Below are positions 1 to 64,000 of a stretch of 64,000 nucleotides of DNA, in pieces. Every line of letters starts with the position of its first letter. The first letter of the stretch is position 1. The position numbers and the translations under genes were made by a program. Origin of the DNA: Candidatus Microthrix parvicella Bio17-1 (GTDB taxonomy: Bacteria; Actinomycetota; Acidimicrobiia; Acidimicrobiales; Microtrichaceae); contig NZ_AMPG01000001.1 in the NCBI RefSeq assembly GCF_000299415.1, forward strand, positions 744,001 to 808,000, written 5' to 3'. The notes beneath the pieces are model-generated. The model searched no databases and had not been told where the DNA came from. It saw nothing but the letters and a program-made list of their open reading frames with translations.

Positions 1-70
1 AGCGAAACGGGGTGGTCGCCACGGCCCGGTCCGACCACGATATCGGTGGGAGGCCGCCGGACGGTGGCAG

Positions 71-76
71 TAAGAT
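71..76 (+). promoter_or_regulatory. -10 element TAAGAT, leaderless-type
   Basis: TAAGAT ends 8 nt before the ATG at 85 and there is no Shine-Dalgarno between them, so the transcript probably starts at or very near the start codon. This favours the ATG at 85 over the longer reading frame from 46. Bases 1-70 hold no gene I can support. Confidence 0.5.
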
Positions 77-84
77 TTGCGCCC

Positions 85-1263
85 ATGGTTGACACCGCAC
101 CCGAAGCCGCTCCCACGTCTGGCGTGCCGGCCAAGCCACCCCGCTGGACCTACCAGTGGCAGGAACTGAAGGCCGAGGTCATCGACACCGGCCTGTGCAC
201 CGGCTGTGCCGGATGCGTCATCGCCTGCCCCCATGACGTGATCGGTTACGACCACGCCCAGGGCGGTTACCGGCCGTTCCACCTGGAGGACGAACTGGGG
301 CCCGACGACTGCATCCACGGCCAGAAGGGATGCACCTCCTGCACCAGGGCGTGCCCACGATTCCGTGCCTGGGAACCCCAGGCCAACGAGCACCTGTTTG
401 CACGCGAACGCACCGACGACGAGGTCGCCGGCATCTACCAGGACATCCTGTTGACCCGGGCGTCGGACAAGATGGTGCACGAAATGGGCCAGGACGGCGG
501 GCTGGTGTCGGCGATCCTGATCTGGGCGATGGAGCACGACTACATCGACGCCGCACTGGTGAGCTTTCTGGAGGGTGACGCCAACTCGTGGGTGGCCAAG
601 CCGGGAGTCGCCGCCAACCGCGAGGAGATCCTGGCCGCAGCGGGCAGCCGCTACACCTATTCGGCCAACACCCTGGCCATGGACGAGGCCCTCGAAGCCG
701 GCCACAAGAATCTGGCGTTGGTCGGCATGAGCTGCCAGAGTTCGGTGCCGCCGGTGATGTGGAGCCGCAAGGTGGGCAAGATCTCCAAGCCGGTGAAGTT
801 CAACCTGGGCCTGCTGTGCTCCAAAACGTTTGACGACGCCATCTTCGAGGAACTCTTCTGGCCAAAGTACGGCTTGAAGCGCTCCGAGATCGCCAAGATG
901 AACATCAAAGGCGTCTTCCAGATTTGGACGACCGACGGCACCTACCGTGAGGTGCCGCTCAAGGAGTGCCACGCCTGGACCCGCGAAGGCTGCAAGATGT
1001 GCCCCGACTTCGCCGCCGAGCACGCCGACATCAGCTGTGGCGGCATCGGAGCAAACGCCGACTGGACGCTCACGATCGTGCGCACCGATCTCGGCCGGGA
1101 GATCATGTCGCGGATGATCGCCGACGGGTCACTCGAGACCCGACCTGGCGACTCCGACCCCGGAGCGATCGCCCTCATGCGGCGCCTCGCCGAGAACAGC
1201 CGGGCCCGCTGGCCAACGACGGCCGCACCCGAGATACGCCTGGGCCTGCCGGTCAAGAAATAG
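85..1263 (+). CDS. Coenzyme F420 hydrogenase/dehydrogenase beta-subunit family iron-sulfur protein
   Basis: A 392-residue FrhB-family protein. Two ferredoxin-type [4Fe-4S] motifs sit near the N-terminus: CTGCAGC with a following CP (C38, C41, C44, C48) and Cys76/Cys83/Cys86/Cys90. A long FrhB-like C-terminal domain follows with a late Cys cluster (CKMCPDF and DISCGG). Family members pass electrons between F420 or flavin and iron-sulfur partners; the physiological partner is not visible here because no F420 or hydrogenase genes adjoin it. The start at 85 is chosen because a -10 hexamer at 71-76 lies just upstream. The gene is convergent with the lipoprotein gene downstream. The family is clear; the substrate is unknown. 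Confidence 0.8.
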   Translation: MVDTAPEAAPTSGVPAKPPRWTYQWQELKAEVIDTGLCTGCAGCVIACPHDVIGYDHAQGGYRPFHLEDELGPDDCIHGQKGCTSCTRACPRFRAWEPQANEHLFARERTDDEVAGIYQDILLTRASDKMVHEMGQDGGLVSAILIWAMEHDYIDAALVSFLEGDANSWVAKPGVAANREEILAAAGSRYTYSANTLAMDEALEAGHKNLALVGMSCQSSVPPVMWSRKVGKISKPVKFNLGLLCSKTFDDAIFEELFWPKYGLKRSEIAKMNIKGVFQIWTTDGTYREVPLKECHAWTREGCKMCPDFAAEHADISCGGIGANADWTLTIVRTDLGREIMSRMIADGSLETRPGDSDPGAIALMRRLAENSRARWPTTAAPEIRLGLPVKK

Positions 1264-1311
1264 CGGACACACCCGCCGGGTCTCAACCGGGGATCAACCG
1301 AGGTTGGGCGA

Positions 1312-1725
1312 CTACCCGGGCTTGGTGGTCGAGGTTTGCGCCTCGGTCGTGGTGGGTGATGCGTCCGAACCACCCTCCTTGCACTTGTCGATCGCCGCCT
1401 GGATACCGGCCGGAATCACGATCTTGCGGTTTTCCTCTTCGGCGGTCGACTGCGACTTGTCGAACTTGTTGAACTCTTTCCAGGGCACGGTCTTCTTCAG
1501 TTGCGCCCAGACGCACCGGCAGTACTCAGCCGAGGAGCCGTCCTTGCAGCCCACCATGAAGTTGGCTTCCGCCCGCTCGTTGTAATTGGTGGGCAGATCG
1601 GAGCAGCCGCCCAGCACCAGGATGCCAACGATCAGGGCCGAGGCATACCTGCCCCGCCGCGCGCCGCTGAAGGCCTTCGGCTGAGATGCGGGCTGAGGGG
1701 AGCGGCTGGCCAAACGGTTGAACAC
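1312..1725 (-). CDS. Small predicted lipoprotein, function unknown
   Basis: A 137-residue protein starting with GTG. A basic N-terminus is followed by a hydrophobic stretch and a lipobox ending LGGC (Cys about residue 41), so it should be exported and lipid-anchored. The mature part carries four further cysteines (VGC, EYCRC and DKC) and ends in a Thr/Ser-rich tail. The cysteine spacing suggests a small disulfide-stabilised domain, but I do not recognise the family. The start is supported by a TACGCT hexamer 8 nt upstream. Confidence 0.6.
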   Translation of the reverse strand: MFNRLASRSPQPASQPKAFSGARRGRYASALIVGILVLGGCSDLPTNYNERAEANFMVGCKDGSSAEYCRCVWAQLKKTVPWKEFNKFDKSQSTAEEENRKIVIPAGIQAAIDKCKEGGSDASPTTTEAQTSTTKPG

Positions 1726-1733
1726 GGCTGCGG

Positions 1734-1739
1734 AGCGTA
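1734..1739 (-). promoter_or_regulatory. -10 element TACGCT for the lipoprotein gene
   Basis: On the minus strand TACGCT lies 8 nt before the GTG at 1725, with no ribosome binding site between. It is one of the repeated leaderless-type promoters in this window. Confidence 0.4.
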
Positions 1740-1781
1740 CCAGTGGCCCTCACCCAAGGCAGTTCGAAGCGCGTGTTCGGC

Positions 1782-2504
1782 TCAACCACGTGCCCGATTG
1801 TCGTGCGCCGCAAGGCCGGCGATGGCCCGGGCTCGGGCAAACGTGTCATCCAACATGTTCTCGGTCAGGCGCCCGGTGAAGGTGTTCTGCTGGCTGACGT
1901 GGTAGCAGCCCAGGATGGTGGGGCCGGCCGCCGTGGCCACCTCCACGCCGTGGCCAAACCGGGGCCGGGGTGACACGTCAAAGAGGCGGGCAAGCACCGA
2001 GAACCCAAACCCGCCCAGCGACACCACCACCGACACGTTGCTCAGCGCCGCCAACTCCCGCTCCAGATAGCCCACGCAGTTGTCACGTTCGGTGATGGTC
2101 GGCTTGTTGTCCGGAGGGGCACAATGCACCGGTGAGGTGATCCAGACGTCGGACAGAACCATGTCGTCGTCGCGCGACTCGGTGTGGCCCTGGCTGGCAA
2201 ACCCGGCCCGCCACAACGCCCGGTACAGCCACTCACCGGATCGGTCCCCGCAGAACATCCGGCCGGTGCGGTTGGCCCCATGTGCCGCCGGGGCCAAGCC
2301 CACCACCGCCACCGACGCCTGCGGGTCCCCCCAGCCAGGCACCCCGCGCCCCCAATAGTCCCAGTCGGCGAAGGCCGCACGCTTTTCCCGGGCCACGCGC
2401 TCTCGCCACTCGACCAGGCGCGGACAGGCCCGGCACGCAACGATCTCCGTTTCAATCTGTGCGAGTACCTCCGCAGACGAGGGATCTGAGCCGGTGCTGG
2501 TCAC
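1782..2504 (-). CDS. Family 5 uracil-DNA glycosylase (UDGb type)
   Basis: A roughly 240-residue base-excision repair enzyme that removes uracil (and in this family other deaminated bases) from DNA. Motif 1 reads GLAPAAHGANRTG, with Ala in place of the Asp/Asn of other UDG families, which is the family 5 hallmark. Motif 2 is HVSQQN near the C-terminus. CRAC near residues 24-27 plus later cysteines (PVHC, RDNC) fit the [4Fe-4S] cluster of family 4/5 enzymes. The reading frame is open up to 2684, but the extra N-terminus is low-complexity, overlaps the divergent gene and has no homology feel. The GTG at 2504, with a CAGGCT hexamer 6 nt upstream, is the better start. Confidence 0.85.
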   Translation of the reverse strand: MTSTGSDPSSAEVLAQIETEIVACRACPRLVEWRERVAREKRAAFADWDYWGRGVPGWGDPQASVAVVGLAPAAHGANRTGRMFCGDRSGEWLYRALWRAGFASQGHTESRDDDMVLSDVWITSPVHCAPPDNKPTITERDNCVGYLERELAALSNVSVVVSLGGFGFSVLARLFDVSPRPRFGHGVEVATAAGPTILGCYHVSQQNTFTGRLTENMLDDTFARARAIAGLAAHDNRARG

Positions 2505-2590
2505 GCTGTCAGCCTGCCACGCGCCCCTGCCGAGGAGGGGAGCGGGCCTGGCGGCCGGGTCGCCGAGTCGGCCGAGGGCCGCCTGCTCGG

Positions 2591-2596
2591 TATCCT
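2591..2596 (+). promoter_or_regulatory. -10 element TATCCT
   Basis: TATCCT lies 9 nt before the ATG at 2606 and is followed by a G-run. It supports the short start for the phosphomutase-like gene and a promoter divergent from the uracil-DNA glycosylase. Confidence 0.4.
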
Positions 2597-2605
2597 CGTG
2601 GGGGA

Positions 2606-3319
2606 ATGACCACCCCCTCGCACGACCATCACCCGACCGACCAGCCCAACCCGACCGACCCGGCAAACCCGACCGACCCGGCAAACACAGCGAGCCACAC
2701 GCTGGTGCTGTTGGTCCGTCACGGGCTGACGGAGCTGACCGGCAGCGTCCTCTATGGCCGCACCCCCGGCAACCACCTGTCCGAACAGGGCGTCACCCAG
2801 GCCGAGGCCGTGGCCAAACGCATCGCCCCACTCGGCGACCGTGTGCGGGCGGTGGTGGCCTCCAACATCGAACGCACTCAGGAGACCGCAGCACCGATCG
2901 CCGCAGCGCTCAACCTCACCGTCGACACCGACGATGCACTCCTGGAGGCCGACTTCGGCGAGTGGACCAACCAGCCACTCGATCGGCTCCGCACCAGGCC
3001 CGAGTGGCACAGTGTGCAGAACCATCCGTCCACGTTTCGATTTCCCGGTGGCGAGTCGTTCATGGAGATGCAACAGCGCATGGTGGGCGCCGTGCACCAC
3101 TGGGCCGACCGCTGTGTTGGGGGCACGGTGGTGTTGGTCTCCCACGCCGACCTGATCAAGACCTACGTGGCCTTTGCGGCGGGCACACACCTGGACCAGT
3201 TCCAGCGGCTGGTGATCAGCCCCACCTCGGTCACTCCGATCCTGCTGGGGGCCGGGGCGCCCATCGTGTTGGCCGTGAACTCGACCGGTGGCGACCTCGC
3301 CGCCCTGGCTCCGGCATGA
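2606..3319 (+). CDS. MSMEG_4193-type phosphomutase-like histidine phosphatase
   Basis: A 237-residue member of the histidine phosphatase (phosphoglycerate mutase-like) superfamily. The catalytic RHG is in LVRHGLTELTG, the second His is in VSHADLIKTY, and the phosphate-pocket residues N-I-E-R-T-Q-E-T are present. It is first in a three-gene set with the DUF3090 and SCO1664-like genes, a trio conserved across Actinobacteria whose biochemical role is not established. The N-terminus is a Thr/Pro/Asp-rich leader encoded partly by two perfect 18-nt repeats (2648-2683), so the folded domain begins near residue 30. Start chosen at the ATG behind TATCCT. Confidence 0.8.
   Translation: MTTPSHDHHPTDQPNPTDPANPTDPANTASHTLVLLVRHGLTELTGSVLYGRTPGNHLSEQGVTQAEAVAKRIAPLGDRVRAVVASNIERTQETAAPIAAALNLTVDTDDALLEADFGEWTNQPLDRLRTRPEWHSVQNHPSTFRFPGGESFMEMQQRMVGAVHHWADRCVGGTVVLVSHADLIKTYVAFAAGTHLDQFQRLVISPTSVTPILLGAGAPIVLAVNSTGGDLAALAPA
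2648..2683 (+). repeat. Two perfect 18-nt tandem copies in the 5' coding region
   Basis: The unit aacccgaccgacccggca occurs twice back to back and encodes an N-P-T-D-P-A repeat in the disordered N-terminus of the phosphomutase-like protein. The period is a multiple of three, so copy-number change keeps the frame. Confidence 0.8.
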
Positions 3320-3372
3320 TCCCCCCAATGAGTTCAGGCGGTCAGCAGCCATCGACGGGAGCGTGAGCGTTC

Positions 3373-3852
3373 ATGTCTGAGATGTTCGACCATCCCGATG
3401 ACTTTCTTCCCGGCGCCGTGGGCGATCCGGGTGCCCGCGTGTTCTACCTGCAGGCACGGGACGGTCACCGGATCACCACGCTGCGTTGCGAGAAGGAGCA
3501 GGTGCTGGCACTGGCCCAGTTTCTGATGCGGCTGGTGGGCGACGAGGGTGCCATCGAACCGCTGGGTGAGCTCATCGAACCGGTCATCGAAGGCTTCACG
3601 GTGGGAAACCTTCTGGTTTCAGCCGAGGACGCCGACGGGTCGGTGCTGGTGGTCGCCGAGGAACTGGTGCCGGAATCCGACGATGCGCCCGCCTCCGGGG
3701 AACCCCGGGAGTTGCAGGTGCGCATGACCGCGGCCACCGCCCGAGGGTTTGCGCAGCGGGCCGGACGGCTGTTGGCAGGCAGCCGACCCATCTGCGAACT
3801 GTGCGGGCGGCCGATGGACCCCCATGGGCACGCCTGCCCACGGTTGAACTAG
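3373..3852 (+). CDS. DUF3090 family protein
   Basis: A 159-residue protein of the actinobacterial DUF3090 family, the middle gene of the phosphomutase / DUF3090 / SCO1664-like trio. It begins with an acidic strand-rich region (FDHPDDFLPGAVGDPG, then FYLQARDG) and ends in a short zinc-ribbon-like knuckle, CELCGRPMDPHGHACPR (Cys-x2-Cys, then His and Cys). No enzyme function is known. It lies 53 nt after the phosphomutase gene and 14 nt before the next start, which fits an operon. Confidence 0.8.
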   Translation: MSEMFDHPDDFLPGAVGDPGARVFYLQARDGHRITTLRCEKEQVLALAQFLMRLVGDEGAIEPLGELIEPVIEGFTVGNLLVSAEDADGSVLVVAEELVPESDDAPASGEPRELQVRMTAATARGFAQRAGRLLAGSRPICELCGRPMDPHGHACPRLN

Positions 3853-3866
3853 TGACGGCCTAGCCC

Positions 3867-4604
3867 GTGCCCGAACTCGACCTCGGCTCCACGCTGGAAC
3901 CGGACGACCCAACCGTCGAGGCGGCGTTGGCTGCCGGCGACATCGAGGTGCTCGGCCGCATCCCGTGGAGTTCCAATGCCACGTTCGTCGTGCGGGTGTG
4001 CCGGTTGGGACAGCGGTTGACCGCCATCTACAAGCCCGAGCGCGGTGAACGCCCGTTGTGGGATTTTCCGGCCGGGCTGTGGCGGCGCGAACGGGCCGCC
4101 AAGCTGCTCGATCTTCAACTCGGCTGGACGTTCGTACCGCCAACCGTGGTGCGCCACGACGCTCCACTGGGGGTGGGCACCGTCCAATACTTCATCCCCA
4201 GCGACGTGAACGTCACCGCGTTCGACCTGGTGACACAACCGCGATGGGCAACCGACCTGGCTCGACTGGCCGCGTTCGACATCGTCGCCAACAACACCGA
4301 CCGCAAGGCCGGTCACTGTCTGTTGGGCGCAGACGATCGGCTCTATGCCATCGACCACGGCCTGTGCTTTCACACCGAGGAGAAGGTGCGCACGGTTTTG
4401 TGGGACTTTGCCGGCGAGCCGATCGACGCCGAGCTGCGCTCGTTGCTGGGCGCATGGTCGACCGAGTCAATCGACCCGGAGTTTGCCGACCTGCTGGACC
4501 GCGACGAGGTGAGCGCAATGGTGGAACGGGCGCACCGGCTGGCCGAGGCGGGCATACTGCCCAGCGACCCGACCGGCCGGCGCTACCCCTGGCCACTCGT
4601 CTAG
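3867..4604 (+). CDS. SCO1664 family protein, distant PI3/4-kinase-like fold
   Basis: A 245-residue protein of the SCO1664 family, distantly related to phosphatidylinositol 3/4-kinase-like proteins. Kinase-like landmarks are visible: an early lysine in [13 protein letters not shown], then [17 protein letters not shown] and AIDHGLCFH, which correspond to a catalytic-loop Asp/Asn and a metal-binding Asp. It starts with GTG, closes the trio and probably acts on the same unknown pathway as its two neighbours. The phosphorylated substrate is unknown. Confidence 0.8.
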
Positions 4605-4617
4605 CAACCGACCCGAC

Positions 4618-5598
4618 TCAGCGGGCCTGGATCGCCTCGATCAACTTGGGCAGCACCTTGTGCACGTCGCCGACGATGCCCAGGTCGGCCACCGAAAAGA
4701 TCGGCGCCTCCGCATCCTTGTTGATGGCGATGATGTGCTTGGAGCCCTTCATGCCGACCAGGTGCTGGGTGGCACCCGAGATACCGGCGGCGATATAGAC
4801 GTCGGGCTTCACCACCTTGCCGGTCTGACCGACCTGATAGCTGTAGGGCACCCAACCGGCATCGACGATGGCCCGCGAGGCACCGGGTGCGGCGCCCAGC
4901 AACTTGGCCAGATCCTCCACCGCCTGGTACTTCTCGGCGTCGCCCATGCCACGACCGCCGGCGACGACGACGGTGGCGTCGTCCAGCGACGGGCCCTCGG
5001 TCTCCTCGACGTGCACGTTGGTCACCTTGGCGCCACCGGACTGACCCACATCGGGCACAGGCAGCGCCTCGACGGTGGCCGCGTCGCCCGAAGGCGCCTC
5101 CGCGGGAGCGAACGACTTGGGTCGCACGAGGAAGATTCCAGGCTGATCGCCGGTGAACCTGGTGGTCACGTTGGTGGCGCCACCGAAGATGGGCTCGACG
5201 CCCACCAGGGCACCGTCCGACTCGATGAGGTCCACCACGTTGGTGATCACTGGTGCGTCGAGCTTGACCGACAGCCGGGCCGCAACGTCGCGACCGTCGT
5301 AGCTGGTGCCAAAGAGGATGGCGGCCGGCGCATCGGAGGCGATGGCGTCGGCCAGGGCGGCTGCCAGCGGCGGGCCGGGGAGGCGACCGGTGAGGTCGCC
5401 GGTGGCCAGCACCTTGGAGGCGCCGTGGGCGCCCAGGGTGGCCGCAACGGCGTCGCCGTCACCACCGACCACGGCCACCACCGTGTCGGCCAGTTCGGAG
5501 GCCTTGGCCAGCAACTCCAGCGTGGTGGAGGTGGGCTCGCCGTGGCCCTCTTCCGGCTGGGTGAGGTCGGTATAGACCCAGATGGTTGAAACAGACAT
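4618..5598 (-). CDS. etfA: Electron transfer flavoprotein alpha subunit
   Basis: A 326-residue ETF alpha chain. The N-terminal half is the variable domain and the C-terminal FAD domain carries [44 protein letters not shown] and [14 protein letters not shown]-type stretches that bind FAD. With EtfB it forms the soluble heterodimer that accepts electrons from acyl-CoA dehydrogenases and passes them to ETF-quinone oxidoreductase. The gene starts 10 nt after etfB with a good Shine-Dalgarno (GAGGAG). It fits the beta-oxidation genes elsewhere in the window. Confidence 0.95.
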
Positions 5599-5608
5599 GT
5601 CCGACTCC

Positions 5609-6391
5609 TCAGATGATCTTCAGGTTGGCGAGATAGTCCACAACGGACTGGAAGGCTTCGCCCTCGTCCTCGATGATTTCTCCGGCCTCGCGCTCGGGGG
5701 CCTTGGCGATGTCGATGATCTCCTGGCCGGCACCGGCCCAACCCACCTGGGAGGCGTCGAAGCCGAGATCGGCCGCCGTGAGGTTTTCGACCGGCTTGGA
5801 CTTGGCCGCCATGATGCCCTTGAAGGACGGGTACCTGGGCTCGACCACGCCTGCGGTCACCGACACGACGGCGGGCAGCGAGCACTCGACGTCGTTGTAG
5901 CCGGCTTCGGTCTGGCGGCGAACCTTGACGGTGCCGTCGGCGATCTCGACCTCTTTGGCAAACGTGACCGACGGCAGATCGAGCACGGCGGCGAGCTGCT
6001 CGGGCACGGTGCCCGTGTAGCCGTCGGAGCTCTCGGTGGCGGTCAGGATCAGGTCGGCGCCCTCCACCTTCTTGGCGGCGGCGGCCAGCACCTTGGCGGT
6101 GGTCAGCGCATCGCTGCCCGCCAACGCAGGGTCGCTCACCAGGATCGCCTTGGCGGCGCCCATGGCCAGCGCGGTGCGCAGGCCGGACACCTCCTCGTTG
6201 GGGGCCATGGAGATCAGCGTGACCTCGCCCTCACCGGCGGTGTCCACCAGCTGCAGCGCCATTTCAACGCCATAGCTGTCGGACTCATCCAGGATGAGCT
6301 TGCCCTCACGCTTGAGGGTCTTGGTTTCGGGATCCAGGTCACCGGGCTCGGCCGGGTCCGGGATCTGCTTGACACAGACGACGACGTTCAT
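5609..6391 (-). CDS. etfB: Electron transfer flavoprotein beta subunit
   Basis: A 260-residue ETF beta chain that carries the AMP site. The typical N-terminus NVVVCVKQIPDP is at the ATG at 6391, and the family signature region includes RRQTEAGYNDVECSLPAVVSV and RYPSFKGIMAAK. The frame stays open upstream to 6997, but that extension is the antisense of the lipid kinase gene and is rejected. First gene of etfBA. A CACACT hexamer lies 7 nt upstream of the ATG, so the promoter is probably leaderless and divergent from the kinase gene. Confidence 0.95.
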   Translation of the reverse strand: MNVVVCVKQIPDPAEPGDLDPETKTLKREGKLILDESDSYGVEMALQLVDTAGEGEVTLISMAPNEEVSGLRTALAMGAAKAILVSDPALAGSDALTTAKVLAAAAKKVEGADLILTATESSDGYTGTVPEQLAAVLDLPSVTFAKEVEIADGTVKVRRQTEAGYNDVECSLPAVVSVTAGVVEPRYPSFKGIMAAKSKPVENLTAADLGFDASQVGWAGAGQEIIDIAKAPEREAGEIIEDEGEAFQSVVDYLANLKII

Positions 6392-6483
6392 GGGGGACAG
6401 TGTGCCTCCGGGTCGGCGTCCAAACAAAACCGCGCCGTCTCCCGGTGACTCCTCGCTCCCCGCCTCGCCCCCTCCGAGGGCGG

Positions 6484-6489
6484 TATCGT
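6484..6489 (+). promoter_or_regulatory. -10 element TATCGT before a TTG start
   Basis: TATCGT lies 8 nt before the TTG at 6498. The arrangement closely matches the TATCGT element in front of the gene at 40680. It decides the start of the lipid kinase gene. Confidence 0.45.
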
Positions 6490-6497
6490 CGGCCGCC

Positions 6498-7592
6498 TTG
6501 AGAATTCTGCTGATCGCCAACTGCACCGCCTCGTCGGTGACCGCCCGCAAGCGAGTGGTCATCACCAGGCTGCTCTCGGGTGCCCACGAGGTTGACGTGG
6601 CCTTGACCCAGCATCGTGGGCACGCCACCGAGTTGGCGGCGGCCGCGTCCACCTCCGGGATCGAGGTGGTGGTGGCACTCGGCGGCGATGGCACCCTCAA
6701 CGAGGTGGCCAACGGCCTGGCGGGCACCGACTGCGCCCTCGCGGTGCTGCCGGGCGGGTCCACCAATGTGCTGGCCAGAACGCTTGGGCTGGCCGACGAC
6801 CCGATCCAGGCGACCTTGCAGCTGCTCGACGCCCTGGACCTCGGGCTGATCCGTCGAGTGTCGTTGGGTCGGGTCAGCTCGCTGACGCCGTTGGACGACA
6901 GCGTGCCCTTGGCGAACGAAGCCGCACCGGGGAATCGCGCCCCATCGCGCCGGCGCGGCCCGGCCTCCCCGCCGAGCGAGGCGCCACGATGGTTCACCTT
7001 TCATGTGGGCATCGGTTGGGACGCCGCCACCGTCGCCGAGGTGGAGCGACGCGGCAGCCTCAAGCGTTACCTCAACCACCTGCTGTTCATCTATGCCGGC
7101 CTGAAGGCGTTCTTTCGCGACACCGACCGCACGTCACCGTGGATGCGCGTCGAGGTGGACGGTGAGGTCGTCGAGGGTTGGCAGTGCCTCGTGCTCAACT
7201 CAAACCCGTACACCTTCGTTGGCAGCCGCGCCTTTGATGTCGACCCGAGGGCAACCCTCGACGCCCGCCCGACACTGGTGGTGGCCACCCGGTTTGGGGC
7301 GCTCGACTTTCTCAGCCTGACCACGGCGGCCCTTCGAGGCGGAGGCGTCGCCGAACATCGCACCGTGCGAATGTTCCGCGGCTTCGAAAACGCCAGGATC
7401 GAGGCGTTGCGCCCGTTGCCGTGGCAGGTCGACGGCGACTACCTCGGCGAGGTGGCCGGGCTGACGATCGATGCCCGACCCGCCAACCTCTCGCTGGTCA
7501 CGCCGGGGCCCCCTCGTCCCCGTCGGCCGGGGCCGGGGCAACGAAGCCGGCGGCGGCGAGGTGTGCCCGCATGGCTCCGGGGTGGTCGGTGA
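6498..7592 (+). CDS. YegS/diacylglycerol kinase family lipid kinase
   Basis: A 364-residue lipid kinase. The catalytic domain begins RILLIANCTAS and carries the nucleotide-binding signature ALGGDGTLNEVANGL followed by AVLPGGSTNVLART. The C-terminal beta domain includes FTFHVGIGWDA and a closing PWQVDGDYLGE. It phosphorylates diacylglycerol or a related lipid at the membrane surface. The frame is open further upstream (ATG at 6390, GTG at 6402), but those codons lie on the etfB start; the TTG at 6498 with its own -10 hexamer fits the domain boundary. An insert rich in Pro/Arg (around residues 140-160) separates the lobes. The 3' end overlaps the next gene by 95 bp. Confidence 0.85.
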   Translation: MRILLIANCTASSVTARKRVVITRLLSGAHEVDVALTQHRGHATELAAAASTSGIEVVVALGGDGTLNEVANGLAGTDCALAVLPGGSTNVLARTLGLADDPIQATLQLLDALDLGLIRRVSLGRVSSLTPLDDSVPLANEAAPGNRAPSRRRGPASPPSEAPRWFTFHVGIGWDAATVAEVERRGSLKRYLNHLLFIYAGLKAFFRDTDRTSPWMRVEVDGEVVEGWQCLVLNSNPYTFVGSRAFDVDPRATLDARPTLVVATRFGALDFLSLTTAALRGGGVAEHRTVRMFRGFENARIEALRPLPWQVDGDYLGEVAGLTIDARPANLSLVTPGPPRPRRPGPGQRSRRRRGVPAWLRGGR

Positions 7593-8274
7593 TCAACGCG
7601 GTCACGCCCAGCTTCGCCAGGTCGACGGCATGGTCGAAGTCGTTGACCGTCCAGGTCCACACCTCCAAGCCACGGGCCTGCGCAGCGGCGACCAGCGCCT
7701 CATCCACCTCGGGATACCACGGGTTGTAGGCGCTACAGCCCAGCGAGGCGGCCACGTCGAGGGCCAGCGCCGGCTTGGGTACCCCCATGGTCAGATACCC
7801 GGTGGGATGGGCACAATCCATGCCCTGGAGCAGGGCCAGGATGTCGAGATCAAAAGACGACAACACAAATCGTTGCGATCCGGGCCGGTCGTCCAACTGC
7901 GCCAGCACCAGGTCGAGCACCAACATGCGGCGGGCCAAATGCTCGGCGGACTCATCGGATTTCACCTCGACGTTGACGATGCCGGGTGCCACCCCGAGCG
8001 CGTCGGGCAACGACTCCAACGTCTGGCGCAGACGCAGTTCCGCCGCCGTGGTGCGATCGATCACCGTGCCATCGCTCAGCCGCCGATCGTGAGACAACAC
8101 CAGTTGGTCGTCTGCGGTGAGTCGAACGTCAAGCTCCACACCGTCGGCGCCCTGCCGGGCCGCCTCCTCGAACGCCGCCAGCGAGTTCTCGGGTCGTTCG
8201 GCGGAGGCCCCTCGATGGGCGATCACCAACGGCATCGTGGGTCTCGGCGGGCTGGAGGAAGTGGATTCGTTCAC
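7498..8274 (-). CDS. Glycerophosphodiester phosphodiesterase family protein
   Basis: A 258-residue GDPD TIM-barrel enzyme that hydrolyses glycerophosphodiesters to glycerol-3-phosphate and an alcohol. Visible catalytic and metal residues: HRG in VIAHRGASAERPENS, ExD in GVELDVRLTADDQLVLSHD and the later His of that stretch; a C-terminal W-T-W-T-V-N motif is present. No signal peptide, so it is cytoplasmic. The GTG at 8274 has an AACCCT hexamer 6 nt upstream; an internal ATG at 8235 directly before the domain is the alternative. It overlaps the convergent lipid kinase gene by 95 bp. Confidence 0.9.
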   Translation of the reverse strand: MNESTSSSPPRPTMPLVIAHRGASAERPENSLAAFEEAARQGADGVELDVRLTADDQLVLSHDRRLSDGTVIDRTTAAELRLRQTLESLPDALGVAPGIVNVEVKSDESAEHLARRMLVLDLVLAQLDDRPGSQRFVLSSFDLDILALLQGMDCAHPTGYLTMGVPKPALALDVAASLGCSAYNPWYPEVDEALVAAAQARGLEVWTWTVNDFDHAVDLAKLGVTALITDHPGAMRAHLAAAGFVAPAPADGDEGAPA

Positions 8275-8337
8275 CGTGACAGGGTTCCACGCACAAGCAC
8301 GAGACGCATGTCACATCGTACTTTGTGAAACTTTTCC

Positions 8338-8366
8338 TTTACAGCTCTGCCACTTCTGGATAGGTT
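8338..8366 (+). promoter_or_regulatory. Two-box promoter upstream of whiB1
   Basis: TTTACA at 8338-8343 and TAGGTT at 8361-8366 are separated by exactly 17 nt, matching the primary-sigma arrangement. The predicted start near 8373 leaves a leader of about 120 nt before the GTG at 8495, long for this window, so post-transcriptional control is possible. The surrounding 8275-8494 interval is otherwise empty and more A/T-rich than its flanks. Confidence 0.6.
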
Positions 8367-8494
8367 CTGACCGCTCACCCAGCACGCCGTGCGTCGAACC
8401 AGGAACCCCGCTCGACGTTTTCCCCCCTGGAACCGTGCTGCAACGTAACCCATGGCGCGTTCAGCAACGCGCTCGAATCCCTTGGAGGATCACA

Positions 8495-8785
8495 GTGGCA
8501 CTGACGCTCAAGCCCGGCAGCTTCACCGATACCGATGATTGGCGTTCAACAGCTGCGTGTCGGGACACCGACCCGGACCTGTTCTTCCCCATCGGCACCA
8601 CCGGGCCGGCGATCGAGCAAATCGACAGTGCCAAGGAGGTGTGCGATGCGTGCGACTCGAAGGCCCAGTGCCTGGAGTTCGCCCTCGCCACCAACCAGGA
8701 CTCCGGTATCTGGGGCGGCACCTCCGAGGAGGAGCGCCGCAAGCTGCGCCGCCAGTGGGTGGCAGCCCGCCGCAAGGCCAGCTGA
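8495..8785 (+). CDS. whiB1: WhiB1-like iron-sulfur transcription factor
   Basis: A 96-residue Wbl protein. Four cysteines (C22, C50, C53, C59; spacing x27, x2, x5) bind the [4Fe-4S] cluster, followed by the GIWGG turn at 71-75 and a basic C-terminus (RRKLRRQ, ARRKAS) for DNA contact. The pattern ACRDTDPDLFFPIGTTGPA and the adjacency to a PdtaS-type kinase match the mycobacterial whiB1 (Rv3219) - pdtaS (Rv3220c) neighbourhood. The GTG start has a strong GGAGG 6 nt upstream; the open frame further upstream to 8117 is spurious. In mycobacteria WhiB1 is an NO-responsive, sigma-A-binding regulator. Confidence 0.9.
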   Translation: MALTLKPGSFTDTDDWRSTAACRDTDPDLFFPIGTTGPAIEQIDSAKEVCDACDSKAQCLEFALATNQDSGIWGGTSEEERRKLRRQWVAARRKAS

Positions 8786-8794
8786 ACCCACACC

Positions 8795-8812
8795 GCCGGG
8801 TTTGAACCCGGC
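8795..8812. terminator. Hairpin between convergent whiB1 and pdtaS
   Basis: GCCGGG and CCCGGC form a 6-bp stem around a 6-nt loop (extendable as an 8-bp dyad GCCGGGTT/AACCCGGC). It sits 10 nt after the whiB1 stop and could serve both converging transcripts. There is no T-run, so it is at best a weak intrinsic or Rho-assisted terminator. Confidence 0.4.
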
Positions 8813-8850
8813 CCAACGGCCGCGCCCCACCCCGGGCGGCCTTCCGGTCG

Positions 8851-10371
8851 TTACCCGCCGAGGCGGAGGATGGGCAGTTCCTGCGTCGGGTCGTTCTTCC
8901 CACCGGGCGCAACGTCGGCCACCTCAACCTCCACCTGTGCCCGGGTGCCAGACAGGCCTGCGCCCTCGCCCTGCCGGGGCCCAATCTCGATCGTTCCGGC
9001 CAACTCCTCGGTGACCAACGAGGAGACGATCGTCAGGCCCAACCCTCCACCGGCCGGGTCGAGCGCCTCGGGCACCCCGATGCCGTTGTCCACCACCTCG
9101 ACCCGCAGTGATGAGGCCTCCCGATCAAGGGTGACCCACACCATCGGCTGAGGGAGATCGTCCTCCCCCAGCTGCGGAAACGCGTGGTCGAGCGCGTTTT
9201 GGATCAGCTCGTTGACCACGATGGCCAGCGCGGTGGCAGCGTCGGATGGCACCCGACCCGCCGTGCCCGAGAGGCGGATCAGCACGTGCGCGCCGGTGAC
9301 CTGGTCCATGGTGCGCACGATCGCCGCCACGATCTCGCGCAGCTCCACGTCGTCGCGATGCTCACGGCTGAGCAGCTCGTACACCACTGCGATCGCCTGG
9401 ATGCGCTGTACCGACTCGTTCACGGCCCGATCGGCCTCTGGGTGAGCAATCCGGCGTCCCTGCAGCCGCAGTAGGGACGAGATGGTCTGCAGGTTGTTCT
9501 TGACCCGGTGATGGATCTCTCGGATCGTGGCGTCCTTGCTGAGAAGCAACAGGTCGAGCTGGCGGATCTCCGACACATCCCGAAGAAACACCACTGCACC
9601 GTTGACCGCCTGCCGCTCCAGCAGTGGGAGCACCTCGAGGTCGATCACCACCGAGCCGGCCGCCACCTCCTCGGACGTGGGGCGACGCGTGCGAAAGGCC
9701 AGGCGCGTGGCCAGTTGGTCCAAACCCGCCTCGGCCAGGTGCGTGTTCATCACCGAACCTTCGACGCCCGCCCGGTTCAACGCCGACACGGCATTGGGCG
9801 ACGCAAAAACCACCCGGCCGTCACCATCCAACAAGAGGATGCCGTCGCCCACCCGGGGCGGCTCGCTCAGCACCCGGTCCTCGGGGCCGGGCGCATAGGG
9901 AAACTCGCCGGCGGCGATCATGGAAACGAAACGCTCGAAGATCGCCTGGTAGGTGCGCTCCAATTCGCCCGGTTGACGATGGGTGGGCGCCTGCTCGCTG
10001 GTCATCACCGCAACCACGCGATTCCGCCAACGAACCGGAATGGCCTGAACCGTCACGCTGACACCCAACTCCTCGACAAACAGGTCACCCCCTTCGATCG
10101 CACCAGAGCGCCATGCCCGCTCGACATGGGGCCGATCGGCCCCGGCCGCCCACGAGCCCACCCGGTCCGACTTGTAGAGCGTCTGGCCCGTCGCCGGCCG
10201 CACCTGGCTGCGCACCATGTAGCCACGACCGGCCGGCACGTACAACAGCAGGTCACCAAACGACAGATCCGACAGCACACCCCACATGGTCACCAGGCGA
10301 CGGAGGTGATCCTCCTGTGGGTCCTCCGGCACCACCACCTGAGCGTTGGGTGCCTCGGGCAGTTCGTTCAC
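8851..10371 (-). CDS. pdtaS: PdtaS-type sensor histidine kinase
   Basis: A 506-residue cytosolic kinase. Order: N-terminal GAF-like sensor (about 1-150), PAS domain (about 170-270), HisKA_2 dimerisation/phosphoacceptor helix with HHRVKNNLQTISSLL (about 290-310), then a HATPase with NELIQNALDHAF, VEVVDNGIGVPE and GGLGLTIVSS. This architecture and length match M. tuberculosis PdtaS, which phosphorylates the ANTAR regulator PdtaR; no PdtaR gene lies in the window. It starts within the stop of bagB (ATGA overlap), so it is translationally coupled to it. No membrane segments are seen. Confidence 0.9.
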   Translation of the reverse strand: MNELPEAPNAQVVVPEDPQEDHLRRLVTMWGVLSDLSFGDLLLYVPAGRGYMVRSQVRPATGQTLYKSDRVGSWAAGADRPHVERAWRSGAIEGGDLFVEELGVSVTVQAIPVRWRNRVVAVMTSEQAPTHRQPGELERTYQAIFERFVSMIAAGEFPYAPGPEDRVLSEPPRVGDGILLLDGDGRVVFASPNAVSALNRAGVEGSVMNTHLAEAGLDQLATRLAFRTRRPTSEEVAAGSVVIDLEVLPLLERQAVNGAVVFLRDVSEIRQLDLLLLSKDATIREIHHRVKNNLQTISSLLRLQGRRIAHPEADRAVNESVQRIQAIAVVYELLSREHRDDVELREIVAAIVRTMDQVTGAHVLIRLSGTAGRVPSDAATALAIVVNELIQNALDHAFPQLGEDDLPQPMVWVTLDREASSLRVEVVDNGIGVPEALDPAGGGLGLTIVSSLVTEELAGTIEIGPRQGEGAGLSGTRAQVEVEVADVAPGGKNDPTQELPILRLGG

Positions 10372-11552
10372 CTCTCGGAGTCGTCCCAGAGTTGCCGACC
10401 CAGGCGAACAAGGCCCGCAATGTCGGTGATGTCCTCGGCGAAGTAGGGCACGCTCGCCACCACGGCGGCATCGGCCGTCAAGCGGTCTCGCTCCTCGGCC
10501 TCGCGTCCGGCCACCAGCTGAAAGCGGAGGAAGTTCTCCCCCAGTTCGGGAAGCATGCGACCCAGCGGCACCCGGCCGTCCTCGCCCACCCCCAGGCGTT
10601 CCGCCAGCACCTCGGCGCGGGCGGCGCCGTGTTCGGCCAGGTCGTGGGCGGTGACGGTGGCGGCCCTGTCGGTCAATCCCGCCGGCAGCGTCTTGTTGAG
10701 CACCAGCGCGCCGACGTCGTAGTTGCGCTTGTCCAGCTCGGCGATGAAAAGCCGCGCCTCGCGCGCCGCGGCCGCCTCCAGGGTGGACACCACCACAAAG
10801 CTGGTGTCGGCGGAGGCCAGCAACCGACTGACCGCCTGGGAACGCTCGACGAAACCGTCGTACATCGACTGGAACAACATGAAGAACTCGGCGATGTCGG
10901 ACAGAAACTGGCTGCCCAGGATGCGGTCGGCGACCGTGTAGAACGGTTTGGAGGCCAGGTTGATCACCCGCGAGCGGCTTGGGGCGATCAACCAGCGCAG
11001 CAGGCGGCTGGAGAAGAAGTCCGCCATGCGCTCTGGAGCATCAAGAAAGTCGAGTGCGTTGCGGGTGGGTGGGGTGTCCACCACGATCAGGTCGAAGCGT
11101 CCAGACGAGTGCAGCTCGTAGAGCCGCTCCATGGCGACGTAGTCGTGGCTCTGCACGAACTTCGAGGAGATGTTGGTGTAGAGCGGGTTGGCCAGGATGG
11201 CGTCGCGGGTGGCGGCGTCGGGCGCATGGCTGCGCACCAGGTCGTCCCAGCTCTCCTTGGTGTCCAACATGGCCGCCCACAGCTCGCCCGTCGGGCGAAT
11301 GCCCACCGAGGTGAACGCCTCGTCGGGCACCCGAACCTCGACGTTGCCGAAGCGTTCCAGGCCCATGGCGTTGGCCAACCGACGAGCCGGGTCGACGGTG
11401 ACCACCAACACCTTCAACCCCAACGTCGACGCCGCCATCGTGGCCACGGCTGCGGCGGTGGTGGTCTTGCCCACACCACCGGAGCCGGCCGTCACCAGCA
11501 CCTCCCGGGCCGATGCCAGGTTTCGCAGGCTTGCGCCGCTCATCGCAGCCAC
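10368..11552 (-). CDS. ArsA/Get3-like ATPase, second of pair (Rv3680/BagB type)
   Basis: A 394-residue SIMIBI-class ATPase. The deviant P-loop is SGGVGKTTTAAAVAT near the N-terminus, with a switch region VVDTPPTRNALDFLD. It pairs with the smaller ArsA-like gene directly upstream, as do Rv3679 and Rv3680 of mycobacteria (described as bacterial Get3-like proteins BagA and BagB). No arsenical-binding cysteine signature is obvious, so arsenite transport is unlikely. It starts with GTG 37 nt after its partner; a second start three codons in (ATG at 11543) is possible. Confidence 0.8.
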   Translation of the reverse strand: MAAMSGASLRNLASAREVLVTAGSGGVGKTTTAAAVATMAASTLGLKVLVVTVDPARRLANAMGLERFGNVEVRVPDEAFTSVGIRPTGELWAAMLDTKESWDDLVRSHAPDAATRDAILANPLYTNISSKFVQSHDYVAMERLYELHSSGRFDLIVVDTPPTRNALDFLDAPERMADFFSSRLLRWLIAPSRSRVINLASKPFYTVADRILGSQFLSDIAEFFMLFQSMYDGFVERSQAVSRLLASADTSFVVVSTLEAAAAREARLFIAELDKRNYDVGALVLNKTLPAGLTDRAATVTAHDLAEHGAARAEVLAERLGVGEDGRVPLGRMLPELGENFLRFQLVAGREAEERDRLTADAAVVASVPYFAEDITDIAGLVRLGRQLWDDSER

Positions 11553-11589
11553 CCGCCCGGGGTCGGACTCCTCAGAGAGATCGAACCCA

Positions 11590-12561
11590 TCAGACCAGCT
11601 CCTCTTCCAGAAGATCGGCGATGGCGTGCGTCACCCGTGTGCCGTGTGTGCGGATGAACAGCATCGGCAGGTTGACCAATGGCACGCCCTCCGGGAGCCC
11701 CGCTCGAAGCCGTTGCAGATGCGGCACGCGTGAGCGGCGCAACCCCACCGCCAACTCGGCCGCCTCGACCACGCCCTGGAGGCCGGCGCCGGTGGTGGCA
11801 CCCAGGGAGTCGTCGACCCCGGTCAACGCATCCCCGTCGGAACGGACCGACTCGGCCAACTCGTCGAACAACTCCTCCTCCGTCCGGCTGAACAGCTCGG
11901 GCAGTACCCGGTTGGCCACCACTCCGGCCAGGTCGATTTCGGTTTCGGTGCCCAGGCGTCCCACCAGCTCGAGGGTCTCGTTCACCGGCATCTCCTCCGG
12001 CGTGGCCACAACCACCACCCCGGTCGTCGCAGGATCCTTCAGCAGATCGATCATCCAGGCGGTCTGCGCCTGCACCACGCCGACACCGATCAGCTCGCCC
12101 AGCGCCACCGGCGACGCCAGCTGACCCACCACGTGCCCGGAGGCGGACGCATCGACCACCACCAGGTCGTAGTTGCGTTCCCGAACCTCGTAGGCGATCT
12201 TGCCGACGGTCAGAATCTCCTTCACGCCGGGGGCCGCTGTGGCCACAAAATCAAATACTCGGGCGATGGGGCCCAACCGGGCCAGCAGTGGCAACTTGAG
12301 CTGCAACTTGAGGTACTCCCGCAGGGACTCCTCGGTGTTCATCGCCATGGCGAACAGGTTGTGCTGCACCTCGGTGGGCTGAAACGCCAGGGGCCCCACA
12401 CCGTAGAAGTCGGCCAGGTTGCCCTTGGCGTCCACCTCGCACACCAAGGTGCGCTTGCCCGCCCGTGCACCCATCAGGGCCAACGCCGACGCCACCGACG
12501 TCTTGCCGACGCCACCTTTGCCGGTGACGAACAGCAGTCTGCGATCCAGAAGCGAAGACAT
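11590..12561 (-). CDS. ArsA/Get3-like ATPase, first of pair (Rv3679/BagA type)
   Basis: A 323-residue ArsA-family ATPase with the P-loop TGKGGVGKTSVASALAL at the N-terminus and a switch VVVDASASGHVVGQL. In mycobacteria the Rv3679/Rv3680 pair forms a complex linked to tail-anchored-like or redox functions; here the pair also shares an operon with DUF3107 and the PdtaS kinase. It starts 15 nt after the DUF3107 stop, with no clear Shine-Dalgarno. Confidence 0.8.
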   Translation of the reverse strand: MSSLLDRRLLFVTGKGGVGKTSVASALALMGARAGKRTLVCEVDAKGNLADFYGVGPLAFQPTEVQHNLFAMAMNTEESLREYLKLQLKLPLLARLGPIARVFDFVATAAPGVKEILTVGKIAYEVRERNYDLVVVDASASGHVVGQLASPVALGELIGVGVVQAQTAWMIDLLKDPATTGVVVVATPEEMPVNETLELVGRLGTETEIDLAGVVANRVLPELFSRTEEELFDELAESVRSDGDALTGVDDSLGATTGAGLQGVVEAAELAVGLRRSRVPHLQRLRAGLPEGVPLVNLPMLFIRTHGTRVTHAIADLLEEELV

Positions 12562-12576
12562 CAGCGGGTCGGGTTG

Positions 12577-12807
12577 CTAGCTGGAGAACCCGATGGAGCG
12601 CCCACCGGTGTCGCGACCCATCTCGAGGTACGCGATCTTGGCCACCGGCACCGCCACCTCGCGCCCCGACGTGTCGGTCAGCCACAGCACCCCGTCACCG
12701 GCGGACACCGCCTCGTCGATGCGGTCGTGCAATTCGTCGCGCAGGTCGTCGTCCACGGTCAGATCCAGCTCACGTGGTGCCTGGGTCACTCCGATGCGTA
12801 TGTCCAC
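12577..12807 (-). CDS. DUF3107 family protein (TB9.4-like)
   Basis: A 76-residue protein matching DUF3107, known from Mycobacterium as Rv3208A/TB9.4; function unknown. It begins with GTG behind AGGAG at 6-nt spacing. A longer open frame upstream to 12915 has no such signal. Visible features are IRIGVTQAPREL at the N-terminus and VAKIAYLEMG near the C-terminus. It heads the DUF3107-bagA-bagB-pdtaS operon. The 205-nt gap to the divergent gene at 13013 holds a short direct repeat (cgcgtcaccaac twice, near 12915-12940) and nothing else I recognise. Confidence 0.75.
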   Translation of the reverse strand: MDIRIGVTQAPRELDLTVDDDLRDELHDRIDEAVSAGDGVLWLTDTSGREVAVPVAKIAYLEMGRDTGGRSIGFSS

Positions 12808-13012
12808 TGCATGCTCCTGAAGGTGGTGGGCGGCGCCGGTTGCGGCGCACGCACATGCTACGCGGCCCTGCCCGCTCGGCCGATTCGCGGCCCGACGGCC
12901 GGACCGGTGCCTCACCGCGTCACCAACCGCGTCACCAACCGCAGCGCTCGCCGAAGGACCAAATATCGAGGCGGGCGACCGGCACCCCGTTCCTGCCTGC
13001 GAAGATGGGGGG

Positions 13013-14119
13013 ATGGCTCAAGACCCAGCCCAGACCGACCCGGCCCAGACCGACCCGGCCCGGACCGACCCGGCCCAGACCGACAACGAGCCGCCCACAG
13101 CGGCCCAGGTCATCGCCGACACCCAGGCACTGCTCGACCCGTACCCGCGTCGGCACCTGGCCACACTGCCCACGCCGCTGCAGCCGTGCGAGCGGCTGTC
13201 CGAGGCCCTCGGAGGGCCGGAGATCTGGGTGAAGCGCGACGATTGCACCGGCCTGGCGCTGGGCGGCAACAAGGTTCGCAAGCTGGAGTACCTGATGGGC
13301 CAGGCGATCGCCGAGGGCGCCTCCCGCGTGGGTACCTTCGGTGCGTTGCAGTCCAACCACGCACGGCAGACCGCAGCCGCCGCCAACGCGCTTGGGCTTG
13401 GCTGCGAGCTTGTCCTCACCGAGATGGTGCCCCGCGACGACCACGACTACGTCGACAACGGCAACCAGACACTGTTTCGCATCCTTGGTGTGCCGACCCA
13501 TCGCGTGACCGACGACGTGTCCTCGGCGGCGGCCATCAGCGCCGTCGAGGAGGCGGCGGCCGAAGCGGGCGAGATCGTCAGCTGGATCCCCACCGGCGGG
13601 TCGTCGCCCGTGGGTGCCCTCGGCTACGTCAACGCCGCCATCGAACTGGTGCATCAGGCGGTGGAGGCCGAGGTGGGATTCCACCGCATCGTCCTGGCCA
13701 CTTCCACCGGCGGTACCTATGCCGGGCTGCTGGCGGGCATGGATGCCCTGGGTGCAGGCACCGCGGTCACCGGGTTCGACACCTACGAGGGCGCCGCCCG
13801 CTCAAGGGCCGCCGCCCGCACGCTGCTCGATGCGCTGGGACCCATGTTGGGCCGAAACCCGGTGGCCGAGGGCTCGGTGGACATTCTCGACGGCTACTGC
13901 GGGGATGGTTACGGCATACCGACCAGGGAGGCGACCGAGGCCATCGAGTTGTTCGCCCGCACCGAGGGCCTGCTGCTGGATCCGGTCTACAGCGGCAAGG
14001 CCGCCGCCGGGCTGATCGACGTGGTGCGCCGGGGCCTCATCGGCGACGATGAACGGGTGGTCTTCCTGCACACCGGCGGGGCACCCGGGCTGTTTGCCTA
14101 CTCCGGCGAGTTTCGCTGA
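13013..14119 (+). CDS. PLP-dependent D-cysteine desulfhydrase / ACC deaminase family enzyme
   Basis: A 368-residue fold-type II PLP enzyme. The PLP lysine is in GGNKVRKLEYL, followed by SNHARQTAAAA and the phosphate-binding loop TSTGGTYAGLL. Family members convert D-cysteine to pyruvate, sulfide and ammonia, or deaminate 1-aminocyclopropane-1-carboxylate; sequence alone does not settle which. The first 25 residues are a D-P-A-Q-T repeat encoded by four 15-nt units and are unlikely to belong to the fold. Start taken at the ATG behind GAAGAT (6-nt gap). A sulfur role would suit the cysteine desulfurase 3 kb away, but that is inference. Confidence 0.75.
   Translation: MAQDPAQTDPAQTDPARTDPAQTDNEPPTAAQVIADTQALLDPYPRRHLATLPTPLQPCERLSEALGGPEIWVKRDDCTGLALGGNKVRKLEYLMGQAIAEGASRVGTFGALQSNHARQTAAAANALGLGCELVLTEMVPRDDHDYVDNGNQTLFRILGVPTHRVTDDVSSAAAISAVEEAAAEAGEIVSWIPTGGSSPVGALGYVNAAIELVHQAVEAEVGFHRIVLATSTGGTYAGLLAGMDALGAGTAVTGFDTYEGAARSRAAARTLLDALGPMLGRNPVAEGSVDILDGYCGDGYGIPTREATEAIELFARTEGLLLDPVYSGKAAAGLIDVVRRGLIGDDERVVFLHTGGAPGLFAYSGEFR
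13022..13081 (+). repeat. Four 15-nt tandem units in the 5' coding region
   Basis: Unit gacccggcccagacc with one or two variants, four copies, encoding D-P-A-Q-T repeats at the N-terminus of the PLP enzyme. The reading frame is kept for any copy number. Confidence 0.85.
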
Positions 14120-14199
14120 CCGCGGACGCCAAGCACGGCCCGTCGGGGTCTCCGGACACATCGCTGGCTCGAACGGCGGGGCGATGCGATGCTCGTGGC

Positions 14200-15636
14200 A
14201 TGGAACGACTCAGCGGATCCGACGCGTGGTACCTCTCCCTGGAAACGCCGTCTGCGCCCATGGTGGTCACCGGGGTCATCGGCCTCGACCCGTCAACCGC
14301 CCCGGACGGCTTCGATCCGGCCTCGTTGCGGACACACATGGCGGACCGGGTGCCGCTGATTCCAGCCTTCCGCCGGCGACTGGCAACCGTGCCCCTCAGC
14401 GCCGACAGGCCCCGCTGGGTCGACGACCCCGACTTCGACCTCGACCATCACCTTTCGCTCCACAGGTTCGACGAGCCCGCATCCCACGATGACCTGGCCG
14501 CCTACATCGGCGAGCTGATGAGTCGGCGTCTGCCCCGGGATCGGCCGCTTTGGGAGATGACGCTGCTCGAAGGCCTCACCGGCGGTGCCGCCGCCGTGGT
14601 GCTTCGGATGCATCACGCCATCGTCGACGGCATCTCCGGCGTTGCCCTGATGGCCGACCTGTTCGACCTCACGCCCGACAGCCCTCGCCGCACCGAGGAC
14701 GATCCAGGTTGGGATCCCGAAGCAATGCCGTCGGCCACGCGCCTGCTGGGCGACGGCCTCGGTGCCCGCATCGCCGAGCCGCTGCGACCCCTGCAGATCC
14801 TCTCGCGGACCACTCGGGCACTGGCCGACGCGGGCTTGGCCACCGCCGCCCAGCGCCGCCGCGGTTCCACCGCCGCGGGCCAGCCGATGAACGCGCCCCG
14901 CACTCCGTTCAACCGGTCCCTCACGCCAGAACGCTCGGTTGCGTTCACCAGCCGCCCGTTCGAGGAGTTTCGGCGGTTGCGCCATCACTTCGGCGTCACG
15001 ATCAACGACGTGGTGATGTGTGCCACCGGCATCGGGCTGCGCAACCATCTGAGCGACCTCGGTGAAGCGGTGGACCGACCGTTGGTGGTGTCGGTGCCGG
15101 TCTCGGTGCACGGCGCCGCCGACGACGCCTCCTCCAACCAGGTATCGGCCATGTTCGTGGAGTTGCCGATGGGCCTCGACGATCCGGCGACCATGCTCGC
15201 CGCCGTGTCACGCAGTTCCACCGCATCCAAAGAGGTCAATGCGGCGATGGGGTCCGACCTCATCGGCGATGTCGCCGAACTGATTCCAGGCCCGGTGTTC
15301 AGCGTGGGGGTCGACCTCTACAAGCGGTTGGGCCTGGCCGACCGGCTGCCACCTGTCCACAACCTGGTGATCTCCAACGTGGCCGGTGCACCCGTGCCGG
15401 TGTTCATGGCCGGTGCCAAAGTCACCGGGATGTGGCCGTTTGGGCCGCTCCTCGAGGGCGCCGGACTGAACGTCACGGTGTTCTCGGCAGACGGCGAGAT
15501 GATGCTGGGTGTGGTGACGTGCCCCGAGCTGATCCCTGACGTTCGCAAGGTGTTGGACGCCATCGGTCAGGGTTTGGACGCACTCACCGCCGCCGCCGAC
15601 CGCGGCGACCAGCTGCCCCCAACTACAGAATCTTGA
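14200..15636 (+). CDS. Wax ester synthase / diacylglycerol acyltransferase (WS/DGAT)
   Basis: A 478-residue bifunctional acyltransferase that esterifies acyl-CoA to fatty alcohol or diacylglycerol, building wax esters or triacylglycerol storage lipid. The condensing motif HHAIVDG is at about residue 146, and the C-terminal family block N-L-V-I-S-N-V-A-G-A-P is present. The N-terminal MERLSGSDAWYLSLETP is typical. GATGCT 6 nt upstream may be a leaderless -10. This agrees with a lipid-storing actinobacterium. Its 3' end overlaps the convergent Mrp gene by 14 bp. Confidence 0.92.
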   Translation: MERLSGSDAWYLSLETPSAPMVVTGVIGLDPSTAPDGFDPASLRTHMADRVPLIPAFRRRLATVPLSADRPRWVDDPDFDLDHHLSLHRFDEPASHDDLAAYIGELMSRRLPRDRPLWEMTLLEGLTGGAAAVVLRMHHAIVDGISGVALMADLFDLTPDSPRRTEDDPGWDPEAMPSATRLLGDGLGARIAEPLRPLQILSRTTRALADAGLATAAQRRRGSTAAGQPMNAPRTPFNRSLTPERSVAFTSRPFEEFRRLRHHFGVTINDVVMCATGIGLRNHLSDLGEAVDRPLVVSVPVSVHGAADDASSNQVSAMFVELPMGLDDPATMLAAVSRSSTASKEVNAAMGSDLIGDVAELIPGPVFSVGVDLYKRLGLADRLPPVHNLVISNVAGAPVPVFMAGAKVTGMWPFGPLLEGAGLNVTVFSADGEMMLGVVTCPELIPDVRKVLDAIGQGLDALTAAADRGDQLPPTTES

Positions 15637-16777
15637 GTTCGGGGTGACTGCGCCTGGTGGGCGCCAACTCGGTGTCGATGCGAGAGGCCATGACCTCGAA
15701 CACCTTTGACGCTTCCGCATCGGGGTCCACCGACATGATCGGGTTGCCGTGGTCACCACCCTCGCGCAGCGCCGAAACCAGTGGGATCTGCCCCAACAAG
15801 GGCACCTCCAGGCGATCGGCCAACTCCTGGCCGCCGCCGGCGCCGAACAGCTCGTACCGCTTGCCGTCGTCCCCGGTGAACCAGGACATGTTCTCGATCA
15901 CGCCCTTCACCTCGAGGTTCACCTTGTGGCTCATGAACGCGCTGCGCTGAGCCACCCGCTGAGCGGCCGGGTTGGGTGTGGTCACCACGTACACCTCGGC
16001 CCGAGGCAGAAACTGGGCCAGTGACAGCGAGATGTCGCCGGTGCCCGGCGGCAGGTCCACCACCAGATAGTCAGGGTCGTCCCAGTACACGTCGGTGAGG
16101 AACTGCTCCAGGGCCTTGTGCAGCATCGGGCCGCGCCAGATCACCGCCTGATCCTCCTGAGCGAAGAACCCCATCGAGATGCAGGTGACCCCGTTGGCCT
16201 CGGGCGGCACGATCATCGAGTCGATCACCGTGGGCGGTTGCTCGATGCCCAGCATGCGTGGGATGGAGAAGCCCCACACGTCGGCATCGACGATCGACAC
16301 CTTCTTGCCCTGACGGGCCAGGGCGATGCCCAGGTTGGTGGTGACCGAGCTTTTACCCACGCCTCCCTTGCCCGAGGCGATCAGCAGCACCCGGGTTTTG
16401 TTGCCGGGTTGGGCGAAGGGGATCTGGCGACCCTCGGCGTGCCCGTGCCCCTGGTGGCTGCCCGCCGTGGCGGCAGGGTCGCCGTGCAGTTGTTCGCGCA
16501 GCGCCGCACGCTCGGCATCGGTCATCGAGGTGAAGTTCAACTTCAGCTGATCGACGCCCTCCAGCGAGGTGACCGCCTCGGACACCCGCCGCGTGATCTC
16601 GTCCTTCAACGGACACCCGGAAATGGTGAGGGCGATCAGCACCGTCACCACCGGAAGGTCAATATCGATGTCGCGCACCATGTTGAGGTCGACGATCGAT
16701 CGATGCAGTTCGGGGTCCTCCACCGGTCGGAGCGCCTCGATGATGTCGTCGCGGGTGGGGACGGAGGAGGATGCCAT
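15623..16777 (-). CDS. mrp: Mrp/ApbC family iron-sulfur carrier ATPase
   Basis: A 384-residue protein with an N-terminal DUF59/MIP18 domain (about 1-90, including SGCPLKDEITRRV) and a ParA-like ATPase with deviant P-loop ASGKGGVGKSSVTTNLG. It is expected to bind and transfer [4Fe-4S] clusters. The C-terminal Cys-x-x-Cys seen in the E. coli protein is absent: after ENMSW the sequence runs FTGDDGKRYELFG. Actinobacterial Mrp proteins often lack it, so cluster binding may differ. The cysteine desulfurase gene is divergent 115 nt away, a sensible functional neighbour. Confidence 0.88.
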   Translation of the reverse strand: MASSSVPTRDDIIEALRPVEDPELHRSIVDLNMVRDIDIDLPVVTVLIALTISGCPLKDEITRRVSEAVTSLEGVDQLKLNFTSMTDAERAALREQLHGDPAATAGSHQGHGHAEGRQIPFAQPGNKTRVLLIASGKGGVGKSSVTTNLGIALARQGKKVSIVDADVWGFSIPRMLGIEQPPTVIDSMIVPPEANGVTCISMGFFAQEDQAVIWRGPMLHKALEQFLTDVYWDDPDYLVVDLPPGTGDISLSLAQFLPRAEVYVVTTPNPAAQRVAQRSAFMSHKVNLEVKGVIENMSWFTGDDGKRYELFGAGGGQELADRLEVPLLGQIPLVSALREGGDHGNPIMSVDPDAEASKVFEVMASRIDTELAPTRRSHPELKIL

Positions 16778-16877
16778 AGACGGCCAGTCTCCCGCGGCAC
16801 GAGCGTTCCGCCAAGAGGGCCGACCGACGTCACGTCGGAATACGAGACACCAGGGGAACTACACGACGAAGTGCCCA

Positions 16878-16883
16878 TAGGAT
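16878..16883 (+). promoter_or_regulatory. -10 element TAGGAT
   Basis: TAGGAT lies 9 nt before the ATG at 16893 and there is no Shine-Dalgarno; likely leaderless or very short leader for the cysteine desulfurase. Confidence 0.45.
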
Positions 16884-16892
16884 TCGCCTCCC

Positions 16893-18032
16893 ATGGGCAC
16901 CTCAACGACCCGGGCGTACCTCGACGGCGCCTCCACCCAGCCCCTCCGCCCCGAGGCCCGGGCCGCGCTCCTCGAAGCCTGGACCGGGCCGCTGGGCGAC
17001 CCCGGCCGCATCCACACCGAGGGCACCGAGGCACGGGCTCGGCTGGAATGGGCCCGTGAACACGTCGCCGCTGCGGTGGGTGCCCGACCGAGATCGGTCG
17101 TGTTCACCTCCGGCGGGTCCGAGGCGATCGCCGCCGCCTGCTTCGGCGCCGCCCGGCGCGGCCCGCACAGCGTCGCCGCGCCCATCGAGCACTCGGCGGT
17201 GCGTGCCTGGGCCGAGCGAGGTCCGGTGACCTGGGCGGCCGTCGACCACACCGGGAGGGTGGACCTCGACTCGCTCATCGCCGCGATCCAGGCCGACGAC
17301 CGGGCCACAGCCACGACAACCGGTCTGGTTCACCTGCAGTGGGCCAACCACGAGGTGGGCACCCGTCAACGCGTCACCGACGCGGTGGCCGCCTGTCGGG
17401 AGCTGGGCGTGTTGTGCCACGTCGACGCCTGCGGCGCGCTCGGCCACGAGCCCATCGCGTTCGACGAGCTTGGCGCCGACCTGATGTCGCTGTCCGCCCA
17501 CAAGCTGGGCGGTCCACCCGGCATCGGGGCACTCCTCGTGAGGCGGGGACTGCGGCTGGATCCCCTGATCGTCGGCGGCGATCAGGAACGGGCCCGGCGG
17601 GCCGGCATGGAACCGGTGGCCCTCGCCCTCGGCTTCGCCGCGGCGTTGGACGCCGCAGTCGCTGGGCGAGAACATCACGCAGCATTCGCCCGCATCCAGA
17701 CCGACCGGGTCGCCACCTGGGCCGACGCCACCGACGGAGTGCGGGTGCTTGGCGACCCCGTTGACCGGCTGGACCATCTGATCTGCCTCGGCTTCGACGA
17801 GATCGAACCGCAGCCCCTCCTCATCGGGCTGGATCAGGCGGGTGTGTCGGTGCATTCGGGCTCGTCGTGTGCCTCCGAGGGTCTTGAGCCCTCCCCCGTG
17901 CTGGCCGCAATGGGTGTCGACGACCAACGCTCGATGAGGGTTTCGCTCAGCTGGTCGACCACCGCGGCCGACATCGACCGTTTTCTCCAGGCAGCCCCCG
18001 AGGTGCTCGACCGGCTCCAAGCGCTCCGATAG
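16893..18032 (+). CDS. Cysteine desulfurase (NifS/IscS-like, class V aminotransferase)
   Basis: A 379-residue PLP enzyme that removes sulfur from cysteine as a bound persulfide. The PLP lysine lies in SLSAHKLGGPPGIGALL, and the persulfide-forming cysteine in SVHSGSSCASEG near residue 330, in the IscS-type long loop. The upstream HVDACGALGH holds the conserved ring-stacking Asp. It is divergent from mrp, which suggests a role in cluster biogenesis; the main suf cluster is not in this window. Confidence 0.9.
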   Translation: MGTSTTRAYLDGASTQPLRPEARAALLEAWTGPLGDPGRIHTEGTEARARLEWAREHVAAAVGARPRSVVFTSGGSEAIAAACFGAARRGPHSVAAPIEHSAVRAWAERGPVTWAAVDHTGRVDLDSLIAAIQADDRATATTTGLVHLQWANHEVGTRQRVTDAVAACRELGVLCHVDACGALGHEPIAFDELGADLMSLSAHKLGGPPGIGALLVRRGLRLDPLIVGGDQERARRAGMEPVALALGFAAALDAAVAGREHHAAFARIQTDRVATWADATDGVRVLGDPVDRLDHLICLGFDEIEPQPLLIGLDQAGVSVHSGSSCASEGLEPSPVLAAMGVDDQRSMRVSLSWSTTAADIDRFLQAAPEVLDRLQALR

Positions 18033-18076
18033 TCCGACCGGCTACAACTGCCGATCGCGAGCTGGTCGGCAGAGGA

Positions 18077-18240
18077 TCAGAGCCCGGAGGGCAGCTTTCC
18101 TGTGGGCCGGGGCACCAACGCCAGCTGACGGCCCTGTGCCACCAGGTGACCCTCCGAGTCCCAGATCTCGCCGTCCTCCTCGATCACGCCGTCGGTGACG
18201 AACCGGGTAGTGAACACGCACGCCAACCAACCCGGCGCTG
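18077..18240 (-). pseudogene. C-terminal remnant of a TesB-like acyl-CoA thioesterase
   Basis: About 50 codons ending at 18077 read WLACVFTTRFVTDG, EEDGEIWDSEGHLVAQ, GRQLAL, which is the typical end of the hot-dog thioesterase domain of the TesB-like family. Upstream of W the frame turns to unrelated low-complexity sequence and the expected N-terminal 200 or so residues are absent; fragments of sense lie in other frames (HILDTSDELAGTW). So this is a 5'-deleted, frameshifted remnant, not an intact gene. The rest of 18033-18342 shows nothing else. Confidence 0.5.
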
Positions 18241-18342
18241 GTGGAGACGGCGCTACGCGACCCCACGCCACGTTCCAGCGAGCTCGTCGGAGGTGTCCAG
18301 AATGTGACCAAAGGCCCGGCAGGGACGGCCCAGTTCGGGTAG

Positions 18343-18348
18343 TAGCGT
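18343..18348 (+). promoter_or_regulatory. -10 element TAGCGT
   Basis: TAGCGT lies 7 nt before the GTG at 18356 with no Shine-Dalgarno; leaderless-type promoter, near-identical in layout to that at 31434. Confidence 0.5.
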
Positions 18349-18355
18349 TTCGGCC

Positions 18356-18844
18356 GTGACGCTCTACCTCGTCCGCCACGGGAAAGCCGGAACCCGCGAC
18401 AACAGCGACCCGCTGGACACTCAACGGCACCTGGATCGGAAGGGGTTGCGCCAGGCGGTCTGGATGGCCGACCAATTGGGGGGCCGCCCGATCGGCGCCC
18501 TGTGGTCTAGCCCGCTGCCCCGCTGCCTTGAGACCGTCGAGCCGATTGCGGCCCGGCTCGGCCTCGACGTGGAGCCCACCGAGGCGCTCGCCGAAGGCAC
18601 GGATCTCGAGATCACGTGGCGGGTCGTCGAGCAGGCGCTGCTACGAGGCACCGACACCGTGCTGTGCTCGCACGGCGACCTCATCCCGGCATTGATCCAC
18701 CGGGCCGAGGGCAGAGGCATGACCGTGGAGGGTCCGGCAGGGTTCGTGAAAGGGTCCATCTGGATTCTGACCGTCGATGGCGACCGTATCAGCGGAGGTA
18801 CCTACGTCGCCCCTCCCGCCACCTCGGAGCTGCCCAATTCGTAG
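18356..18844 (+). CDS. SixA-like histidine phosphatase
   Basis: A 162-residue single-domain histidine phosphatase. The catalytic RHG is in LYLVRHGKAGTRDN, the SSPLPRCLETVEP block follows, and the second His is in VLCSHGDLIPALI. Size and motifs resemble SixA and the phosphatase half of MutT1-type proteins. The substrate is not predictable. It starts with GTG directly behind TAGCGT. Confidence 0.8.
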   Translation: MTLYLVRHGKAGTRDNSDPLDTQRHLDRKGLRQAVWMADQLGGRPIGALWSSPLPRCLETVEPIAARLGLDVEPTEALAEGTDLEITWRVVEQALLRGTDTVLCSHGDLIPALIHRAEGRGMTVEGPAGFVKGSIWILTVDGDRISGGTYVAPPATSELPNS

Positions 18845-18929
18845 GGGCCCCGGCAGACATTTGCCACCCGCAGTGAACCATCCGCAACGGGTGGTGTCGA
18901 CTTGTTCGATCCGGTCGAGAAAACCTTCG

Positions 18930-18954
18930 AAAACCCTGTAAATCAGAGGGTTTT
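18930..18954. terminator. Inverted repeat AAAACCCT / AGGGTTTT
   Basis: Perfect 8-bp arms with a 9-nt loop, ending in TTTT. It lies about 85 nt after the histidine phosphatase stop and 27 nt before the -10 of the next gene. It can act as an intrinsic terminator of the upstream gene or, because it abuts the -35 area, as an operator for the endonuclease gene. Confidence 0.45.
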
Positions 18955-18980
18955 GGGTGGTCGAGACCGGCTCATTGAGG

Positions 18981-18986
18981 TACACT
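18981..18986 (+). promoter_or_regulatory. -10 element TACACT
   Basis: TACACT lies 6 nt before the ATG at 18993. The same hexamer and spacing occur at the TetR gene at 35562. It favours 18993 over the GTG at 18957. Confidence 0.5.
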
Positions 18987-18992
18987 ACGAAC

Positions 18993-20285
18993 ATGGGTTC
19001 GATAGTCCTCTTGGCGGAGGCGGCTGAAGCAATCGACACGATTGGCAACGGGCTGGACGCCTTGTTTGCCACCGGGATGAGCCCGGCCGACGACCGTGAT
19101 GCGATTCAGTGGATCACCGAACTCGAAACATTGAGTCGTCGCGTGGCGGCCGCCCAAACCGGGCTGGTAGCTGTGATCGACCGCGACAACCTCCACGCGG
19201 CTGATGGTCACGCGTCGGCGAAGGTGATGGTCCGACATCACGCCAAACTCTCTGAAGGCGACGCCAAGGCTCGAACCCAGGTGGCGGCCGCGTGCCGTGA
19301 CCTCCCGGATGTTGCTGAGGCATGGCAGGCCGGACAGGTGGGTGCCAGCCAGATGCGGGTCATCGGTGAAGTGCACGCCAACCCGCGTGTCCGCCCAGAG
19401 ATGGAAGCCCGCCAGCTTCGGTTGTTGGACGACGCGAAGCTGATGAGCGCGCGACGGTTCGCCCAAACAACCCGCAGCTGGGCCCGCCTTGTCGACCAAG
19501 ACGGCCCCCAGCCGGCCGGCGAACGCAACCACGAAGGGCGCGACTTCAAACTGATCCCGGATCCAATCGACGCGTCGTGGACCCTGTCAGGATCGTTTGG
19601 GACGATGCAAGGCGCTGAGATGCGCGAGATCTTCGATCATTTCATCGACGCAGAATTCAAGGCCGACTGGGCCGCCGCGAAAGTGCTGGTGGGCGACCGG
19701 GTCACCAAAGCCGACTTGGAACGCACTGACGCCCAACGTCGCGCGGACGCACTCCACCGGTTGTTCCGTGATGCTGCAGCGGCCCCTGAAGGTGCTGTGC
19801 CGCCTGGGTTCATACACAACATTCATTGGTCGGCCGAAACCTACGAAGAACTCCTGGCGTCCCTGAGCGACAATCGTGCACCGCGCCCCGGCCCGGACAC
19901 CCACATGTGTCGCACCCCCGACGGGTTCGATATCGACCCCACCGAAGCAGCCACCAACTCGCTGCTGTTCTCGTTCCGGCGGATGGTCGTCGACGCCAAA
20001 GGCGTCGTGATTGATCTCGGGCGTGCCCGCCGGTTCACCGGATCGGCCCGCACCGCAGCCTCCGGCCCCCACCAACGATGTGTGTGGCCCGGCTGCTGGG
20101 TCCAAGTCTCAGCCTGTGAGATCGACCATCTCCACGAACACGCCAAAGGCGGCGGCACCAACCCAACCAACGGAATACCGTTGTGTGGCCGTCACAACCG
20201 ATGGAAACAAAAAGGGTTCACCGTGCATCGAGAACCCGACGGCACCTGGCGCCTCACCCGACCAGACGGAACCCAAGCCGCCTGA
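18993..20285 (+). CDS. DUF222 / HNH endonuclease family protein (13E12-type)
   Basis: A 430-residue protein with an N-terminal DUF222 helical domain (about 1-300) and a C-terminal HNH nuclease: C-V-W-P-G-C, then CEIDHLHEHAKGG, then NGIPLCGRHNRWK. This family is abundant and multi-copy in Actinobacteria (13E12 repeats of mycobacteria) and is sometimes linked to mobile DNA, but its role is not established. The gene and its upstream 150 nt are visibly less G/C-rich than their neighbours, hinting at separate acquisition. No integrase or terminal repeats accompany it. Start chosen by TACACT. Confidence 0.85.
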   Translation: MGSIVLLAEAAEAIDTIGNGLDALFATGMSPADDRDAIQWITELETLSRRVAAAQTGLVAVIDRDNLHAADGHASAKVMVRHHAKLSEGDAKARTQVAAACRDLPDVAEAWQAGQVGASQMRVIGEVHANPRVRPEMEARQLRLLDDAKLMSARRFAQTTRSWARLVDQDGPQPAGERNHEGRDFKLIPDPIDASWTLSGSFGTMQGAEMREIFDHFIDAEFKADWAAAKVLVGDRVTKADLERTDAQRRADALHRLFRDAAAAPEGAVPPGFIHNIHWSAETYEELLASLSDNRAPRPGPDTHMCRTPDGFDIDPTEAATNSLLFSFRRMVVDAKGVVIDLGRARRFTGSARTAASGPHQRCVWPGCWVQVSACEIDHLHEHAKGGGTNPTNGIPLCGRHNRWKQKGFTVHREPDGTWRLTRPDGTQAA

Positions 20286-20370
20286 ATGACCGGGTCGAAC
20301 GCGGCCGCGGGACACTCCGAATACTTCCGCCGATGCGGCTACCAGGCTTTCGCCAAGCTCGCCGAACGGG

Positions 20371-21783
20371 TCAGCCGCCGGTTTGGGTGGTGGTCGTCGT
20401 CGCGCCGGCCGGCGGTTCGCCCGGCGACGTCGAGCCGGTTGTCGAGGTCGAGTTCGCTGCAAGCTGTTCCTCGGCCACGCCCCGGATCGCCTCCGCAGTC
20501 ACGTCGGGGGGCAGCAGGCCGCTGGGCCGCTCCCCCAGCTTGTCGAAACGATCCAGCAGCTCCAGCGCCAGCTTCGGGTTTTCGCGGGCGTTGGCGATCC
20601 CGGCCGACAGCAGCAGCGCGGTCGGCTCCTCCGGGTCAACCTTCAGCGCCTCGTCCAGGCGCTTCACCGCCTGGTCGTAGAACACACCCTGGCCAAGAGC
20701 CGTGAAGACCAGACCCTGGGTGGTGAGCGCCACGACGTTGTCCGGCTCGGCCTCGATCAGGTCGTCGAAGCACTTCAGCCCGTCGGTCAGGCCGAGCGCC
20801 CCTTCGGCGTCGGGGAGCGGTTGGCCTGCGGTCGTTGTGGTCGCAGCGGCCGACGCCGCATCGGACACTGTGCGCCAGCACTCCCGCACGTCGGCGGGCA
20901 GGTTGGCCTCGGCCACCGCCGACTCGAGGCCCTGCTGGCGCAGGATCGTCACCATGCCCGGCGGCGGATCGGAGGCCCAGAACGCATCGATCTCGGCCTG
21001 TGCCGCCTTGGCGTCACCCGCGCGCAGGTCGACCGAGGCCCGAAACACGCGCACGTCCGGGTAGCTGGGATCGGCCTTGACCACGCGGTCGAACCGCTTC
21101 CTGGCCTCATCGGTCCGACCGGCCCGGGCCAGCGCCCAACCGCTGTAGGTGAGCGCCTCGTTGTCGTCGGGTCGTTCGTCGAGCAGCGCCTCGTAGCAGG
21201 CGATTTCGGCGTCGGGATCGCCCCGCTCGGTGCGACACGCATCGAGACGTTCGTTGAATCCGGTGACGCCGGAGATGGCCCCGCCCGGGGCCCGGGTACC
21301 CGCAGATTGAGCGACCAATACGCCGCCGATGACCGCGATCACCAACAGCGTGCCGAGCACGGCCAGGTTGCCCTTCCGGCGCCAAAGCGGCGTCGAGGAA
21401 CGGCCGTTCGATTCGCCGTCGGACCCGTCGGAGCCATCGGAGCCATCGGAGCCATCGGAGCCATCGGAGCCATCGGAGCCATCGGAGCCATCGGACGAGC
21501 GTCGGGCTCCTTGGGCGCCAGGGGCCCGGCGACTTCGTTGGGCGGTGGGAGCAGGCTTTGGGTCCAGCCGCCGCAGCACCGACGCCAACCGAAGCGTCAG
21601 GTCGTCGCGTACCCCGTCGGCCTCTTCAGCATCGAGGTCGCCGGCCGCGGCGTCCTCCTCCAGGCGGGCCAGTGCGCCCAGCAGTTCGTCACGTTCGGCT
21701 TCCGACGCAAGCCGCTGCGCGGGATCCAGGTGGGGGTCCTCCGCTCGGCCGCCTGCTCGGTCGCCCTCGATGGGCTCAGCCAT
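20371..21783 (-). CDS. ccmI: CcmI-like TPR protein of cytochrome c maturation
   Basis: A 470-residue protein. An N-terminal charged helix resembling the CcmI leader (ELLGALARLEEDAAAGDLD) is followed by a Ser-Asp-Gly repeat linker, one membrane segment (NLAVLGTLLVIAVIGGVLVA) and several TPR units. It ends in a Thr/Gly-rich tail. CcmI holds apocytochrome c for the heme ligation complex. It is the last gene of the operon and its ATG at 21783 overlaps the ccmH stop by 8 nt. The linker is unusual for the family and is encoded by seven perfect 9-nt repeats. Confidence 0.75.
   Translation of the reverse strand: MAEPIEGDRAGGRAEDPHLDPAQRLASEAERDELLGALARLEEDAAAGDLDAEEADGVRDDLTLRLASVLRRLDPKPAPTAQRSRRAPGAQGARRSSDGSDGSDGSDGSDGSDGSDGSDGSDGESNGRSSTPLWRRKGNLAVLGTLLVIAVIGGVLVAQSAGTRAPGGAISGVTGFNERLDACRTERGDPDAEIACYEALLDERPDDNEALTYSGWALARAGRTDEARKRFDRVVKADPSYPDVRVFRASVDLRAGDAKAAQAEIDAFWASDPPPGMVTILRQQGLESAVAEANLPADVRECWRTVSDAASAAATTTTAGQPLPDAEGALGLTDGLKCFDDLIEAEPDNVVALTTQGLVFTALGQGVFYDQAVKRLDEALKVDPEEPTALLLSAGIANARENPKLALELLDRFDKLGERPSGLLPPDVTAEAIRGVAEEQLAANSTSTTGSTSPGEPPAGATTTTTQTGG
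21431..21493 (-). repeat. Seven perfect 9-nt tandem units
   Basis: On the plus strand gagccatcg is repeated seven times, flanked by degenerate copies. It encodes a Ser-Asp-Gly tract between the N-terminal helix and the membrane segment of the CcmI-like protein. Confidence 0.9.
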
Positions 21784-22294
21784 GATCGGCGCGTTCGTGG
21801 TGGTCGTCCCCGGTGCGCAGCCACTCGTCGAGGGCCGTCTCAACCAGGCGTCGGTCCTCGGCGCTTGGACGGGCGCCGCGTTCGTTACGTTGACGCAGGC
21901 TGACGCCGGCCCCGGCCACCGCGGCGCCGAACACCACCACCGGCAGCACCCACACCAAGGCGCTCAGGCCCGATGAGGACGGGTTGAGGAGCACGTCGTC
22001 GTAACGCGACGAGAAGTAGCCGAAGATCTCGTCATCGGTCGCACCGGCGGCCACCCGCTTGCGGATGTCCTCCCGGGCCTCGACGGCGAAATCGGTCTGG
22101 GAGCCTGCCACCGACTCGCCCGAGCACTGCACACACCTGATCTGGGCGGCCAGCGCCATCACCCGGTCCTCGCCGTCGGCACTGCGACGTCCCAGGGCCC
22201 CGATAACGAGCGCCACCAACACGACGACGCCCAACAGTCCCCAGGCCAGCCGCCGCGTCGACAACGGAGCACGACGCTCAGCTCCCATCGCCAC
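21776..22294 (-). CDS. ccmH: CcmH-type cytochrome c heme lyase subunit
   Basis: A 172-residue thiol-disulfide protein. A membrane helix (RLAWGLLGVVVLVALVIGAL) is followed by the diagnostic IRCVQCSGESVAGSQ motif, whose CxxC reduces the heme-binding cysteines of apocytochrome c, and by a second helix near residue 115-140. The GTG at 22294 has AGGAGG 6 nt upstream; ATG at 22288 is the alternative. The start lies inside the 3' end of the thioredoxin gene. Confidence 0.9.
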   Translation of the reverse strand: MAMGAERRAPLSTRRLAWGLLGVVVLVALVIGALGRRSADGEDRVMALAAQIRCVQCSGESVAGSQTDFAVEAREDIRKRVAAGATDDEIFGYFSSRYDDVLLNPSSSGLSALVWVLPVVVFGAAVAGAGVSLRQRNERGARPSAEDRRLVETALDEWLRTGDDHHERADHG

Positions 22295-22940
22295 CCCGGC
22301 CCTCCTGAGCGGAGCCGCCCACCTCGGAGATCACCCGATCGAGATCGTCGGCGCGCACCCCACCCGCAACCTTGGCGGCGATCACGCCGTTGGGCGCCAC
22401 CAGGTAACTCTCGGGCAGTTTCACGACGCCGAAGTCCAGCGCAATCGGGGCGGTGTCACCCACCGCCACCGGCCAGTCGCCCCCGTTCTTCTCAAAGAAC
22501 GCCTTCAGGTCCTCGGGCTGGTCCTGAAATGCCACCGAGATCACCGAGGCATCGCCGGAGGCGGCGTGCTGCTCGGCGAACCGCACCAACTCGGGGTGCT
22601 CCTGCTGACACGGCACGCACCAGGTGGCGAAGAAGTTCACCAATACCCACTGACCCCGATAGTCGCGCAGATCGACGCTGCCGCCGGAGAGCGTCGTGGT
22701 GGCCAAGGGCGGGGCGGGCTTACCCACCAGCGGCGAGGAGGCCGGGTCCTTCGGATCATCGCTGTCCTTGGTGGCCACGACGAGCACGCCAAAGAGCAGC
22801 ACCATGACCCCCGCAACCACGAGGGCGGTCCGACGCACGTTGGAGCGCGGCCCCTCATCGGGCACGGGCCTCGTGACCTCGGGGGCCTCGGCCCGCGATG
22901 GGGCCGGACGTTCCACGTCAGGACCGGCTGTGTCGGTCAC
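22278..22940 (-). CDS. ccmG: CcmG/ResA-like membrane-anchored thioredoxin
   Basis: A 220-residue TlpA-type thioredoxin. One N-terminal membrane segment (RTALVVAGVMVLLFGVLVVA) places the domain outside the membrane. The active site is FFATWCVPCQQEHPEL, and KLPESYLV holds the cis-proline-like loop. It keeps the CcmH or apocytochrome thiols reduced. The GTG at 22940 overlaps the ccmF stop (GTGA), and its 3' end runs 17 nt into ccmH. Confidence 0.9.
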   Translation of the reverse strand: MTDTAGPDVERPAPSRAEAPEVTRPVPDEGPRSNVRRTALVVAGVMVLLFGVLVVATKDSDDPKDPASSPLVGKPAPPLATTTLSGGSVDLRDYRGQWVLVNFFATWCVPCQQEHPELVRFAEQHAASGDASVISVAFQDQPEDLKAFFEKNGGDWPVAVGDTAPIALDFGVVKLPESYLVAPNGVIAAKVAGGVRADDLDRVISEVGGSAQEGRGGDGS

Positions 22941-24982
22941 GACGTCGACGCCCCCGTCAACTCGCCGTTCGACTGCCCATCCACACCGGCGACATCGGGT
23001 GCGGCACCATCGTCGGTGGGGTCGGGGGTCGGGCGGGTTGCGGCGGGCGACGGGTCGGCGGCGAGCCCGCCGCGACGGCGACGACCCGCCTCCGGGACAG
23101 CGGCCATGGCCGTGCCCAGAACCATCACCAGGCCACCAACCCACAGCCACGAGATGCCGGGTTGGATGATGGCCCGCAACGTGATGCGTGGCTCCGACTC
23201 AGTGGGAGGCGCCGATACCGCAAGGTAGATGTCCCGAGCCGGACCGGTCTTCACCGAGGGCGTGCCGATCACCTGGCCGGTCGAGGCATACCGGGTGACC
23301 GTCGGCTCGTACACCTGGTCGTCGATGCGCACCGCCATGACGTACTCCATGCCCTGGGGCAGGTCGCGCTGGGTCACGCCCTCGTATGTCAGCGTGTGAC
23401 CCGACAGCTTCACGGTGTCACCCTTCGACATCGTGAACTGCCCATTGCTGGAGTAGGCGGCACTCACGGTGAACGCAAGCGCCACGATCACGAGGCCCAG
23501 GTGCACCACCATGCCCCCCGATGCCCGACCGAAAAGACCCCGCACGCCGTGACGTCGCACCGCAAGGATCAGGTGACGGATGGCGGTACCGCCGGCGAAC
23601 CCGGCCAGGCCGATCGCCACCAGGGGTTGCACCCCGCGGGCGCCCAGCAGCAGCGCCAACACCAGCGCCGCAGCGCCGCACCAGGCGGGCCACAACAGGC
23701 GCTTTGACAGCAGCTCCGGGTTGGCGCTCCGCCACGGCAGGACCGGCGCGATCGCCATCAACCCCAGCAGCCCCAGGCCGATGGGGCCCGACATGCGCTC
23801 GAAGTAGGGCTCGCCGATGGACAGGGTGCCACGGTTGAGCGCCTCGACCACCAGGGGGAACGTGGTGCCCAACAGCATCACGAAGGTGAACGCGGCAAAC
23901 AAGATGTTGTTCGCCAGCAGCGCCCCCTCCTTGGACATGGCCCGGTCGATGCGGCCCTCGCCACGCAGCAGATCGCCACGCCAGGCGATCAGACCGATCG
24001 AGAGCGCGACCACCAGGCCGAAGCCGCCCAACAGCACCGGGCCGACCGTGCCGTTGGAGAAGGCGTGCACCGAGTTGACCACGCCCGATCGGGTGAGGAA
24101 CGTGCCGAAGATGGTGAGCGCAAACGTGGAACACAGGAGCGCCAGGTTCCACACCCGCAGCATGCCCCGCCGTTCCTGCACCAGCACCGAGTGCAGGAAG
24201 GCCGTGGCGGTCAGCCATGGCATGAACGAGGCGATCTCCACCGGATCCCAGCCCCAATAGCCGCCCCAGCCAAGCACCTCGTAGCTCCACCAGGCCCCCA
24301 ACACGATGCCGCCGGTGAGGGCGCCCCACGCCAGCAGGGTCCAACGACGGGTCTCGATCAGCCAGCCCTCCCCCAGGCGGCCGGTGACCAACGCACCGAC
24401 TGCAAACGCAAACGGCACGGAAAACCCGACGTAGCCCAAGTAGAGCAGCGGCGGGTGAAAGGCCACCAGGATGTGGTTCTGCAGCAGCGGGTTGGGGCCG
24501 GGGCCGTCGAAGCCGGGCGGCACCTGGGTGGCCACGAACGGGTTCGCAGGGCCCATCAACAGCAGGAAGAAGAAGGTGGCGATGCCGAACATCGTGACCA
24601 GGGCCCAGCCCACCAGGTGGTCGTCGACGCGCTTGCGGAATCGCCAGGCCACCGAGGCCAGGTACCCCGACAGCAGGATCACCCACAGCAGGATCGATCC
24701 CTCAAGGGCCGACCACATCGTGGCCACGTTGAACAACGGTGGGGTCTTCGAGGACCCGTGCTCGGCCACGTACTTCACGGTGAAGTCGCGGGTGATCAGC
24801 GCACGTTCCATGGCAATGACCGCCGTGACCGCGCCGGCGAACACCGCCCAGGCGTAGGTGCGCGACGATTGCACCATGGCCGGGCGGTTCCGGATCATGC
24901 CGATGGCGGTGCCGAGGGCACCCATGACGGCAGCCACCAGGCCGATGGTGATGCCCAAACGACCGAGCCCGACGTTGCTCAC
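22937..24982 (-). CDS. ccmF: CcmF cytochrome c heme lyase
   Basis: A 681-residue polytopic membrane protein of the heme-handling protein superfamily. The WWD signature is WGGYWGWDPVEIASFMPW, flanked by conserved histidines (HNHILVAFHPPLLYLGY-type region; VVNSVHAFSNG). It ligates heme from CcmE to apocytochrome c with CcmH and CcmI. It ends with a large extracytoplasmic segment and a last membrane helix, then a Pro/Asp-rich tail. It starts with GTG 19 nt after ccmE. Confidence 0.93.
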   Translation of the reverse strand: MSNVGLGRLGITIGLVAAVMGALGTAIGMIRNRPAMVQSSRTYAWAVFAGAVTAVIAMERALITRDFTVKYVAEHGSSKTPPLFNVATMWSALEGSILLWVILLSGYLASVAWRFRKRVDDHLVGWALVTMFGIATFFFLLLMGPANPFVATQVPPGFDGPGPNPLLQNHILVAFHPPLLYLGYVGFSVPFAFAVGALVTGRLGEGWLIETRRWTLLAWGALTGGIVLGAWWSYEVLGWGGYWGWDPVEIASFMPWLTATAFLHSVLVQERRGMLRVWNLALLCSTFALTIFGTFLTRSGVVNSVHAFSNGTVGPVLLGGFGLVVALSIGLIAWRGDLLRGEGRIDRAMSKEGALLANNILFAAFTFVMLLGTTFPLVVEALNRGTLSIGEPYFERMSGPIGLGLLGLMAIAPVLPWRSANPELLSKRLLWPAWCGAAALVLALLLGARGVQPLVAIGLAGFAGGTAIRHLILAVRRHGVRGLFGRASGGMVVHLGLVIVALAFTVSAAYSSNGQFTMSKGDTVKLSGHTLTYEGVTQRDLPQGMEYVMAVRIDDQVYEPTVTRYASTGQVIGTPSVKTGPARDIYLAVSAPPTESEPRITLRAIIQPGISWLWVGGLVMVLGTAMAAVPEAGRRRRGGLAADPSPAATRPTPDPTDDGAAPDVAGVDGQSNGELTGASTS

Positions 24983-25001
24983 CGGCGGGCGGCCACGCGC
25001 G

Positions 25002-25487
25002 TCATCGGCCCTGGTTCTTTGCGGCGTCGATACGGTCGGGGTTGTCCTCGTCGTAGCTCTCGTCGTGCTTGATCACCAGGCGTTCGCTCTCAAAAACGTC
25101 GCCCTTCCACTGTCCCTCGGCCACCACGGGGATATCGGTGTTCTCAAACAGTGCAGGCTCGCTGCCCGAGTGTTCCACGGTGGCCGTGGCGCCGTTGTAG
25201 GTGAGGTCGAAGGTGACCCCGTTGGGGGTCTTGGTCACGCTGTCCGGGACCACCGATCCCTGCATACGAAACGCCTGGTCGCCCAGTTCGCTGCGCTGGG
25301 CCACCGCCTCGTCCACGTTGCGGAAAAACACGGTGGCGTCCGACAGGCCCATCACCACGGCCACCACCAGCGCAGCCAGCACCGCGACGCCCACCAGCAT
25401 CCAGGCACGGCGACTTGAACGGCTGCGAGGCGCAACGGCGTCAGCGGGGCCGGTGCGGGGCGAAAGGTCGAGCGGTGATTCAGCCAT
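25002..25487 (-). CDS. ccmE: CcmE heme chaperone
   Basis: A 161-residue protein with one N-terminal membrane helix (RAWMLVGVAVLAALVVAVVM) and an OB-fold periplasmic-type domain. The covalent heme site is the H-x-x-x-Y motif in VIKHDESYDEDNP near the C-terminus, so it is the histidine-type CcmE rather than the cysteine variant. It carries heme from CcmC to CcmF. The ATG at 25487 follows GGAGG at a 7-nt gap and overlaps ccmD by 8 nt. Confidence 0.92.
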   Translation of the reverse strand: MAESPLDLSPRTGPADAVAPRSRSSRRAWMLVGVAVLAALVVAVVMGLSDATVFFRNVDEAVAQRSELGDQAFRMQGSVVPDSVTKTPNGVTFDLTYNGATATVEHSGSEPALFENTDIPVVAEGQWKGDVFESERLVIKHDESYDEDNPDRIDAAKNQGR

Positions 25488-25710
25488 GGGTGCCTCCATC
25501 TTGGCCATCGCCGATCAGGAAGCGGCGTCGCTCACCCGGCACCTGCCGACTGAGGCGGCGGCCGCGCCGCACCAGCACGAAGGCATACACCGCGAAGGTG
25601 CCAAAGGTCACCACCCAGGCGACCCAGATCAGCGGCCAGGGGTCGTCAGCGGTGATCTGAGGAGTGGCCAGAACGGCTCTGAGTTGTTGCACCGCCACCA
25701 TCGCGCTCAC
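25480..25710 (-). CDS. ccmD: CcmD-like small membrane protein
   Basis: A 76-residue protein with one membrane helix (LIWVAWVVTFGTFAVYAFVL) followed by a basic RRGRRLSRQ stretch, the usual CcmD layout. CcmD helps release holo-CcmE from the CcmABC exporter. Its start overlaps the ccmC stop (ATGA). Identification rests on position, size and topology, because CcmD sequences are poorly conserved. Confidence 0.75.
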   Translation of the reverse strand: MSAMVAVQQLRAVLATPQITADDPWPLIWVAWVVTFGTFAVYAFVLVRRGRRLSRQVPGERRRFLIGDGQDGGTHG

Positions 25711-26564
25711 GCGTCCATCCCCTTGGTTGCGACCGGCTCGACGGCCGTGCCGTCTGAAGCACCGGCGGCCTCAGCCCGTCGGGCATCGATGGCCTCGGAC
25801 AGGCCACCCTCCTCCACCTGCAACTCCAGCCAGCCCACCCGGAATCGGTGGATCAGGAGCCAGGCGGCCAGGGCCGTGCCCACGGTGAGCCCAAGAAACA
25901 AGGTGAAGAGCTGGAGCCCACCCATCGCCGGGTCGAGCTCGCCAAACAGGGTGCTTCCCTGATGGTAGGAACGCCACCAGTCGACCGACTTGTGCACCAG
26001 GGGTATCAACAGCGCCGAGCCGAGGCCCAGCACCGCCGCACGGGTGGCGCGGGTGGTCGGGTCGAGGATCGAACCCCGCAAGGCCACGTAGCCCAGATAG
26101 GCCAGGAACATCACCAGCGTCGAGGTGAGGCGTGCATCCCAGTCCCAGTAGACGCCCCAGGTGATCCGACCCCAGAATGCGCCCGTGAGCAGCGTCAGGC
26201 CCAGAAACACCAGGCCGACCTCGGCGGCGGCGGCGGCCAGTTGATCCCAGAATCGAGACTTGCGCCACAGCCACATGGCCGAGCCGACGGCGTTGACGAC
26301 AAACAACAGATACGCCGCCGAGACGGTGGGCACGTGCACGTAGATGGGCCGCATGCGCTCACCCAGTTGCACGTCCGGCTTGGTAATCGCCAGGCCAAGC
26401 ACCGCCAACAGCACGCCGCCCAGCACCACGATGGTGCCCAGCACCAACGTGGCCTTTGAGCCGGTTCCGGTGGGCCAGCCACCGGTTGGGGCTTGGGCAG
26501 CATCGGCCCGAGTATCCGTCGGCGGGCCTGCGACGCTTGAATGTCCAGGCTGGGTCGTGGTCAT
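25707..26564 (-). CDS. ccmC: CcmC heme exporter/handling protein
   Basis: A 285-residue membrane protein with six helices and the WWD-type motif WGVYWDWDARLTSTLVMF. Conserved histidines appear in YVHVPTVSAAYLLF and PLVHKSVDWWRS. It loads heme onto CcmE outside the membrane. The ATG at 26564 is preceded by GGAGG and overlaps the ccmB stop; the longer frame to 26651 lacks a signal. A disordered N-terminal stretch of about 50 residues precedes the first helix. Confidence 0.92.
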   Translation of the reverse strand: MTTTQPGHSSVAGPPTDTRADAAQAPTGGWPTGTGSKATLVLGTIVVLGGVLLAVLGLAITKPDVQLGERMRPIYVHVPTVSAAYLLFVVNAVGSAMWLWRKSRFWDQLAAAAAEVGLVFLGLTLLTGAFWGRITWGVYWDWDARLTSTLVMFLAYLGYVALRGSILDPTTRATRAAVLGLGSALLIPLVHKSVDWWRSYHQGSTLFGELDPAMGGLQLFTLFLGLTVGTALAAWLLIHRFRVGWLELQVEEGGLSEAIDARRAEAAGASDGTAVEPVATKGMDA

Positions 26565-27245
26565 GATTCCTCCATCAGCGACCGGTAGGCCAGTGCGCCG
26601 AGTAACACATAGCTGAGCGCAAACACCCCGAGCAGCGCCACCCAGGGCCATCCCCCGGTGCCGTCCGAGCCGCCCAGCGCCACGTCGGTGGCACGGGTGG
26701 CACCGATGAGCACCGGGGCCAGCACTGGCAGCATCAACAGGGGGATGAGGCTTTCTCGTCCCCCGGTGGAGGAGGCCAGCGCAGCCAGCAGCGTACCGAC
26801 CGCGGCCATGCCTGCCGTGGCGGCCACCATGGTGGCCAGCCCCAGGGCCGGGCCCGAGAGGGGCGTGCGGTACAACACCGCCATCGTGGCCGCCAGGGTC
26901 ACCTCCAGAACCAGTAGTTGGGCGGCCACCGCCGCCGCCTTGCCCAGGAACACCGCCGACGGAGCCATGCCCGACAGGCGCAGCGCGTCGCCAACCCCCG
27001 CCTCGGTCTCCAGCCCGGACGAGCGGGTCACCATCAACACGGCGGCAAAGGTGACCGTGACCCAGAACAATCCCGGGGACACCTCGACCAGCAGCCGACT
27101 CTCCGCGTCGAGGGCAAAAGCCATCACCACCAACACCAACACCCCGAAGGGCAGCACCTGCGTCAACCCCACGCGGGCCTTGAATTCCAAACGGAGGTCT
27201 TTGGCGGCCATCAGCAACGCATCGCCGATCATTCGCCTCATGCCG

Positions 27246-27253
<8 letters not shown>
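26561..27253 (-). CDS. ccmB: CcmB heme exporter membrane subunit
   Basis: A 230-residue protein with six predicted membrane helices and the family start A-A-K-D-L-R-L-E-F-K-A-R. It forms the ABC-type complex with CcmA and drives release of holo-CcmE. Its start lies inside the last codons of ccmA (8-nt overlap), so the two are coupled. Confidence 0.9.
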
Positions 27254-28016
<763 letters not shown>

Positions 28017-28025
28017 GGGCTGACC

Positions 28026-28031
28026 ACCCTA
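28026..28031 (-). promoter_or_regulatory. -10 element TAGGGT for the ccm operon
   Basis: On the minus strand TAGGGT lies 9 nt before the ccmA ATG. The 57-nt gap to the sortase gene also holds the sortase -10, so the two promoters are divergent and nearly back to back. Confidence 0.45.
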
Positions 28032-28059
28032 GTGCCGACACGTTGCGGGCCGTCCCCTC

Positions 28060-28065
28060 TAGAGT
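28060..28065 (+). promoter_or_regulatory. -10 element TAGAGT for the sortase gene
   Basis: TAGAGT lies 8 nt before the ATG at 28074 without a Shine-Dalgarno; it decides the start of a frame that is open far upstream. Confidence 0.45.
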
Positions 28066-28073
28066 TCCACGCG

Positions 28074-29075
28074 ATGTTTGCGCGGCTGCTGTCCGGTTTG
28101 GGTAAGACGATGATCGCCCTGGGCGTGATCACCTTTCTCTTCGTGGCGTTCCAGCTGTGGGGGACCGAGCTGGAAGAGTCCCGAGCCCAGAACGACCTCA
28201 CCGCCGACCTGGTGGACAGCCTGCCCGCCGATACCCCCAAGGTTTCCGACGATGCCGAGGAACTCGACAAGGTGGCAGCGTCGCTGGGCGCGATCGACCC
28301 GGCCGACGTCAAGAAGCTGCCGAAACCCGCTGAGGGCGACAGCCTGGGCATCATCCAGTTCAAGCCCGACCTCAACAAGGCGGGCATCGACATGCGCAAG
28401 GTCTTCGTCGAGGGCACCAACAAGGACGACCTCAAGAAGGGCCCCGGCCACTACCTGGGCTCGCCCTTCCCCGGGCAAAAGGGCAATGCCGCCATCGCCG
28501 GTCACCGGGTGACCTACGGCGCCCCGTTTCACCGCATCGACGAGTTGGTGCCCGGCGACCTCATCAGCGTGTACACCCGTCAGGGCCAGTTCACCTACCG
28601 GGTTTTGCCACCGCCCGCCGACGCCAAGGGCCGGAAGGGCCCCGCCTACTGGATCGTCGATCCTTCGGACGTGTCGGTACTGGAGGACTTCGACGACAAC
28701 CGGCTGACCCTGACCGCGTGCCACCCGAAGTACTCCGCCGCCGAACGCATCATCGTGGCGGCCGAGTTGACCGGTAACCCTGCCGCCACGACGAGGGGCA
28801 ACAAGGCCGACACCACCACCGAAGTGGCGGGCGAGGAGCTGGAGGTGGCCGCCGGGCCGGACGAGGCATTCGATGATCTGGGCTGGCACTCGGAGCATCT
28901 GCCCAATGCGTTGGCCTGGTCGGCGGCAACATTCGGTGTGTGGCTGGTTGCCTTCGGCGTGGGTCAGTTCCTCGGACCCAAGCGTTGGATCGCCTATTTG
29001 GTGGCGCTGCCCGTCTTCACCTACTGCCTGTGGTTCGCCTTTACCTGGATCAATCGCTGGATTCCCAGCCTCTGA
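28074..29075 (+). CDS. Class E-like sortase
   Basis: A 333-residue sortase. One N-terminal membrane helix (TMIALGVITFLFVAFQLWG), then the catalytic domain with His in AIAGHRVTYGAPFHRID, Cys in LTLTACHPKYSA and the Arg of AAERIIVAAEL. Two further hydrophobic segments at the C-terminus (ATFGVWLVAFGVGQFLG and LVALPVFTYCLWFAFTWI) are an unusual extension. Class E enzymes anchor proteins with LAXTG-type signals to the cell wall or help build pili; no clear substrate lies next to it. The frame open upstream to 26658 is the antisense of ccmAB and is rejected. Confidence 0.88.
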   Translation: MFARLLSGLGKTMIALGVITFLFVAFQLWGTELEESRAQNDLTADLVDSLPADTPKVSDDAEELDKVAASLGAIDPADVKKLPKPAEGDSLGIIQFKPDLNKAGIDMRKVFVEGTNKDDLKKGPGHYLGSPFPGQKGNAAIAGHRVTYGAPFHRIDELVPGDLISVYTRQGQFTYRVLPPPADAKGRKGPAYWIVDPSDVSVLEDFDDNRLTLTACHPKYSAAERIIVAAELTGNPAATTRGNKADTTTEVAGEELEVAAGPDEAFDDLGWHSEHLPNALAWSAATFGVWLVAFGVGQFLGPKRWIAYLVALPVFTYCLWFAFTWINRWIPSL

Positions 29076-29103
29076 GTTGTCGAACCTTCCGTTGGATCAC
29101 CCG

Positions 29104-29673
29104 GTGACACACCAGCCTGGTTCACGGCGTCGCAGGGCGGCCTTCGCCTCGTTGGTCACCGTGGTGGCGGCGGCGGTCGTGATCGTTGGGTGCGGCGGCA
29201 ACGACGCCCCGGTGCCGCCGACCACCGCGCCGACCTCCACGACCGAGGCCTCCCGCACCGACCGCGACCTGTCTCAACCGGCCGACAACGCCGTGCCAGA
29301 CGGGGTCGAGAACCTTCGGGTGGGCGACTGCTACGACCCGGCGCCCGATCCCAGCCAGCGCAACGTGATGGTGCTGATCGTCCCCTGCGACCAGCCCCAC
29401 CAGTATGAGGTGTACGAGGTGGCCGCCTTTACGGAGGGCACCGATGCCGATTTCCCCGGCGACGACGCGGTTCGAAACTACGCGGAGGAGTACTGCTTCC
29501 AAGGTTTCGAAGGCTTCGTTGGGCAGGTTTGGAGGGACAGCGAGCTGGACATCGAGACCTGGTTTCCTACGAGGGTCTCGTGGACCAAGGGCGCCGACCG
29601 AAAGCTGAGCTGTGTGCTCTACCACCGCAAGAAGGCCGACCTCACCGGTTCGATGCAGGGCTCGGGGTACTGA
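29104..29673 (+). CDS. Septum-formation-domain lipoprotein
   Basis: A 189-residue exported protein. A basic start (RRRRAAF) and hydrophobic helix end in a lipobox-like VIVGCGG, then a Thr-rich linker and a domain with VGDCYD, VPCDQPHQYEVY, EEYCFQGF and KLSCVLYH. The paired cysteines and the C-D-x-P-H motif match the Septum_form domain found in actinobacterial membrane proteins. Its role is poorly known. The GTG at 29104 has TTGGAT 6 nt upstream. It follows the sortase by 28 nt and may be co-transcribed. Confidence 0.7.
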   Translation: MTHQPGSRRRRAAFASLVTVVAAAVVIVGCGGNDAPVPPTTAPTSTTEASRTDRDLSQPADNAVPDGVENLRVGDCYDPAPDPSQRNVMVLIVPCDQPHQYEVYEVAAFTEGTDADFPGDDAVRNYAEEYCFQGFEGFVGQVWRDSELDIETWFPTRVSWTKGADRKLSCVLYHRKKADLTGSMQGSGY

Positions 29674-29730
29674 CGCCGGCCGAATCCGACCGGTGACGGC
29701 GTGTGCCGAACACCGCCGCGCCGCAGCGGG

Positions 29731-30492
29731 TCAGCGGCCGCGGAATGTGGGCGAGCGCCTTTCGGCGAATGCGGCGCGACCTTCGGCCAGGTCATCTGAC
29801 GCCCAGGCCCGCAGGAATGCCTCGCGATAGCGCGGATCGTCGGCCACCGGCTCCTCCAGCAGATCAAGCCCCAGCTTCGCTCCGGCCTGGGAGAGCGGCG
29901 CCAGCTTGGCGATGTCCTCGGCCCACTCCAGCGCCGTGTTCACTCCCCCTCGACGCTGCACCAGGCCCAGCCGCCAGGCGTCGTCGAAGTTCAACACATC
30001 ACCGGCGAGCACCATCGAGCGGGCCATGCCCCATCCAACCGCCAGGGCCAGTCGTTGCAGGGTTCGATGATCGGTCAACAGGCCCAAGCGGGCCACCGGC
30101 ACGGCAAATCGGACATCCTCGGCGGCCACCCGCAGGTCGACCGACAGGGCCAGTTGCACACCCAACCCCATGCAGGACCCCTCGATGGCGGCAATCGTTG
30201 GAAAGGCGAGACCGGCGAGTGCATCCAGCATGGCCCGCAGCCCGATCGTGTAGTCGGGATCCTCGGTGGTGGTGATATCGGCACCGGCGCAGAAGTGGCC
30301 ATCGGCTCCGGTGAGCACCAGGACCCGGGGGGCCCCCGACGCCGCGTCGGAGATCGCCTGGTGCAGCGCAGCAACGGTGGCACCGTCCAAGGCGTTGCGC
30401 CGCCGAGGCCGATTGATGGTGATCACCGCAACGTCGACGAGACGCTCGCTGAGCACGGTTGGGGCATCGGTGGGCTCGACCGGGCTGATCAT
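29731..30492 (-). CDS. Crotonase-fold protein lacking both catalytic glutamates
   Basis: A 253-residue enoyl-CoA hydratase/isomerase superfamily protein. The oxyanion-hole segments HFCAGADITT and EGSCMGLGVQLAL are recognisable. At the position of the first catalytic Glu (usually C-E-L-A) the sequence has V-Q-L-A, and at the second (usually P-E) it has VPVARLGL. So standard hydratase chemistry is unlikely; isomerase, hydrolase or a non-catalytic role remain possible. Its ATG overlaps the stop of the upstream crotonase gene (ATGA), so the two are coupled and may form one complex. Confidence 0.75.
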   Translation of the reverse strand: MISPVEPTDAPTVLSERLVDVAVITINRPRRRNALDGATVAALHQAISDAASGAPRVLVLTGADGHFCAGADITTTEDPDYTIGLRAMLDALAGLAFPTIAAIEGSCMGLGVQLALSVDLRVAAEDVRFAVPVARLGLLTDHRTLQRLALAVGWGMARSMVLAGDVLNFDDAWRLGLVQRRGGVNTALEWAEDIAKLAPLSQAGAKLGLDLLEEPVADDPRYREAFLRAWASDDLAEGRAAFAERRSPTFRGR

Positions 30493-31388
30493 GATCCGCT
30501 CCAATTCGGTTGACGCTTTTCAAGGAACGCCGTGGTGCCCTCGGCGGCGTCGTCCAACGATGATCCCAGGCTCAGCATGGCCTGCAGGTGAGACAGTGCG
30601 TCGGCGGCCGTCGCGTCGACCGCCCGGTAGAACGAGTCGCGACCCAAGGCCATCACCCCGCTCGGCGCCCGTGACAGGCCGGCCGCCAACTCGTCGGTCG
30701 TCGCCTCCAACTCCTCGACCGGCACCGTGCGGGCCAAGAAGCCAAACCGGTCGGCCTCGGCGGCGTCGATACGACGGCCGGTCATCATCAACTCCAGGGC
30801 CCGCTTCGGCGGCATCGACCGGAGCAGCGGCACCGTGATGACATAGGGCCACAGACCCACATTGATCTCGGGCGTGCCGAACACGGCGTCGTCGGCCGCC
30901 ACCACCAGGTCGCACGCCAAGGCCAGGCCCATGCCCCCGGCAAGGCAGTATCCCCGCACCGACGCCACCGTCGGCGTTCCGGCGGCCCACATGGCCTCAA
31001 ACAGCGCCGGAAGTTGGCCCCGCGCCTCATGCATGGCCAGGGCCGAGCCCCCCGTCATGCCCGACAGGTCCGCGCCGGCGCTGAAGGCCCGGTCACCGGC
31101 CCCGGTCAGCACCACTGCTCCCACCCGATCATCACCTCGCACCTCGACGAAGATCCGACGCAGCCCATCGATCATCGCCCAGGTCAGGGAGTTGCGCTGA
31201 TCGGGACGGTTCAACGTGACCCGCAGCACCCGGCCCGACAACGCCACGGCCAGGCCGTCCACCCCTTCGCCCGGCAGGGCCCTGATCGGCGCCGCCGGCA
31301 CGTCACCGTCGGGCGGCCGGCCACCGGAGGTTGCCGCTTGAGGCGGGGACGCGGGGACGGTGCTCGACGAGTGGGGCGATTCGGTCAC
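30489..31388 (-). CDS. Enoyl-CoA hydratase/isomerase family protein
   Basis: A 299-residue crotonase-fold protein. CoA and oxyanion-hole landmarks: RAFSAGADLSGM and RGYCLAGGMGLALACD; the second catalytic glutamate is kept in GTPEINVGLWP, while the first position is Gly. It has an N-terminal disordered stretch of about 45 residues rich in Ser/Pro. The GTG at 31388 sits 7 nt after a TACCGT hexamer and is preferred over earlier in-frame GTGs. Likely part of fatty or aromatic acyl-CoA degradation. Confidence 0.78.
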   Translation of the reverse strand: MTESPHSSSTVPASPPQAATSGGRPPDGDVPAAPIRALPGEGVDGLAVALSGRVLRVTLNRPDQRNSLTWAMIDGLRRIFVEVRGDDRVGAVVLTGAGDRAFSAGADLSGMTGGSALAMHEARGQLPALFEAMWAAGTPTVASVRGYCLAGGMGLALACDLVVAADDAVFGTPEINVGLWPYVITVPLLRSMPPKRALELMMTGRRIDAAEADRFGFLARTVPVEELEATTDELAAGLSRAPSGVMALGRDSFYRAVDATAADALSHLQAMLSLGSSLDDAAEGTTAFLEKRQPNWSGS

Positions 31389-31395
31389 GGTTGCC

Positions 31396-31401
31396 ACGGT
31401 A
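31396..31401 (-). promoter_or_regulatory. -10 element TACCGT, divergent pair
   Basis: Minus-strand TACCGT 7 nt before the GTG at 31388. It faces the plus-strand TAGCGT at 31434-31439 only 32 nt away, making a compact divergent promoter region. Confidence 0.45.
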
Positions 31402-31433
31402 CCGCCATGGCGCCGCCCTGTGCCGGGGTCCAC

Positions 31434-31439
31434 TAGCGT
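31434..31439 (+). promoter_or_regulatory. -10 element TAGCGT
   Basis: TAGCGT lies 7 nt before the ATG at 31447; the same hexamer and spacing occur at 18343. Confidence 0.5.
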
Positions 31440-31446
31440 CGTTCAC

Positions 31447-33066
31447 ATGAGCGCGCTCCTGGCACTAATTCCCGTGCTGGTCGCCATTGCCATCGGTATC
31501 GGCATCGGATTGCTGGGTGGCGGCAACCTCGGCAACCTCCTCCAGTGGCGTCCTGCCGCGTGGGAGGTGGCAGCCGGCGCGATCGCAGTGCAGGTGCTGG
31601 CCGACGCCTTCAGTTGGTCCGGGGTGGTGCCCTTCATCCTCGGGCTCGCCTCGGTGGCCGCGCTGGTCTACGTCGCCTGGATGAACCGTCGCGTCGGCGG
31701 CATGGTGGTGGTTGCGATCGGCCTGGCGATGAACCTCGTGCCGATGTTGATCAACGGCGGCACCCCGGTGTCCGCCGAGGCGCTGGTGTCCTCCGGTGCC
31801 GTCGAACAGGCCCAGGTGGCGTCGGTGCAGCTCACAGGTCCCCGCCATCTGGCCGACGCCGACGACCTGTTACGCCCGCTTGGAGCGGTGGTGCCACTGC
31901 CGATCGGGTTGGTCATCTCCTTCGGCGACCTGGTGGCGCTGCTCGGGGTGACCCTGGTGACCCAGGCGGTCCTGCGCCGCAGACAGGTGCGTGCCGGCGG
32001 TCCCGCCCCACCTGCCCGCAACCCGCGGGTCACGCTGGCCACCTACCAGGAAGCTCTGGAGACCTTGGGGCAGGGCCCCGCCGACAACCGGAACGGCGTC
32101 GAGGTCGAGCACGTCACACTGGGCAGTTCGGGCAACGTCCGCCCAGTTCCGATGCGCAACGCCGACGCGTCCGCTCCCCTCGACGTGTTGGGTCCCCGCC
32201 TGGAGGGCTTCGACGACGAGCACTCGGTGGGCGACCTGAACGATGCCGGCGTCACCGTTTCACCGGTGTCGCGCAGCGATCGGGGCGAGGGTGTGATCCG
32301 CCCCGACGCCTACGCCGACGACCACCGCCCCCGACGCCGCGTGGTGCCGCCCCACGGTGACATCCGACCCGCCCCGTCCGGACTCGACCCGGACACCGGG
32401 GAGTCGTCCGTGGTCGCCCTGACCTCACTGCCGCCCCGCACGACGCCCGATGAATCCGGCCGCCCAACGGACTCCGGCGGCCCGGCCGACCTGCCGCCCG
32501 GCTGGTCTCGGGCGGCCAACCAGACGCGAGATCAGCAACGGTCCCACGCGGCCGCCCCCTACGTTGCGTCACCCACGCCACGGGTCGAACCAACCAACCA
32601 ACCGATCGGTGACGACAACGCCGCCGCCGAGCCGAGCGATGCCACCGCCGCGGTGCCCGTCACCGGTCCAGCCGGACAGCACTCCGCCCGGTCATACGAC
32701 CCAGCCCACAACCGGCACAACCGGCACAACCGGCACAACCGGCACAACCGGCACAACCGGCACAACCGGCACAACCGGCACAACCGGCACAACCGGCACA
32801 GGCAGGACCGCCGGCACCGCCACCGCCGGATCCACCCAGGCCAGAGGCCGGCACCCGGCCCGGAGGAGTCCGACGGCGCGGGGCACCCCCACCCACCTTC
32901 GAAACGCCGCCCCCTCCGCCACCGGACGCTCAAGGGGTCCAGCCGGTCGAGCACGCAAACGTCGGCACCCCCGACCAGAACGAGCAGGTCGACTTCGACG
33001 AGCATGCCGACCTCGACGTCAGCGACTTCATCATCGACGACGTCGGCATCGATGAGGGATCATTGA
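31447..33066 (+). CDS. DUF5317-type membrane protein with frame break at a repeat
   Basis: The first 175 residues form a five- to six-helix membrane domain resembling DUF5317, including GMVVVAIGLAMNLVPMLING. A long hydrophilic, Pro/Asp-rich cytoplasmic-type tail follows. At 32707-32796 the gene runs into ten perfect 9-nt repeats, read here as H-N-R. Beyond the repeat this frame becomes Arg/His/Ser-rich and looks non-coding until its stop at 33066, whereas another frame gives an acidic, coding-like tail to 33245. So the true product probably ends at 33245 and a frameshift (real, or an assembly error in the repeat) lies at or near the repeat. Function unknown. Confidence 0.65.
   Translation: MSALLALIPVLVAIAIGIGIGLLGGGNLGNLLQWRPAAWEVAAGAIAVQVLADAFSWSGVVPFILGLASVAALVYVAWMNRRVGGMVVVAIGLAMNLVPMLINGGTPVSAEALVSSGAVEQAQVASVQLTGPRHLADADDLLRPLGAVVPLPIGLVISFGDLVALLGVTLVTQAVLRRRQVRAGGPAPPARNPRVTLATYQEALETLGQGPADNRNGVEVEHVTLGSSGNVRPVPMRNADASAPLDVLGPRLEGFDDEHSVGDLNDAGVTVSPVSRSDRGEGVIRPDAYADDHRPRRRVVPPHGDIRPAPSGLDPDTGESSVVALTSLPPRTTPDESGRPTDSGGPADLPPGWSRAANQTRDQQRSHAAAPYVASPTPRVEPTNQPIGDDNAAAEPSDATAAVPVTGPAGQHSARSYDPAHNRHNRHNRHNRHNRHNRHNRHNRHNRHNRHRQDRRHRHRRIHPGQRPAPGPEESDGAGHPHPPSKRRPLRHRTLKGSSRSSTQTSAPPTRTSRSTSTSMPTSTSATSSSTTSASMRDH
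32707..32796 (+). repeat. Ten perfect 9-nt tandem units
   Basis: cacaaccgg is repeated ten times without error. All three forward frames stay open through it (H-N-R, T-T-G or Q-P-A repeats). The Q-P-A frame joins the coding-like tail downstream. Confidence 0.95.
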
Positions 33067-33245
33067 CGGCCGAGCACGAGGCGTTCAGCCAAACTCAGTC
33101 GACCCCGGCGGTCGCTCCCGAGGAGCCGACTCCCGGTCGCTGGCGGGTGCCGGCATCTGCCCGTGGCCGTCGCCCCCGACGCGACCTCGACCCACCCGAC
33201 GGCACTCCCGGCACGGGCGCAGAGATGCCCGGGGCCTCGGACTGA
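32797..33245 (+). other. Out-of-frame acidic C-terminal segment of the DUF5317 gene
   Basis: In the frame of position 33063 this stretch reads Pro-rich sequence (RRGAPPPTFETPPPPPPDAQ), then VGTPDQNEQVDFDEHADLDV, then SDFIIDDVGIDEGS, and closes with a stop at 33243-33245, 15 nt before the folP-like start. Codon use and acidity match the part upstream of the repeat, but the frame differs. No start codon with a signal introduces it, so it is best read as the displaced 3' end of the same gene. Confidence 0.6.
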
Positions 33246-33260
33246 GCGACCGGCAACCGG

Positions 33261-34157
33261 ATGACCGACCTCCTCCTTCAGCGCGGGCTGCGGCTCAACT
33301 TTGACGACGGGCCCCTGATCATGGGGGTTGTCAACGCCAATACCGACTCCTTCTCCGATCCCCGCTCGGACAGCTCCCCGCAGTTGGTGATCGATCACGC
33401 TGCGTCCTTGGTGTCAGGTGGCGCCGACCTGCTGGACGTCGGCGGGCAGACCGCCTCACCGGCGGTACCCGAGATCGGTGTCGACGAGGAACTGGAGCGG
33501 GTGATACCGGTCATCGAGGCACTGGCCGAAGCGCTCCCCCACGTGCCGCTGTCGGTCGATTCCTATCGGGTGGAGGTTGCCGAGGCCGCGTTGAGGGCAG
33601 GCGCCTCGGTCCTCAACAACATCATCGGGGCACAACATGTGGCCTTCGCCACTCTGGCGGTCCGGTACGGCGCCGCACACGTGATCACTCACAATCCAGG
33701 TGCGCCCAAGACCAAGCTGCTGGAAAACGAACGTTACGACGACGTCGTCACCGATGTGGGCGACTACTTCCGACTCCAACTCGCCGAGCTGAGCCAGGTA
33801 GCGGGAGCGGTGGACGCCACCATCGTCGATCCGGGTGTCGACCTGGCCAAGACCCCCGCACAGAGCCTCGAGTTGCTGCGGCGGGCCGAGGAGTTTGACG
33901 AGCTGGGCGTACCCGTGCTGATGGCCATCTCCCGCAAGGACGTCATCGGCGTGATGACCCAATCGCCACCCGACGAGCGTCTGGCCGGCACGTTGGCGGC
34001 ACTCGGCCACCTCCGTCGAGGTGGTCGGCGAATCTTCCGGCTGCATGACGTGGCCGAGGCGCGGCGTTACCTCATGGTTACGAGGCACCTCGACGGGTTC
34101 GAGTCGTTGGCCCCCGACGCACGGCTGGCCGCCGAGCTGAGACGACGACGGGCCTGA
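33261..34157 (+). CDS. Divergent dihydropteroate synthase-family protein (FolP-like)
   Basis: A 298-residue TIM-barrel protein of the pterin-binding family. Family landmarks are present but altered: MGVVNANTDSFSD (canonical N-V-T-P-D-S-F-S-D), LLDVGGQTASP (canonical D-x-G-G-E-S-T-R-P), LNNIIGAQ, ITHNPGAP, VDPGVDLAK and AISRKDVIG. The missing S-T-R-P and altered DPG-I-G-F-K loop suggest it may not bind the usual pterin and pABA substrates; mycobacteria also have a second FolP2-like paralogue without detectable synthase activity. No other folate gene lies nearby. It probably shares a transcript with the DUF5317 gene. Confidence 0.7.
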   Translation: MTDLLLQRGLRLNFDDGPLIMGVVNANTDSFSDPRSDSSPQLVIDHAASLVSGGADLLDVGGQTASPAVPEIGVDEELERVIPVIEALAEALPHVPLSVDSYRVEVAEAALRAGASVLNNIIGAQHVAFATLAVRYGAAHVITHNPGAPKTKLLENERYDDVVTDVGDYFRLQLAELSQVAGAVDATIVDPGVDLAKTPAQSLELLRRAEEFDELGVPVLMAISRKDVIGVMTQSPPDERLAGTLAALGHLRRGGRRIFRLHDVAEARRYLMVTRHLDGFESLAPDARLAAELRRRRA

Positions 34158-34187
34158 CGCCTCCCCGCCGTCCGTCCCACGGACGCG

Positions 34188-34451
34188 TCAGGCGTTCCGC
34201 TCCTCACGGTTGGCGGCGCTGACCCCGTAACCGACGATGACCGCCGGCACCAGGAACACGGCCGACAGCACCATGCACGTGGTCACCACCACCGCCATCC
34301 ACTCCTCGAATCGGGTGATCGCGCCGAAGGCGAACACCACGATGGCGATTCCAATCACCGAGTAGCCCAGCCGCTTACCCAGGTTGGCCAGCTCGGAGGC
34401 CCTGGCGCGCTTGGCCAGAACCGGGTCGATGGGGGTGTTGGGGTCGGTCAT
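34188..34451 (-). CDS. Small two-helix membrane protein
   Basis: An 87-residue protein with two membrane helices (GYSVIGIAIVVFAFGAI and VVVTTCMVLSAVFLVPAVIVG) and a hydrophilic N-terminus. The ATG at 34451 is inside the stop of the deacetylase gene (ATGA) and has AAGGAG 7 nt upstream, so it is translated with it. I do not recognise the family; it may be a membrane partner of the deacetylase. Confidence 0.65.
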   Translation of the reverse strand: MTDPNTPIDPVLAKRARASELANLGKRLGYSVIGIAIVVFAFGAITRFEEWMAVVVTTCMVLSAVFLVPAVIVGYGVSAANREERNA

Positions 34452-35464
34452 GTTCGCTCCTTCGTGTTCGCGATGGTCTGTGGCCCAATCCGGCCGCGCC
34501 GCGAACGGACGGCGTCCGCGGGCGTGGGGCCTCTCCAACGTTGCTTCAACGATCCCAGCCCTGCGGTCGACGACACGGGCAGATGCCGCCGCTCGGCCCA
34601 GGCCTGCGGCCCGCACACGTCGCCGGAGGCACTCAAGGAAATCGGGTTGGCCCCACCGGCGACGGCCAGCGCCTCCATCTCGTCGATGCGTTCCAGCAAC
34701 GGGGGTGCGGCGTCGGCCAACAGCGCGCCGACCCGGCTCCACATGTTGCGACGCCCGGCCCACAGCAGGGGCGACAGCACGGCGGGCACGTCCGGGATCC
34801 GGAAGCGCTCCTCGCCGGGATCGAAATCGTAGGGGTGGCAGTACACGAAGGCGAGTCCCTGCTCGGCCCACTGATCGAACCCCTCCCGCACCATCCACCA
34901 TGGCGTGGCGCGAAGAAAGGTGCCGCCGCCGAAGTAGTAGACGAAGCCCGCCACACGGGCGAACTGGCCCGAGGTCTCCAACAACCCGGAGGGCCATCTG
35001 AACGGGTGTGGTGGCACGCCCGGGTACCACCACAGCGGGTTGCGCTGCGACGAGACCCCGGAGGAGTACCGGTACCCCTCCTCGGCCAGCAGCTCGGTCG
35101 CCCACACCGACTCCTTCACCAGCGAGTAGGTGGGTGCACGAAAACCCGCCACCTCGGTACCGCTCAGATCCTCCAGCACGCCCTTGGCCCGACGCGCGTC
35201 ATCGCGGAACCGTGCGGGTGTCAACTCCGGCAGGGGCGTGTGGGTCCAGCCGTGGACACCAACCTCGTGGCCTGCCGCCCCCACCGCAGCGACGAGGTCC
35301 GGGTGGCGGCTGCCCAGCTCGCCCACGAAGTACCAGCTGCCCCGAACACCAAGGGAGTCCAGCCAGCCCAAGACCTCCCAGGCCAGTTGCTCGTAGCGCA
35401 ACTCGCCGGACGGGTCGGCCCAGTGGTCTTCAAAGTCGAGGGTGAAGGTGATGCCGCCGGCCAC
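34448..35464 (-). CDS. Polysaccharide deacetylase family protein
   Basis: A 338-residue NodB-fold protein. The catalytic/metal Asp is in FTLDFEDHW, the His pair in HEVGVHGWTHTPL, and the later motif is FRAPTYSL. The pattern TLDFED and the C-terminal FVYCHPYDFDPGE block resemble the deacetylases that accompany exopolysaccharide and exosortase loci rather than peptidoglycan deacetylases. No signal peptide, so it would act on a cytosolic lipid-linked sugar. It starts with GTG 6 nt after TACCAT. Confidence 0.85.
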   Translation of the reverse strand: MAGGITFTLDFEDHWADPSGELRYEQLAWEVLGWLDSLGVRGSWYFVGELGSRHPDLVAAVGAAGHEVGVHGWTHTPLPELTPARFRDDARRAKGVLEDLSGTEVAGFRAPTYSLVKESVWATELLAEEGYRYSSGVSSQRNPLWWYPGVPPHPFRWPSGLLETSGQFARVAGFVYYFGGGTFLRATPWWMVREGFDQWAEQGLAFVYCHPYDFDPGEERFRIPDVPAVLSPLLWAGRRNMWSRVGALLADAAPPLLERIDEMEALAVAGGANPISLSASGDVCGPQAWAERRHLPVSSTAGLGSLKQRWRGPTPADAVRSRRGRIGPQTIANTKERT

Positions 35465-35470
35465 GCGGGC

Positions 35471-35476
35471 ATGGTA
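35471..35476 (-). promoter_or_regulatory. -10 element TACCAT
   Basis: Minus-strand TACCAT 6 nt before the GTG at 35464; divergent from the TetR promoter 74 nt away. Confidence 0.45.
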
Positions 35477-35549
35477 GCCGGCAACGCCGCGTCAACCGCC
35501 GCCGGGTCGTGGTTGCGAGCGGGTTACCCGCAGGCTCCGACCGCGCTCC

Positions 35550-35555
35550 TACACT
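35550..35555 (+). promoter_or_regulatory. -10 element TACACT
   Basis: TACACT 6 nt before the ATG at 35562, identical in hexamer and spacing to that at 18981. Confidence 0.5.
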
Positions 35556-35561
35556 CCTGGC

Positions 35562-36143
35562 ATGCGTCTTCCCGCCGCCAAACGTCGCCTCCAGCTTCTG
35601 GCTGTGGCACTGGACGTGTTTGCCGAACGGGGCTTCTATTCCACGTCGATGAACGACGTGGCCGACGCCGCCGGTGTCACCAAGCCGGTGCTGTATCAGC
35701 ACTTCGGATCCAAGCGGGAGCTGTTCGTCGAGCTGCTGGGCGAGATCGGTGCCGGTCTCTCGGAGGTCATCGGCAAGGCCACCGTCGACGCACCCTCCCC
35801 CCGCCAACAACTCGAGGCGGGGTTTGACGCCTACTTCGGTTGGGTCAACGACAACCGCGGCGCGTTCAACCTGTTGTTCTCGGCGGGCACCCAACGCGAC
35901 CCCGATTTTCTGGCCGCGGCACACCAGGTGGAGGACGCCATCGCCGACGTCGTTGCCAACAACATCGTGATCAGCGGCCTCACGCGGGAGCGTCGGGGCT
36001 TGTTGGCCCACGGCATCGTCGGCATGGCGGAGGCCACGTGTCGGCGTTGGATGGCCGACCCGGGCACCATCGACCACGCCGAACTGGCTGCGCAGTTGGG
36101 TGAGCTGGCCTGGTTCGGCCTGAGAGGCATCCGCACGGCCTGA
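35562..36143 (+). CDS. TetR/AcrR family transcriptional regulator
   Basis: A 193-residue repressor-type protein. The HTH is MNDVADAAGVTKPVLYQHFG (about 28-47) with SKRELFVELL after it; the rest is a helical ligand-binding domain. The target is not evident: the gene is divergent from the deacetylase and 35 nt before ppa. I see no strong dyad in the 97-nt divergent region, so autoregulation is unproven. Confidence 0.85.
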   Translation: MRLPAAKRRLQLLAVALDVFAERGFYSTSMNDVADAAGVTKPVLYQHFGSKRELFVELLGEIGAGLSEVIGKATVDAPSPRQQLEAGFDAYFGWVNDNRGAFNLLFSAGTQRDPDFLAAAHQVEDAIADVVANNIVISGLTRERRGLLAHGIVGMAEATCRRWMADPGTIDHAELAAQLGELAWFGLRGIRTA

Positions 36144-36164
36144 GCCGGCTCGGGCTCAGCCAGG

Positions 36165-36170
36165 TAGGTT
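36165..36170 (+). promoter_or_regulatory. -10 element TAGGTT
   Basis: TAGGTT 8 nt before the ATG at 36179; suggests ppa has its own promoter in the 35-nt gap. Confidence 0.4.
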
Positions 36171-36178
36171 GCTGGGTC

Positions 36179-36667
36179 ATGGCTGAAGACTGGTTCGAAG
36201 TGGTGGTTGAGATCCCCAGGGGATCCCGCAACAAGTACGAAATCGATCACGACACCGGCGACGTCTGGCTGGACCGCCACCTGTTTCAGGCCACCGTCTA
36301 CCCGATGGAGTACGGCTTCTTTCCCGAGACGCTGGCCGACGATGACGATCCGCTCGATGCGCTGGTGCTGCTCGGCGAGCCGACCTACCCGGGCGTTCAC
36401 CTGCGGGTGCGGGTGGTGGGCATGCTGATGATGCACGACGAGAAGGGCAGGGACGAGAAGATCCTGTGCGTACTGCACGGCGACCATCGCCAGGAGCAGT
36501 ACCGGGACATCGACGACCTCCCGGAGCACCTGTTGGCCGAGATCAGCCACTTCTTCGAGGTCTACAAGGACCTGGAGCCGGGCAAGTACGTGAAGGTGGG
36601 GGGTTGGCACACCCGCGAGGAAGCCCTCAAGGTCGTCGCCGCCGCCAAGGCCAACTACCCGACCTGA
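36179..36667 (+). CDS. ppa: Inorganic pyrophosphatase
   Basis: A 162-residue family I soluble pyrophosphatase. Substrate and metal residues are visible in EIPRGSRNKYEID, YPMEYGFFPETLADDDDPLD (the Asp cluster), and a final FEVYKDLEPGKYVKV block. It hydrolyses PPi made by biosynthetic reactions, for example by the acyl-CoA ligases. Length is normal for the bacterial family. Confidence 0.96.
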   Translation: MAEDWFEVVVEIPRGSRNKYEIDHDTGDVWLDRHLFQATVYPMEYGFFPETLADDDDPLDALVLLGEPTYPGVHLRVRVVGMLMMHDEKGRDEKILCVLHGDHRQEQYRDIDDLPEHLLAEISHFFEVYKDLEPGKYVKVGGWHTREEALKVVAAAKANYPT

Positions 36668-36694
36668 AAGGCGCGTGGTGGCGCCGAGAACGCG

Positions 36695-37363
36695 TTACCA
36701 GTACCTGATGTTGTAGCTGCGCAGCCAGCGCCGGCCGTCCTCCAAGAGCACAAACTCCGACACCGACGCGTTGTCGGCACCTTTGAAGGCAAAGTTGGAG
36801 GCGCCGGTCAGGTCGGCCAACATCCGGGCGATCACGCCGCCGTGCACCACCAGGGCCACCCGCTGGTCAACCCGCCCCTCAACCGCGACTGCCAGCCCAC
36901 GGGCCAGCCGTTCGGAGAACGCCTCCTCGGACTCGGCGCCCGGGATGGTGTCCCAGCGCTCGGCCCTCATCGTCTGCTCAAAGATCGGGTCGCCGGTGGC
37001 AACCGCCTCCCGCAACAGTCCGCCTTCCAGGTCCCCCAGGTACACCTCTCGAAGGTCGGCCAGCACCACCGGCGTGAGGCCGGTGCGTTGCGCCAACGGC
37101 TCGGCGGTCTGCTGGGTGCGCACCATCGTCGAGCAATAGATGGCCTCGAACGGATGCCGGTCGGGCCGACACAGTGCCTCGGCGGTGCGTTCGGCCTGCT
37201 CCACCCCGATGGGGTCGAGCGGCGGGTTGCCCTGACCGTCCAACATCGGCTGTCGCCGCCCAGGCACCACGGGGGCGGAGGCCCCATGACGGATCAGCGT
37301 CACGGTCACCGAGCCCGGGGGCGGCTCGTAGGGGCGTTGATGCAGCGGGGCGTCGGAGGCCAT
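36695..37363 (-). CDS. Histidine phosphatase family protein
   Basis: A 222-residue phosphoglycerate mutase-like protein. RHG is in VTLIRHGASAPVVPGR, followed by a typical insert, then STMVRTQQTAEPL, and the second His in ALVVHGGVIARML. The substrate is unknown. The ATG at 37363 is chosen over 37429 because AACACT lies 6 nt upstream and the extension is Arg-rich. It is the third histidine phosphatase in the window. Confidence 0.8.
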   Translation of the reverse strand: MASDAPLHQRPYEPPPGSVTVTLIRHGASAPVVPGRRQPMLDGQGNPPLDPIGVEQAERTAEALCRPDRHPFEAIYCSTMVRTQQTAEPLAQRTGLTPVVLADLREVYLGDLEGGLLREAVATGDPIFEQTMRAERWDTIPGAESEEAFSERLARGLAVAVEGRVDQRVALVVHGGVIARMLADLTGASNFAFKGADNASVSEFVLLEDGRRWLRSYNIRYW

Positions 37364-37445
37364 CGGCTCAGTGTTCCAGCGACCCCGCCGCCGTGTCGAA
37401 CGCCACACGACCCGGTGAGGTGGGCGCACGGGAAGGCCAGGGGCC

Positions 37446-37451
37446 TAGACT
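37446..37451 (+). promoter_or_regulatory. -10 element TAGACT of the Rieske gene
   Basis: TAGACT immediately precedes and partly overlaps the palindrome at 37450-37465, so transcription should start inside the operator. The mRNA leader to the ATG at 37529 is about 70 nt and contains AAAGAGGAG, a strong ribosome site. Confidence 0.5.
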
Positions 37452-37465
37452 AGAACGCGTTCTAG
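37450..37465. promoter_or_regulatory. KstR-type operator, perfect 16-bp palindrome
   Basis: CTAGAACGCGTTCTAG is fully palindromic. Its inner 14 bases match the mycobacterial KstR consensus TnnAACnnGTTnnA exactly. It overlaps the -10 and predicted start site of the Rieske oxygenase gene, an ideal repressor position. A KstR-like regulator is encoded at 59767-60351. Confidence 0.75.
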
Positions 37466-37528
37466 TTTTGTCGTCGAACGACACCCGGCGCCATCCACCC
37501 GGCGTCGACGTCCCAAAGAGGAGACACC

Positions 37529-38605
37529 ATGGTCACCGGCCCCCTAGGCACCATCAGATCACCGTTCCCCGTACCGTTCGGCTGGTTCGTCGTTGCGTAT
37601 TCCGCCGACCTCGCCGTCGGCGATGTCGAGCCCCTGGAGTACTTCGGCCGCCACCTGGTGCTGTGGCGCGACAACGACGGTGAGGCCCATGTTCAGGATG
37701 CGTTCTGCCCCCACATGGGCGCCCACCTGGGGCACGGCGGCGTGGTCGAGAACTGCGAGATCGTGTGCCCCTTCCACGGCTGGCGCTTCGACAGCGAGGG
37801 CAAGAACACCAACATTCCGTATTCGACCCGCGTGAACAAGCGCGAGGTGGTGCAGCCCTACCCCACGGTCGAACGCAACAGCGTGATCATGGCGTGGTAT
37901 CACCCCACCGATGCGCCCCCCAGCTTCGAGGTGCCCGAACTGGCGGAGTTCGGTGAGGACAGCGACCAATGGACCGACCCAATCCATCGGGAGTACGTCA
38001 TCGAGGCCCCGTGGCAGGAGATCGCCGAGAACGGCGTGGACGCCGCCCACTTCCGGTACGTGCACAACACCGACATGGTGCCCGAGCTCGAGCGCTACGA
38101 CACCGACGGCGAGCGCTCGTTCATGCGCAGCGTCCAAAAGTTTCCGACCCCGCGTGGGGTGGTCGACGGGCGCATCGACTCCGACAGTTGGGGCCCCGGG
38201 CTCTCGGTCATTCACTTCTCGGGCATCGTCGACACGTTTCTGATGGGGTGCAACACCCCGATCAGCGCCAACAAGTGCGTGCTGCGCTTCACCTTCCGCG
38301 TCAAGAAGCTGGGTGACGCCGACACCGAATCCACGGTGGGCAAGGCGTTCGCCGACGAGGTGGGCAACCAGGTGCTGGAGGACATGCCGATCTGGCAGAA
38401 CAAGGCGCACCTGGTGCGTCCGGCGCTGGCCGACAACGACGGACCGTTCATGAAGTTCCGCAAGTGGGCCAGCCAGTTCTACGCCGAGCCGGTGGACGGC
38501 GAGGCCATGGTGTACCCGCCCAACGGCTCGTACCCGGCCGAGAACGATCGGGAGTTGACCGCATCCAAGAAGTTCGGTACCCCCGACCCGGCGTTCAAGC
38601 TGTAG
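37529..38605 (+). CDS. KshA-like Rieske non-heme iron oxygenase
   Basis: A 358-residue oxygenase. The Rieske [2Fe-2S] ligands are in FCPHMGAHLG and CPFHGWRFD (about 53-80). The mononuclear iron site is ENGVDAAHFRYVH, corresponding to the NVTDMAHFFYIH block of mycobacterial KshA, and the C-terminal VLEDMPIWQNK with FRKWASQFY also aligns with KshA. KshA with its reductase KshB 9-alpha-hydroxylates 3-ketosteroids and opens ring B. The exact substrate here is not provable, and no reductase gene lies nearby. Transcription appears to be under a KstR-type operator, which supports a steroid role. Confidence 0.78.
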   Translation: MVTGPLGTIRSPFPVPFGWFVVAYSADLAVGDVEPLEYFGRHLVLWRDNDGEAHVQDAFCPHMGAHLGHGGVVENCEIVCPFHGWRFDSEGKNTNIPYSTRVNKREVVQPYPTVERNSVIMAWYHPTDAPPSFEVPELAEFGEDSDQWTDPIHREYVIEAPWQEIAENGVDAAHFRYVHNTDMVPELERYDTDGERSFMRSVQKFPTPRGVVDGRIDSDSWGPGLSVIHFSGIVDTFLMGCNTPISANKCVLRFTFRVKKLGDADTESTVGKAFADEVGNQVLEDMPIWQNKAHLVRPALADNDGPFMKFRKWASQFYAEPVDGEAMVYPPNGSYPAENDRELTASKKFGTPDPAFKL

Positions 38606-38637
38606 GCGTCCCAACTCTGGCCTGAGCGACGATCGCG

Positions 38638-38668
38638 GCAATACCCGACCAAGTTGGTAGGGTATTGC
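38638..38668. promoter_or_regulatory. 31-nt near-perfect palindrome over the DUF4395 promoter
   Basis: Arms GCAATACCC / GGGTATTGC and inner arms ACCAA / TTGGT share one centre at 38653; 14 of 15 base pairs match. The dyad covers the -10 TAGGGT (38658-38663, 6 nt before the GTG at 38670) and the likely start site, so it reads as a repressor operator. ATACCC/GGGTAT arms recall CsoR/CstR-family sites, but that assignment is only suggestive. It could also fold as a hairpin ending the Rieske transcript, though no T-run follows. Confidence 0.65.
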
Positions 38669-38669
38669 G

Positions 38670-39200
38670 GTGCGCTCACTCTTCTCCTTTCCCAACCCGG
38701 TCAACGAGGTGGCGGCCCGCAGTGTCGCCACCGGAGTGGTGCTGTTGACCGGGCTCATCCTGGCGGCCACCGCCGCCGGAATCGACGGCGCCCGCTGGCT
38801 TGTCGTGCCCTTGGCATTGGGGTTCTGGGCCCGGGTGCTGACCGGCCCGACGCTCAGCCCCCTTGGACAATTGGCCACCCGTGTGGTGGCACCACGGCTT
38901 GCCCATGCCGAGCGCCTGGTACCGGGCGCCCCCAAGCGATTCGCCCAGGGCATCGGCACGGCATTGTCCACCGCCGCCGCAGTGGCCTGGCTCGCCTTCG
39001 GCCTGACCGGCCCGGGTGTCACGCTGGTGGCGGCGATCATGGTGGCCGCATCACTGGAGGCGGCGTTCGGGCTGTGCCTGGGATGCGTCATGTACGGCTA
39101 CCTGGCAAAGGCGGGCGTGTTCTCCGCGGCAGACTGCCCGGAATGCGCCGACATCTCCCTGCGCCTTCGAGGCAACGACACCCTGGCCCCACGCACCTGA
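38670..39200 (+). CDS. DUF4395 family membrane protein
   Basis: A 176-residue membrane protein matching DUF4395. It begins F-P-N-P-V-N-E-V-A-A-R, has about four hydrophobic helices, and ends with a Cys-rich part: LCLGCVMYGYLAKAG then AADCPECADISLR. DUF4395 genes often sit beside thioredoxin or rhodanese-type sulfur genes in other genomes, so a thiol or sulfur role is plausible but unproven. The GTG start is 6 nt after TAGGGT, inside the palindrome zone. Confidence 0.8.
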   Translation: MRSLFSFPNPVNEVAARSVATGVVLLTGLILAATAAGIDGARWLVVPLALGFWARVLTGPTLSPLGQLATRVVAPRLAHAERLVPGAPKRFAQGIGTALSTAAAVAWLAFGLTGPGVTLVAAIMVAASLEAAFGLCLGCVMYGYLAKAGVFSAADCPECADISLRLRGNDTLAPRT

Positions 39201-39213
39201 ACCAGCTACAGCA

Positions 39214-40659
39214 GTGAACGATCACGGAGTGGTCTGGTTCCGCAAGGACCTCAGGCTGATCGACAACCCGGCCTGGGACACCGCGGTGGGGGCATGTCGC
39301 CGGGTGACGGCGCTGTTCGTGGTGGACCCCGCGGTGATGGACCTGGCCGGCCCGCACCGGCGCACCCAACTTGCCGCCCACCTTCGGGCGCTGGACGAGG
39401 ATCTGCAGGCGCTCGGCGGGCGTCTGAGGCTGCGCAGCGGCGACCCTGCCACGGTGGTGCCCCAGGTGATGGAGGAAGCGGGCGCCGATGCGCTGTACGC
39501 CAACGCCGACGCCGCACCGGGCAGCCGCAGGCGGGACCAACGGGTGTTTCGCGCCCTGGATTCCCTCGCCGCCCGAACTCATGGTGATCAACCGGTGCCG
39601 TTCCACACCTTCTGGGGCACGTTGGTAGTGCCCCCCAGGTCGGTGACGACGGCAAAGGGCGACGTGTCCCAGGTGTTCACCCCGTTCTACAAGCGCTGGC
39701 GGGACACCCCCTGGGATCCTTGGGTGGATCACAGGACCGATCCCGACCGTTCGGTTGCCGAGGTCACCCGGCCACCGGCCTCGGCCGCCTGGGGTACCGG
39801 CACCACCACCACGCTTGGCGACCTGCCCGGGTCGGGCGACGACCCACATCACTCCGGTGGCTCACGGGCCGCGCTGGGCCGACTCGATGCCGCCGTGCAG
39901 CGGGCGGCCCGCTACAGCGACGAGCGGGATCGACCCGATCTGGCCTCAACCTCGGAGCTGTCGGTTGACCTGCACTTCGGCACCCTGTCGCCACGACGGG
40001 CCGCAGTCGCACTCCGCGACGTTCCCGGAGGCGCTGCGATCGTTCGACAGTTGGCGTGGCGCGACTGGTACGCCCACCTGCTCTGGGAGCACCCACGGCT
40101 CACCCGGCACCCCATGCGGCCCGCCTACGAGGCGTTGCAGTGGCAGAACGACAACGAGGAGTTTGAGGCGTGGTGTGCCGGCACCACCGGCTATCCAATC
40201 GTCGACGCCGGCATGCGTCAGTTGGCCGCCACCGGCTGGATGCACAACCGCGTGCGCATGATCGTCGCCTCCTTTCTGGTGAAGGACCTGCTGGTGGACT
40301 GGCGTTGGGGGGAAGCCCACTTTCGTCGCCTGCTGGTGGACGGCGACACCACCCAGAACGTCGGCAACTGGCAGTGGGTCGCTGGCACCGGTCCCGACGC
40401 CGCGCCGTACTTTCGGATCTTCAACCCGACGACACAGGCCAAAAAGTTCGACCCCGACGGTGACTTCGTGCGCAGTTGGGTACCGGAACTCGTCAACCTC
40501 CCGCGCGCCTGGATCCACGAGCCGGGGGCCGCACCCGACCGGGTGCTTGCCGAAGCGGGCGTCGAGTTGGGCACTCACTATCCTCGCCCGATCGTCGACC
40601 ATGGCGATGCTCGACAGCGCACGCTGGCCGTGTATCAGCACGCCCGTGAACGAGGGTAA
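39214..40659 (+). CDS. phr: Deoxyribodipyrimidine photolyase
   Basis: A 481-residue cryptochrome/photolyase family protein. The N-terminal alpha/beta domain starts VVWFRKDLRLIDNPAW, and the FAD domain carries LAWRDWYAHLLWEHP, GYPIVDAGMRQLAATGWMHN and NWQWVAGTGPDAAPYFRIFN. It repairs UV pyrimidine dimers with light. The class I CPD signature is present; a 6-4 or cryptochrome role is less likely. The GTG at 39214 is 13 nt after the DUF4395 stop; earlier in-frame starts lie inside that gene. Confidence 0.93.
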   Translation: MNDHGVVWFRKDLRLIDNPAWDTAVGACRRVTALFVVDPAVMDLAGPHRRTQLAAHLRALDEDLQALGGRLRLRSGDPATVVPQVMEEAGADALYANADAAPGSRRRDQRVFRALDSLAARTHGDQPVPFHTFWGTLVVPPRSVTTAKGDVSQVFTPFYKRWRDTPWDPWVDHRTDPDRSVAEVTRPPASAAWGTGTTTTLGDLPGSGDDPHHSGGSRAALGRLDAAVQRAARYSDERDRPDLASTSELSVDLHFGTLSPRRAAVALRDVPGGAAIVRQLAWRDWYAHLLWEHPRLTRHPMRPAYEALQWQNDNEEFEAWCAGTTGYPIVDAGMRQLAATGWMHNRVRMIVASFLVKDLLVDWRWGEAHFRRLLVDGDTTQNVGNWQWVAGTGPDAAPYFRIFNPTTQAKKFDPDGDFVRSWVPELVNLPRAWIHEPGAAPDRVLAEAGVELGTHYPRPIVDHGDARQRTLAVYQHARERG

Positions 40660-40666
40660 GGACCGG

Positions 40667-40672
40667 TATCGT
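40667..40672 (+). promoter_or_regulatory. -10 element TATCGT
   Basis: TATCGT 7 nt before the ATG at 40680; leaderless-type promoter. Confidence 0.5.
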
Positions 40673-40679
40673 CGCGACG

Positions 40680-41414
40680 ATGACCGCCGGACCTCAACTC
40701 CACACCCTCCATGTCGGTGACGCGGCGTCAGCTTGGAGTCGCGCCGGTTTCGCTGTCGCTGAACCCACGGGCGCTGCGCCCCACTCGGTGCTGCTGGGCG
40801 CAGTGCGCGTGCTGCTTCATGGCGACGGCGGGCCGCGCGGCCTGCTGCGATGGGACCTGGTGTCCCATGCCGAGGGTCTGCCAACGCAAGGCACAATCAA
40901 CGCGGCAGACATTGACGGGCTGCCGACCGCCTGGGTGCCGGACGAGCCGACCGACGAGGTTGCCGAAGTTGCCGAAGATGCCCGGACATCCGTCCCCGGC
41001 CATCACAACGGAGTGACCGGGCTGGATCACCTCGTCATCGGCTCACCACACGTGCAGCGAACGACCGCTGCGCTCCTCGGCGCCGGCTTCGAGGCCCGTC
41101 GCACCCGGGACACCGACGGCGACGGCGAAGCGATGCGGCAGGTTTTTTTCTGGGCCGGACCCGTGATCGTGGAGCTGGTGGGACCCGCCGACGTCGGCGC
41201 CGCGGCGGCCTCCCCCGACGCGCCGGCCGCCTTCTTCGGACTTGCGCTGAACTCCGGCGATCTCGACGACACCGCGGCCCGTCTCGGCGAACTCCTGGGG
41301 CCGCCCCGCCCGGCGGTGCAGCCGGGACGGCGCATCGCCACCCTGCGATTCAAGGCGGTCGGCGGCTCGGTCCCCACCGTGGTGATGAGCCCCCACCTCA
41401 CGTCCAGCGGCTGA
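40680..41414 (+). CDS. VOC/glyoxalase-like family protein
   Basis: A 244-residue protein with two beta-alpha-beta-beta-beta-like halves. The second half holds GLDHLVIGSPHVQRTTAALL and FFWAGPVIVELVGP, matching vicinal-oxygen-chelate domains, where the H of LDH and the E of VELVG are metal ligands. The first half looks degenerate. Substrate unknown. It is compactly placed behind the photolyase but has its own promoter. Confidence 0.65.
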   Translation: MTAGPQLHTLHVGDAASAWSRAGFAVAEPTGAAPHSVLLGAVRVLLHGDGGPRGLLRWDLVSHAEGLPTQGTINAADIDGLPTAWVPDEPTDEVAEVAEDARTSVPGHHNGVTGLDHLVIGSPHVQRTTAALLGAGFEARRTRDTDGDGEAMRQVFFWAGPVIVELVGPADVGAAAASPDAPAAFFGLALNSGDLDDTAARLGELLGPPRPAVQPGRRIATLRFKAVGGSVPTVVMSPHLTSSG

Positions 41415-41434
41415 CATCGCCAGGAGCGTGACAG

Positions 41435-41440
41435 TAGGGT
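41435..41440 (+). promoter_or_regulatory. -10 element TAGGGT
   Basis: TAGGGT 8 nt before the ATG at 41449; favours that start over the GTG at 41428, which would overlap the hexamer. Confidence 0.45.
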
Positions 41441-41448
41441 CGCCGACC

Positions 41449-42051
41449 ATGCTCGACCATGTCTTCACCGACGCCATCGGAGCGCTGCGCGACGCCATGG
41501 AACGGGCCATGTTGGAACGTCAGGCCTTCGAGGAGCGCTTCCAGACCGACATTCTGCTGGGAGACGTCACCTGGGAAACCTCCTACGGGCTGCCCGGCGA
41601 AGGCACACCCCCACGGATACGGGCCGATCTCACCCTGGAGTGGCCCACCTGGAGCCAGACCGCGTACCGCTCCTGGTACATCGACGAGGATCTCGCCGAG
41701 GCTCCCAGCATCGAGATCGAGGTGTCGTTTCGCATCCAGCGTCTGTCCGAACAGCCCGACCTGTCCGGGTTGTTGGCCGCCCTCCCCGCGGACAGTCCGG
41801 CGGTGGGCCCGGAGCGACTGCACCGGGAGGGGCTGACCACCGAAGCCCTGCACAACGCAGAGTTGACCAGCACCGAGTGGTCGGCCGAGGTGTCCTACGA
41901 GGGAACCTACGAGTTGGACGAGTCCACGCTGGCGGACGGCTCGGTGCTCGACGACCATTTTGGGGCGATGGGTGGTTGGGTGGCCTCCACCCTGGTCAAG
42001 CTGGGTGACCTGACCTTCCAGTTCCTGCCGTCCAGCGACGACGAGTCCTAG
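41449..42051 (+). CDS. Conserved-looking hypothetical protein, acidic
   Basis: A 200-residue soluble acidic protein without signal peptide or membrane helix. The pattern of alternating strands (LGDVTWETSYGLPGE, IRADLTLEWPTWSQTAYRSW, SIEIEVSFRIQRL, WSAEVSYEGTYELDE) suggests an all-beta sandwich after an N-terminal helix (ALRDAMERAMLERQAFEERF). I do not recognise the family. Codon use and composition match the neighbours, so it is likely a real gene. Confidence 0.65.
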   Translation: MLDHVFTDAIGALRDAMERAMLERQAFEERFQTDILLGDVTWETSYGLPGEGTPPRIRADLTLEWPTWSQTAYRSWYIDEDLAEAPSIEIEVSFRIQRLSEQPDLSGLLAALPADSPAVGPERLHREGLTTEALHNAELTSTEWSAEVSYEGTYELDESTLADGSVLDDHFGAMGGWVASTLVKLGDLTFQFLPSSDDES

Positions 42052-42246
42052 CCACCATCGGGCTCCTGGTGGTGGGCTGCGGTTGTGCGCCCGCCCCGCC
42101 GTCCAAGGTGGACGACCTCGGCTACTCGGTCAACGTGGCCAGGGCCGACGCCTACACCCCGCCGCGCACCGGCCGTGATGTTGGGCCCGGGCACCGAGGT
42201 GGTTCGCCGGCCCGAGGGCGTGAACGGTTGATCACGCCCGGCTGAA
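42009..42246 (+). pseudogene. Decayed small lipoprotein gene
   Basis: In the frame of 42054 a signal-peptide-like stretch RRRVLATIGLLVVGCGCAP ends in a lipobox, followed by SKVDDLGYSVNVARADAYTP. There is no ATG, GTG or TTG before the signal segment, and after YTP the sense moves to another frame (VMLGPGTEVVRRPEGVNG, then stop at about 42232). The stretch lacks a start and is frameshifted or deleted inside, so it is probably a remnant. I see nothing else in the gap to 42264. Confidence 0.4.
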
Positions 42247-42263
42247 ACCCCGGTGGAATCGGG

Positions 42264-42899
42264 CTACCCGGCCAGCACCGCGTCGACGAATTCCGCGATT
42301 GACTCCACCGTCAGATCAGGCGGCTCAAGACCCGTCGGCCACGGGTCGGGTCCTCGCATCCAGGCACCCGACAGACCAACGGCCCGGCCACCCGCCACGT
42401 CGAAGTGCGGATGGTCTCCCACCATCCAGCCCTCCAGCGGCCGGCCGCACATCTCGGCGGCCAGCTCAAAGATGGCCGGGTCGGGCTTGCGGGTGCCGAC
42501 CACCTCCGACACGACCACGGCGTCGAAATGCACTCCCAACCCGGTCGCGTTGATCTTGTCCCACTGGGTTGACGGGCCGTTGGTCACCATGCCCAGGGTC
42601 CACCCGGCATCACTCAGTCGCTCCAAGGCCGGCCCGACGTTTGGGTCGACCTGAATCGACGCCACCCAGTGGGTCGTCCGGTCTGCTGCGATCGCCTCTT
42701 CGGGTACGTCGAACCGTTTGGCGGCCTGCGGCATCCAGCGGGCCTTGTCGCCATAGCCGTTGCCGTCCACCTCGATCAGCCAGGCCAGGCCGTCGGCCTC
42801 GCCGATTCCAAGGCGTTCCAGCATGCCCGAGGCCCAGCGTGCAAACATCGCACGCCGGTCGATCAACGTGTTGTCCAGGTCGAAAAGGCCGAGCGTCAC
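42264..42899 (-). CDS. HAD-superfamily hydrolase
   Basis: A 211-residue HAD phosphatase. Motif I is GLFDLDNTLIDRR, motif II is MVTNGPS, the lysine motif is GTRKPDPAIFE and motif IV is MVGDHPHFDVAGG. Subclass IA cap; resembles YjjG/phosphoglycolate phosphatase-like proteins. Substrate unknown. The GTG at 42899 is one base after the stop of the upstream isomerase gene, so it is coupled to it; the frame open to 42947 is not needed. Confidence 0.85.
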   Translation of the reverse strand: MTLGLFDLDNTLIDRRAMFARWASGMLERLGIGEADGLAWLIEVDGNGYGDKARWMPQAAKRFDVPEEAIAADRTTHWVASIQVDPNVGPALERLSDAGWTLGMVTNGPSTQWDKINATGLGVHFDAVVVSEVVGTRKPDPAIFELAAEMCGRPLEGWMVGDHPHFDVAGGRAVGLSGAWMRGPDPWPTGLEPPDLTVESIAEFVDAVLAG

Positions 42900-42900
42900 G

Positions 42901-43797
42901 TCAGCGGGCTCCGGGGAGTGGCGGCAGCCCCTCGAACACGGGCGCACGCTTTTCGCCTTTGGCGGTGAAGGCCTCCATCATGTCGCCAGGCTGGAACATG
43001 CCCGACTGCCACCCGGCCATCTGATGCAGGGCGTCGGCAGTGGAGTGGTCCCGGGCATAGCTGATGGCCTCTTTGGTGCCCCAGATCGCCAGCGGCGACT
43101 GGGTGGCGATACGCCGTGCGATTTCGAGCACGCCGGCGACGAGCGCTTCATGGTCGGCAAAGGTCTCGTTGAAAAACCCAACCTCACGGACGCGTCCGGC
43201 CGGGATTCGGTCGCCGGTGTAGGCCCACTCGCGGGCCACGCCCTCGGGCACCAGCCTGCCCAGGCGCTGCAGCGTGCCGACGTCGGCCGTCATGGCGATG
43301 TTGATCTCCTGAATGCAGACGAAGCTGTCCTCGGTGCCATAGCGGCAATCGGCCGCCGCGACCATGTCGACCGCGCCCCCGATACAGCCGCCCTGCACCG
43401 CTGCGAGCACGGGAAACCGGGCGTTCGCCAGGGCGGTGAAGCTGCGCTGGAGGTGCTGCACCATGAGCCACAGGCCTGCGTTGCGGCGCCCCTGCTCGGA
43501 CACGCCCGACGCACCACCAAGGCCGCCCTCGGTGAACACCGCCAGGTCCATTCCGGCCGAGAAGTGCTTGCCGGTCGACGACAGCACCATCACGCGGGTG
43601 GTGCCTGCGGCATCGAGCCCCTCCACGATGGCGGGGAGCTCGGTCCAGAACGCCGGGACCATCGAGTTGTAGGCCTCCGGACGGTTCAACCGGACGTGGG
43701 CGACCCCGTCGCTCAGATCGACGTCGAAGCACTCCCAGGTCGAGTCGGCCGGGGACACCGGGCTCTGGGGCGAATTCTCCGCGACATCGGGGCTCAT
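42901..43797 (-). CDS. Delta(3,5)-delta(2,4)-dienoyl-CoA isomerase-like crotonase
   Basis: A 298-residue crotonase-fold enzyme closest in pattern to the ECH1-type dienoyl-CoA isomerase. Oxyanion-hole segments are HFSAGMDLAVF and GGCIGGAVDMVAAADC. The acidic residues used by the isomerase are in place: Asp in GGAVDMV, Glu in IQEINIAM and Asp in TADVGTLQRLG. It shifts conjugated double bonds during breakdown of unsaturated fatty acids. AGGAG lies 6 nt before the ATG. Confidence 0.82.
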   Translation of the reverse strand: MSPDVAENSPQSPVSPADSTWECFDVDLSDGVAHVRLNRPEAYNSMVPAFWTELPAIVEGLDAAGTTRVMVLSSTGKHFSAGMDLAVFTEGGLGGASGVSEQGRRNAGLWLMVQHLQRSFTALANARFPVLAAVQGGCIGGAVDMVAAADCRYGTEDSFVCIQEINIAMTADVGTLQRLGRLVPEGVAREWAYTGDRIPAGRVREVGFFNETFADHEALVAGVLEIARRIATQSPLAIWGTKEAISYARDHSTADALHQMAGWQSGMFQPGDMMEAFTAKGEKRAPVFEGLPPLPGAR

Positions 43798-43878
43798 GGC
43801 TTACTCCTGTGATCGAAGGCATCGGCGAACGGGTGCTCGCCGCCACGGTACCCGGGCGACGGCTGACAGAATGGACCG

Positions 43879-46440
43879 GTGATCCTGCGATTGACCCTGC
43901 GAAGCACCCGAGCGCACCTCCTCCGCTTTCTGCTCACCACGTTCGCCGTGTTCATCGGCGTCACGTTCATCACGACGGCCTACGGATTGGCCGATCAGCT
44001 GCGGGGCATCCTCGACGACCAAACCTCGACTGCCTTGCCGGGTTCCGATACCGGCGTGCCGGGCACCGATCGCTTGCTGTTCGTCTCCCCCAAACTCACT
44101 GCTTTTGGTTTCAGCGGCACCCTCGACGCCTCGTTGGCCGACGAGTTGAAGGGTGTGGACGGCGTAGCGACCACCGTGGGGCAGACCCAACGGGGGGTGG
44201 CCTTCGAGGTGCCGGACCGAACCGAGGGCACCCTGGGTCAGATCCAAAGCTCGGCCACCACCTCGGCCTACGACCCGGCCCAGTGGAACCTCGTCTCCGG
44301 CACAGCGCCGAAGGGCCCCGACCAGTTGGCGGTCAACGAGGGCGGCACGACCGCAGCCAACGCACAGGTGGGTGACACCGTTGTGGTGTTCCTCCCCACC
44401 GGCCGTCGACAGATGACGATGACGGCCATCGTGTCGCCGGTGGTGCCCGACACCAACTCCATGTTCCAGTTCACCGATGCCGTAGCGGTGTTTGACCCGG
44501 TGGTGAACGCCGAGCTGTTCGGCGGCGACGATCGGGTCGACACGATCCTGGTGGCGGTCGCTCCAGACGCCGACGTCGGTGCGGTCAAGGCCGCAATCGA
44601 AGACCGGCTGCCCAGCGGGGTCACCGTCGGGAGCGCAGACGATCTCACCGCCCAGGTGGTCGGCATCATCAACACGATCGTGGACGGCATAGAGACCGGC
44701 ATGCTGGTGTTCGCCGGCATCACCCTGTTTGTGGGCACGTTCCTGGTGGCCAACACGTTTTCCATCGTGGTCGCCCAACGCACCAAGGAACTTGCGGTAC
44801 TGCGTGCCGTCGGCGCCGGCAGACGCCAGGTGTTCGCATCGGTCCTCGGAGAGGCCGCCGTGATCGGGGTACTGGCATCGATCCTCGGTTTGGCGACGGG
44901 GCTGGCATTGTCCACGCTCGCCGGCTGGGCCATCGACACCGAGCGCGGGGCGCACCTGGTGATCTCGACCCGCACGGTGGCCGTCGGCCTGGGCATCGGC
45001 ATGGGCGTCACGCTCGCCTCGGCCCTCTTCCCCGCGCTGCGGGCCATGCGGGTGGCGCCGGTGGCGGCAATGCGCCAACACGAGGCCACCCCGGCCGGCC
45101 GTGGCCTTCGCGGCCTGTTGATTGCACCGATCGCCTTGGTGATCGGCATTGCCGGCATCGTCGTCGGCCTGGGCGACGGCCGTTCGATCAGCTCCAGGAT
45201 CGGCCTGATCGGTGGCGGCGCAGTGGTGATGTTCCTGGCCCTGGCCGGCCTCTCACGGCTGATCGCCGCTCCGGCCGTGCGGCTGATCGGCGCACCCTTG
45301 GGACGAGGCCCCATTGCGACGCTGGCGCGCACGAACGCGGCGCGCAACCCACGCCGCACCGCCACCACCGCCGGGGCGCTCATGATCGGCCTCGCACTCA
45401 TCGCACTGGTGGCCACGGTGGGGTTGTCGGTGAAGCAGAGCCTTGAGAACCAACTGAGGAACAACACCACCGCCGCCTGGTTCGTGGTCCCAAACCAGCT
45501 GGTCCCACCCGACCCCACCTCCATCACCGACGCACTAGCCAAGGCGCAGGGTGTTGCCGCCGTGGTGCCGACGGCGTTCTCCAACGCCACCGTCGCCGGC
45601 CCTCGGGGTGAGGCATCGGGTGTTGCGGTGGCCGGCCTGGCCGAGGTGCCCAAGGTGTATGACCTGGGTGTCACCGAAGGTCCCACCCGCCAAGCCAACA
45701 CCGATGACGGCCAGGTCTGGTTGTCCGCCGATGCGGCGAAGAGGCAGGGCGTCAAGCTGGGCGACCGGATCACGGTGTCCACCGGCACCGGGGCCACCGC
45801 CACCACCACGGTTGGTGCCATCTACACCCGCACGGCCGCGCTGTCGGACGTGATCATCGACCAGTCGATCGCCGACCAGGTGGGCGCCCAGACGTTCGTC
45901 CAGGCGATCGCCGTCAAAGGCACACCGGGCACCAGCGACACGGCGCTCAAGGCGGCCATCGAGCCGGTGGCGGGCGAATTTGCCAACGCCGAGGTGATCA
46001 CACCCAGAGAATTCGAGAAAAGCCAGACCGGGCCGCTGGACATCGCGGTCAAGGCGGTGTCGATGCTGTTGCTGGTGTCGGTGCTGGTGGCCGGCCTCGG
46101 GGTGGCCAACACGCTGGCGCTTTCGGTCTACGAACGCACGCGGGAGATCGGCCTGCTGCGCGCGGTGGGCACCACCCGCAGGCAGATCCGCAAGATCGTT
46201 CGTCGGGAGGCGGTGATCACGTCGGTGTTCGGCGGGCTACTTGGCGTGGCCGTGGGCACGACCCTTGGCATCGCTGCGGTCAAGGTCCTTCCGGACGCGT
46301 TGTCGGGCACCCTCGTCATCCCGTGGAGCTGGATCATTCTGTGCATCTTCGTCACGGTGATCATGGGCCTGTTCGCCGCCCTGTGGCCCGCATGGCGAGC
46401 GTCGAGAATGAACGTGCTGGATGCCATCTCGCAGGAGTAG
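43879..46440 (+). CDS. FtsX-like ABC transporter permease, large
   Basis: An 853-residue permease with two FtsX/MacB-type modules. An N-terminal helix (LLRFLLTTFAVFIGVTFIT) precedes a long extracytoplasmic domain, then three helices near residues 265-400, a second extracytoplasmic domain (about 520-720), and three closing helices. The sequence ERTREIGLLRAVGTTRRQIR between helices is the family coupling motif. It should move a lipoprotein, lipid or peptide, but no ATPase gene is adjacent. The GTG start is 6 nt after CAGAAT. Confidence 0.88.
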   Translation: MILRLTLRSTRAHLLRFLLTTFAVFIGVTFITTAYGLADQLRGILDDQTSTALPGSDTGVPGTDRLLFVSPKLTAFGFSGTLDASLADELKGVDGVATTVGQTQRGVAFEVPDRTEGTLGQIQSSATTSAYDPAQWNLVSGTAPKGPDQLAVNEGGTTAANAQVGDTVVVFLPTGRRQMTMTAIVSPVVPDTNSMFQFTDAVAVFDPVVNAELFGGDDRVDTILVAVAPDADVGAVKAAIEDRLPSGVTVGSADDLTAQVVGIINTIVDGIETGMLVFAGITLFVGTFLVANTFSIVVAQRTKELAVLRAVGAGRRQVFASVLGEAAVIGVLASILGLATGLALSTLAGWAIDTERGAHLVISTRTVAVGLGIGMGVTLASALFPALRAMRVAPVAAMRQHEATPAGRGLRGLLIAPIALVIGIAGIVVGLGDGRSISSRIGLIGGGAVVMFLALAGLSRLIAAPAVRLIGAPLGRGPIATLARTNAARNPRRTATTAGALMIGLALIALVATVGLSVKQSLENQLRNNTTAAWFVVPNQLVPPDPTSITDALAKAQGVAAVVPTAFSNATVAGPRGEASGVAVAGLAEVPKVYDLGVTEGPTRQANTDDGQVWLSADAAKRQGVKLGDRITVSTGTGATATTTVGAIYTRTAALSDVIIDQSIADQVGAQTFVQAIAVKGTPGTSDTALKAAIEPVAGEFANAEVITPREFEKSQTGPLDIAVKAVSMLLLVSVLVAGLGVANTLALSVYERTREIGLLRAVGTTRRQIRKIVRREAVITSVFGGLLGVAVGTTLGIAAVKVLPDALSGTLVIPWSWIILCIFVTVIMGLFAALWPAWRASRMNVLDAISQE

Positions 46441-46560
46441 TTCGCACACCCGGCGCTTCGAGTGCGGTCCACAAGGGGCGGCATCAATGGTGACCGCAAG
46501 GTTCGGTGTGGTGTACTGAGCGCGATGGACTCGGGTGACAACACCATCGGAGCGACGCCA

Positions 46561-48180
46561 ATGCCAAGCGGCAGGACACAGGCCACCACCAGGCGAACCT
46601 TTCTCGGAGGTACTGCGCTGGTTGGCGTCGGCGCGTTGTCGGCGTGCGGTTCCGACGACTCCCCCACCGGCACGGCGATCCCACCCACCGAGACCTCCAC
46701 CAGCCTGCCACCGGTGCCCAAACTCAACGGCGATCCGTTTGCGCTTGGCGTGGCCTCGGGCGACCCCAACGACACCTCCGTGATCCTCTGGACACGCGTG
46801 ATAACCAACCCCTCCAAGGCGGACGGAGGCATCGGTTCGGTACCCGTGCCCGTGAGCTGGGAAGTGGCCACCGACGCCAAGTTCGACAGTGTGGTCGCAT
46901 CCGGGGCCGAGGTGGCCACCGCCGACTTCGCGCATTCGGTGCACGCCACCGTCGACGGACTCAAGCCCGATGGCACCTACTGGTATCGATTCTCCATCGG
47001 CGCTGCCGTGTCACCCGTAGGCCGGACCCGCACCATGCCCACCGATGACTCCCAGCCGTCCTCGGGCCAATTCCGGTTTGCCATGGCCACGTGCCAGGAC
47101 TTCCAGGGAGGCCGCTACGGGGCGTGGGGTGATGCGGCCAAGCTGGACGACTTGGACGCAATCGTGTTCCTCGGCGACTACATCTACGAACTGCCAAACA
47201 TCCTCACCGGCCCGAACGGCGACACCAGCCGTCACTACACCTCCGAGGTGCCCACCGACCTCCCCGGATTTCGAGCCCGCTACGCCCAGGTCAAAGGCGA
47301 CAAGCAGTTGCAGGCGGCGCACGAAACGGCACCGTTCTTCGCCACGTGGGACGACCACGAGGTGCAGAACAACTACACCAAGGACGTCGACCCCGAACTG
47401 CGCCAGGCCGGCTACCAGGCCTGGTGGGAGCACATGCCGGTGCGGCTCCCGCCGCCGCAGAACGGCGAGCTGGTCGTGTACCGCACCCTCGACGTGGGCG
47501 GCCTGATCCAGCTGTTCATCCTGGACACCCGCCAGTACACCGACCCGGGCGCCTGCCCGGGCGACAACCCGGTGGGAACGGTTCCGGACTGCGAGGCCCG
47601 GTCCGACAAGGACCGCACCCTCCTGGGCGACACCCAGAAGGCCTGGCTGTTGGAGGGCCTGGAGCAGTCGACCACGACCTGGACGGCGCTGGCCAACCCC
47701 GTGCTGTTCGCCGGGCTGGTGACCGGCACCGTGGAGGATCCAGCAACGAAGGCGCAGGTCCCCACCTTCTTCCAGGACACCTGGGACGGCTTTCCCGCCG
47801 AGCGGGCCACCATCCGCTCGGCGCTGGCCAAGGTGGACAACCCGGTGGTGCTCACCGGCGATTACCACGCCGGCTTCGTGTTCGATGTGAACGACACCGA
47901 CGCCATCCCCCCGGCGGAGGGCCCGGCGGTCTGCCCCGAGTTCCTCGTCACCGCCATCAGTTCCTTCCTGTTCTCTGAGGACTACACCAAGTTCAACCCG
48001 CAGGTGCGGTACTTCGAGGCCAAGCACGGCTACGCGGTGTGCACCGTCACCCAGGAAGACTTCAGCTGCGAGTTCCGGTACGTCGACGACGTCTGGGATG
48101 CCGACAGCCCGATCACGGTGGGCCCCACCTGGGCGGTCGCCAAAGGCGAGCACACGGCCACCGAGGTCACGCAAGGATGA
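46561..48180 (+). CDS. phoD: PhoD-like alkaline phosphatase/phosphodiesterase
   Basis: A 539-residue exported enzyme. The N-terminus has a Tat motif (TRRTFLGG) and a lipobox-like LSACG, so it is probably a Tat-exported lipoprotein. The N-terminal Fn3-like domain (FALGVASGDP) is followed by the metallophosphatase domain with FLGDYIYELP, FFATWDDHEVQNNY and VLTGDYHAGFVFD, which hold the iron/calcium ligands. It releases phosphate from extracellular phosphodiesters. The ATG at 46561 has GGAG 8 nt upstream; the ATG at 46525 is the alternative. No Pho box is obvious. Confidence 0.9.
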   Translation: MPSGRTQATTRRTFLGGTALVGVGALSACGSDDSPTGTAIPPTETSTSLPPVPKLNGDPFALGVASGDPNDTSVILWTRVITNPSKADGGIGSVPVPVSWEVATDAKFDSVVASGAEVATADFAHSVHATVDGLKPDGTYWYRFSIGAAVSPVGRTRTMPTDDSQPSSGQFRFAMATCQDFQGGRYGAWGDAAKLDDLDAIVFLGDYIYELPNILTGPNGDTSRHYTSEVPTDLPGFRARYAQVKGDKQLQAAHETAPFFATWDDHEVQNNYTKDVDPELRQAGYQAWWEHMPVRLPPPQNGELVVYRTLDVGGLIQLFILDTRQYTDPGACPGDNPVGTVPDCEARSDKDRTLLGDTQKAWLLEGLEQSTTTWTALANPVLFAGLVTGTVEDPATKAQVPTFFQDTWDGFPAERATIRSALAKVDNPVVLTGDYHAGFVFDVNDTDAIPPAEGPAVCPEFLVTAISSFLFSEDYTKFNPQVRYFEAKHGYAVCTVTQEDFSCEFRYVDDVWDADSPITVGPTWAVAKGEHTATEVTQG

Positions 48181-48223
48181 CCCCCAGGCCGTTGTCAGCC
48201 GTGCATCCCGCCACGATCTCGCC

Positions 48224-49126
48224 TTGCTGACCCCGACGCCGATCTCGGCCGACCCGGCGGCGGGCCACGGCCCCTTCGAGACGGCCCGGTTGGCGGCCGC
48301 ACAGCTGACCGAGGCCCTGGGACGAAACGACCACCGCCTGGCCGTTTGGCTGGGTTCGGGCTGGCAGCGGGCGGTCGACCGGCTCGGCGTCACGGCCACG
48401 GTGTCCACCGCCGACCTGGCCGGGTTTCATCGCGCCGGTGCCATGGGGCACGGCTCCGACGTCCACAGCGTCCGGATCGAAACACCGGACGGTATCGGCG
48501 TCCAAGCGCTGGTTTTCACCGGGCGCACCCACCTCTATGAGGGCCACGGCCCGGCTGCCGTCGCCCACGGCGTTCGCACCGCCGCTGCGGCGGGATGCCG
48601 GGTGGTGGTGCTGACCAACGCCGCAGGGTGCATGCGGGAGGGCTGGGGGGTGGGTCGCCCCGCGTTGGTCACCGACCAGCTCAACCTCACCGGGGCCTCC
48701 CCGCTGACCGGCCCGCTGCCCCCACCGCCGAACGACTCGCGCCACGTCGACCTCACCGACGCGTATCACCCCCGCCTGCGTGACCTGGCCCGCAACGCGG
48801 CACCCGACCTGCCCGAGGGCGTGTACGCAGGGTTCCACGGGCCCGAGTTTGAGACACCGGCCGAGATCGTTGCCGCCCGTCGCCTGGGTGCCGACCTGGT
48901 GGGCCAGTCGATGGTGCTCGAAACCATCGCGGCCCGGCAGGTGGGGCTGGAGGTGCTCGGCATCAGCCTGATCACCAACGCCGCCGCCGGGTTGGGCGGC
49001 AAGCTGTCGGCCCAGGAGGTGGTGGACGTGGCCCACGCAGCGGCCCCGGAGCTGGCCGTCCTGCTGGCTGATGTGCTCGCCGCGCTGGCCGCCCACCACG
49101 ACCTCTGGCAGGACCCACCATCATGA
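48224..49126 (+). CDS. Purine nucleoside phosphorylase
   Basis: A 300-residue PNP of the trimeric family. Landmarks: the phosphate-binding LGSGWQRAVDRLG, FTGRTHLYEGHG, VVLTNAAGCMREG, the purine-site GFHGPEFETPAEI and the closing GISLITNAAAGLGG (the N243-type Asn). It cleaves purine (deoxy)nucleosides with phosphate. The start is uncertain: the frame runs back into phoD, and the first reasonable codon is TTG at 48224. Its stop overlaps the next start (ATGA), tying it to the deaminase. Confidence 0.88.
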   Translation: MLTPTPISADPAAGHGPFETARLAAAQLTEALGRNDHRLAVWLGSGWQRAVDRLGVTATVSTADLAGFHRAGAMGHGSDVHSVRIETPDGIGVQALVFTGRTHLYEGHGPAAVAHGVRTAAAAGCRVVVLTNAAGCMREGWGVGRPALVTDQLNLTGASPLTGPLPPPPNDSRHVDLTDAYHPRLRDLARNAAPDLPEGVYAGFHGPEFETPAEIVAARRLGADLVGQSMVLETIAARQVGLEVLGISLITNAAAGLGGKLSAQEVVDVAHAAAPELAVLLADVLAALAAHHDLWQDPPS

Positions 49127-50451
49127 GCAGCGAGCGCGTGGTACTCACCGGAGGCACGGTGATCACCTGCGACCCAACCGATCGCGTGATCAACCACGGC
49201 GCCATCGCCATCGAGGGTGAGCGGATCGTCGCCGTCGGCTCCGGCGCCGAGGTGGCCGCCCTCCTGCCCGGAGCCGTCCACCGGCCGTTGGGCGGCGCCA
49301 TCGTCATGCCGGGCCTGATCAACGCCCACACGCATTTGGCCATGACGCTCTTTCGGGGGCTGGCCGACGACGTGAACCTTGAGGGCTTCCTCGCACTCGT
49401 CATGCCCGCCGAGGCAGCAGTGCTGTCGAGCGCTGCCGTGCGCGACGGGGTGGCGCTGGCCGTCGCCGAGTCGCTGCTGGGTGGCGTGACCTCCGCCCTC
49501 GACATGTACTTCTGGGATGAGGTGGCCTCCGAGGTGGCCCACGACGCCGGGCTGCGCCTGGCGGGAGGGCCTGCGTTTCTGGGCGGCACCGGGCCGGAGG
49601 GCAACAGCTTCGACGCACAGGTCCAACGGGCCCGGCGCCTGTGGACCCGGGAACCCGCCGAGGGGTGGCACACGGCCATCGGCCGCTGGGCCCACCCCCA
49701 CGCCACCTACACCCTCGCTCCCGACCAGCTCAGCGCCGTGGCCGCCGCCGCCCGGGAGGTTGGGGCCCGCATCCACACCCACGCGGCCGAGTCCGAAGGT
49801 GAGGTGGCCATGGTCAGCGAAGCTCACGGTCTCCGTCCCGTCGAACTGCTCGACACGCTTGGCCTGCTCGGTGCCGACGTGGTGCTGGCCCACGCCGTCC
49901 ACCTCGACGACGACGAAATCGCCGCCATCGCCAGGTCGGGCACATCGGTGGCCCACTGCCCCGGCTCCAACCTGAAGTTGGGATCGGGCGTCGCCCGCAT
50001 CCCCGAGCTGCTCGACGCCGGAGTCACCGTGGGCCTTGGTACCGACGGACCGGCATCCAGCAACGACCTGGACCTGTTCGCCACCATGCGCCTGGCGGCC
50101 CTCATCCACAAGGGTGTCTCTGGCGACGCCTCGGTGATGACCGCTCACCAGGTGTTGCGGGCCGCGACCATCGGTGGGGCCACGCTGTTGGGCGCCGGCG
50201 ACGAGTTGGGGTCGATCGAGCCGGGCAAGCTGGCCGACCTGGTCGTGCTCGACCCCGGTGCGCCACACCTCACCCCGACCTACGACCCCGTGGGCACGGT
50301 GGTGTACGCCGCTGGGCGTGGCGACGTCACCGACGTGTGGGTCGGCGGCCGCCGGGTGGTCGCCGACCGCGCACTGCTCACCATGGATGTCGCCGCCGCC
50401 CGGGCGGCCGTCTCGGCGCGACGTCCCGAAGTGCTGGCCGCAATTCGGTGA
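49123..50451 (+). CDS. Amidohydrolase: MTA/SAH deaminase-like
   Basis: A 442-residue metal-dependent deaminase of the TrzN/MtaD group. Metal ligands are in PGLINAHTHLAMTLFRG, IHTHAAES and LAHAVHLDDDE, and the last Asp is in LGTDGPASSNDLD. Closest known functions are 5'-methylthioadenosine or S-adenosylhomocysteine deaminase and related purine deaminases. Coupling to a purine nucleoside phosphorylase makes nucleoside salvage the likely role: deaminated nucleoside would then be phosphorolysed. Cytoplasmic. Confidence 0.82.
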   Translation: MSSERVVLTGGTVITCDPTDRVINHGAIAIEGERIVAVGSGAEVAALLPGAVHRPLGGAIVMPGLINAHTHLAMTLFRGLADDVNLEGFLALVMPAEAAVLSSAAVRDGVALAVAESLLGGVTSALDMYFWDEVASEVAHDAGLRLAGGPAFLGGTGPEGNSFDAQVQRARRLWTREPAEGWHTAIGRWAHPHATYTLAPDQLSAVAAAAREVGARIHTHAAESEGEVAMVSEAHGLRPVELLDTLGLLGADVVLAHAVHLDDDEIAAIARSGTSVAHCPGSNLKLGSGVARIPELLDAGVTVGLGTDGPASSNDLDLFATMRLAALIHKGVSGDASVMTAHQVLRAATIGGATLLGAGDELGSIEPGKLADLVVLDPGAPHLTPTYDPVGTVVYAAGRGDVTDVWVGGRRVVADRALLTMDVAAARAAVSARRPEVLAAIR

Positions 50452-51107
50452 GCAAATCCACACAGGGGCTACCGCTCTGGACCATATTCACGTTTGCGGC
50501 CGGTTTTCGCCTCGCCACCCTGTATCTTGCACGCACGCGTCGAAGCGAGGTCCGGCGGTCGCTCGTGTGGATCGCCGGAGCGGGGGCCGCGATCGGTCTG
50601 CTGGTCCTCCTTGGCCGGATCACCCCGGCGCGGCCACTGGAGGGCGTGATCACTGCGGCGGTCGGTGGTGCGGTCGCCATCATCGGCACCGCGCTGAGCC
50701 GCACCCTCACGCGGCTCATATCGAGGGCGCCACCCGACGGGGAGCCCGAAGCCGAGCAAGCTTCACAAGCCACGGACACGTTGCGAGATCTGCTGACGCA
50801 GTTCCAGCGGGACTATGGCGGCTGGGCCGACTCTCTGAACGAGCCTGCACCAGCTCCTGGCATCGGCCAGGCGGAGCACCTCCCCATGCAAACCGTAGGT
50901 GTCGATCCTTATCGGGTGCTCGGCGTCGGCCGGACCGCCGATGATCAAGCCGTCCGCGGGCGTTACCTCGCACTTGTGGAACGGGATCGGCCGGCCAACT
51001 ATCCCGACTCGGCCGACTTCACACCCCAGCGAACTCGTGCCGCAGCAACCGTGAGCATTCTCAACGAGGCCTACCGCCTGATCCGCAACGAGCGCGGCTG
51101 GAGCTGA
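50448..51107 (+). CDS. Membrane protein with degenerate J-like C-terminal domain
   Basis: A 219-residue protein whose GTG overlaps the stop of the deaminase gene (GTGA). Two hydrophobic segments near the N-terminus (SLVWIAGAGAAIGLLVLLG and LEGVITAAVGGAVAIIGTAL) are followed by a charged linker and a C-terminal segment of about 65 residues, VDPYRVLGVGRTADDQAV ... LNEAYRLIRNER. The start of that segment resembles J domains (D-x-Y-x-x-L-G-V), but the HPD tripeptide is absent (RDRPANYP at that place), so normal Hsp70 stimulation is unlikely. I do not recognise a named family. Confidence 0.6.
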   Translation: MSKSTQGLPLWTIFTFAAGFRLATLYLARTRRSEVRRSLVWIAGAGAAIGLLVLLGRITPARPLEGVITAAVGGAVAIIGTALSRTLTRLISRAPPDGEPEAEQASQATDTLRDLLTQFQRDYGGWADSLNEPAPAPGIGQAEHLPMQTVGVDPYRVLGVGRTADDQAVRGRYLALVERDRPANYPDSADFTPQRTRAAATVSILNEAYRLIRNERGWS

Positions 51108-51140
51108 CGGACCGACGCGGTCGACGCTGCGCCAACCGCC

Positions 51141-52110
51141 TCAGCGAGAATCGGCGAGACGCAGGGAAGCACCCTGCGGGGTGGTGCGTTCAGCGTTGGT
51201 GGTCTGCACCCAGGCCGGACCATCCGGGGTGACCAGCGTGACCACGTTGGTGTTGGTACACCCACCGTCGCCAACCGCCTGGTAGTTGACCCTGGCCGAG
51301 GTCGCACGGTGCTCCTGCCCCCGCTCATCGATGCCGACCGGCTCGGCCCACGCCACGCGGACGCTGTCGGCATCGCATCGCGCGAACACCTCCGACCAAA
51401 CCATCGGTGACACCAGCAGGTCACCGGGCGCCCAGAGGTCGCGGATTACCTGCGGTTGCTGTGATTGCGGCTCGGACAGCTCATTGAGCTCATCGCGCGA
51501 ACCCTCCAACGGCGTGATCGTCGCCCGCCATGCCGTGAATCCGGTCGGCGCCGCGGCGCCGCTGAGATGCTTCGAGCCGGCACGGTAGCCATCCCAGTCG
51601 TCCGGGTAACCACCCGGAGCTTGACCATCGTCGGCGGCCCCGGTGCTCACCGGGGCACGCGAGACGGTCAGCCGGTAGGGCACGCCGACCCGCCACCGAT
51701 AGTCGATCGAGTTGGCGTTGCCGGCCGCGGACGGCAGCCAACCAGGCCCGCCGTCCAACTCGCCGCGGGCTCCGTATCCGCCCCAGTTCACAGCGCCGTG
51801 CCCCGGGTGCTGGGACGCCCATTGCGGGCCGGTGTGAGCGGCGCCCTCACGGCGGCCGGTCGCCGCGTCCTCAAAGCTCACCTGCAGCGCCCAGAAATAC
51901 AGATCGTGTGTCGGTGGCTCGTCGAGGATCGTGACGGTCACCGCAACTTCGACGAATCGTCCGGGCAGGTCCCAGAACAGGTGCATCGACGATGCCCGGT
52001 TGCCCGACGTTGGGTACCCCCGGGTCCGTTCCACGCCACGGGTGCCGTCAAGACCGTCGCTACCGCCACCGAAAAGCCGCCGCCACCAACTCACCAACGG
52101 CCCCGGCTGT

Positions 52111-52118
<8 letters not shown>
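51141..52118 (-). CDS. Hypothetical protein, probable beta-rich domain
   Basis: A 325-residue protein with no signal peptide and no membrane segment; it has a short hydrophobic-aromatic start ([12 protein letters not shown]). The region [52 protein letters not shown] suggests a jelly-roll or carbohydrate-binding type beta fold, and aromatic residues are frequent. Three Cys occur late (ARCDADS, GGCTNTN). Family not recognised. Its TTG start overlaps the stop of the ABC-F gene by 8 nt, so the two are co-transcribed. Confidence 0.55.
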
Positions 52119-54276
<2,158 letters not shown>

Positions 54277-54290
54277 GAGCAGCCGAGGCT

Positions 54291-54314
54291 ACCGAGCGGG
54301 ACCCTCCGCTCGGT
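54291..54314. promoter_or_regulatory. Inverted repeat upstream of the ABC-F gene
   Basis: ACCGAGCGG and CCGCTCGGT form perfect 9-bp arms around a 6-nt loop. The dyad begins at the last base of the ABC-F -10 element (TAGCCT, minus strand 54291-54286) and covers the spacer and -35 zone. It may be an operator or, in a longer transcript, an attenuator hairpin. The rest of 54277-54379 shows nothing recognisable. Confidence 0.45.
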
Positions 54315-54379
54315 CATCGTGCCCCGCCACACCGGCGGGCGGTGCGCGCTCACAGCGCCGGCCGGTGCAAACCGTCGCC

Positions 54380-55507
54380 TCAGAGGGCGCTCGCCGCTCC
54401 CGGGCCCGGGGTCGGAGCGGACGGGTCGAGCGAGCCGAGGCCGGCCGCCAGGGCCGAGCCGACCACCAGCGCACCGCCCACGATGGCGGGCGCACCGGGG
54501 CGTTCCCCCGCCACCGCCACCGCCATCACGGTGGCCACCACCGGTTCGGCGGTGGCGATCACCGAGGCCCGGGTGGACGAGATGCGGGTCAGCCCCGCCC
54601 CAAGCAACAGGTAGGCCAGCAGCGTTGACGCCAACGACAGCAAAGCGAGCAGACCGGCAACATCCCAGGAGGGCCATGCCAGATCGGCAAAAGGCACCAG
54701 CACCAGCCCGCCGATCAGCATGGCGATGGCGTAGGTGCGAATCGGGCCCAGCAGCTCCACCAGGGTGCGTCCAACCAGGTAGTAGCTCGCGTAGCTCAAC
54801 CCTGCGGTCAGCCCCCAGGCGACCGACGCTGCGCTCACGGTCACGCCTTCGCCTCCGGCCGCTGCGGTAAGGGCCACCCCGCCAGATGCCACCAGCACCA
54901 GCGTGACGGAGCGAGGCGTCGGCCGCATCCAGCCCAGCATGACCGAACCGATCAACACCCACACCGGTGCGGTGTACAACAGCACCCACGCCAGCGTGAT
55001 GCCGCCCCGCTCGATGGCTGCGGGCAGCGCCGTGTAGAAGACCGACACGCCGATGAGCCCAAGCGTCACCAGCCGAACCCACACCATGGGTCGACGCAAC
55101 GGCGATGCCGAAGCACCGGTCGTGCCACCGGAGCCCCGCAACCGTGCCCGCAGCGCCTGCACCAGCCAGATCATCGAGAACCCCACGCCCGCCACCAGTG
55201 CCCGCCACGTGGCCATCGTGACCGGGCTCAGACCACGGTCGGCCAACCCGTTGGCCACCGGGCCGATCGTGCCCCACAGCACCGCTGCACCAAGGACCGC
55301 CAGCGCACCGATCGTCCCCGGGCTGTGCCCACTACCGCCGTGCCCATCACCGCTGTGCCCACTACCGCCGTGCCCACTACCGCCGTGCCCACTACCGCTG
55401 TGCCCACTACCGCCGTGCCCACTACCGCCGTGCCCACTACCGCCGTGCCCACTACCGCCGTGCCCACTACCGCCGTGCCCATCACTGCCGTGCGAGCGTT
55501 GGTTCAC
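54380..55507 (-). CDS. EamA/DMT-family transporter with Gly-Ser-His repeat N-terminus
   Basis: A 375-residue membrane protein with ten predicted helices in two EamA halves; the first starts GALAVLGAAVLWGTIGPVAN and the second AASVAWGLTAGLSYASYYLVG. Such proteins export metabolites or amino acids. The first 65 residues are a tract of Gly-Gly-Ser-Gly-His units encoded by eleven 15-nt repeats; it may bind Ni or Zn, or be neutral. The GTG at 55507 overlaps the fadD stop (GTGA), so it is co-translated with the acyl-CoA ligase and could export or import a substrate of that pathway. That link is inference. Confidence 0.8.
   Translation of the reverse strand: MNQRSHGSDGHGGSGHGGSGHGGSGHGGSGHGGSGHSGSGHGGSGHGGSGHSGDGHGGSGHSPGTIGALAVLGAAVLWGTIGPVANGLADRGLSPVTMATWRALVAGVGFSMIWLVQALRARLRGSGGTTGASASPLRRPMVWVRLVTLGLIGVSVFYTALPAAIERGGITLAWVLLYTAPVWVLIGSVMLGWMRPTPRSVTLVLVASGGVALTAAAGGEGVTVSAASVAWGLTAGLSYASYYLVGRTLVELLGPIRTYAIAMLIGGLVLVPFADLAWPSWDVAGLLALLSLASTLLAYLLLGAGLTRISSTRASVIATAEPVVATVMAVAVAGERPGAPAIVGGALVVGSALAAGLGSLDPSAPTPGPGAASAL
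55324..55488 (-). repeat. Eleven 15-nt tandem units
   Basis: Plus-strand unit cgtgcccactaccgc with a few substitutions, 165 nt in all, encoding Gly-Ser-Gly-His-Gly repeats at the N-terminus of the EamA protein. Copy-number change keeps the frame. Confidence 0.95.
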
Positions 55508-57165
55508 GCCTCCGAGGATGCCCGCTCCTTGGCCCACGGGTAGTCGGCCTTGCCGGTCGGCGAGCGCACCACCTCGTCAACCAGCACCAGCTTGCGAGGG
55601 GCCTTGTACCCGGCGATCGTGCCTTTCACGTGTGCTTTCAGGTCGTCAAGGGTCAGCTCGGTGCCCTCCCTGGGCGCAACGACGGCGGCTACCGTCTCGC
55701 CCCAGCGTTCGTCGGGCACGCCCACCACCACGGTGTCGAAAACGCCCGGGTGGGTTTTCAGCGCCGCCTCGACCTCCTCGGGAAACACCTTTTCCCCGCC
55801 GGTGTTGATGCTGACCGAGCCACGGCCCAGCACGGTGATGGTGCCGTCGGTGTCGACGGTGGCCTGATCGCCGGTGACCGCCCAACGGACGCCGCCGACC
55901 TCGACAAACGTCTCTGCGGTCTTCTTGGGGTCGCCGTAGTACCTCAGCGGCATTCGCCCGGTGCGGGCAACCCTGCCCATGTTGCCCGACCCCGGCTCGA
56001 CCGGCTGCAGGTTCTCGTCGAGCACGCAGGTCACCGCCGGGTCCATCGCAAAACGAGTGCCCTTGCTGGCATCCTCGCCCGGCATGAGCCGCTGGGTGGC
56101 GTGTGATCCGGTCTCGGAACTGCCGTAGCCGTCGGCCAGGATCAGGTTGGGGAGAATCTCCTGAAGACGGGTCTTGTTAGTGGGGTGAAGCGGCGCCCCA
56201 CCGGAGGAAATCGTGTACAGCGAGGGCACCTCGAAGGGCCCCTCGGCCTCCCACGCGTCCAGCAGCGGGCGGGCCATCGCATCACCGATGAGGATCAGGA
56301 TGTTGACCCCTTCGGCGGCAACCTGCCGCCACACCTCGGCACCGTCGAAGCTGCCGGGCAGCAGCACCATCCGTCCGCCGCACAGCCACCAGGACATCGA
56401 GGTCCACTGGGCTGCGGCGTGGATCAGCGGCGCGCAGGCCATCGTCACCACGGCGTCATCAAGGATTCGCTCGGTCAGTTCCTCGGCCGTGGACACCGGG
56501 CCCACGAGCCGCATCGGGTCGCCTCCACCGACACAGGCGAAGAAGGCATCCTCCATGCGCCACTCGACGCCCTTGGGCATACCGGTGGTGCCGCCGGTGT
56601 ACATCAGGTAGACGTCGTCGCCGCTTCGAGCCGGGAAGTCCCGATCGGTCGAGGCCGCCCCCACCGCGTCGTCGTAGTCGAGCGCCCCGAACGTGGTCGG
56701 GTCGGTGGTGGGCACGTCCGCCCGGGGGTCGATGTCGTCAACCACCAGGCTGATGCGAAGGTCGTCGAGTTCGGGTGCCACCTCGGCCAGGGAATCGCTG
56801 AAGCGCCGGTGGAAGACAACCGCCACCGCGTCGCCATCCCGAAGCAGATGCGACAGCTCGGCAGCCACATAGCGGTAGTTGACGTTGAGCGGAACTGCAC
56901 GGATCTTGAACGCGGCCAGCATCGTCTCGACATACTCCGCGCAGTTCTGCAGGTAGCAGGCCACGTGGTCGCCCGGCCCCACCCCCGCGTCGGTCAGGAC
57001 GTGTGCCAGCGCATTGGCCCGCTCCTCAATCTGCCGGTAGGAGACCCGCTGCTCCCCCACCACGAGCGCTTCGCGGTCTGGATACTGATCGGTGGTCAGC
57101 TCCCAAAGATCGGCCAGGTTCCAAGGAACCGGTGAGGTCGCTGCGGTCGTGCTCTGTTCGTTCAT
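55504..57165 (-). CDS. FadD19-like acyl-CoA synthetase
   Basis: A 553-residue adenylate-forming ligase. Core motifs: YTGGTTGMPKGVEWR (ATP/P-loop), GDAMARPLLDAWE, GYGSSETG, and the C-terminal GRGSVSINTGGEKVFPEEVE with the catalytic lysine in RSPTGKADY. Several stretches (INSGGEKV-type block, GDAMARPL, F-N/D-A-x-VWR) follow mycobacterial FadD19, which activates the C26 sterol side chain. The ATG at 57165 follows AGGGGGA. The promoter region carries a KstR-type box. Substrate assignment is inference from pattern and context. Confidence 0.85.
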   Translation of the reverse strand: MNEQSTTAATSPVPWNLADLWELTTDQYPDREALVVGEQRVSYRQIEERANALAHVLTDAGVGPGDHVACYLQNCAEYVETMLAAFKIRAVPLNVNYRYVAAELSHLLRDGDAVAVVFHRRFSDSLAEVAPELDDLRISLVVDDIDPRADVPTTDPTTFGALDYDDAVGAASTDRDFPARSGDDVYLMYTGGTTGMPKGVEWRMEDAFFACVGGGDPMRLVGPVSTAEELTERILDDAVVTMACAPLIHAAAQWTSMSWWLCGGRMVLLPGSFDGAEVWRQVAAEGVNILILIGDAMARPLLDAWEAEGPFEVPSLYTISSGGAPLHPTNKTRLQEILPNLILADGYGSSETGSHATQRLMPGEDASKGTRFAMDPAVTCVLDENLQPVEPGSGNMGRVARTGRMPLRYYGDPKKTAETFVEVGGVRWAVTGDQATVDTDGTITVLGRGSVSINTGGEKVFPEEVEAALKTHPGVFDTVVVGVPDERWGETVAAVVAPREGTELTLDDLKAHVKGTIAGYKAPRKLVLVDEVVRSPTGKADYPWAKERASSEA

Positions 57166-57220
57166 GTTCCCCCTGTGTGTGGCAATGCTGCTCGTGCCCG
57201 CTTGCGCCGACCCTTGAAAC

Positions 57221-57234
57221 TGCAACGTGTTCTA
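57221..57234. promoter_or_regulatory. KstR-type operator between fadD and amidohydrolase
   Basis: TGCAACGTGTTCTA matches the KstR consensus TnnAACnnGTTnnA. On the minus strand CAGACT then AGAACACGTT repeats the layout of the Rieske promoter (TAGACT then AGAACGCGTT), so the fadD transcript would start inside the box. On the plus strand the box abuts the amidohydrolase -10. One repressor could close both genes. Confidence 0.7.
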
Positions 57235-57238
57235 GTCT
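57233..57238 (+). promoter_or_regulatory. -10 element TAGTCT of the amidohydrolase
   Basis: TAGTCT 6 nt before the ATG at 57245; overlaps the last two bases of the KstR-type box. Confidence 0.5.
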
Positions 57239-57244
57239 GAGCCG

Positions 57245-58114
57245 ATGGGTATGCCATCGGATCTTGGAATCATCGACACCATGGTCGGGTTTCCGTCCCC
57301 AGACCGTAGCCAGGTGTACAAGTTCATACAGCCTCATCTGCGAGATGAGGAGTCGAAGAGCTTCACGATGCCGGCCGCGTACATGTTCAAGGACATCCCC
57401 CCGGAGATCGATCCCGAGGCCGACCCGGTGGCGGTGGTGCTGATGAACATGGATGCCCACGGCGTCGAGCGCGCCATGGTGAACGTCGCCAAGGACGACC
57501 GCGAGGCACCCCGCCGGGCACTGCGTGACTTTCCCGACCGGTTCATCCCCTGCGCCGAGTTGGACCCCAACGGCGGCATGGACACCGTCCGCCTGTTGGA
57601 GCGACTCGTCACCGAGTTCGGCGTGCGTGCGGTGACCACCACCCCGTTCGCCTACCGGGTGGCCATCAACGATGCCCGCTACTACCCGCTGTACGCCAAG
57701 TGCGTCGAGTTGGACCTGCCCATCTTCGTCACCGCCGGCGTGCCCGGCCCGCGGGTGCCGATGGCCGACCAGAAGGTTGAGCTGATCGACGAGGTGTGCT
57801 GGTTCTTTCCCGAGCTGAAGTTTGTGATGCGCCATGGTGCCGAGCCCTGGGAGGCGCTGGCGGTCAAGCTGATGATCAAGTGGCCCAACCTGTATTACTC
57901 CACCTCGGCCTTCGCCCCGAAGTACTACCCGCAGGCCATTATCGACTACGCCAACAGCCGGGGCGGCGAAAAGATCATCTACGCCGGATACTTCCCCGCC
58001 GGGCTGACCTACGAGCGCATCTTCTCCGAGCTGCCCAACGTGGGGTTCAACGACGACGTGTGGCCCAGGTTTCTGCGCACCAACGCCGAGCGGATTTTGG
58101 GCCTGAACGCGTGA
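57245..58114 (+). CDS. Amidohydrolase-family TIM-barrel protein
   Basis: A 289-residue protein of the amidohydrolase_2 (ACMSD-like) family. It starts LGIIDTMVGFPSPD, where the usual metal-binding H-x-H is not present, and continues with ERAMVNVA, FPDRFIPCAELDPN, FVTAGVPGPR, FVMRHGAEPWE and a final IIYAGYFPAG in place of the common S-D motif. Family members decarboxylate or hydrolyse ring-derived acids. It is divergent from the FadD19-like gene across a shared KstR-type box, which suggests a role in sterol or related degradation. Confidence 0.75.
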   Translation: MGMPSDLGIIDTMVGFPSPDRSQVYKFIQPHLRDEESKSFTMPAAYMFKDIPPEIDPEADPVAVVLMNMDAHGVERAMVNVAKDDREAPRRALRDFPDRFIPCAELDPNGGMDTVRLLERLVTEFGVRAVTTTPFAYRVAINDARYYPLYAKCVELDLPIFVTAGVPGPRVPMADQKVELIDEVCWFFPELKFVMRHGAEPWEALAVKLMIKWPNLYYSTSAFAPKYYPQAIIDYANSRGGEKIIYAGYFPAGLTYERIFSELPNVGFNDDVWPRFLRTNAERILGLNA

Positions 58115-58129
58115 ACGCCTGAGCGACGC

Positions 58130-58652
58130 GGCCATCGAACGATATTGGACACCGGCGAGGCTCCGGGAACCTGTGCCACCGCCGATCGGGTGGTTCTGAC
58201 CCGCGTCGCCGTGAATCCCCAACAGGGAGGTACCCGAGGCCTTGGCGCACCCTTGGGTACCCTCGAAGGACCCGGCGACCGGCCCGTCTGCCGAGGCCAG
58301 GCCGGGCTCTCACAGGCGCTGCGCCAGGCCGGCATGGCGCCGTTGGAATGACCGACGATCGCCACCTTGCCGATCGTCACCGTCAGTGCGGGAGACCTCG
58401 TGGTCGACGCGAACTGCGAACCGCTCCCGATACCGCCGTGAAGGCCAATCACCAAGGTCACCGAACCGGCACGTGCCTGCTGCGCCGATTGCGGCATGGT
58501 CAGCTGATAGCTGCGCTGCGTTCCCCCGACTTCAGTGTCTGGCTGGTCGTGCCCGTCGGCAACGGCGGCGGCGCCGTCGAACATCCACAACCCGCAGCCA
58601 ACAAGGTTGTGGCGGCCACGAAAGCGCCGGTTCGAAACCTGCTCCTCGTCAC
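58130..58652 (-). pseudogene. Decayed LpqC-like lipoprotein esterase (PHB depolymerase family)
   Basis: Read on the minus strand from a GTG at 58652: FVAATTLLAAGCGCSTAPPP is a lipoprotein signal; after a frameshift comes GGTQRSYQLTMPQ and TLVIGLHGGIGSGSQF (oxyanion region); a deletion follows, then VAIVGHSNGAMPAWR (nucleophile Ser); after another frameshift comes GIHGDAGQNHPIGGGTG. These are, in order, the signatures of the LpqC/PHB depolymerase-like esterases. At least two frame breaks and an internal deletion make it non-functional. The surviving span fills most of the 58115-58693 gap. Confidence 0.7.
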
Positions 58653-58693
58653 CAGTCAGGACCCAGGTGGCCCAAACCCCATGCGGCCTGGCA

Positions 58694-59692
58694 TCAGTCC
58701 GACTCGACCAACCGAAGATCGACCGGCTCGGTGGTGTCAGCCGACGATGGGGCGCTGATTCGTTTGGCCGTGTGGAGGCACGCCTCGGTGAGCTTGGGGC
58801 CGAAGCTCACCATGGCCGGGGCCAGGTGCCCCTCGTCGTAGCGCACAAACTCGGCGGTGGGGATCAGCAGCGCGGTGCGGGCCTGCTCGAGGGGGGACAC
58901 GGCGCGGTCGCGCGTCGTGACCAGCACGGTGGTCGGCACGTCGCAGTGCCTGATCCAGCGCCGGGAGTCGAAGGTGGCGACCGCCATGCCCGCCTCGGTG
59001 ACCATGCGCCAGTCATGGCGTCGCATCTCCTCGGAGGCCCACCGTTGCATCGTGGAGGGCCTCGACCCGCTCGGGGCGATCGGGATCCGCTTTCGCACCG
59101 ACTTGGGCAGCCCCCAGGTGAGGCGCAGCGGCCCGGCGACCGCCGAGACGGCTCCGACCAGTACGATCTGCTGACGCAGGCCGGGCACCAACCAGCTGCC
59201 GGTGGCGGCGAGTACCAGCCCTGACACCAGCTCGGGGTGCCGCTTCCACAGTAGCTGCGCGACCGGCCCGCCCATCGAGTACCCGACGGCGATCACCGGG
59301 CCGCAGCCCAGGTGCTCGATCAGCGCGGCGGCATCGTCGGCACAGTCGGTCAGGCGGAAGCGGCGCCACGAGCGAATGCCCCGGCCATGGCCCCGCATGT
59401 CGGGGGCCACGATGTTGAAGTGTTTCGACAGGTCGTCGAAGGCGTTGAAGTAGTTCATGCCGCCGCTGGCGACCCAGCCGTGAAGCAACAGAACGGTCGG
59501 TGCCCCGGGCGGACCCTCGACCCGCCGGAAAAACGTCTTGCCCCGGCCGGGCAGCTCGATCCGCTCGCCCCAGGGCAACCCAAGCACGTTGTGCTCCTCG
59601 GCCTCGTCGATCGGCCGATCATCGTCGACACCTCCCGCCCGGCTCACCGTGTTCCCTGCGCCGTGGGACCGGCCGTTGAGCTGCTCAACCAT
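58694..59692 (-). CDS. Alpha/beta hydrolase fold protein
   Basis: A 332-residue alpha/beta hydrolase. The oxyanion-loop HGWVASGG, nucleophile elbow AVGYSMGGPVAQLL (Ser about residue 140), acid residue near TTRDRAVSP and the final His in YDEGHLAPAM are visible. A cap domain lies between residues 170 and 250. No signal peptide. Substrate unknown; in this neighbourhood a meta-cleavage-product or ester hydrolase for lipid degradation is conceivable. Confidence 0.85.
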   Translation of the reverse strand: MVEQLNGRSHGAGNTVSRAGGVDDDRPIDEAEEHNVLGLPWGERIELPGRGKTFFRRVEGPPGAPTVLLLHGWVASGGMNYFNAFDDLSKHFNIVAPDMRGHGRGIRSWRRFRLTDCADDAAALIEHLGCGPVIAVGYSMGGPVAQLLWKRHPELVSGLVLAATGSWLVPGLRQQIVLVGAVSAVAGPLRLTWGLPKSVRKRIPIAPSGSRPSTMQRWASEEMRRHDWRMVTEAGMAVATFDSRRWIRHCDVPTTVLVTTRDRAVSPLEQARTALLIPTAEFVRYDEGHLAPAMVSFGPKLTEACLHTAKRISAPSSADTTEPVDLRLVESD

Positions 59693-59766
59693 GAAAATGC
59701 CCCCGGGACACCGAACCTCACGGGCATCTGGGGGTTCCGGATGCCGGGTCGGATGTAGCCGTCAGC

Positions 59767-60351
59767 TTATGACACGCCCAACAGCTGCCTCACGGTGCGA
59801 GCCAACTTTCGCTGCACCTCGTCGCCCTCGGTCATCCCCGAGATCCAGCCCACCAGCGCGGCCAGCCAGACGTCGAAGAGGGTGTCGGCCATATCGATCG
59901 ACTCGGGGGTCGGCTCCGCGCCCATCGCGGTCACGATCAGGGCGCGCATGGCATCGGTGACGCTCTGCACCACCTCGGCCAGCTCGGCGTTGCCAGAGAC
60001 CAGCGCACGGATCTGGGCGGTGGACACGTCGGGCCGGGCCAGAAGGGCACGATTGGCACGGCCGAGCACGTTGAGCACCCGCTCGGCCGCAGTGACGCCC
60101 ACGGCCGGCCGGTTCTCCAGGTGATCGGCCAGCGCGCGCACCTCAGACTCCATCACCGAGGCCAGCAGGTACTCCTTTGATGGGAAGTACCTGTAGAGCG
60201 TGCCGATCGCCACCTCGGCGCGAGCGGCCACGTCCCGCATCTGCACGCCGTCGAACCCACCCTCCGACGCCAGCGCCGTGCACTCGCGCAGCATGCGCGT
60301 TCGGCGTGCGTCCTGGGCGACGGTCAGGCCTGATCGGATCGTGTCGTTCAC
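59767..60351 (-). CDS. KstR-like TetR-family repressor
   Basis: A 194-residue TetR regulator. Its N-terminal half resembles mycobacterial KstR, the repressor of cholesterol catabolism: ALASEGGFDGVQMRDVAARA then EVAIGTLYRYFPSKEYLL, versus the KGGYEAVQMRAVADRADVAVGTLYRYFPSK pattern split over the same helices of KstR. The C-terminal D-T-L-F-D-V-W-L-A-A-L-V-G-W also recalls KstR. Two KstR-consensus boxes occur in the window (37450, 57221). The GTG at 60351 overlaps the stop of the ThDP-like gene (GTGA); GTG at 60366 is the alternative. No box lies in front of this operon, so autoregulation is not indicated. Confidence 0.8.
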   Translation of the reverse strand: MNDTIRSGLTVAQDARRTRMLRECTALASEGGFDGVQMRDVAARAEVAIGTLYRYFPSKEYLLASVMESEVRALADHLENRPAVGVTAAERVLNVLGRANRALLARPDVSTAQIRALVSGNAELAEVVQSVTDAMRALIVTAMGAEPTPESIDMADTLFDVWLAALVGWISGMTEGDEVQRKLARTVRQLLGVS

Positions 60352-61652
60352 GTACCCGTCGCCCACGCCACCGGGGCACCCGCAACCTCGACGATGGCAT
60401 CGAGATCGTCGACGGCGACGGCCACCTGACGAACCGCCGAGCCGGTAGCGGCAGCACCAACCCTGCGGTAGTCCTCTTCGGTGGCCCGCGCGTGGTCGTC
60501 AGCGCTCAGCCGAGGCGCGTCCGGTGACCAAGCCTGAACCGCAACGCCAACCCCAAGCCGCTCGGCCAGCGCCAGCGTCGCCGCCTCCAGCTCGCCGGAG
60601 GCCGAACCGGCGCGCACTCCCACTGCGGGCCGACCGGCCAAGCGGGCCATCAGCGCACCGGCAGCAGCAAAGCCGGGCAGCGGTGTGGTGGGAATCACCA
60701 CCGATCCTGCGGTGGCGGTCGGGAAGGCACGTCCAACCCAGAACCCAACCAGATCGGCTTCAGCGACCGCCACGGCATGGTCGGGCGCGGCTCCCGACAG
60801 GTGCAGCGCCGCCCGGGGGGCCGACAGCGGCGACCCTTCGCTTTCGTAGGCCGGACCGATGATCGCGGCCAGCGCGTCGTACAGCGGTGGACGGGCGGCG
60901 GGCCCACCATCGGGGGCGGTCCAGCCCTCGGCCGCAAGCGACAACTGGCGAGGATCTAGCTCCACCACATTGCCTGTTGGGCGGGATGGCAGTTCGTCCT
61001 CACCAACCCCGGTGAGGATCACCACCTGTGCCGAGTTCAGCCCACCCAGCTCGGGGTCACGTGCCTGCAGACCACAGGTTCCGGCATGGTAGGGACTGTT
61101 CCAGCGGAACACGCCCTTGGCCATCGGGGTGTTCAGCACCGGCACCCCGAGGCGCTCCGCAAAACCTGCCAGCGCAAACGTTGCATCGGCCCGCACCACG
61201 CCGACACCGGCGACCACCGCCAACCTGGCACCCTGCATCGACGGGCTCAGCTGGAAGGCCATCTGCCGCTCGGGCTCACCGGTGACCGACAGGTCGGAGG
61301 GAACGTCCTGGCCGAGGTCGAGGTCCAGGTGCAGCGCCGTCGTGGCGGGCATCATCGGATCGATGGCGGCCAGGGTGTCCAGGAGTTCCTCCGCCGAGCC
61401 GACCGTGTCGGGGTACGCGGTACCGCCGGGCAGCGAGGACAGGTGTAGCAGTTGCCCGGCCAGCACCGCCGCACCGAGACCGCCGTTGACCGTCCCGTCG
61501 GCGTCGGCCAGCAGCACGGCCAGGTCGGGATCCTCCACGTCGATGTGGGGCAGGCCTTCCCCGGTCAGCCCGAGGTCGAGCCCAACCGTCCGGCGAACAC
61601 CCAATGCCGCCAGTGCGCCGGCCAACGCTGCGCGCAGCGTGCGCTCGGTCAT
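60348..61652 (-). CDS. Thiamin diphosphate-enzyme-like protein lacking the cofactor motif
   Basis: A 434-residue protein that looks like a shortened acetolactate-synthase-type enzyme. The central domain is clearest: LGVPVLNTPMAKGVFRWNSP, then GLQARDPELGGLNSAQVVIL, TGVGEDELP. The N-terminal domain lacks the glutamate-bearing loop of active ThDP enzymes in the usual form, and the C-terminal domain has no G-D-G ... N-N cofactor motif. So it may be a pseudoenzyme or a binding protein. It is tightly coupled to DUF3097 upstream and to the KstR-like gene downstream. Function unknown. Confidence 0.5.
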   Translation of the reverse strand: MTERTLRAALAGALAALGVRRTVGLDLGLTGEGLPHIDVEDPDLAVLLADADGTVNGGLGAAVLAGQLLHLSSLPGGTAYPDTVGSAEELLDTLAAIDPMMPATTALHLDLDLGQDVPSDLSVTGEPERQMAFQLSPSMQGARLAVVAGVGVVRADATFALAGFAERLGVPVLNTPMAKGVFRWNSPYHAGTCGLQARDPELGGLNSAQVVILTGVGEDELPSRPTGNVVELDPRQLSLAAEGWTAPDGGPAARPPLYDALAAIIGPAYESEGSPLSAPRAALHLSGAAPDHAVAVAEADLVGFWVGRAFPTATAGSVVIPTTPLPGFAAAGALMARLAGRPAVGVRAGSASGELEAATLALAERLGVGVAVQAWSPDAPRLSADDHARATEEDYRRVGAAATGSAVRQVAVAVDDLDAIVEVAGAPVAWATGT

Positions 61653-62494
61653 GTCAGGTCGATCAACGCGTCGAGCGCCGACTCCACGGCGCCAACCAGG
61701 GTCGGATCAAGGTCCGAGAAGCTGTCCACCGAGGCGAGGATACGACGCCAACCGTCCTGGGGTGTCCCCCAGCCCAGGCGTCGACAGATCCCGGTCTTCC
61801 AGTCCTCGCCCTTGGGCACCTCGGGCCATGACGTGATGCCCACCGCACCCGGTCGTACGCACTGCCACACGTCAACGAACGGATGCCCCACGACGGTGAC
61901 GTCAGGAGATGCGCCGCTGCGCTGGTTCTCGGTCAGACGCCACTCCTTCGTTCCGGGCACCAGATGGTCCACCAGGACGGCCAACCGGGCCTGTGGGCCG
62001 GGCCCAAAGCGCGCGACCGCCGCATCCAGATCATCGATTCCACCCAGCGGCTCCACCACGATGGCGGCGTCTCGCAGATCGTCGCCCCAGACGCGCTCGA
62101 TCAGCCGGGCATCGTGGTCGCCCTCCACCCACAGACGGCTCGCACGGGCCACCTTGGCCCCACTGTCCGGCGCAGCGATCGACCCGGAGGCGGTTCGCCG
62201 CACCGCCGTTGACGTTGGGGTCCGGGAGACCCCGGTCAGCGAGAAGGTTTCGCCGTGCATCGAGAACCCGCCCGCCAGATTGTTCACCCGCCGAGTGCTT
62301 CCGCCGCGCAGCCGAAGCACCACCCAGTCGCGGTGCCACTTCTCGACCGTGCCACGCGCGCCTGTAGCACGATGCACCACCTCGTCGGTGGGCGTCACGC
62401 TCCGCTGCGGTGGCCCCGCGGCGATGACGTCGTTGCGCGGGTCCAACACGTCACCGGGTACCGGTGCGGATTCGGGGCGGGATCGACGGGCCAT
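61649..62494 (-). CDS. DUF3097 family protein
   Basis: A 281-residue protein of the actinobacterial DUF3097 family. Diagnostic stretches: RLWVEGDHDARLIERVWGDD, LAVLVDHLVPGTKEWRL, VVGHPFVDVWQCVRPGAVGI and WPEVPKGEDWKTGICRRLGW. The acidic patches and a Toprim-like E ... D-x-D arrangement suggest a nucleic-acid enzyme, but no function is established. The ATG at 62494 follows TACCTT by 7 nt, so this gene heads the three-gene operon ending in the KstR-like regulator. Confidence 0.8.
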   Translation of the reverse strand: MARRSRPESAPVPGDVLDPRNDVIAAGPPQRSVTPTDEVVHRATGARGTVEKWHRDWVVLRLRGGSTRRVNNLAGGFSMHGETFSLTGVSRTPTSTAVRRTASGSIAAPDSGAKVARASRLWVEGDHDARLIERVWGDDLRDAAIVVEPLGGIDDLDAAVARFGPGPQARLAVLVDHLVPGTKEWRLTENQRSGASPDVTVVGHPFVDVWQCVRPGAVGITSWPEVPKGEDWKTGICRRLGWGTPQDGWRRILASVDSFSDLDPTLVGAVESALDALIDLT

Positions 62495-62501
62495 GGTCGC
62501 C

Positions 62502-62507
62502 AAGGTA
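62502..62507 (-). promoter_or_regulatory. -10 element TACCTT of the DUF3097 operon
   Basis: Minus-strand TACCTT 7 nt before the ATG at 62494, without a Shine-Dalgarno; rejects the longer frame to 62647. Confidence 0.45.
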
Positions 62508-62571
62508 GAAGAAGGGACGACCCGACTGGCGCATACGCGCTGCCGGTCGGGCCGAACGCAACCGGCCGACC

Positions 62572-63489
62572 TCAGTAACGCAGGCCCGGGGCCCGCGTGC
62601 CAAAGATGTCGATACCAAGTTGGGCGCCCAACTTGGAGGCGTCCCAACGCCTGCCCTTGTTGTTCAGCGTCGGTCCGTCGGCCCAGCCCTTCATCCAGAT
62701 GATGTTCTCGGCCACGGCCCTGATCACCTGCCCGTTGACATGGGCCGCCTCGTCAGAGGCCAGCCAGACCACCAGCGGTGACGACACCGACGGATCCATC
62801 GGGTTCCACTCGCCCTCGTCAACGTCGTTGGCCTCGATGACGGCGGGTGCGCCGGGCATGGTGGCGGTGATGCGGGTGGCTGCCGCCGGACCCACGCAGT
62901 TGACGGTGACGCCCATCTTGGCCAGTTCCAGGCTGAGGGTCTGGGTCATGCCTGCGATGCCCGCCTTGGCGGTGGCGTAGTTGGTTTGGCCAAAGTTGCC
63001 CACCAGGCCCGCACCCGACGTGGTGTTGATGATGCGGCCGCCCACCGGGGCACCGTTGGCCTTGTTGCGCTCCCGCCAGTGGACGGCGGCGTGCTTGGAC
63101 GGAGCCCACGCACCCTTGAGGTGCACGGCGATCACCGAGTCGAAGTCGGCCTCATCCATGTTCCAGATGGCACTGTCCCGCACGATGCCTGCGTTGTTCA
63201 CCAGGATGTCGAGCTGCCCGAAGGTGTCAACCGCCTGGGCAACCATCTCGCCGGCAGCGGCGTAGTCGGCCACGTTGGCATAGTTGGCGGCGGCCTCACC
63301 GCCACGCTCGACGATCAACGCCACCGTGTCGTCGGCCGCCCGGCCGGTGCCTTCGCCGTGCACCGAACTGCCCAGGTCGTTGACCAGCACTTTGGCGCCG
63401 TGCTTGGCCAACTCCAACGCATGGCCGCGGCCGATGCCCTGGCCGGCCCCCGTCACCACTGCCACTTTGCCTTCCAACAACCTGCTCAT
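62572..63489 (-). CDS. SDR-family oxidoreductase (multifunctional-enzyme-type)
   Basis: A 305-residue short-chain dehydrogenase. NAD(P) motif VVTGAGQGIGRGHALELA, then LVNDLG, NNAG in ILVNNAGIVRD, catalytic Ser in NTTSGAGLVG and Y-x-x-x-K in TNYATAKAG. The overall pattern, with a long C-terminal tail, follows the dehydrogenase domain of peroxisomal multifunctional enzyme type 2, suggesting 3-hydroxyacyl-CoA or hydroxysteroid oxidation. The ATG at 63489 has GAGGAG upstream, preferred to 63504. A perfect palindrome overlaps the -10, so it is probably repressed by a TetR-type factor. Confidence 0.85.
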   Translation of the reverse strand: MSRLLEGKVAVVTGAGQGIGRGHALELAKHGAKVLVNDLGSSVHGEGTGRAADDTVALIVERGGEAAANYANVADYAAAGEMVAQAVDTFGQLDILVNNAGIVRDSAIWNMDEADFDSVIAVHLKGAWAPSKHAAVHWRERNKANGAPVGGRIINTTSGAGLVGNFGQTNYATAKAGIAGMTQTLSLELAKMGVTVNCVGPAAATRITATMPGAPAVIEANDVDEGEWNPMDPSVSSPLVVWLASDEAAHVNGQVIRAVAENIIWMKGWADGPTLNNKGRRWDASKLGAQLGIDIFGTRAPGLRY

Positions 63490-63510
63490 GCGTGTGCTCC
63501 TCATCGACGA

Positions 63511-63531
63511 AATCTGACGGACCGTCAGATT
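63511..63531. promoter_or_regulatory. Perfect 21-nt palindromic operator of the SDR gene
   Basis: Arms AATCTGACGG and CCGTCAGATT, exact inverted copies around a single A. It overlaps a minus-strand -10 TAGAAT (63534-63529) and lies 22 nt before the start codon. Shape and position are those of a TetR-family operator; the sequence differs from the KstR boxes, so a different repressor is expected. Confidence 0.7.
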
Positions 63532-63561
63532 CTAGGGTGAGGGGCTCCAGGCGCTACAGAC

Positions 63562-63652
63562 GAGGCGGGGTCACAGCCGCCGGAGGCGGGGTCACAGCCG
63601 CCGGAGGCGGGGTCACAGCCGCCGGAGGCGGGGTCACAGCCGCCGGAGGCGG
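63562..63652 (-). repeat. Four perfect 21-nt tandem units at the coaA 3' end
   Basis: Each unit begins gaggcggggtcac and ends agccgccg; four exact copies and a 7-nt partial copy. The coaA stop codon lies in the unit nearest the gene, and the other copies follow it. Every unit contains GGCGG...CCGCC and can fold into a small hairpin, giving a row of hairpins behind the gene. Confidence 0.95.
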
Positions 63653-64000
63653 ACCCGTTCGACGCGGTGGGCAGGCCCCTTCTCCAAAATCACGTCGGCG
63701 CGCTCCCTGGTGGGCAGAATGTTTTCGGCCAGGTTGGCACCGTTGACGGTGCGCCAGATCCGCCGGGCAGTCGCCTCGGCGTCGGCATCGTCAAGCGTGG
63801 CGTAGGTGGTGAAGTAGCTGTCCGAGGTCTGGAACACGGTCTCGCGCAGCTTGAAGAACCGTTCGACGTACCACTGCTCCACCAACTCCTCCGGCGCGTC
63901 GACGTAGAGCGACGAGTCGAAGAAGTCCGAGACGAACACCACCGGGGTCCCCCGCTCAACCATGGGGGCCTGCAAAACGTTCAGCCCCTCAACAATCACG
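63634..64000 (-). CDS. coaA: Type I pantothenate kinase, 3' part
   Basis: The C-terminal 121 residues of CoaA; the start lies beyond the window. The match to the family is strong: IVEGLNVLQ, FVSDFFDSSLYVDAPEELVE, WYVERFFKLRE, SYFTTYATL and NLAENILPTRERADVIL. CoaA phosphorylates pantothenate, the committed step of coenzyme A synthesis. The last residues (RLRRL) and the stop are encoded by the first unit of a 21-nt tandem repeat that continues downstream. Confidence 0.93.
   Translation of the reverse strand, partial: VIVEGLNVLQAPMVERGTPVVFVSDFFDSSLYVDAPEELVEQWYVERFFKLRETVFQTSDSYFTTYATLDDADAEATARRIWRTVNGANLAENILPTRERADVILEKGPAHRVERVRLRRL

Follow-up and report, generated by a model that had tools for sequence, protein, structure and literature searches.

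A KstR-type operator at the promoter of a KshA_C-family Rieske oxygenase gene in Candidatus Microthrix parvicella Bio17-1 and a putative regulon resembling a sterol side-chain programme

Most of what is known about KstR regulation comes from mycobacteria and their near relatives. A KstR-like box lies before a Rieske oxygenase gene in the genome of Candidatus Microthrix parvicella Bio17-1, an actinobacterium of the order Acidimicrobiales. The locus lies in a stretch of 64,000 nucleotides (the window), and an earlier note had described it as a KstR-type palindrome on the start site of a KshA-like gene. Judged by sequence comparison, the palindrome is quite probably the operator of a KstR-like repressor controlling the Rieske gene together with a CYP125-like/FadD/thiolase regulon, whose composition points to a sterol-like substrate.

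The palindrome, given in the earlier note as a perfect 16-mer, is present as CTAGAACGCGTTCTAG at positions 37450-37465 and extends to a perfect 18-mer, ACTAGAACGCGTTCTAGT, at positions 37449-37466. Within it, positions 37451-37464 (TAGAACGCGTTCTA) match exactly the core TAGAAC(N2)GTTCTA (TnnAACnnGTTnnA) of the KstR operator, which in mycobacteria lies partly over the -10 region (Kendall et al. 2007, PMC1995591). The window has a single copy of the pattern TAGAACNNGTTCTA, and 100 dinucleotide-preserving shuffles gave none; from base composition, the strict pattern is expected about 0.0004 times per 64 kb and about 0.02 times per 4.2-Mb genome, versus two sites seen in the home genome. Near-matches found there by pattern search show no excess over a reversed-pattern control (6 versus 10 sites with at most one mismatch; 41, mostly intragenic, versus 143 at two mismatches), and their number was therefore rejected as proof. 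All six sites with at most one mismatch are intergenic, each a short way upstream of a start, and the box is conserved at the Rieske gene, which argues against chance at home. Four relatives show an excess of sites over the control (17 versus 1, 10 versus 1, 16 versus 3 and 7 versus 2).

The box spans the presumed promoter and not the Rieske start codon. A -10-like element, TAGACT (37446-37451, forward strand), overlaps the left edge of the palindrome, as had been claimed. The Rieske ATG, preceded by a Shine-Dalgarno-like GAGGAG, follows the palindrome after 62 nt, at 37529, so that the description of the box as sitting on the start holds for the predicted transcription start only. No -35 consensus was found at this promoter, and a sigma-70 promoter with a -35 box was rejected for that reason.

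Two sources supplied the orthologs of the Rieske gene: 148 genomes of the order Acidimicrobiales, and a named genome collection covering Microthrixaceae, strain IMCC26207, Aquihabitans, Ilumatobacteraceae and Candidatus Microthrix, among others. Of the 41 orthologs at 52% identity or above, 29 have a box with no more than two mismatches directly upstream, compared with one of 37 distant homologs (at most 45% identity) and 2.6% of random 300-bp windows from the same loci. Six further close orthologs have a perfect box about 0.9 kb upstream, mostly before an amidohydrolase gene lying ahead of the oxygenase gene. The box is also present in the genomes of the cultured relatives Aquihabitans and strain IMCC26207. 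Alignment of 25 promoters on the box yields TANACTAGAACNCGTTCTAGTTT, in which the TA of a TAnnnT hexamer keeps the same offset, 5 bases before the box, in 18 promoters; the overlap of box and -10 region is therefore a conserved design. The database contigs L193, L197, L220 and L203 are labelled Bifidobacterium breve or Thermoanaerobacterales, yet carry acidimicrobial genes at 53-64% identity, and their labels look wrong.

In the home genome, boxes with at most one mismatch precede the Rieske gene, a KstR-like TetR gene (L009:8840-9460), the amidohydrolase gene adjoining it, a second amidohydrolase gene (L008:10212), an operon encoding an OB_ChsH2_C protein and two thiolases (L010, assigned by Pfam), and an acyl-CoA dehydrogenase gene (L011, also by Pfam). 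Sites with two mismatches were counted toward the regulon when outside genes or within a few bases of a start; these precede genes for a thiolase (L065:4813-5970), a FadD (L061:2308-3939), the substrate-binding protein of an ABC transporter (L009:17049-18572) and a P450 (L060:2653-3993; C1:1512300-1513529). The window itself holds such a weaker box, TGCAACGTGTTCTA (57221-57234), which lies between two divergent genes and precedes the pair: acyl-CoA synthetase FadD (55504-57165, reverse strand; NCBIfam NF005863, 687 bits against a cut-off of 543) and the amidohydrolase 2 family protein AmidoB (57245-58114, forward strand; Pfam PF04909, 2.6e-25). Relatives also have a box before the corresponding amidohydrolase gene. 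By class, the boxed set includes two acyl-CoA synthetases, three amidohydrolases, a CYP125-like P450, a KstR-like gene and a transporter. For this P450, CYP125 is the best natural match among solved structures (3e-108), ahead of CYP124 and CYP142, and an ancestral CYP125 structure matches at 1.7e-143. By family membership, the two L010 thiolases are putatively Ltp3/Ltp4, and FadD is a candidate FadD19. The L010 locus also carries three successive copies of the 3' part of an Ltp-like thiolase gene, two of them partial (L010:1693-5973), with a transposase-like gene nearby (L010 11658-13052).

Elsewhere in the window, a long reading frame contains tandem repeats at about 32700-32850 (His-Asn-Arg in one frame, Gly-Thr-Thr in another), and the N-terminus of a membrane transporter-like protein (54380-55537) carries a long Gly-His-Gly-Gly-Ser repeat. 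A short-chain dehydrogenase gene (62572-63504) contains a perfect 22-bp palindrome, CCAAGTTGGGCGCCCAACTTGG (62615-62636).

Related genomes extend the boxed set. The relative G140 has a box beside a gene for a CYP125-like P450 (1e-110), divergent from a FadD gene, and another before an EchA19-type hydratase gene (379.6 bits in NF005864; 351 bits in the EchA19 model, under its cut-off of 400). The gene classes boxed at home and in relatives agree with the mycobacterial KstR regulon, since that set holds fadA5, fadD17, fadD19, echA19 and ltp2-4 among others. A KstR-type regulon resembling a sterol side-chain programme is well supported by these assignments. The earlier description of the box as KstR-type is borne out by its exact published core, its conserved position over the -10 element and its occurrence before KstR-like and sterol-side-chain-like genes.

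In many relatives the AmidoB gene directly precedes the Rieske gene, each with its own box or both in one operon, and G095 contains two box-amidohydrolase-Rieske operons a few kb apart (L164:6755-8741 and 14634-16577), which suggests that the pair was duplicated. Relatives often also have a boxed OB protein-thiolase operon downstream of the Rieske gene and facing it. The parts are scattered in the home genome, where AmidoB (57245-58114) lies with FadD and the thiolase operon is on another contig. Among solved structures, AmidoB comes closest to an uncharacterised protein and, weakly, to 4-oxalomesaconate hydratase. The conserved amidohydrolase-Rieske pair is a concrete candidate enzyme couple, and one can speculate, as a tentative possibility, that an old, rewired acidimicrobial KstR regulon serves a route for sterols or polycyclic isoprenoids that dispenses with KstD and HsaC, in which the Rieske clade and the amidohydrolase of the box-AmidoB-Rieske operons carry out an undescribed ring or side-chain cleavage step.

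The window encodes a KstR-like protein, as claimed (type A; 59767-60366, reverse strand). It is one of two proteins in the home genome that combine TetR_N with the KstR-type C-terminal domain PF17925, and KstR is the closest solved structure for both (3.6e-32 for type A; 5e-23 for the boxed type B regulator at L009:8840). Both also score best to the NCBIfam KstR model NF033703 (149 bits for type A and 128 bits for type B); because the equivalog cut-off of 280 is not reached, they are designated KstR-like and not certified KstR. The recognition region of type A, VAIGTLYRYFPSK, retains that of KstR, VAVGTLYRYFPSK, and type B has VALATIYRNFTSK. No box lies directly at the type A gene of the window; type B is boxed in G000, G140 and G019, and type A in G140 and G108. 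With two such paralogs, either could be the binder. A gene at 60348-61652, whose product comprises just the central domain of TPP-dependent enzymes, overlaps the start of the type A gene and stays beside the KstR-like gene in G140. The TetR gene nearest to the box (35562-36143, two genes upstream) was rejected as its regulator, its product belonging to PF21943 and being closest to PDB 6o6p/3f1b, not to KstR.

That this nearer TetR gene is not KstR-like would fit another TetR regulator, one of fatty-acid or branched-chain metabolism, acting through the same palindrome on a regulon unrelated to sterols. TetR operators can converge, the boxed FadD, acyl-CoA dehydrogenase and thiolase genes are generic, and nothing among the gene classes given for the KstR regulon of mycobacteria corresponds to the amidohydrolases; the paper on that regulon mentions no amidohydrolase in its main text. 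We consider such a regulator unlikely, given that KstR-type PF17925 proteins occur in all eight genomes examined and in none of 14 control genomes, and that the boxed genes encode a CYP125-like P450 and a ChsH2-type OB protein.

The gene under the operator (37529-38605, forward strand) encodes a Rieske oxygenase of 358 aa with Pfam matches to KshA_C (6.6e-37) and Rieske (5.4e-22), and its best solved structures are KshA proteins (2e-47). The ligands of the Rieske cluster (C60, H62, C80 and H83) and the likely iron ligands (H174, H179 and D285) are invariant in ten orthologs; for this reason the oxygenase should be active. Its identity to Mycobacterium tuberculosis KshA is 26.8%, and in a tree with some weak deep forks, used only for the separation from KshA, the characterised KshA proteins of Mycobacterium and Rhodococcus form a separate 100/100 clade with the window protein outside it. 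Similarly close homologs occur in Myxococcota, Pseudomonadota and Cyanobacteriota. The oxygenase is best placed, on this comparison, in a separate clade of the KshA_C family, as a distant cousin of KshA.

The partner enzymes of the 9,10-seco pathway bear on the same point. KstD and HsaC were not detected in the home genome (95% complete), and the same queries found both in G140, where the KstD match was confirmed as KstD-like by PDB comparison. HsaA was not counted at home, where the query gave only a 27% match to a general monooxygenase family. The KstD, HsaC, HsaA and M. tuberculosis KshA queries are sequences that we take to be those of the named proteins; the KshA query matched 2zyl end to end, and for HsaC and HsaA the support consists of their finding matches in relatives. 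Across the 148 genomes, KstD is present in 2 of the 15 with this oxygenase versus 21 of the 133 without it (p = 1.0). The KstD and HsaC loci of G140 have no box, and the box therefore does not mark ring degradation in that genome. Since both genes are undetected at home and unboxed in G140, and KstD shows no association with the oxygenase, the programme that the box marks is apparently side-chain-like or of a lipid type, as opposed to ring degradation.

A functional KshA under KstR control, 9alpha-hydroxylating 3-ketosteroids, with the ring genes either too diverged to recognise or located in the few percent of the genome that is unsequenced, is accordingly hard to credit. The KshA_C domain and the PDB matches speak for it, as does G061, in which this oxygenase is the sole KshA_C protein, alongside a true KstD. 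The Ltp/OB-protein operon neighbouring the Rieske gene in relatives resembles the Rv3521-ltp4-ltp3 region, which in M. tuberculosis presumably lies next to kshA. Rv3521 adjoins ltp4 in that species (PMC9782250), and the box is placed as at Rv3525c/Rv3526 (PMC1995591). Against these points stand the 27% identity to KshA and the position outside its clade, the undetected KstD and HsaC, and the lack of association with KstD. KshA orthology based on Pfam and PDB matches was rejected on the tree and the absence of KstD and HsaC. The term KshA-like thus stands at the level of family, for domain, ligands and PDB matches, and not of clade; the claimed independent agreement of box and gene function stands for lipid- or sterol-type catabolism generally and falls for 3-ketosteroid 9alpha-hydroxylation. 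The reaction here is probably not the classical 9alpha-hydroxylation leading to the 9,10-seco pathway, and KshA function in Bio17-1 is not supported.

A chance palindrome without function, for which one could cite the other perfect palindromes of at least 16 bp in the window and the home near-matches that do not exceed the reversed control, is extremely improbable in view of its conservation across genera and families, its fixed place over a -10-like element and a strict pattern expected 0.02 times per genome.

Under the preferred reading, a KstR-like operator governing a sterol-type regulon, the box, its conservation, the conserved -10 overlap, the sharing of the box among genes and the kinship of the regulators with KstR are features of the sequences themselves; for binding, repression and inducer we infer the following course. 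A dimer of one of the two KstR-like proteins would bind the palindrome over the -10 element and block RNA polymerase from the Rieske gene. Release would come from an oxidised or CoA-linked product of substrate breakdown (an acid or CoA ester), and the oxygenase would then be made together with the CYP125-like P450, acyl-CoA synthetases, acyl-CoA dehydrogenase, thiolase/ChsH2-type proteins, amidohydrolases and ABC transporter. With CYP125-like, FadD, acyl-CoA dehydrogenase and thiolase/ChsH2-type proteins as partners, the probable substrate is a sterol or some other branched isoprenoid.

Acidimicrobiales are on record as carrying CYP125 genes (PMC10205998), and the class Acidimicrobiia goes unmentioned in a large survey of steroid degraders (PMC4810484); an incomplete literature search found no earlier report of KstR boxes in this class. 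With the same operator and promoter geometry across families of the Acidimicrobiales, the switch would be much older or more widespread than the cholesterol degraders described so far, and sterol-type catabolism would be expected in lake, sludge and soil actinobacteria that are abundant and for the most part uncultured. The regulon also appears separable from ring degradation, since KstD is lacking in most genomes that have the boxed oxygenase; a marker-gene survey that reads KshA-type matches as a sign of steroid ring breakdown could go astray in this group.

The locus is best read as an acidimicrobial variant of the known KstR regulatory system, with an oxygenase substrate that is probably sterol- or isoprenoid-derived. 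Like the Mycobacterium KstR regulon (PMC1995591), the home system has the same operator core, its overlap with the -10 region, an autoregulated KstR-type TetR gene, and boxed genes for a Rieske oxygenase, a CYP125-type P450, FadD, thiolase/Ltp and acyl-CoA dehydrogenase. It differs in its scattered sites, its two regulator paralogs under the equivalog cut-off, its boxed amidohydrolases and its undetected KstD and HsaC, which in the relative G140 carry no box. With KshA (PDB 2zyl, 4qdc) the window protein shares the Rieske and KshA_C architecture, the metal ligands and a KstR-type operator; however, it is only 27% identical, forms its own clade and has CPFHGW where KshA has CPFHDW, its clade occurs mostly in genomes lacking KstD or HsaC, and its gene is paired with an amidohydrolase gene. 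There is likeness also to the CYP125/EchA19/Ltp sterol side-chain module, with gene functions assigned by sequence: a CYP125-like P450 gene is boxed at home and in G140, an EchA19-type hydratase gene is boxed in relatives, and Ltp-like thiolase genes are boxed together with that of an OB protein.
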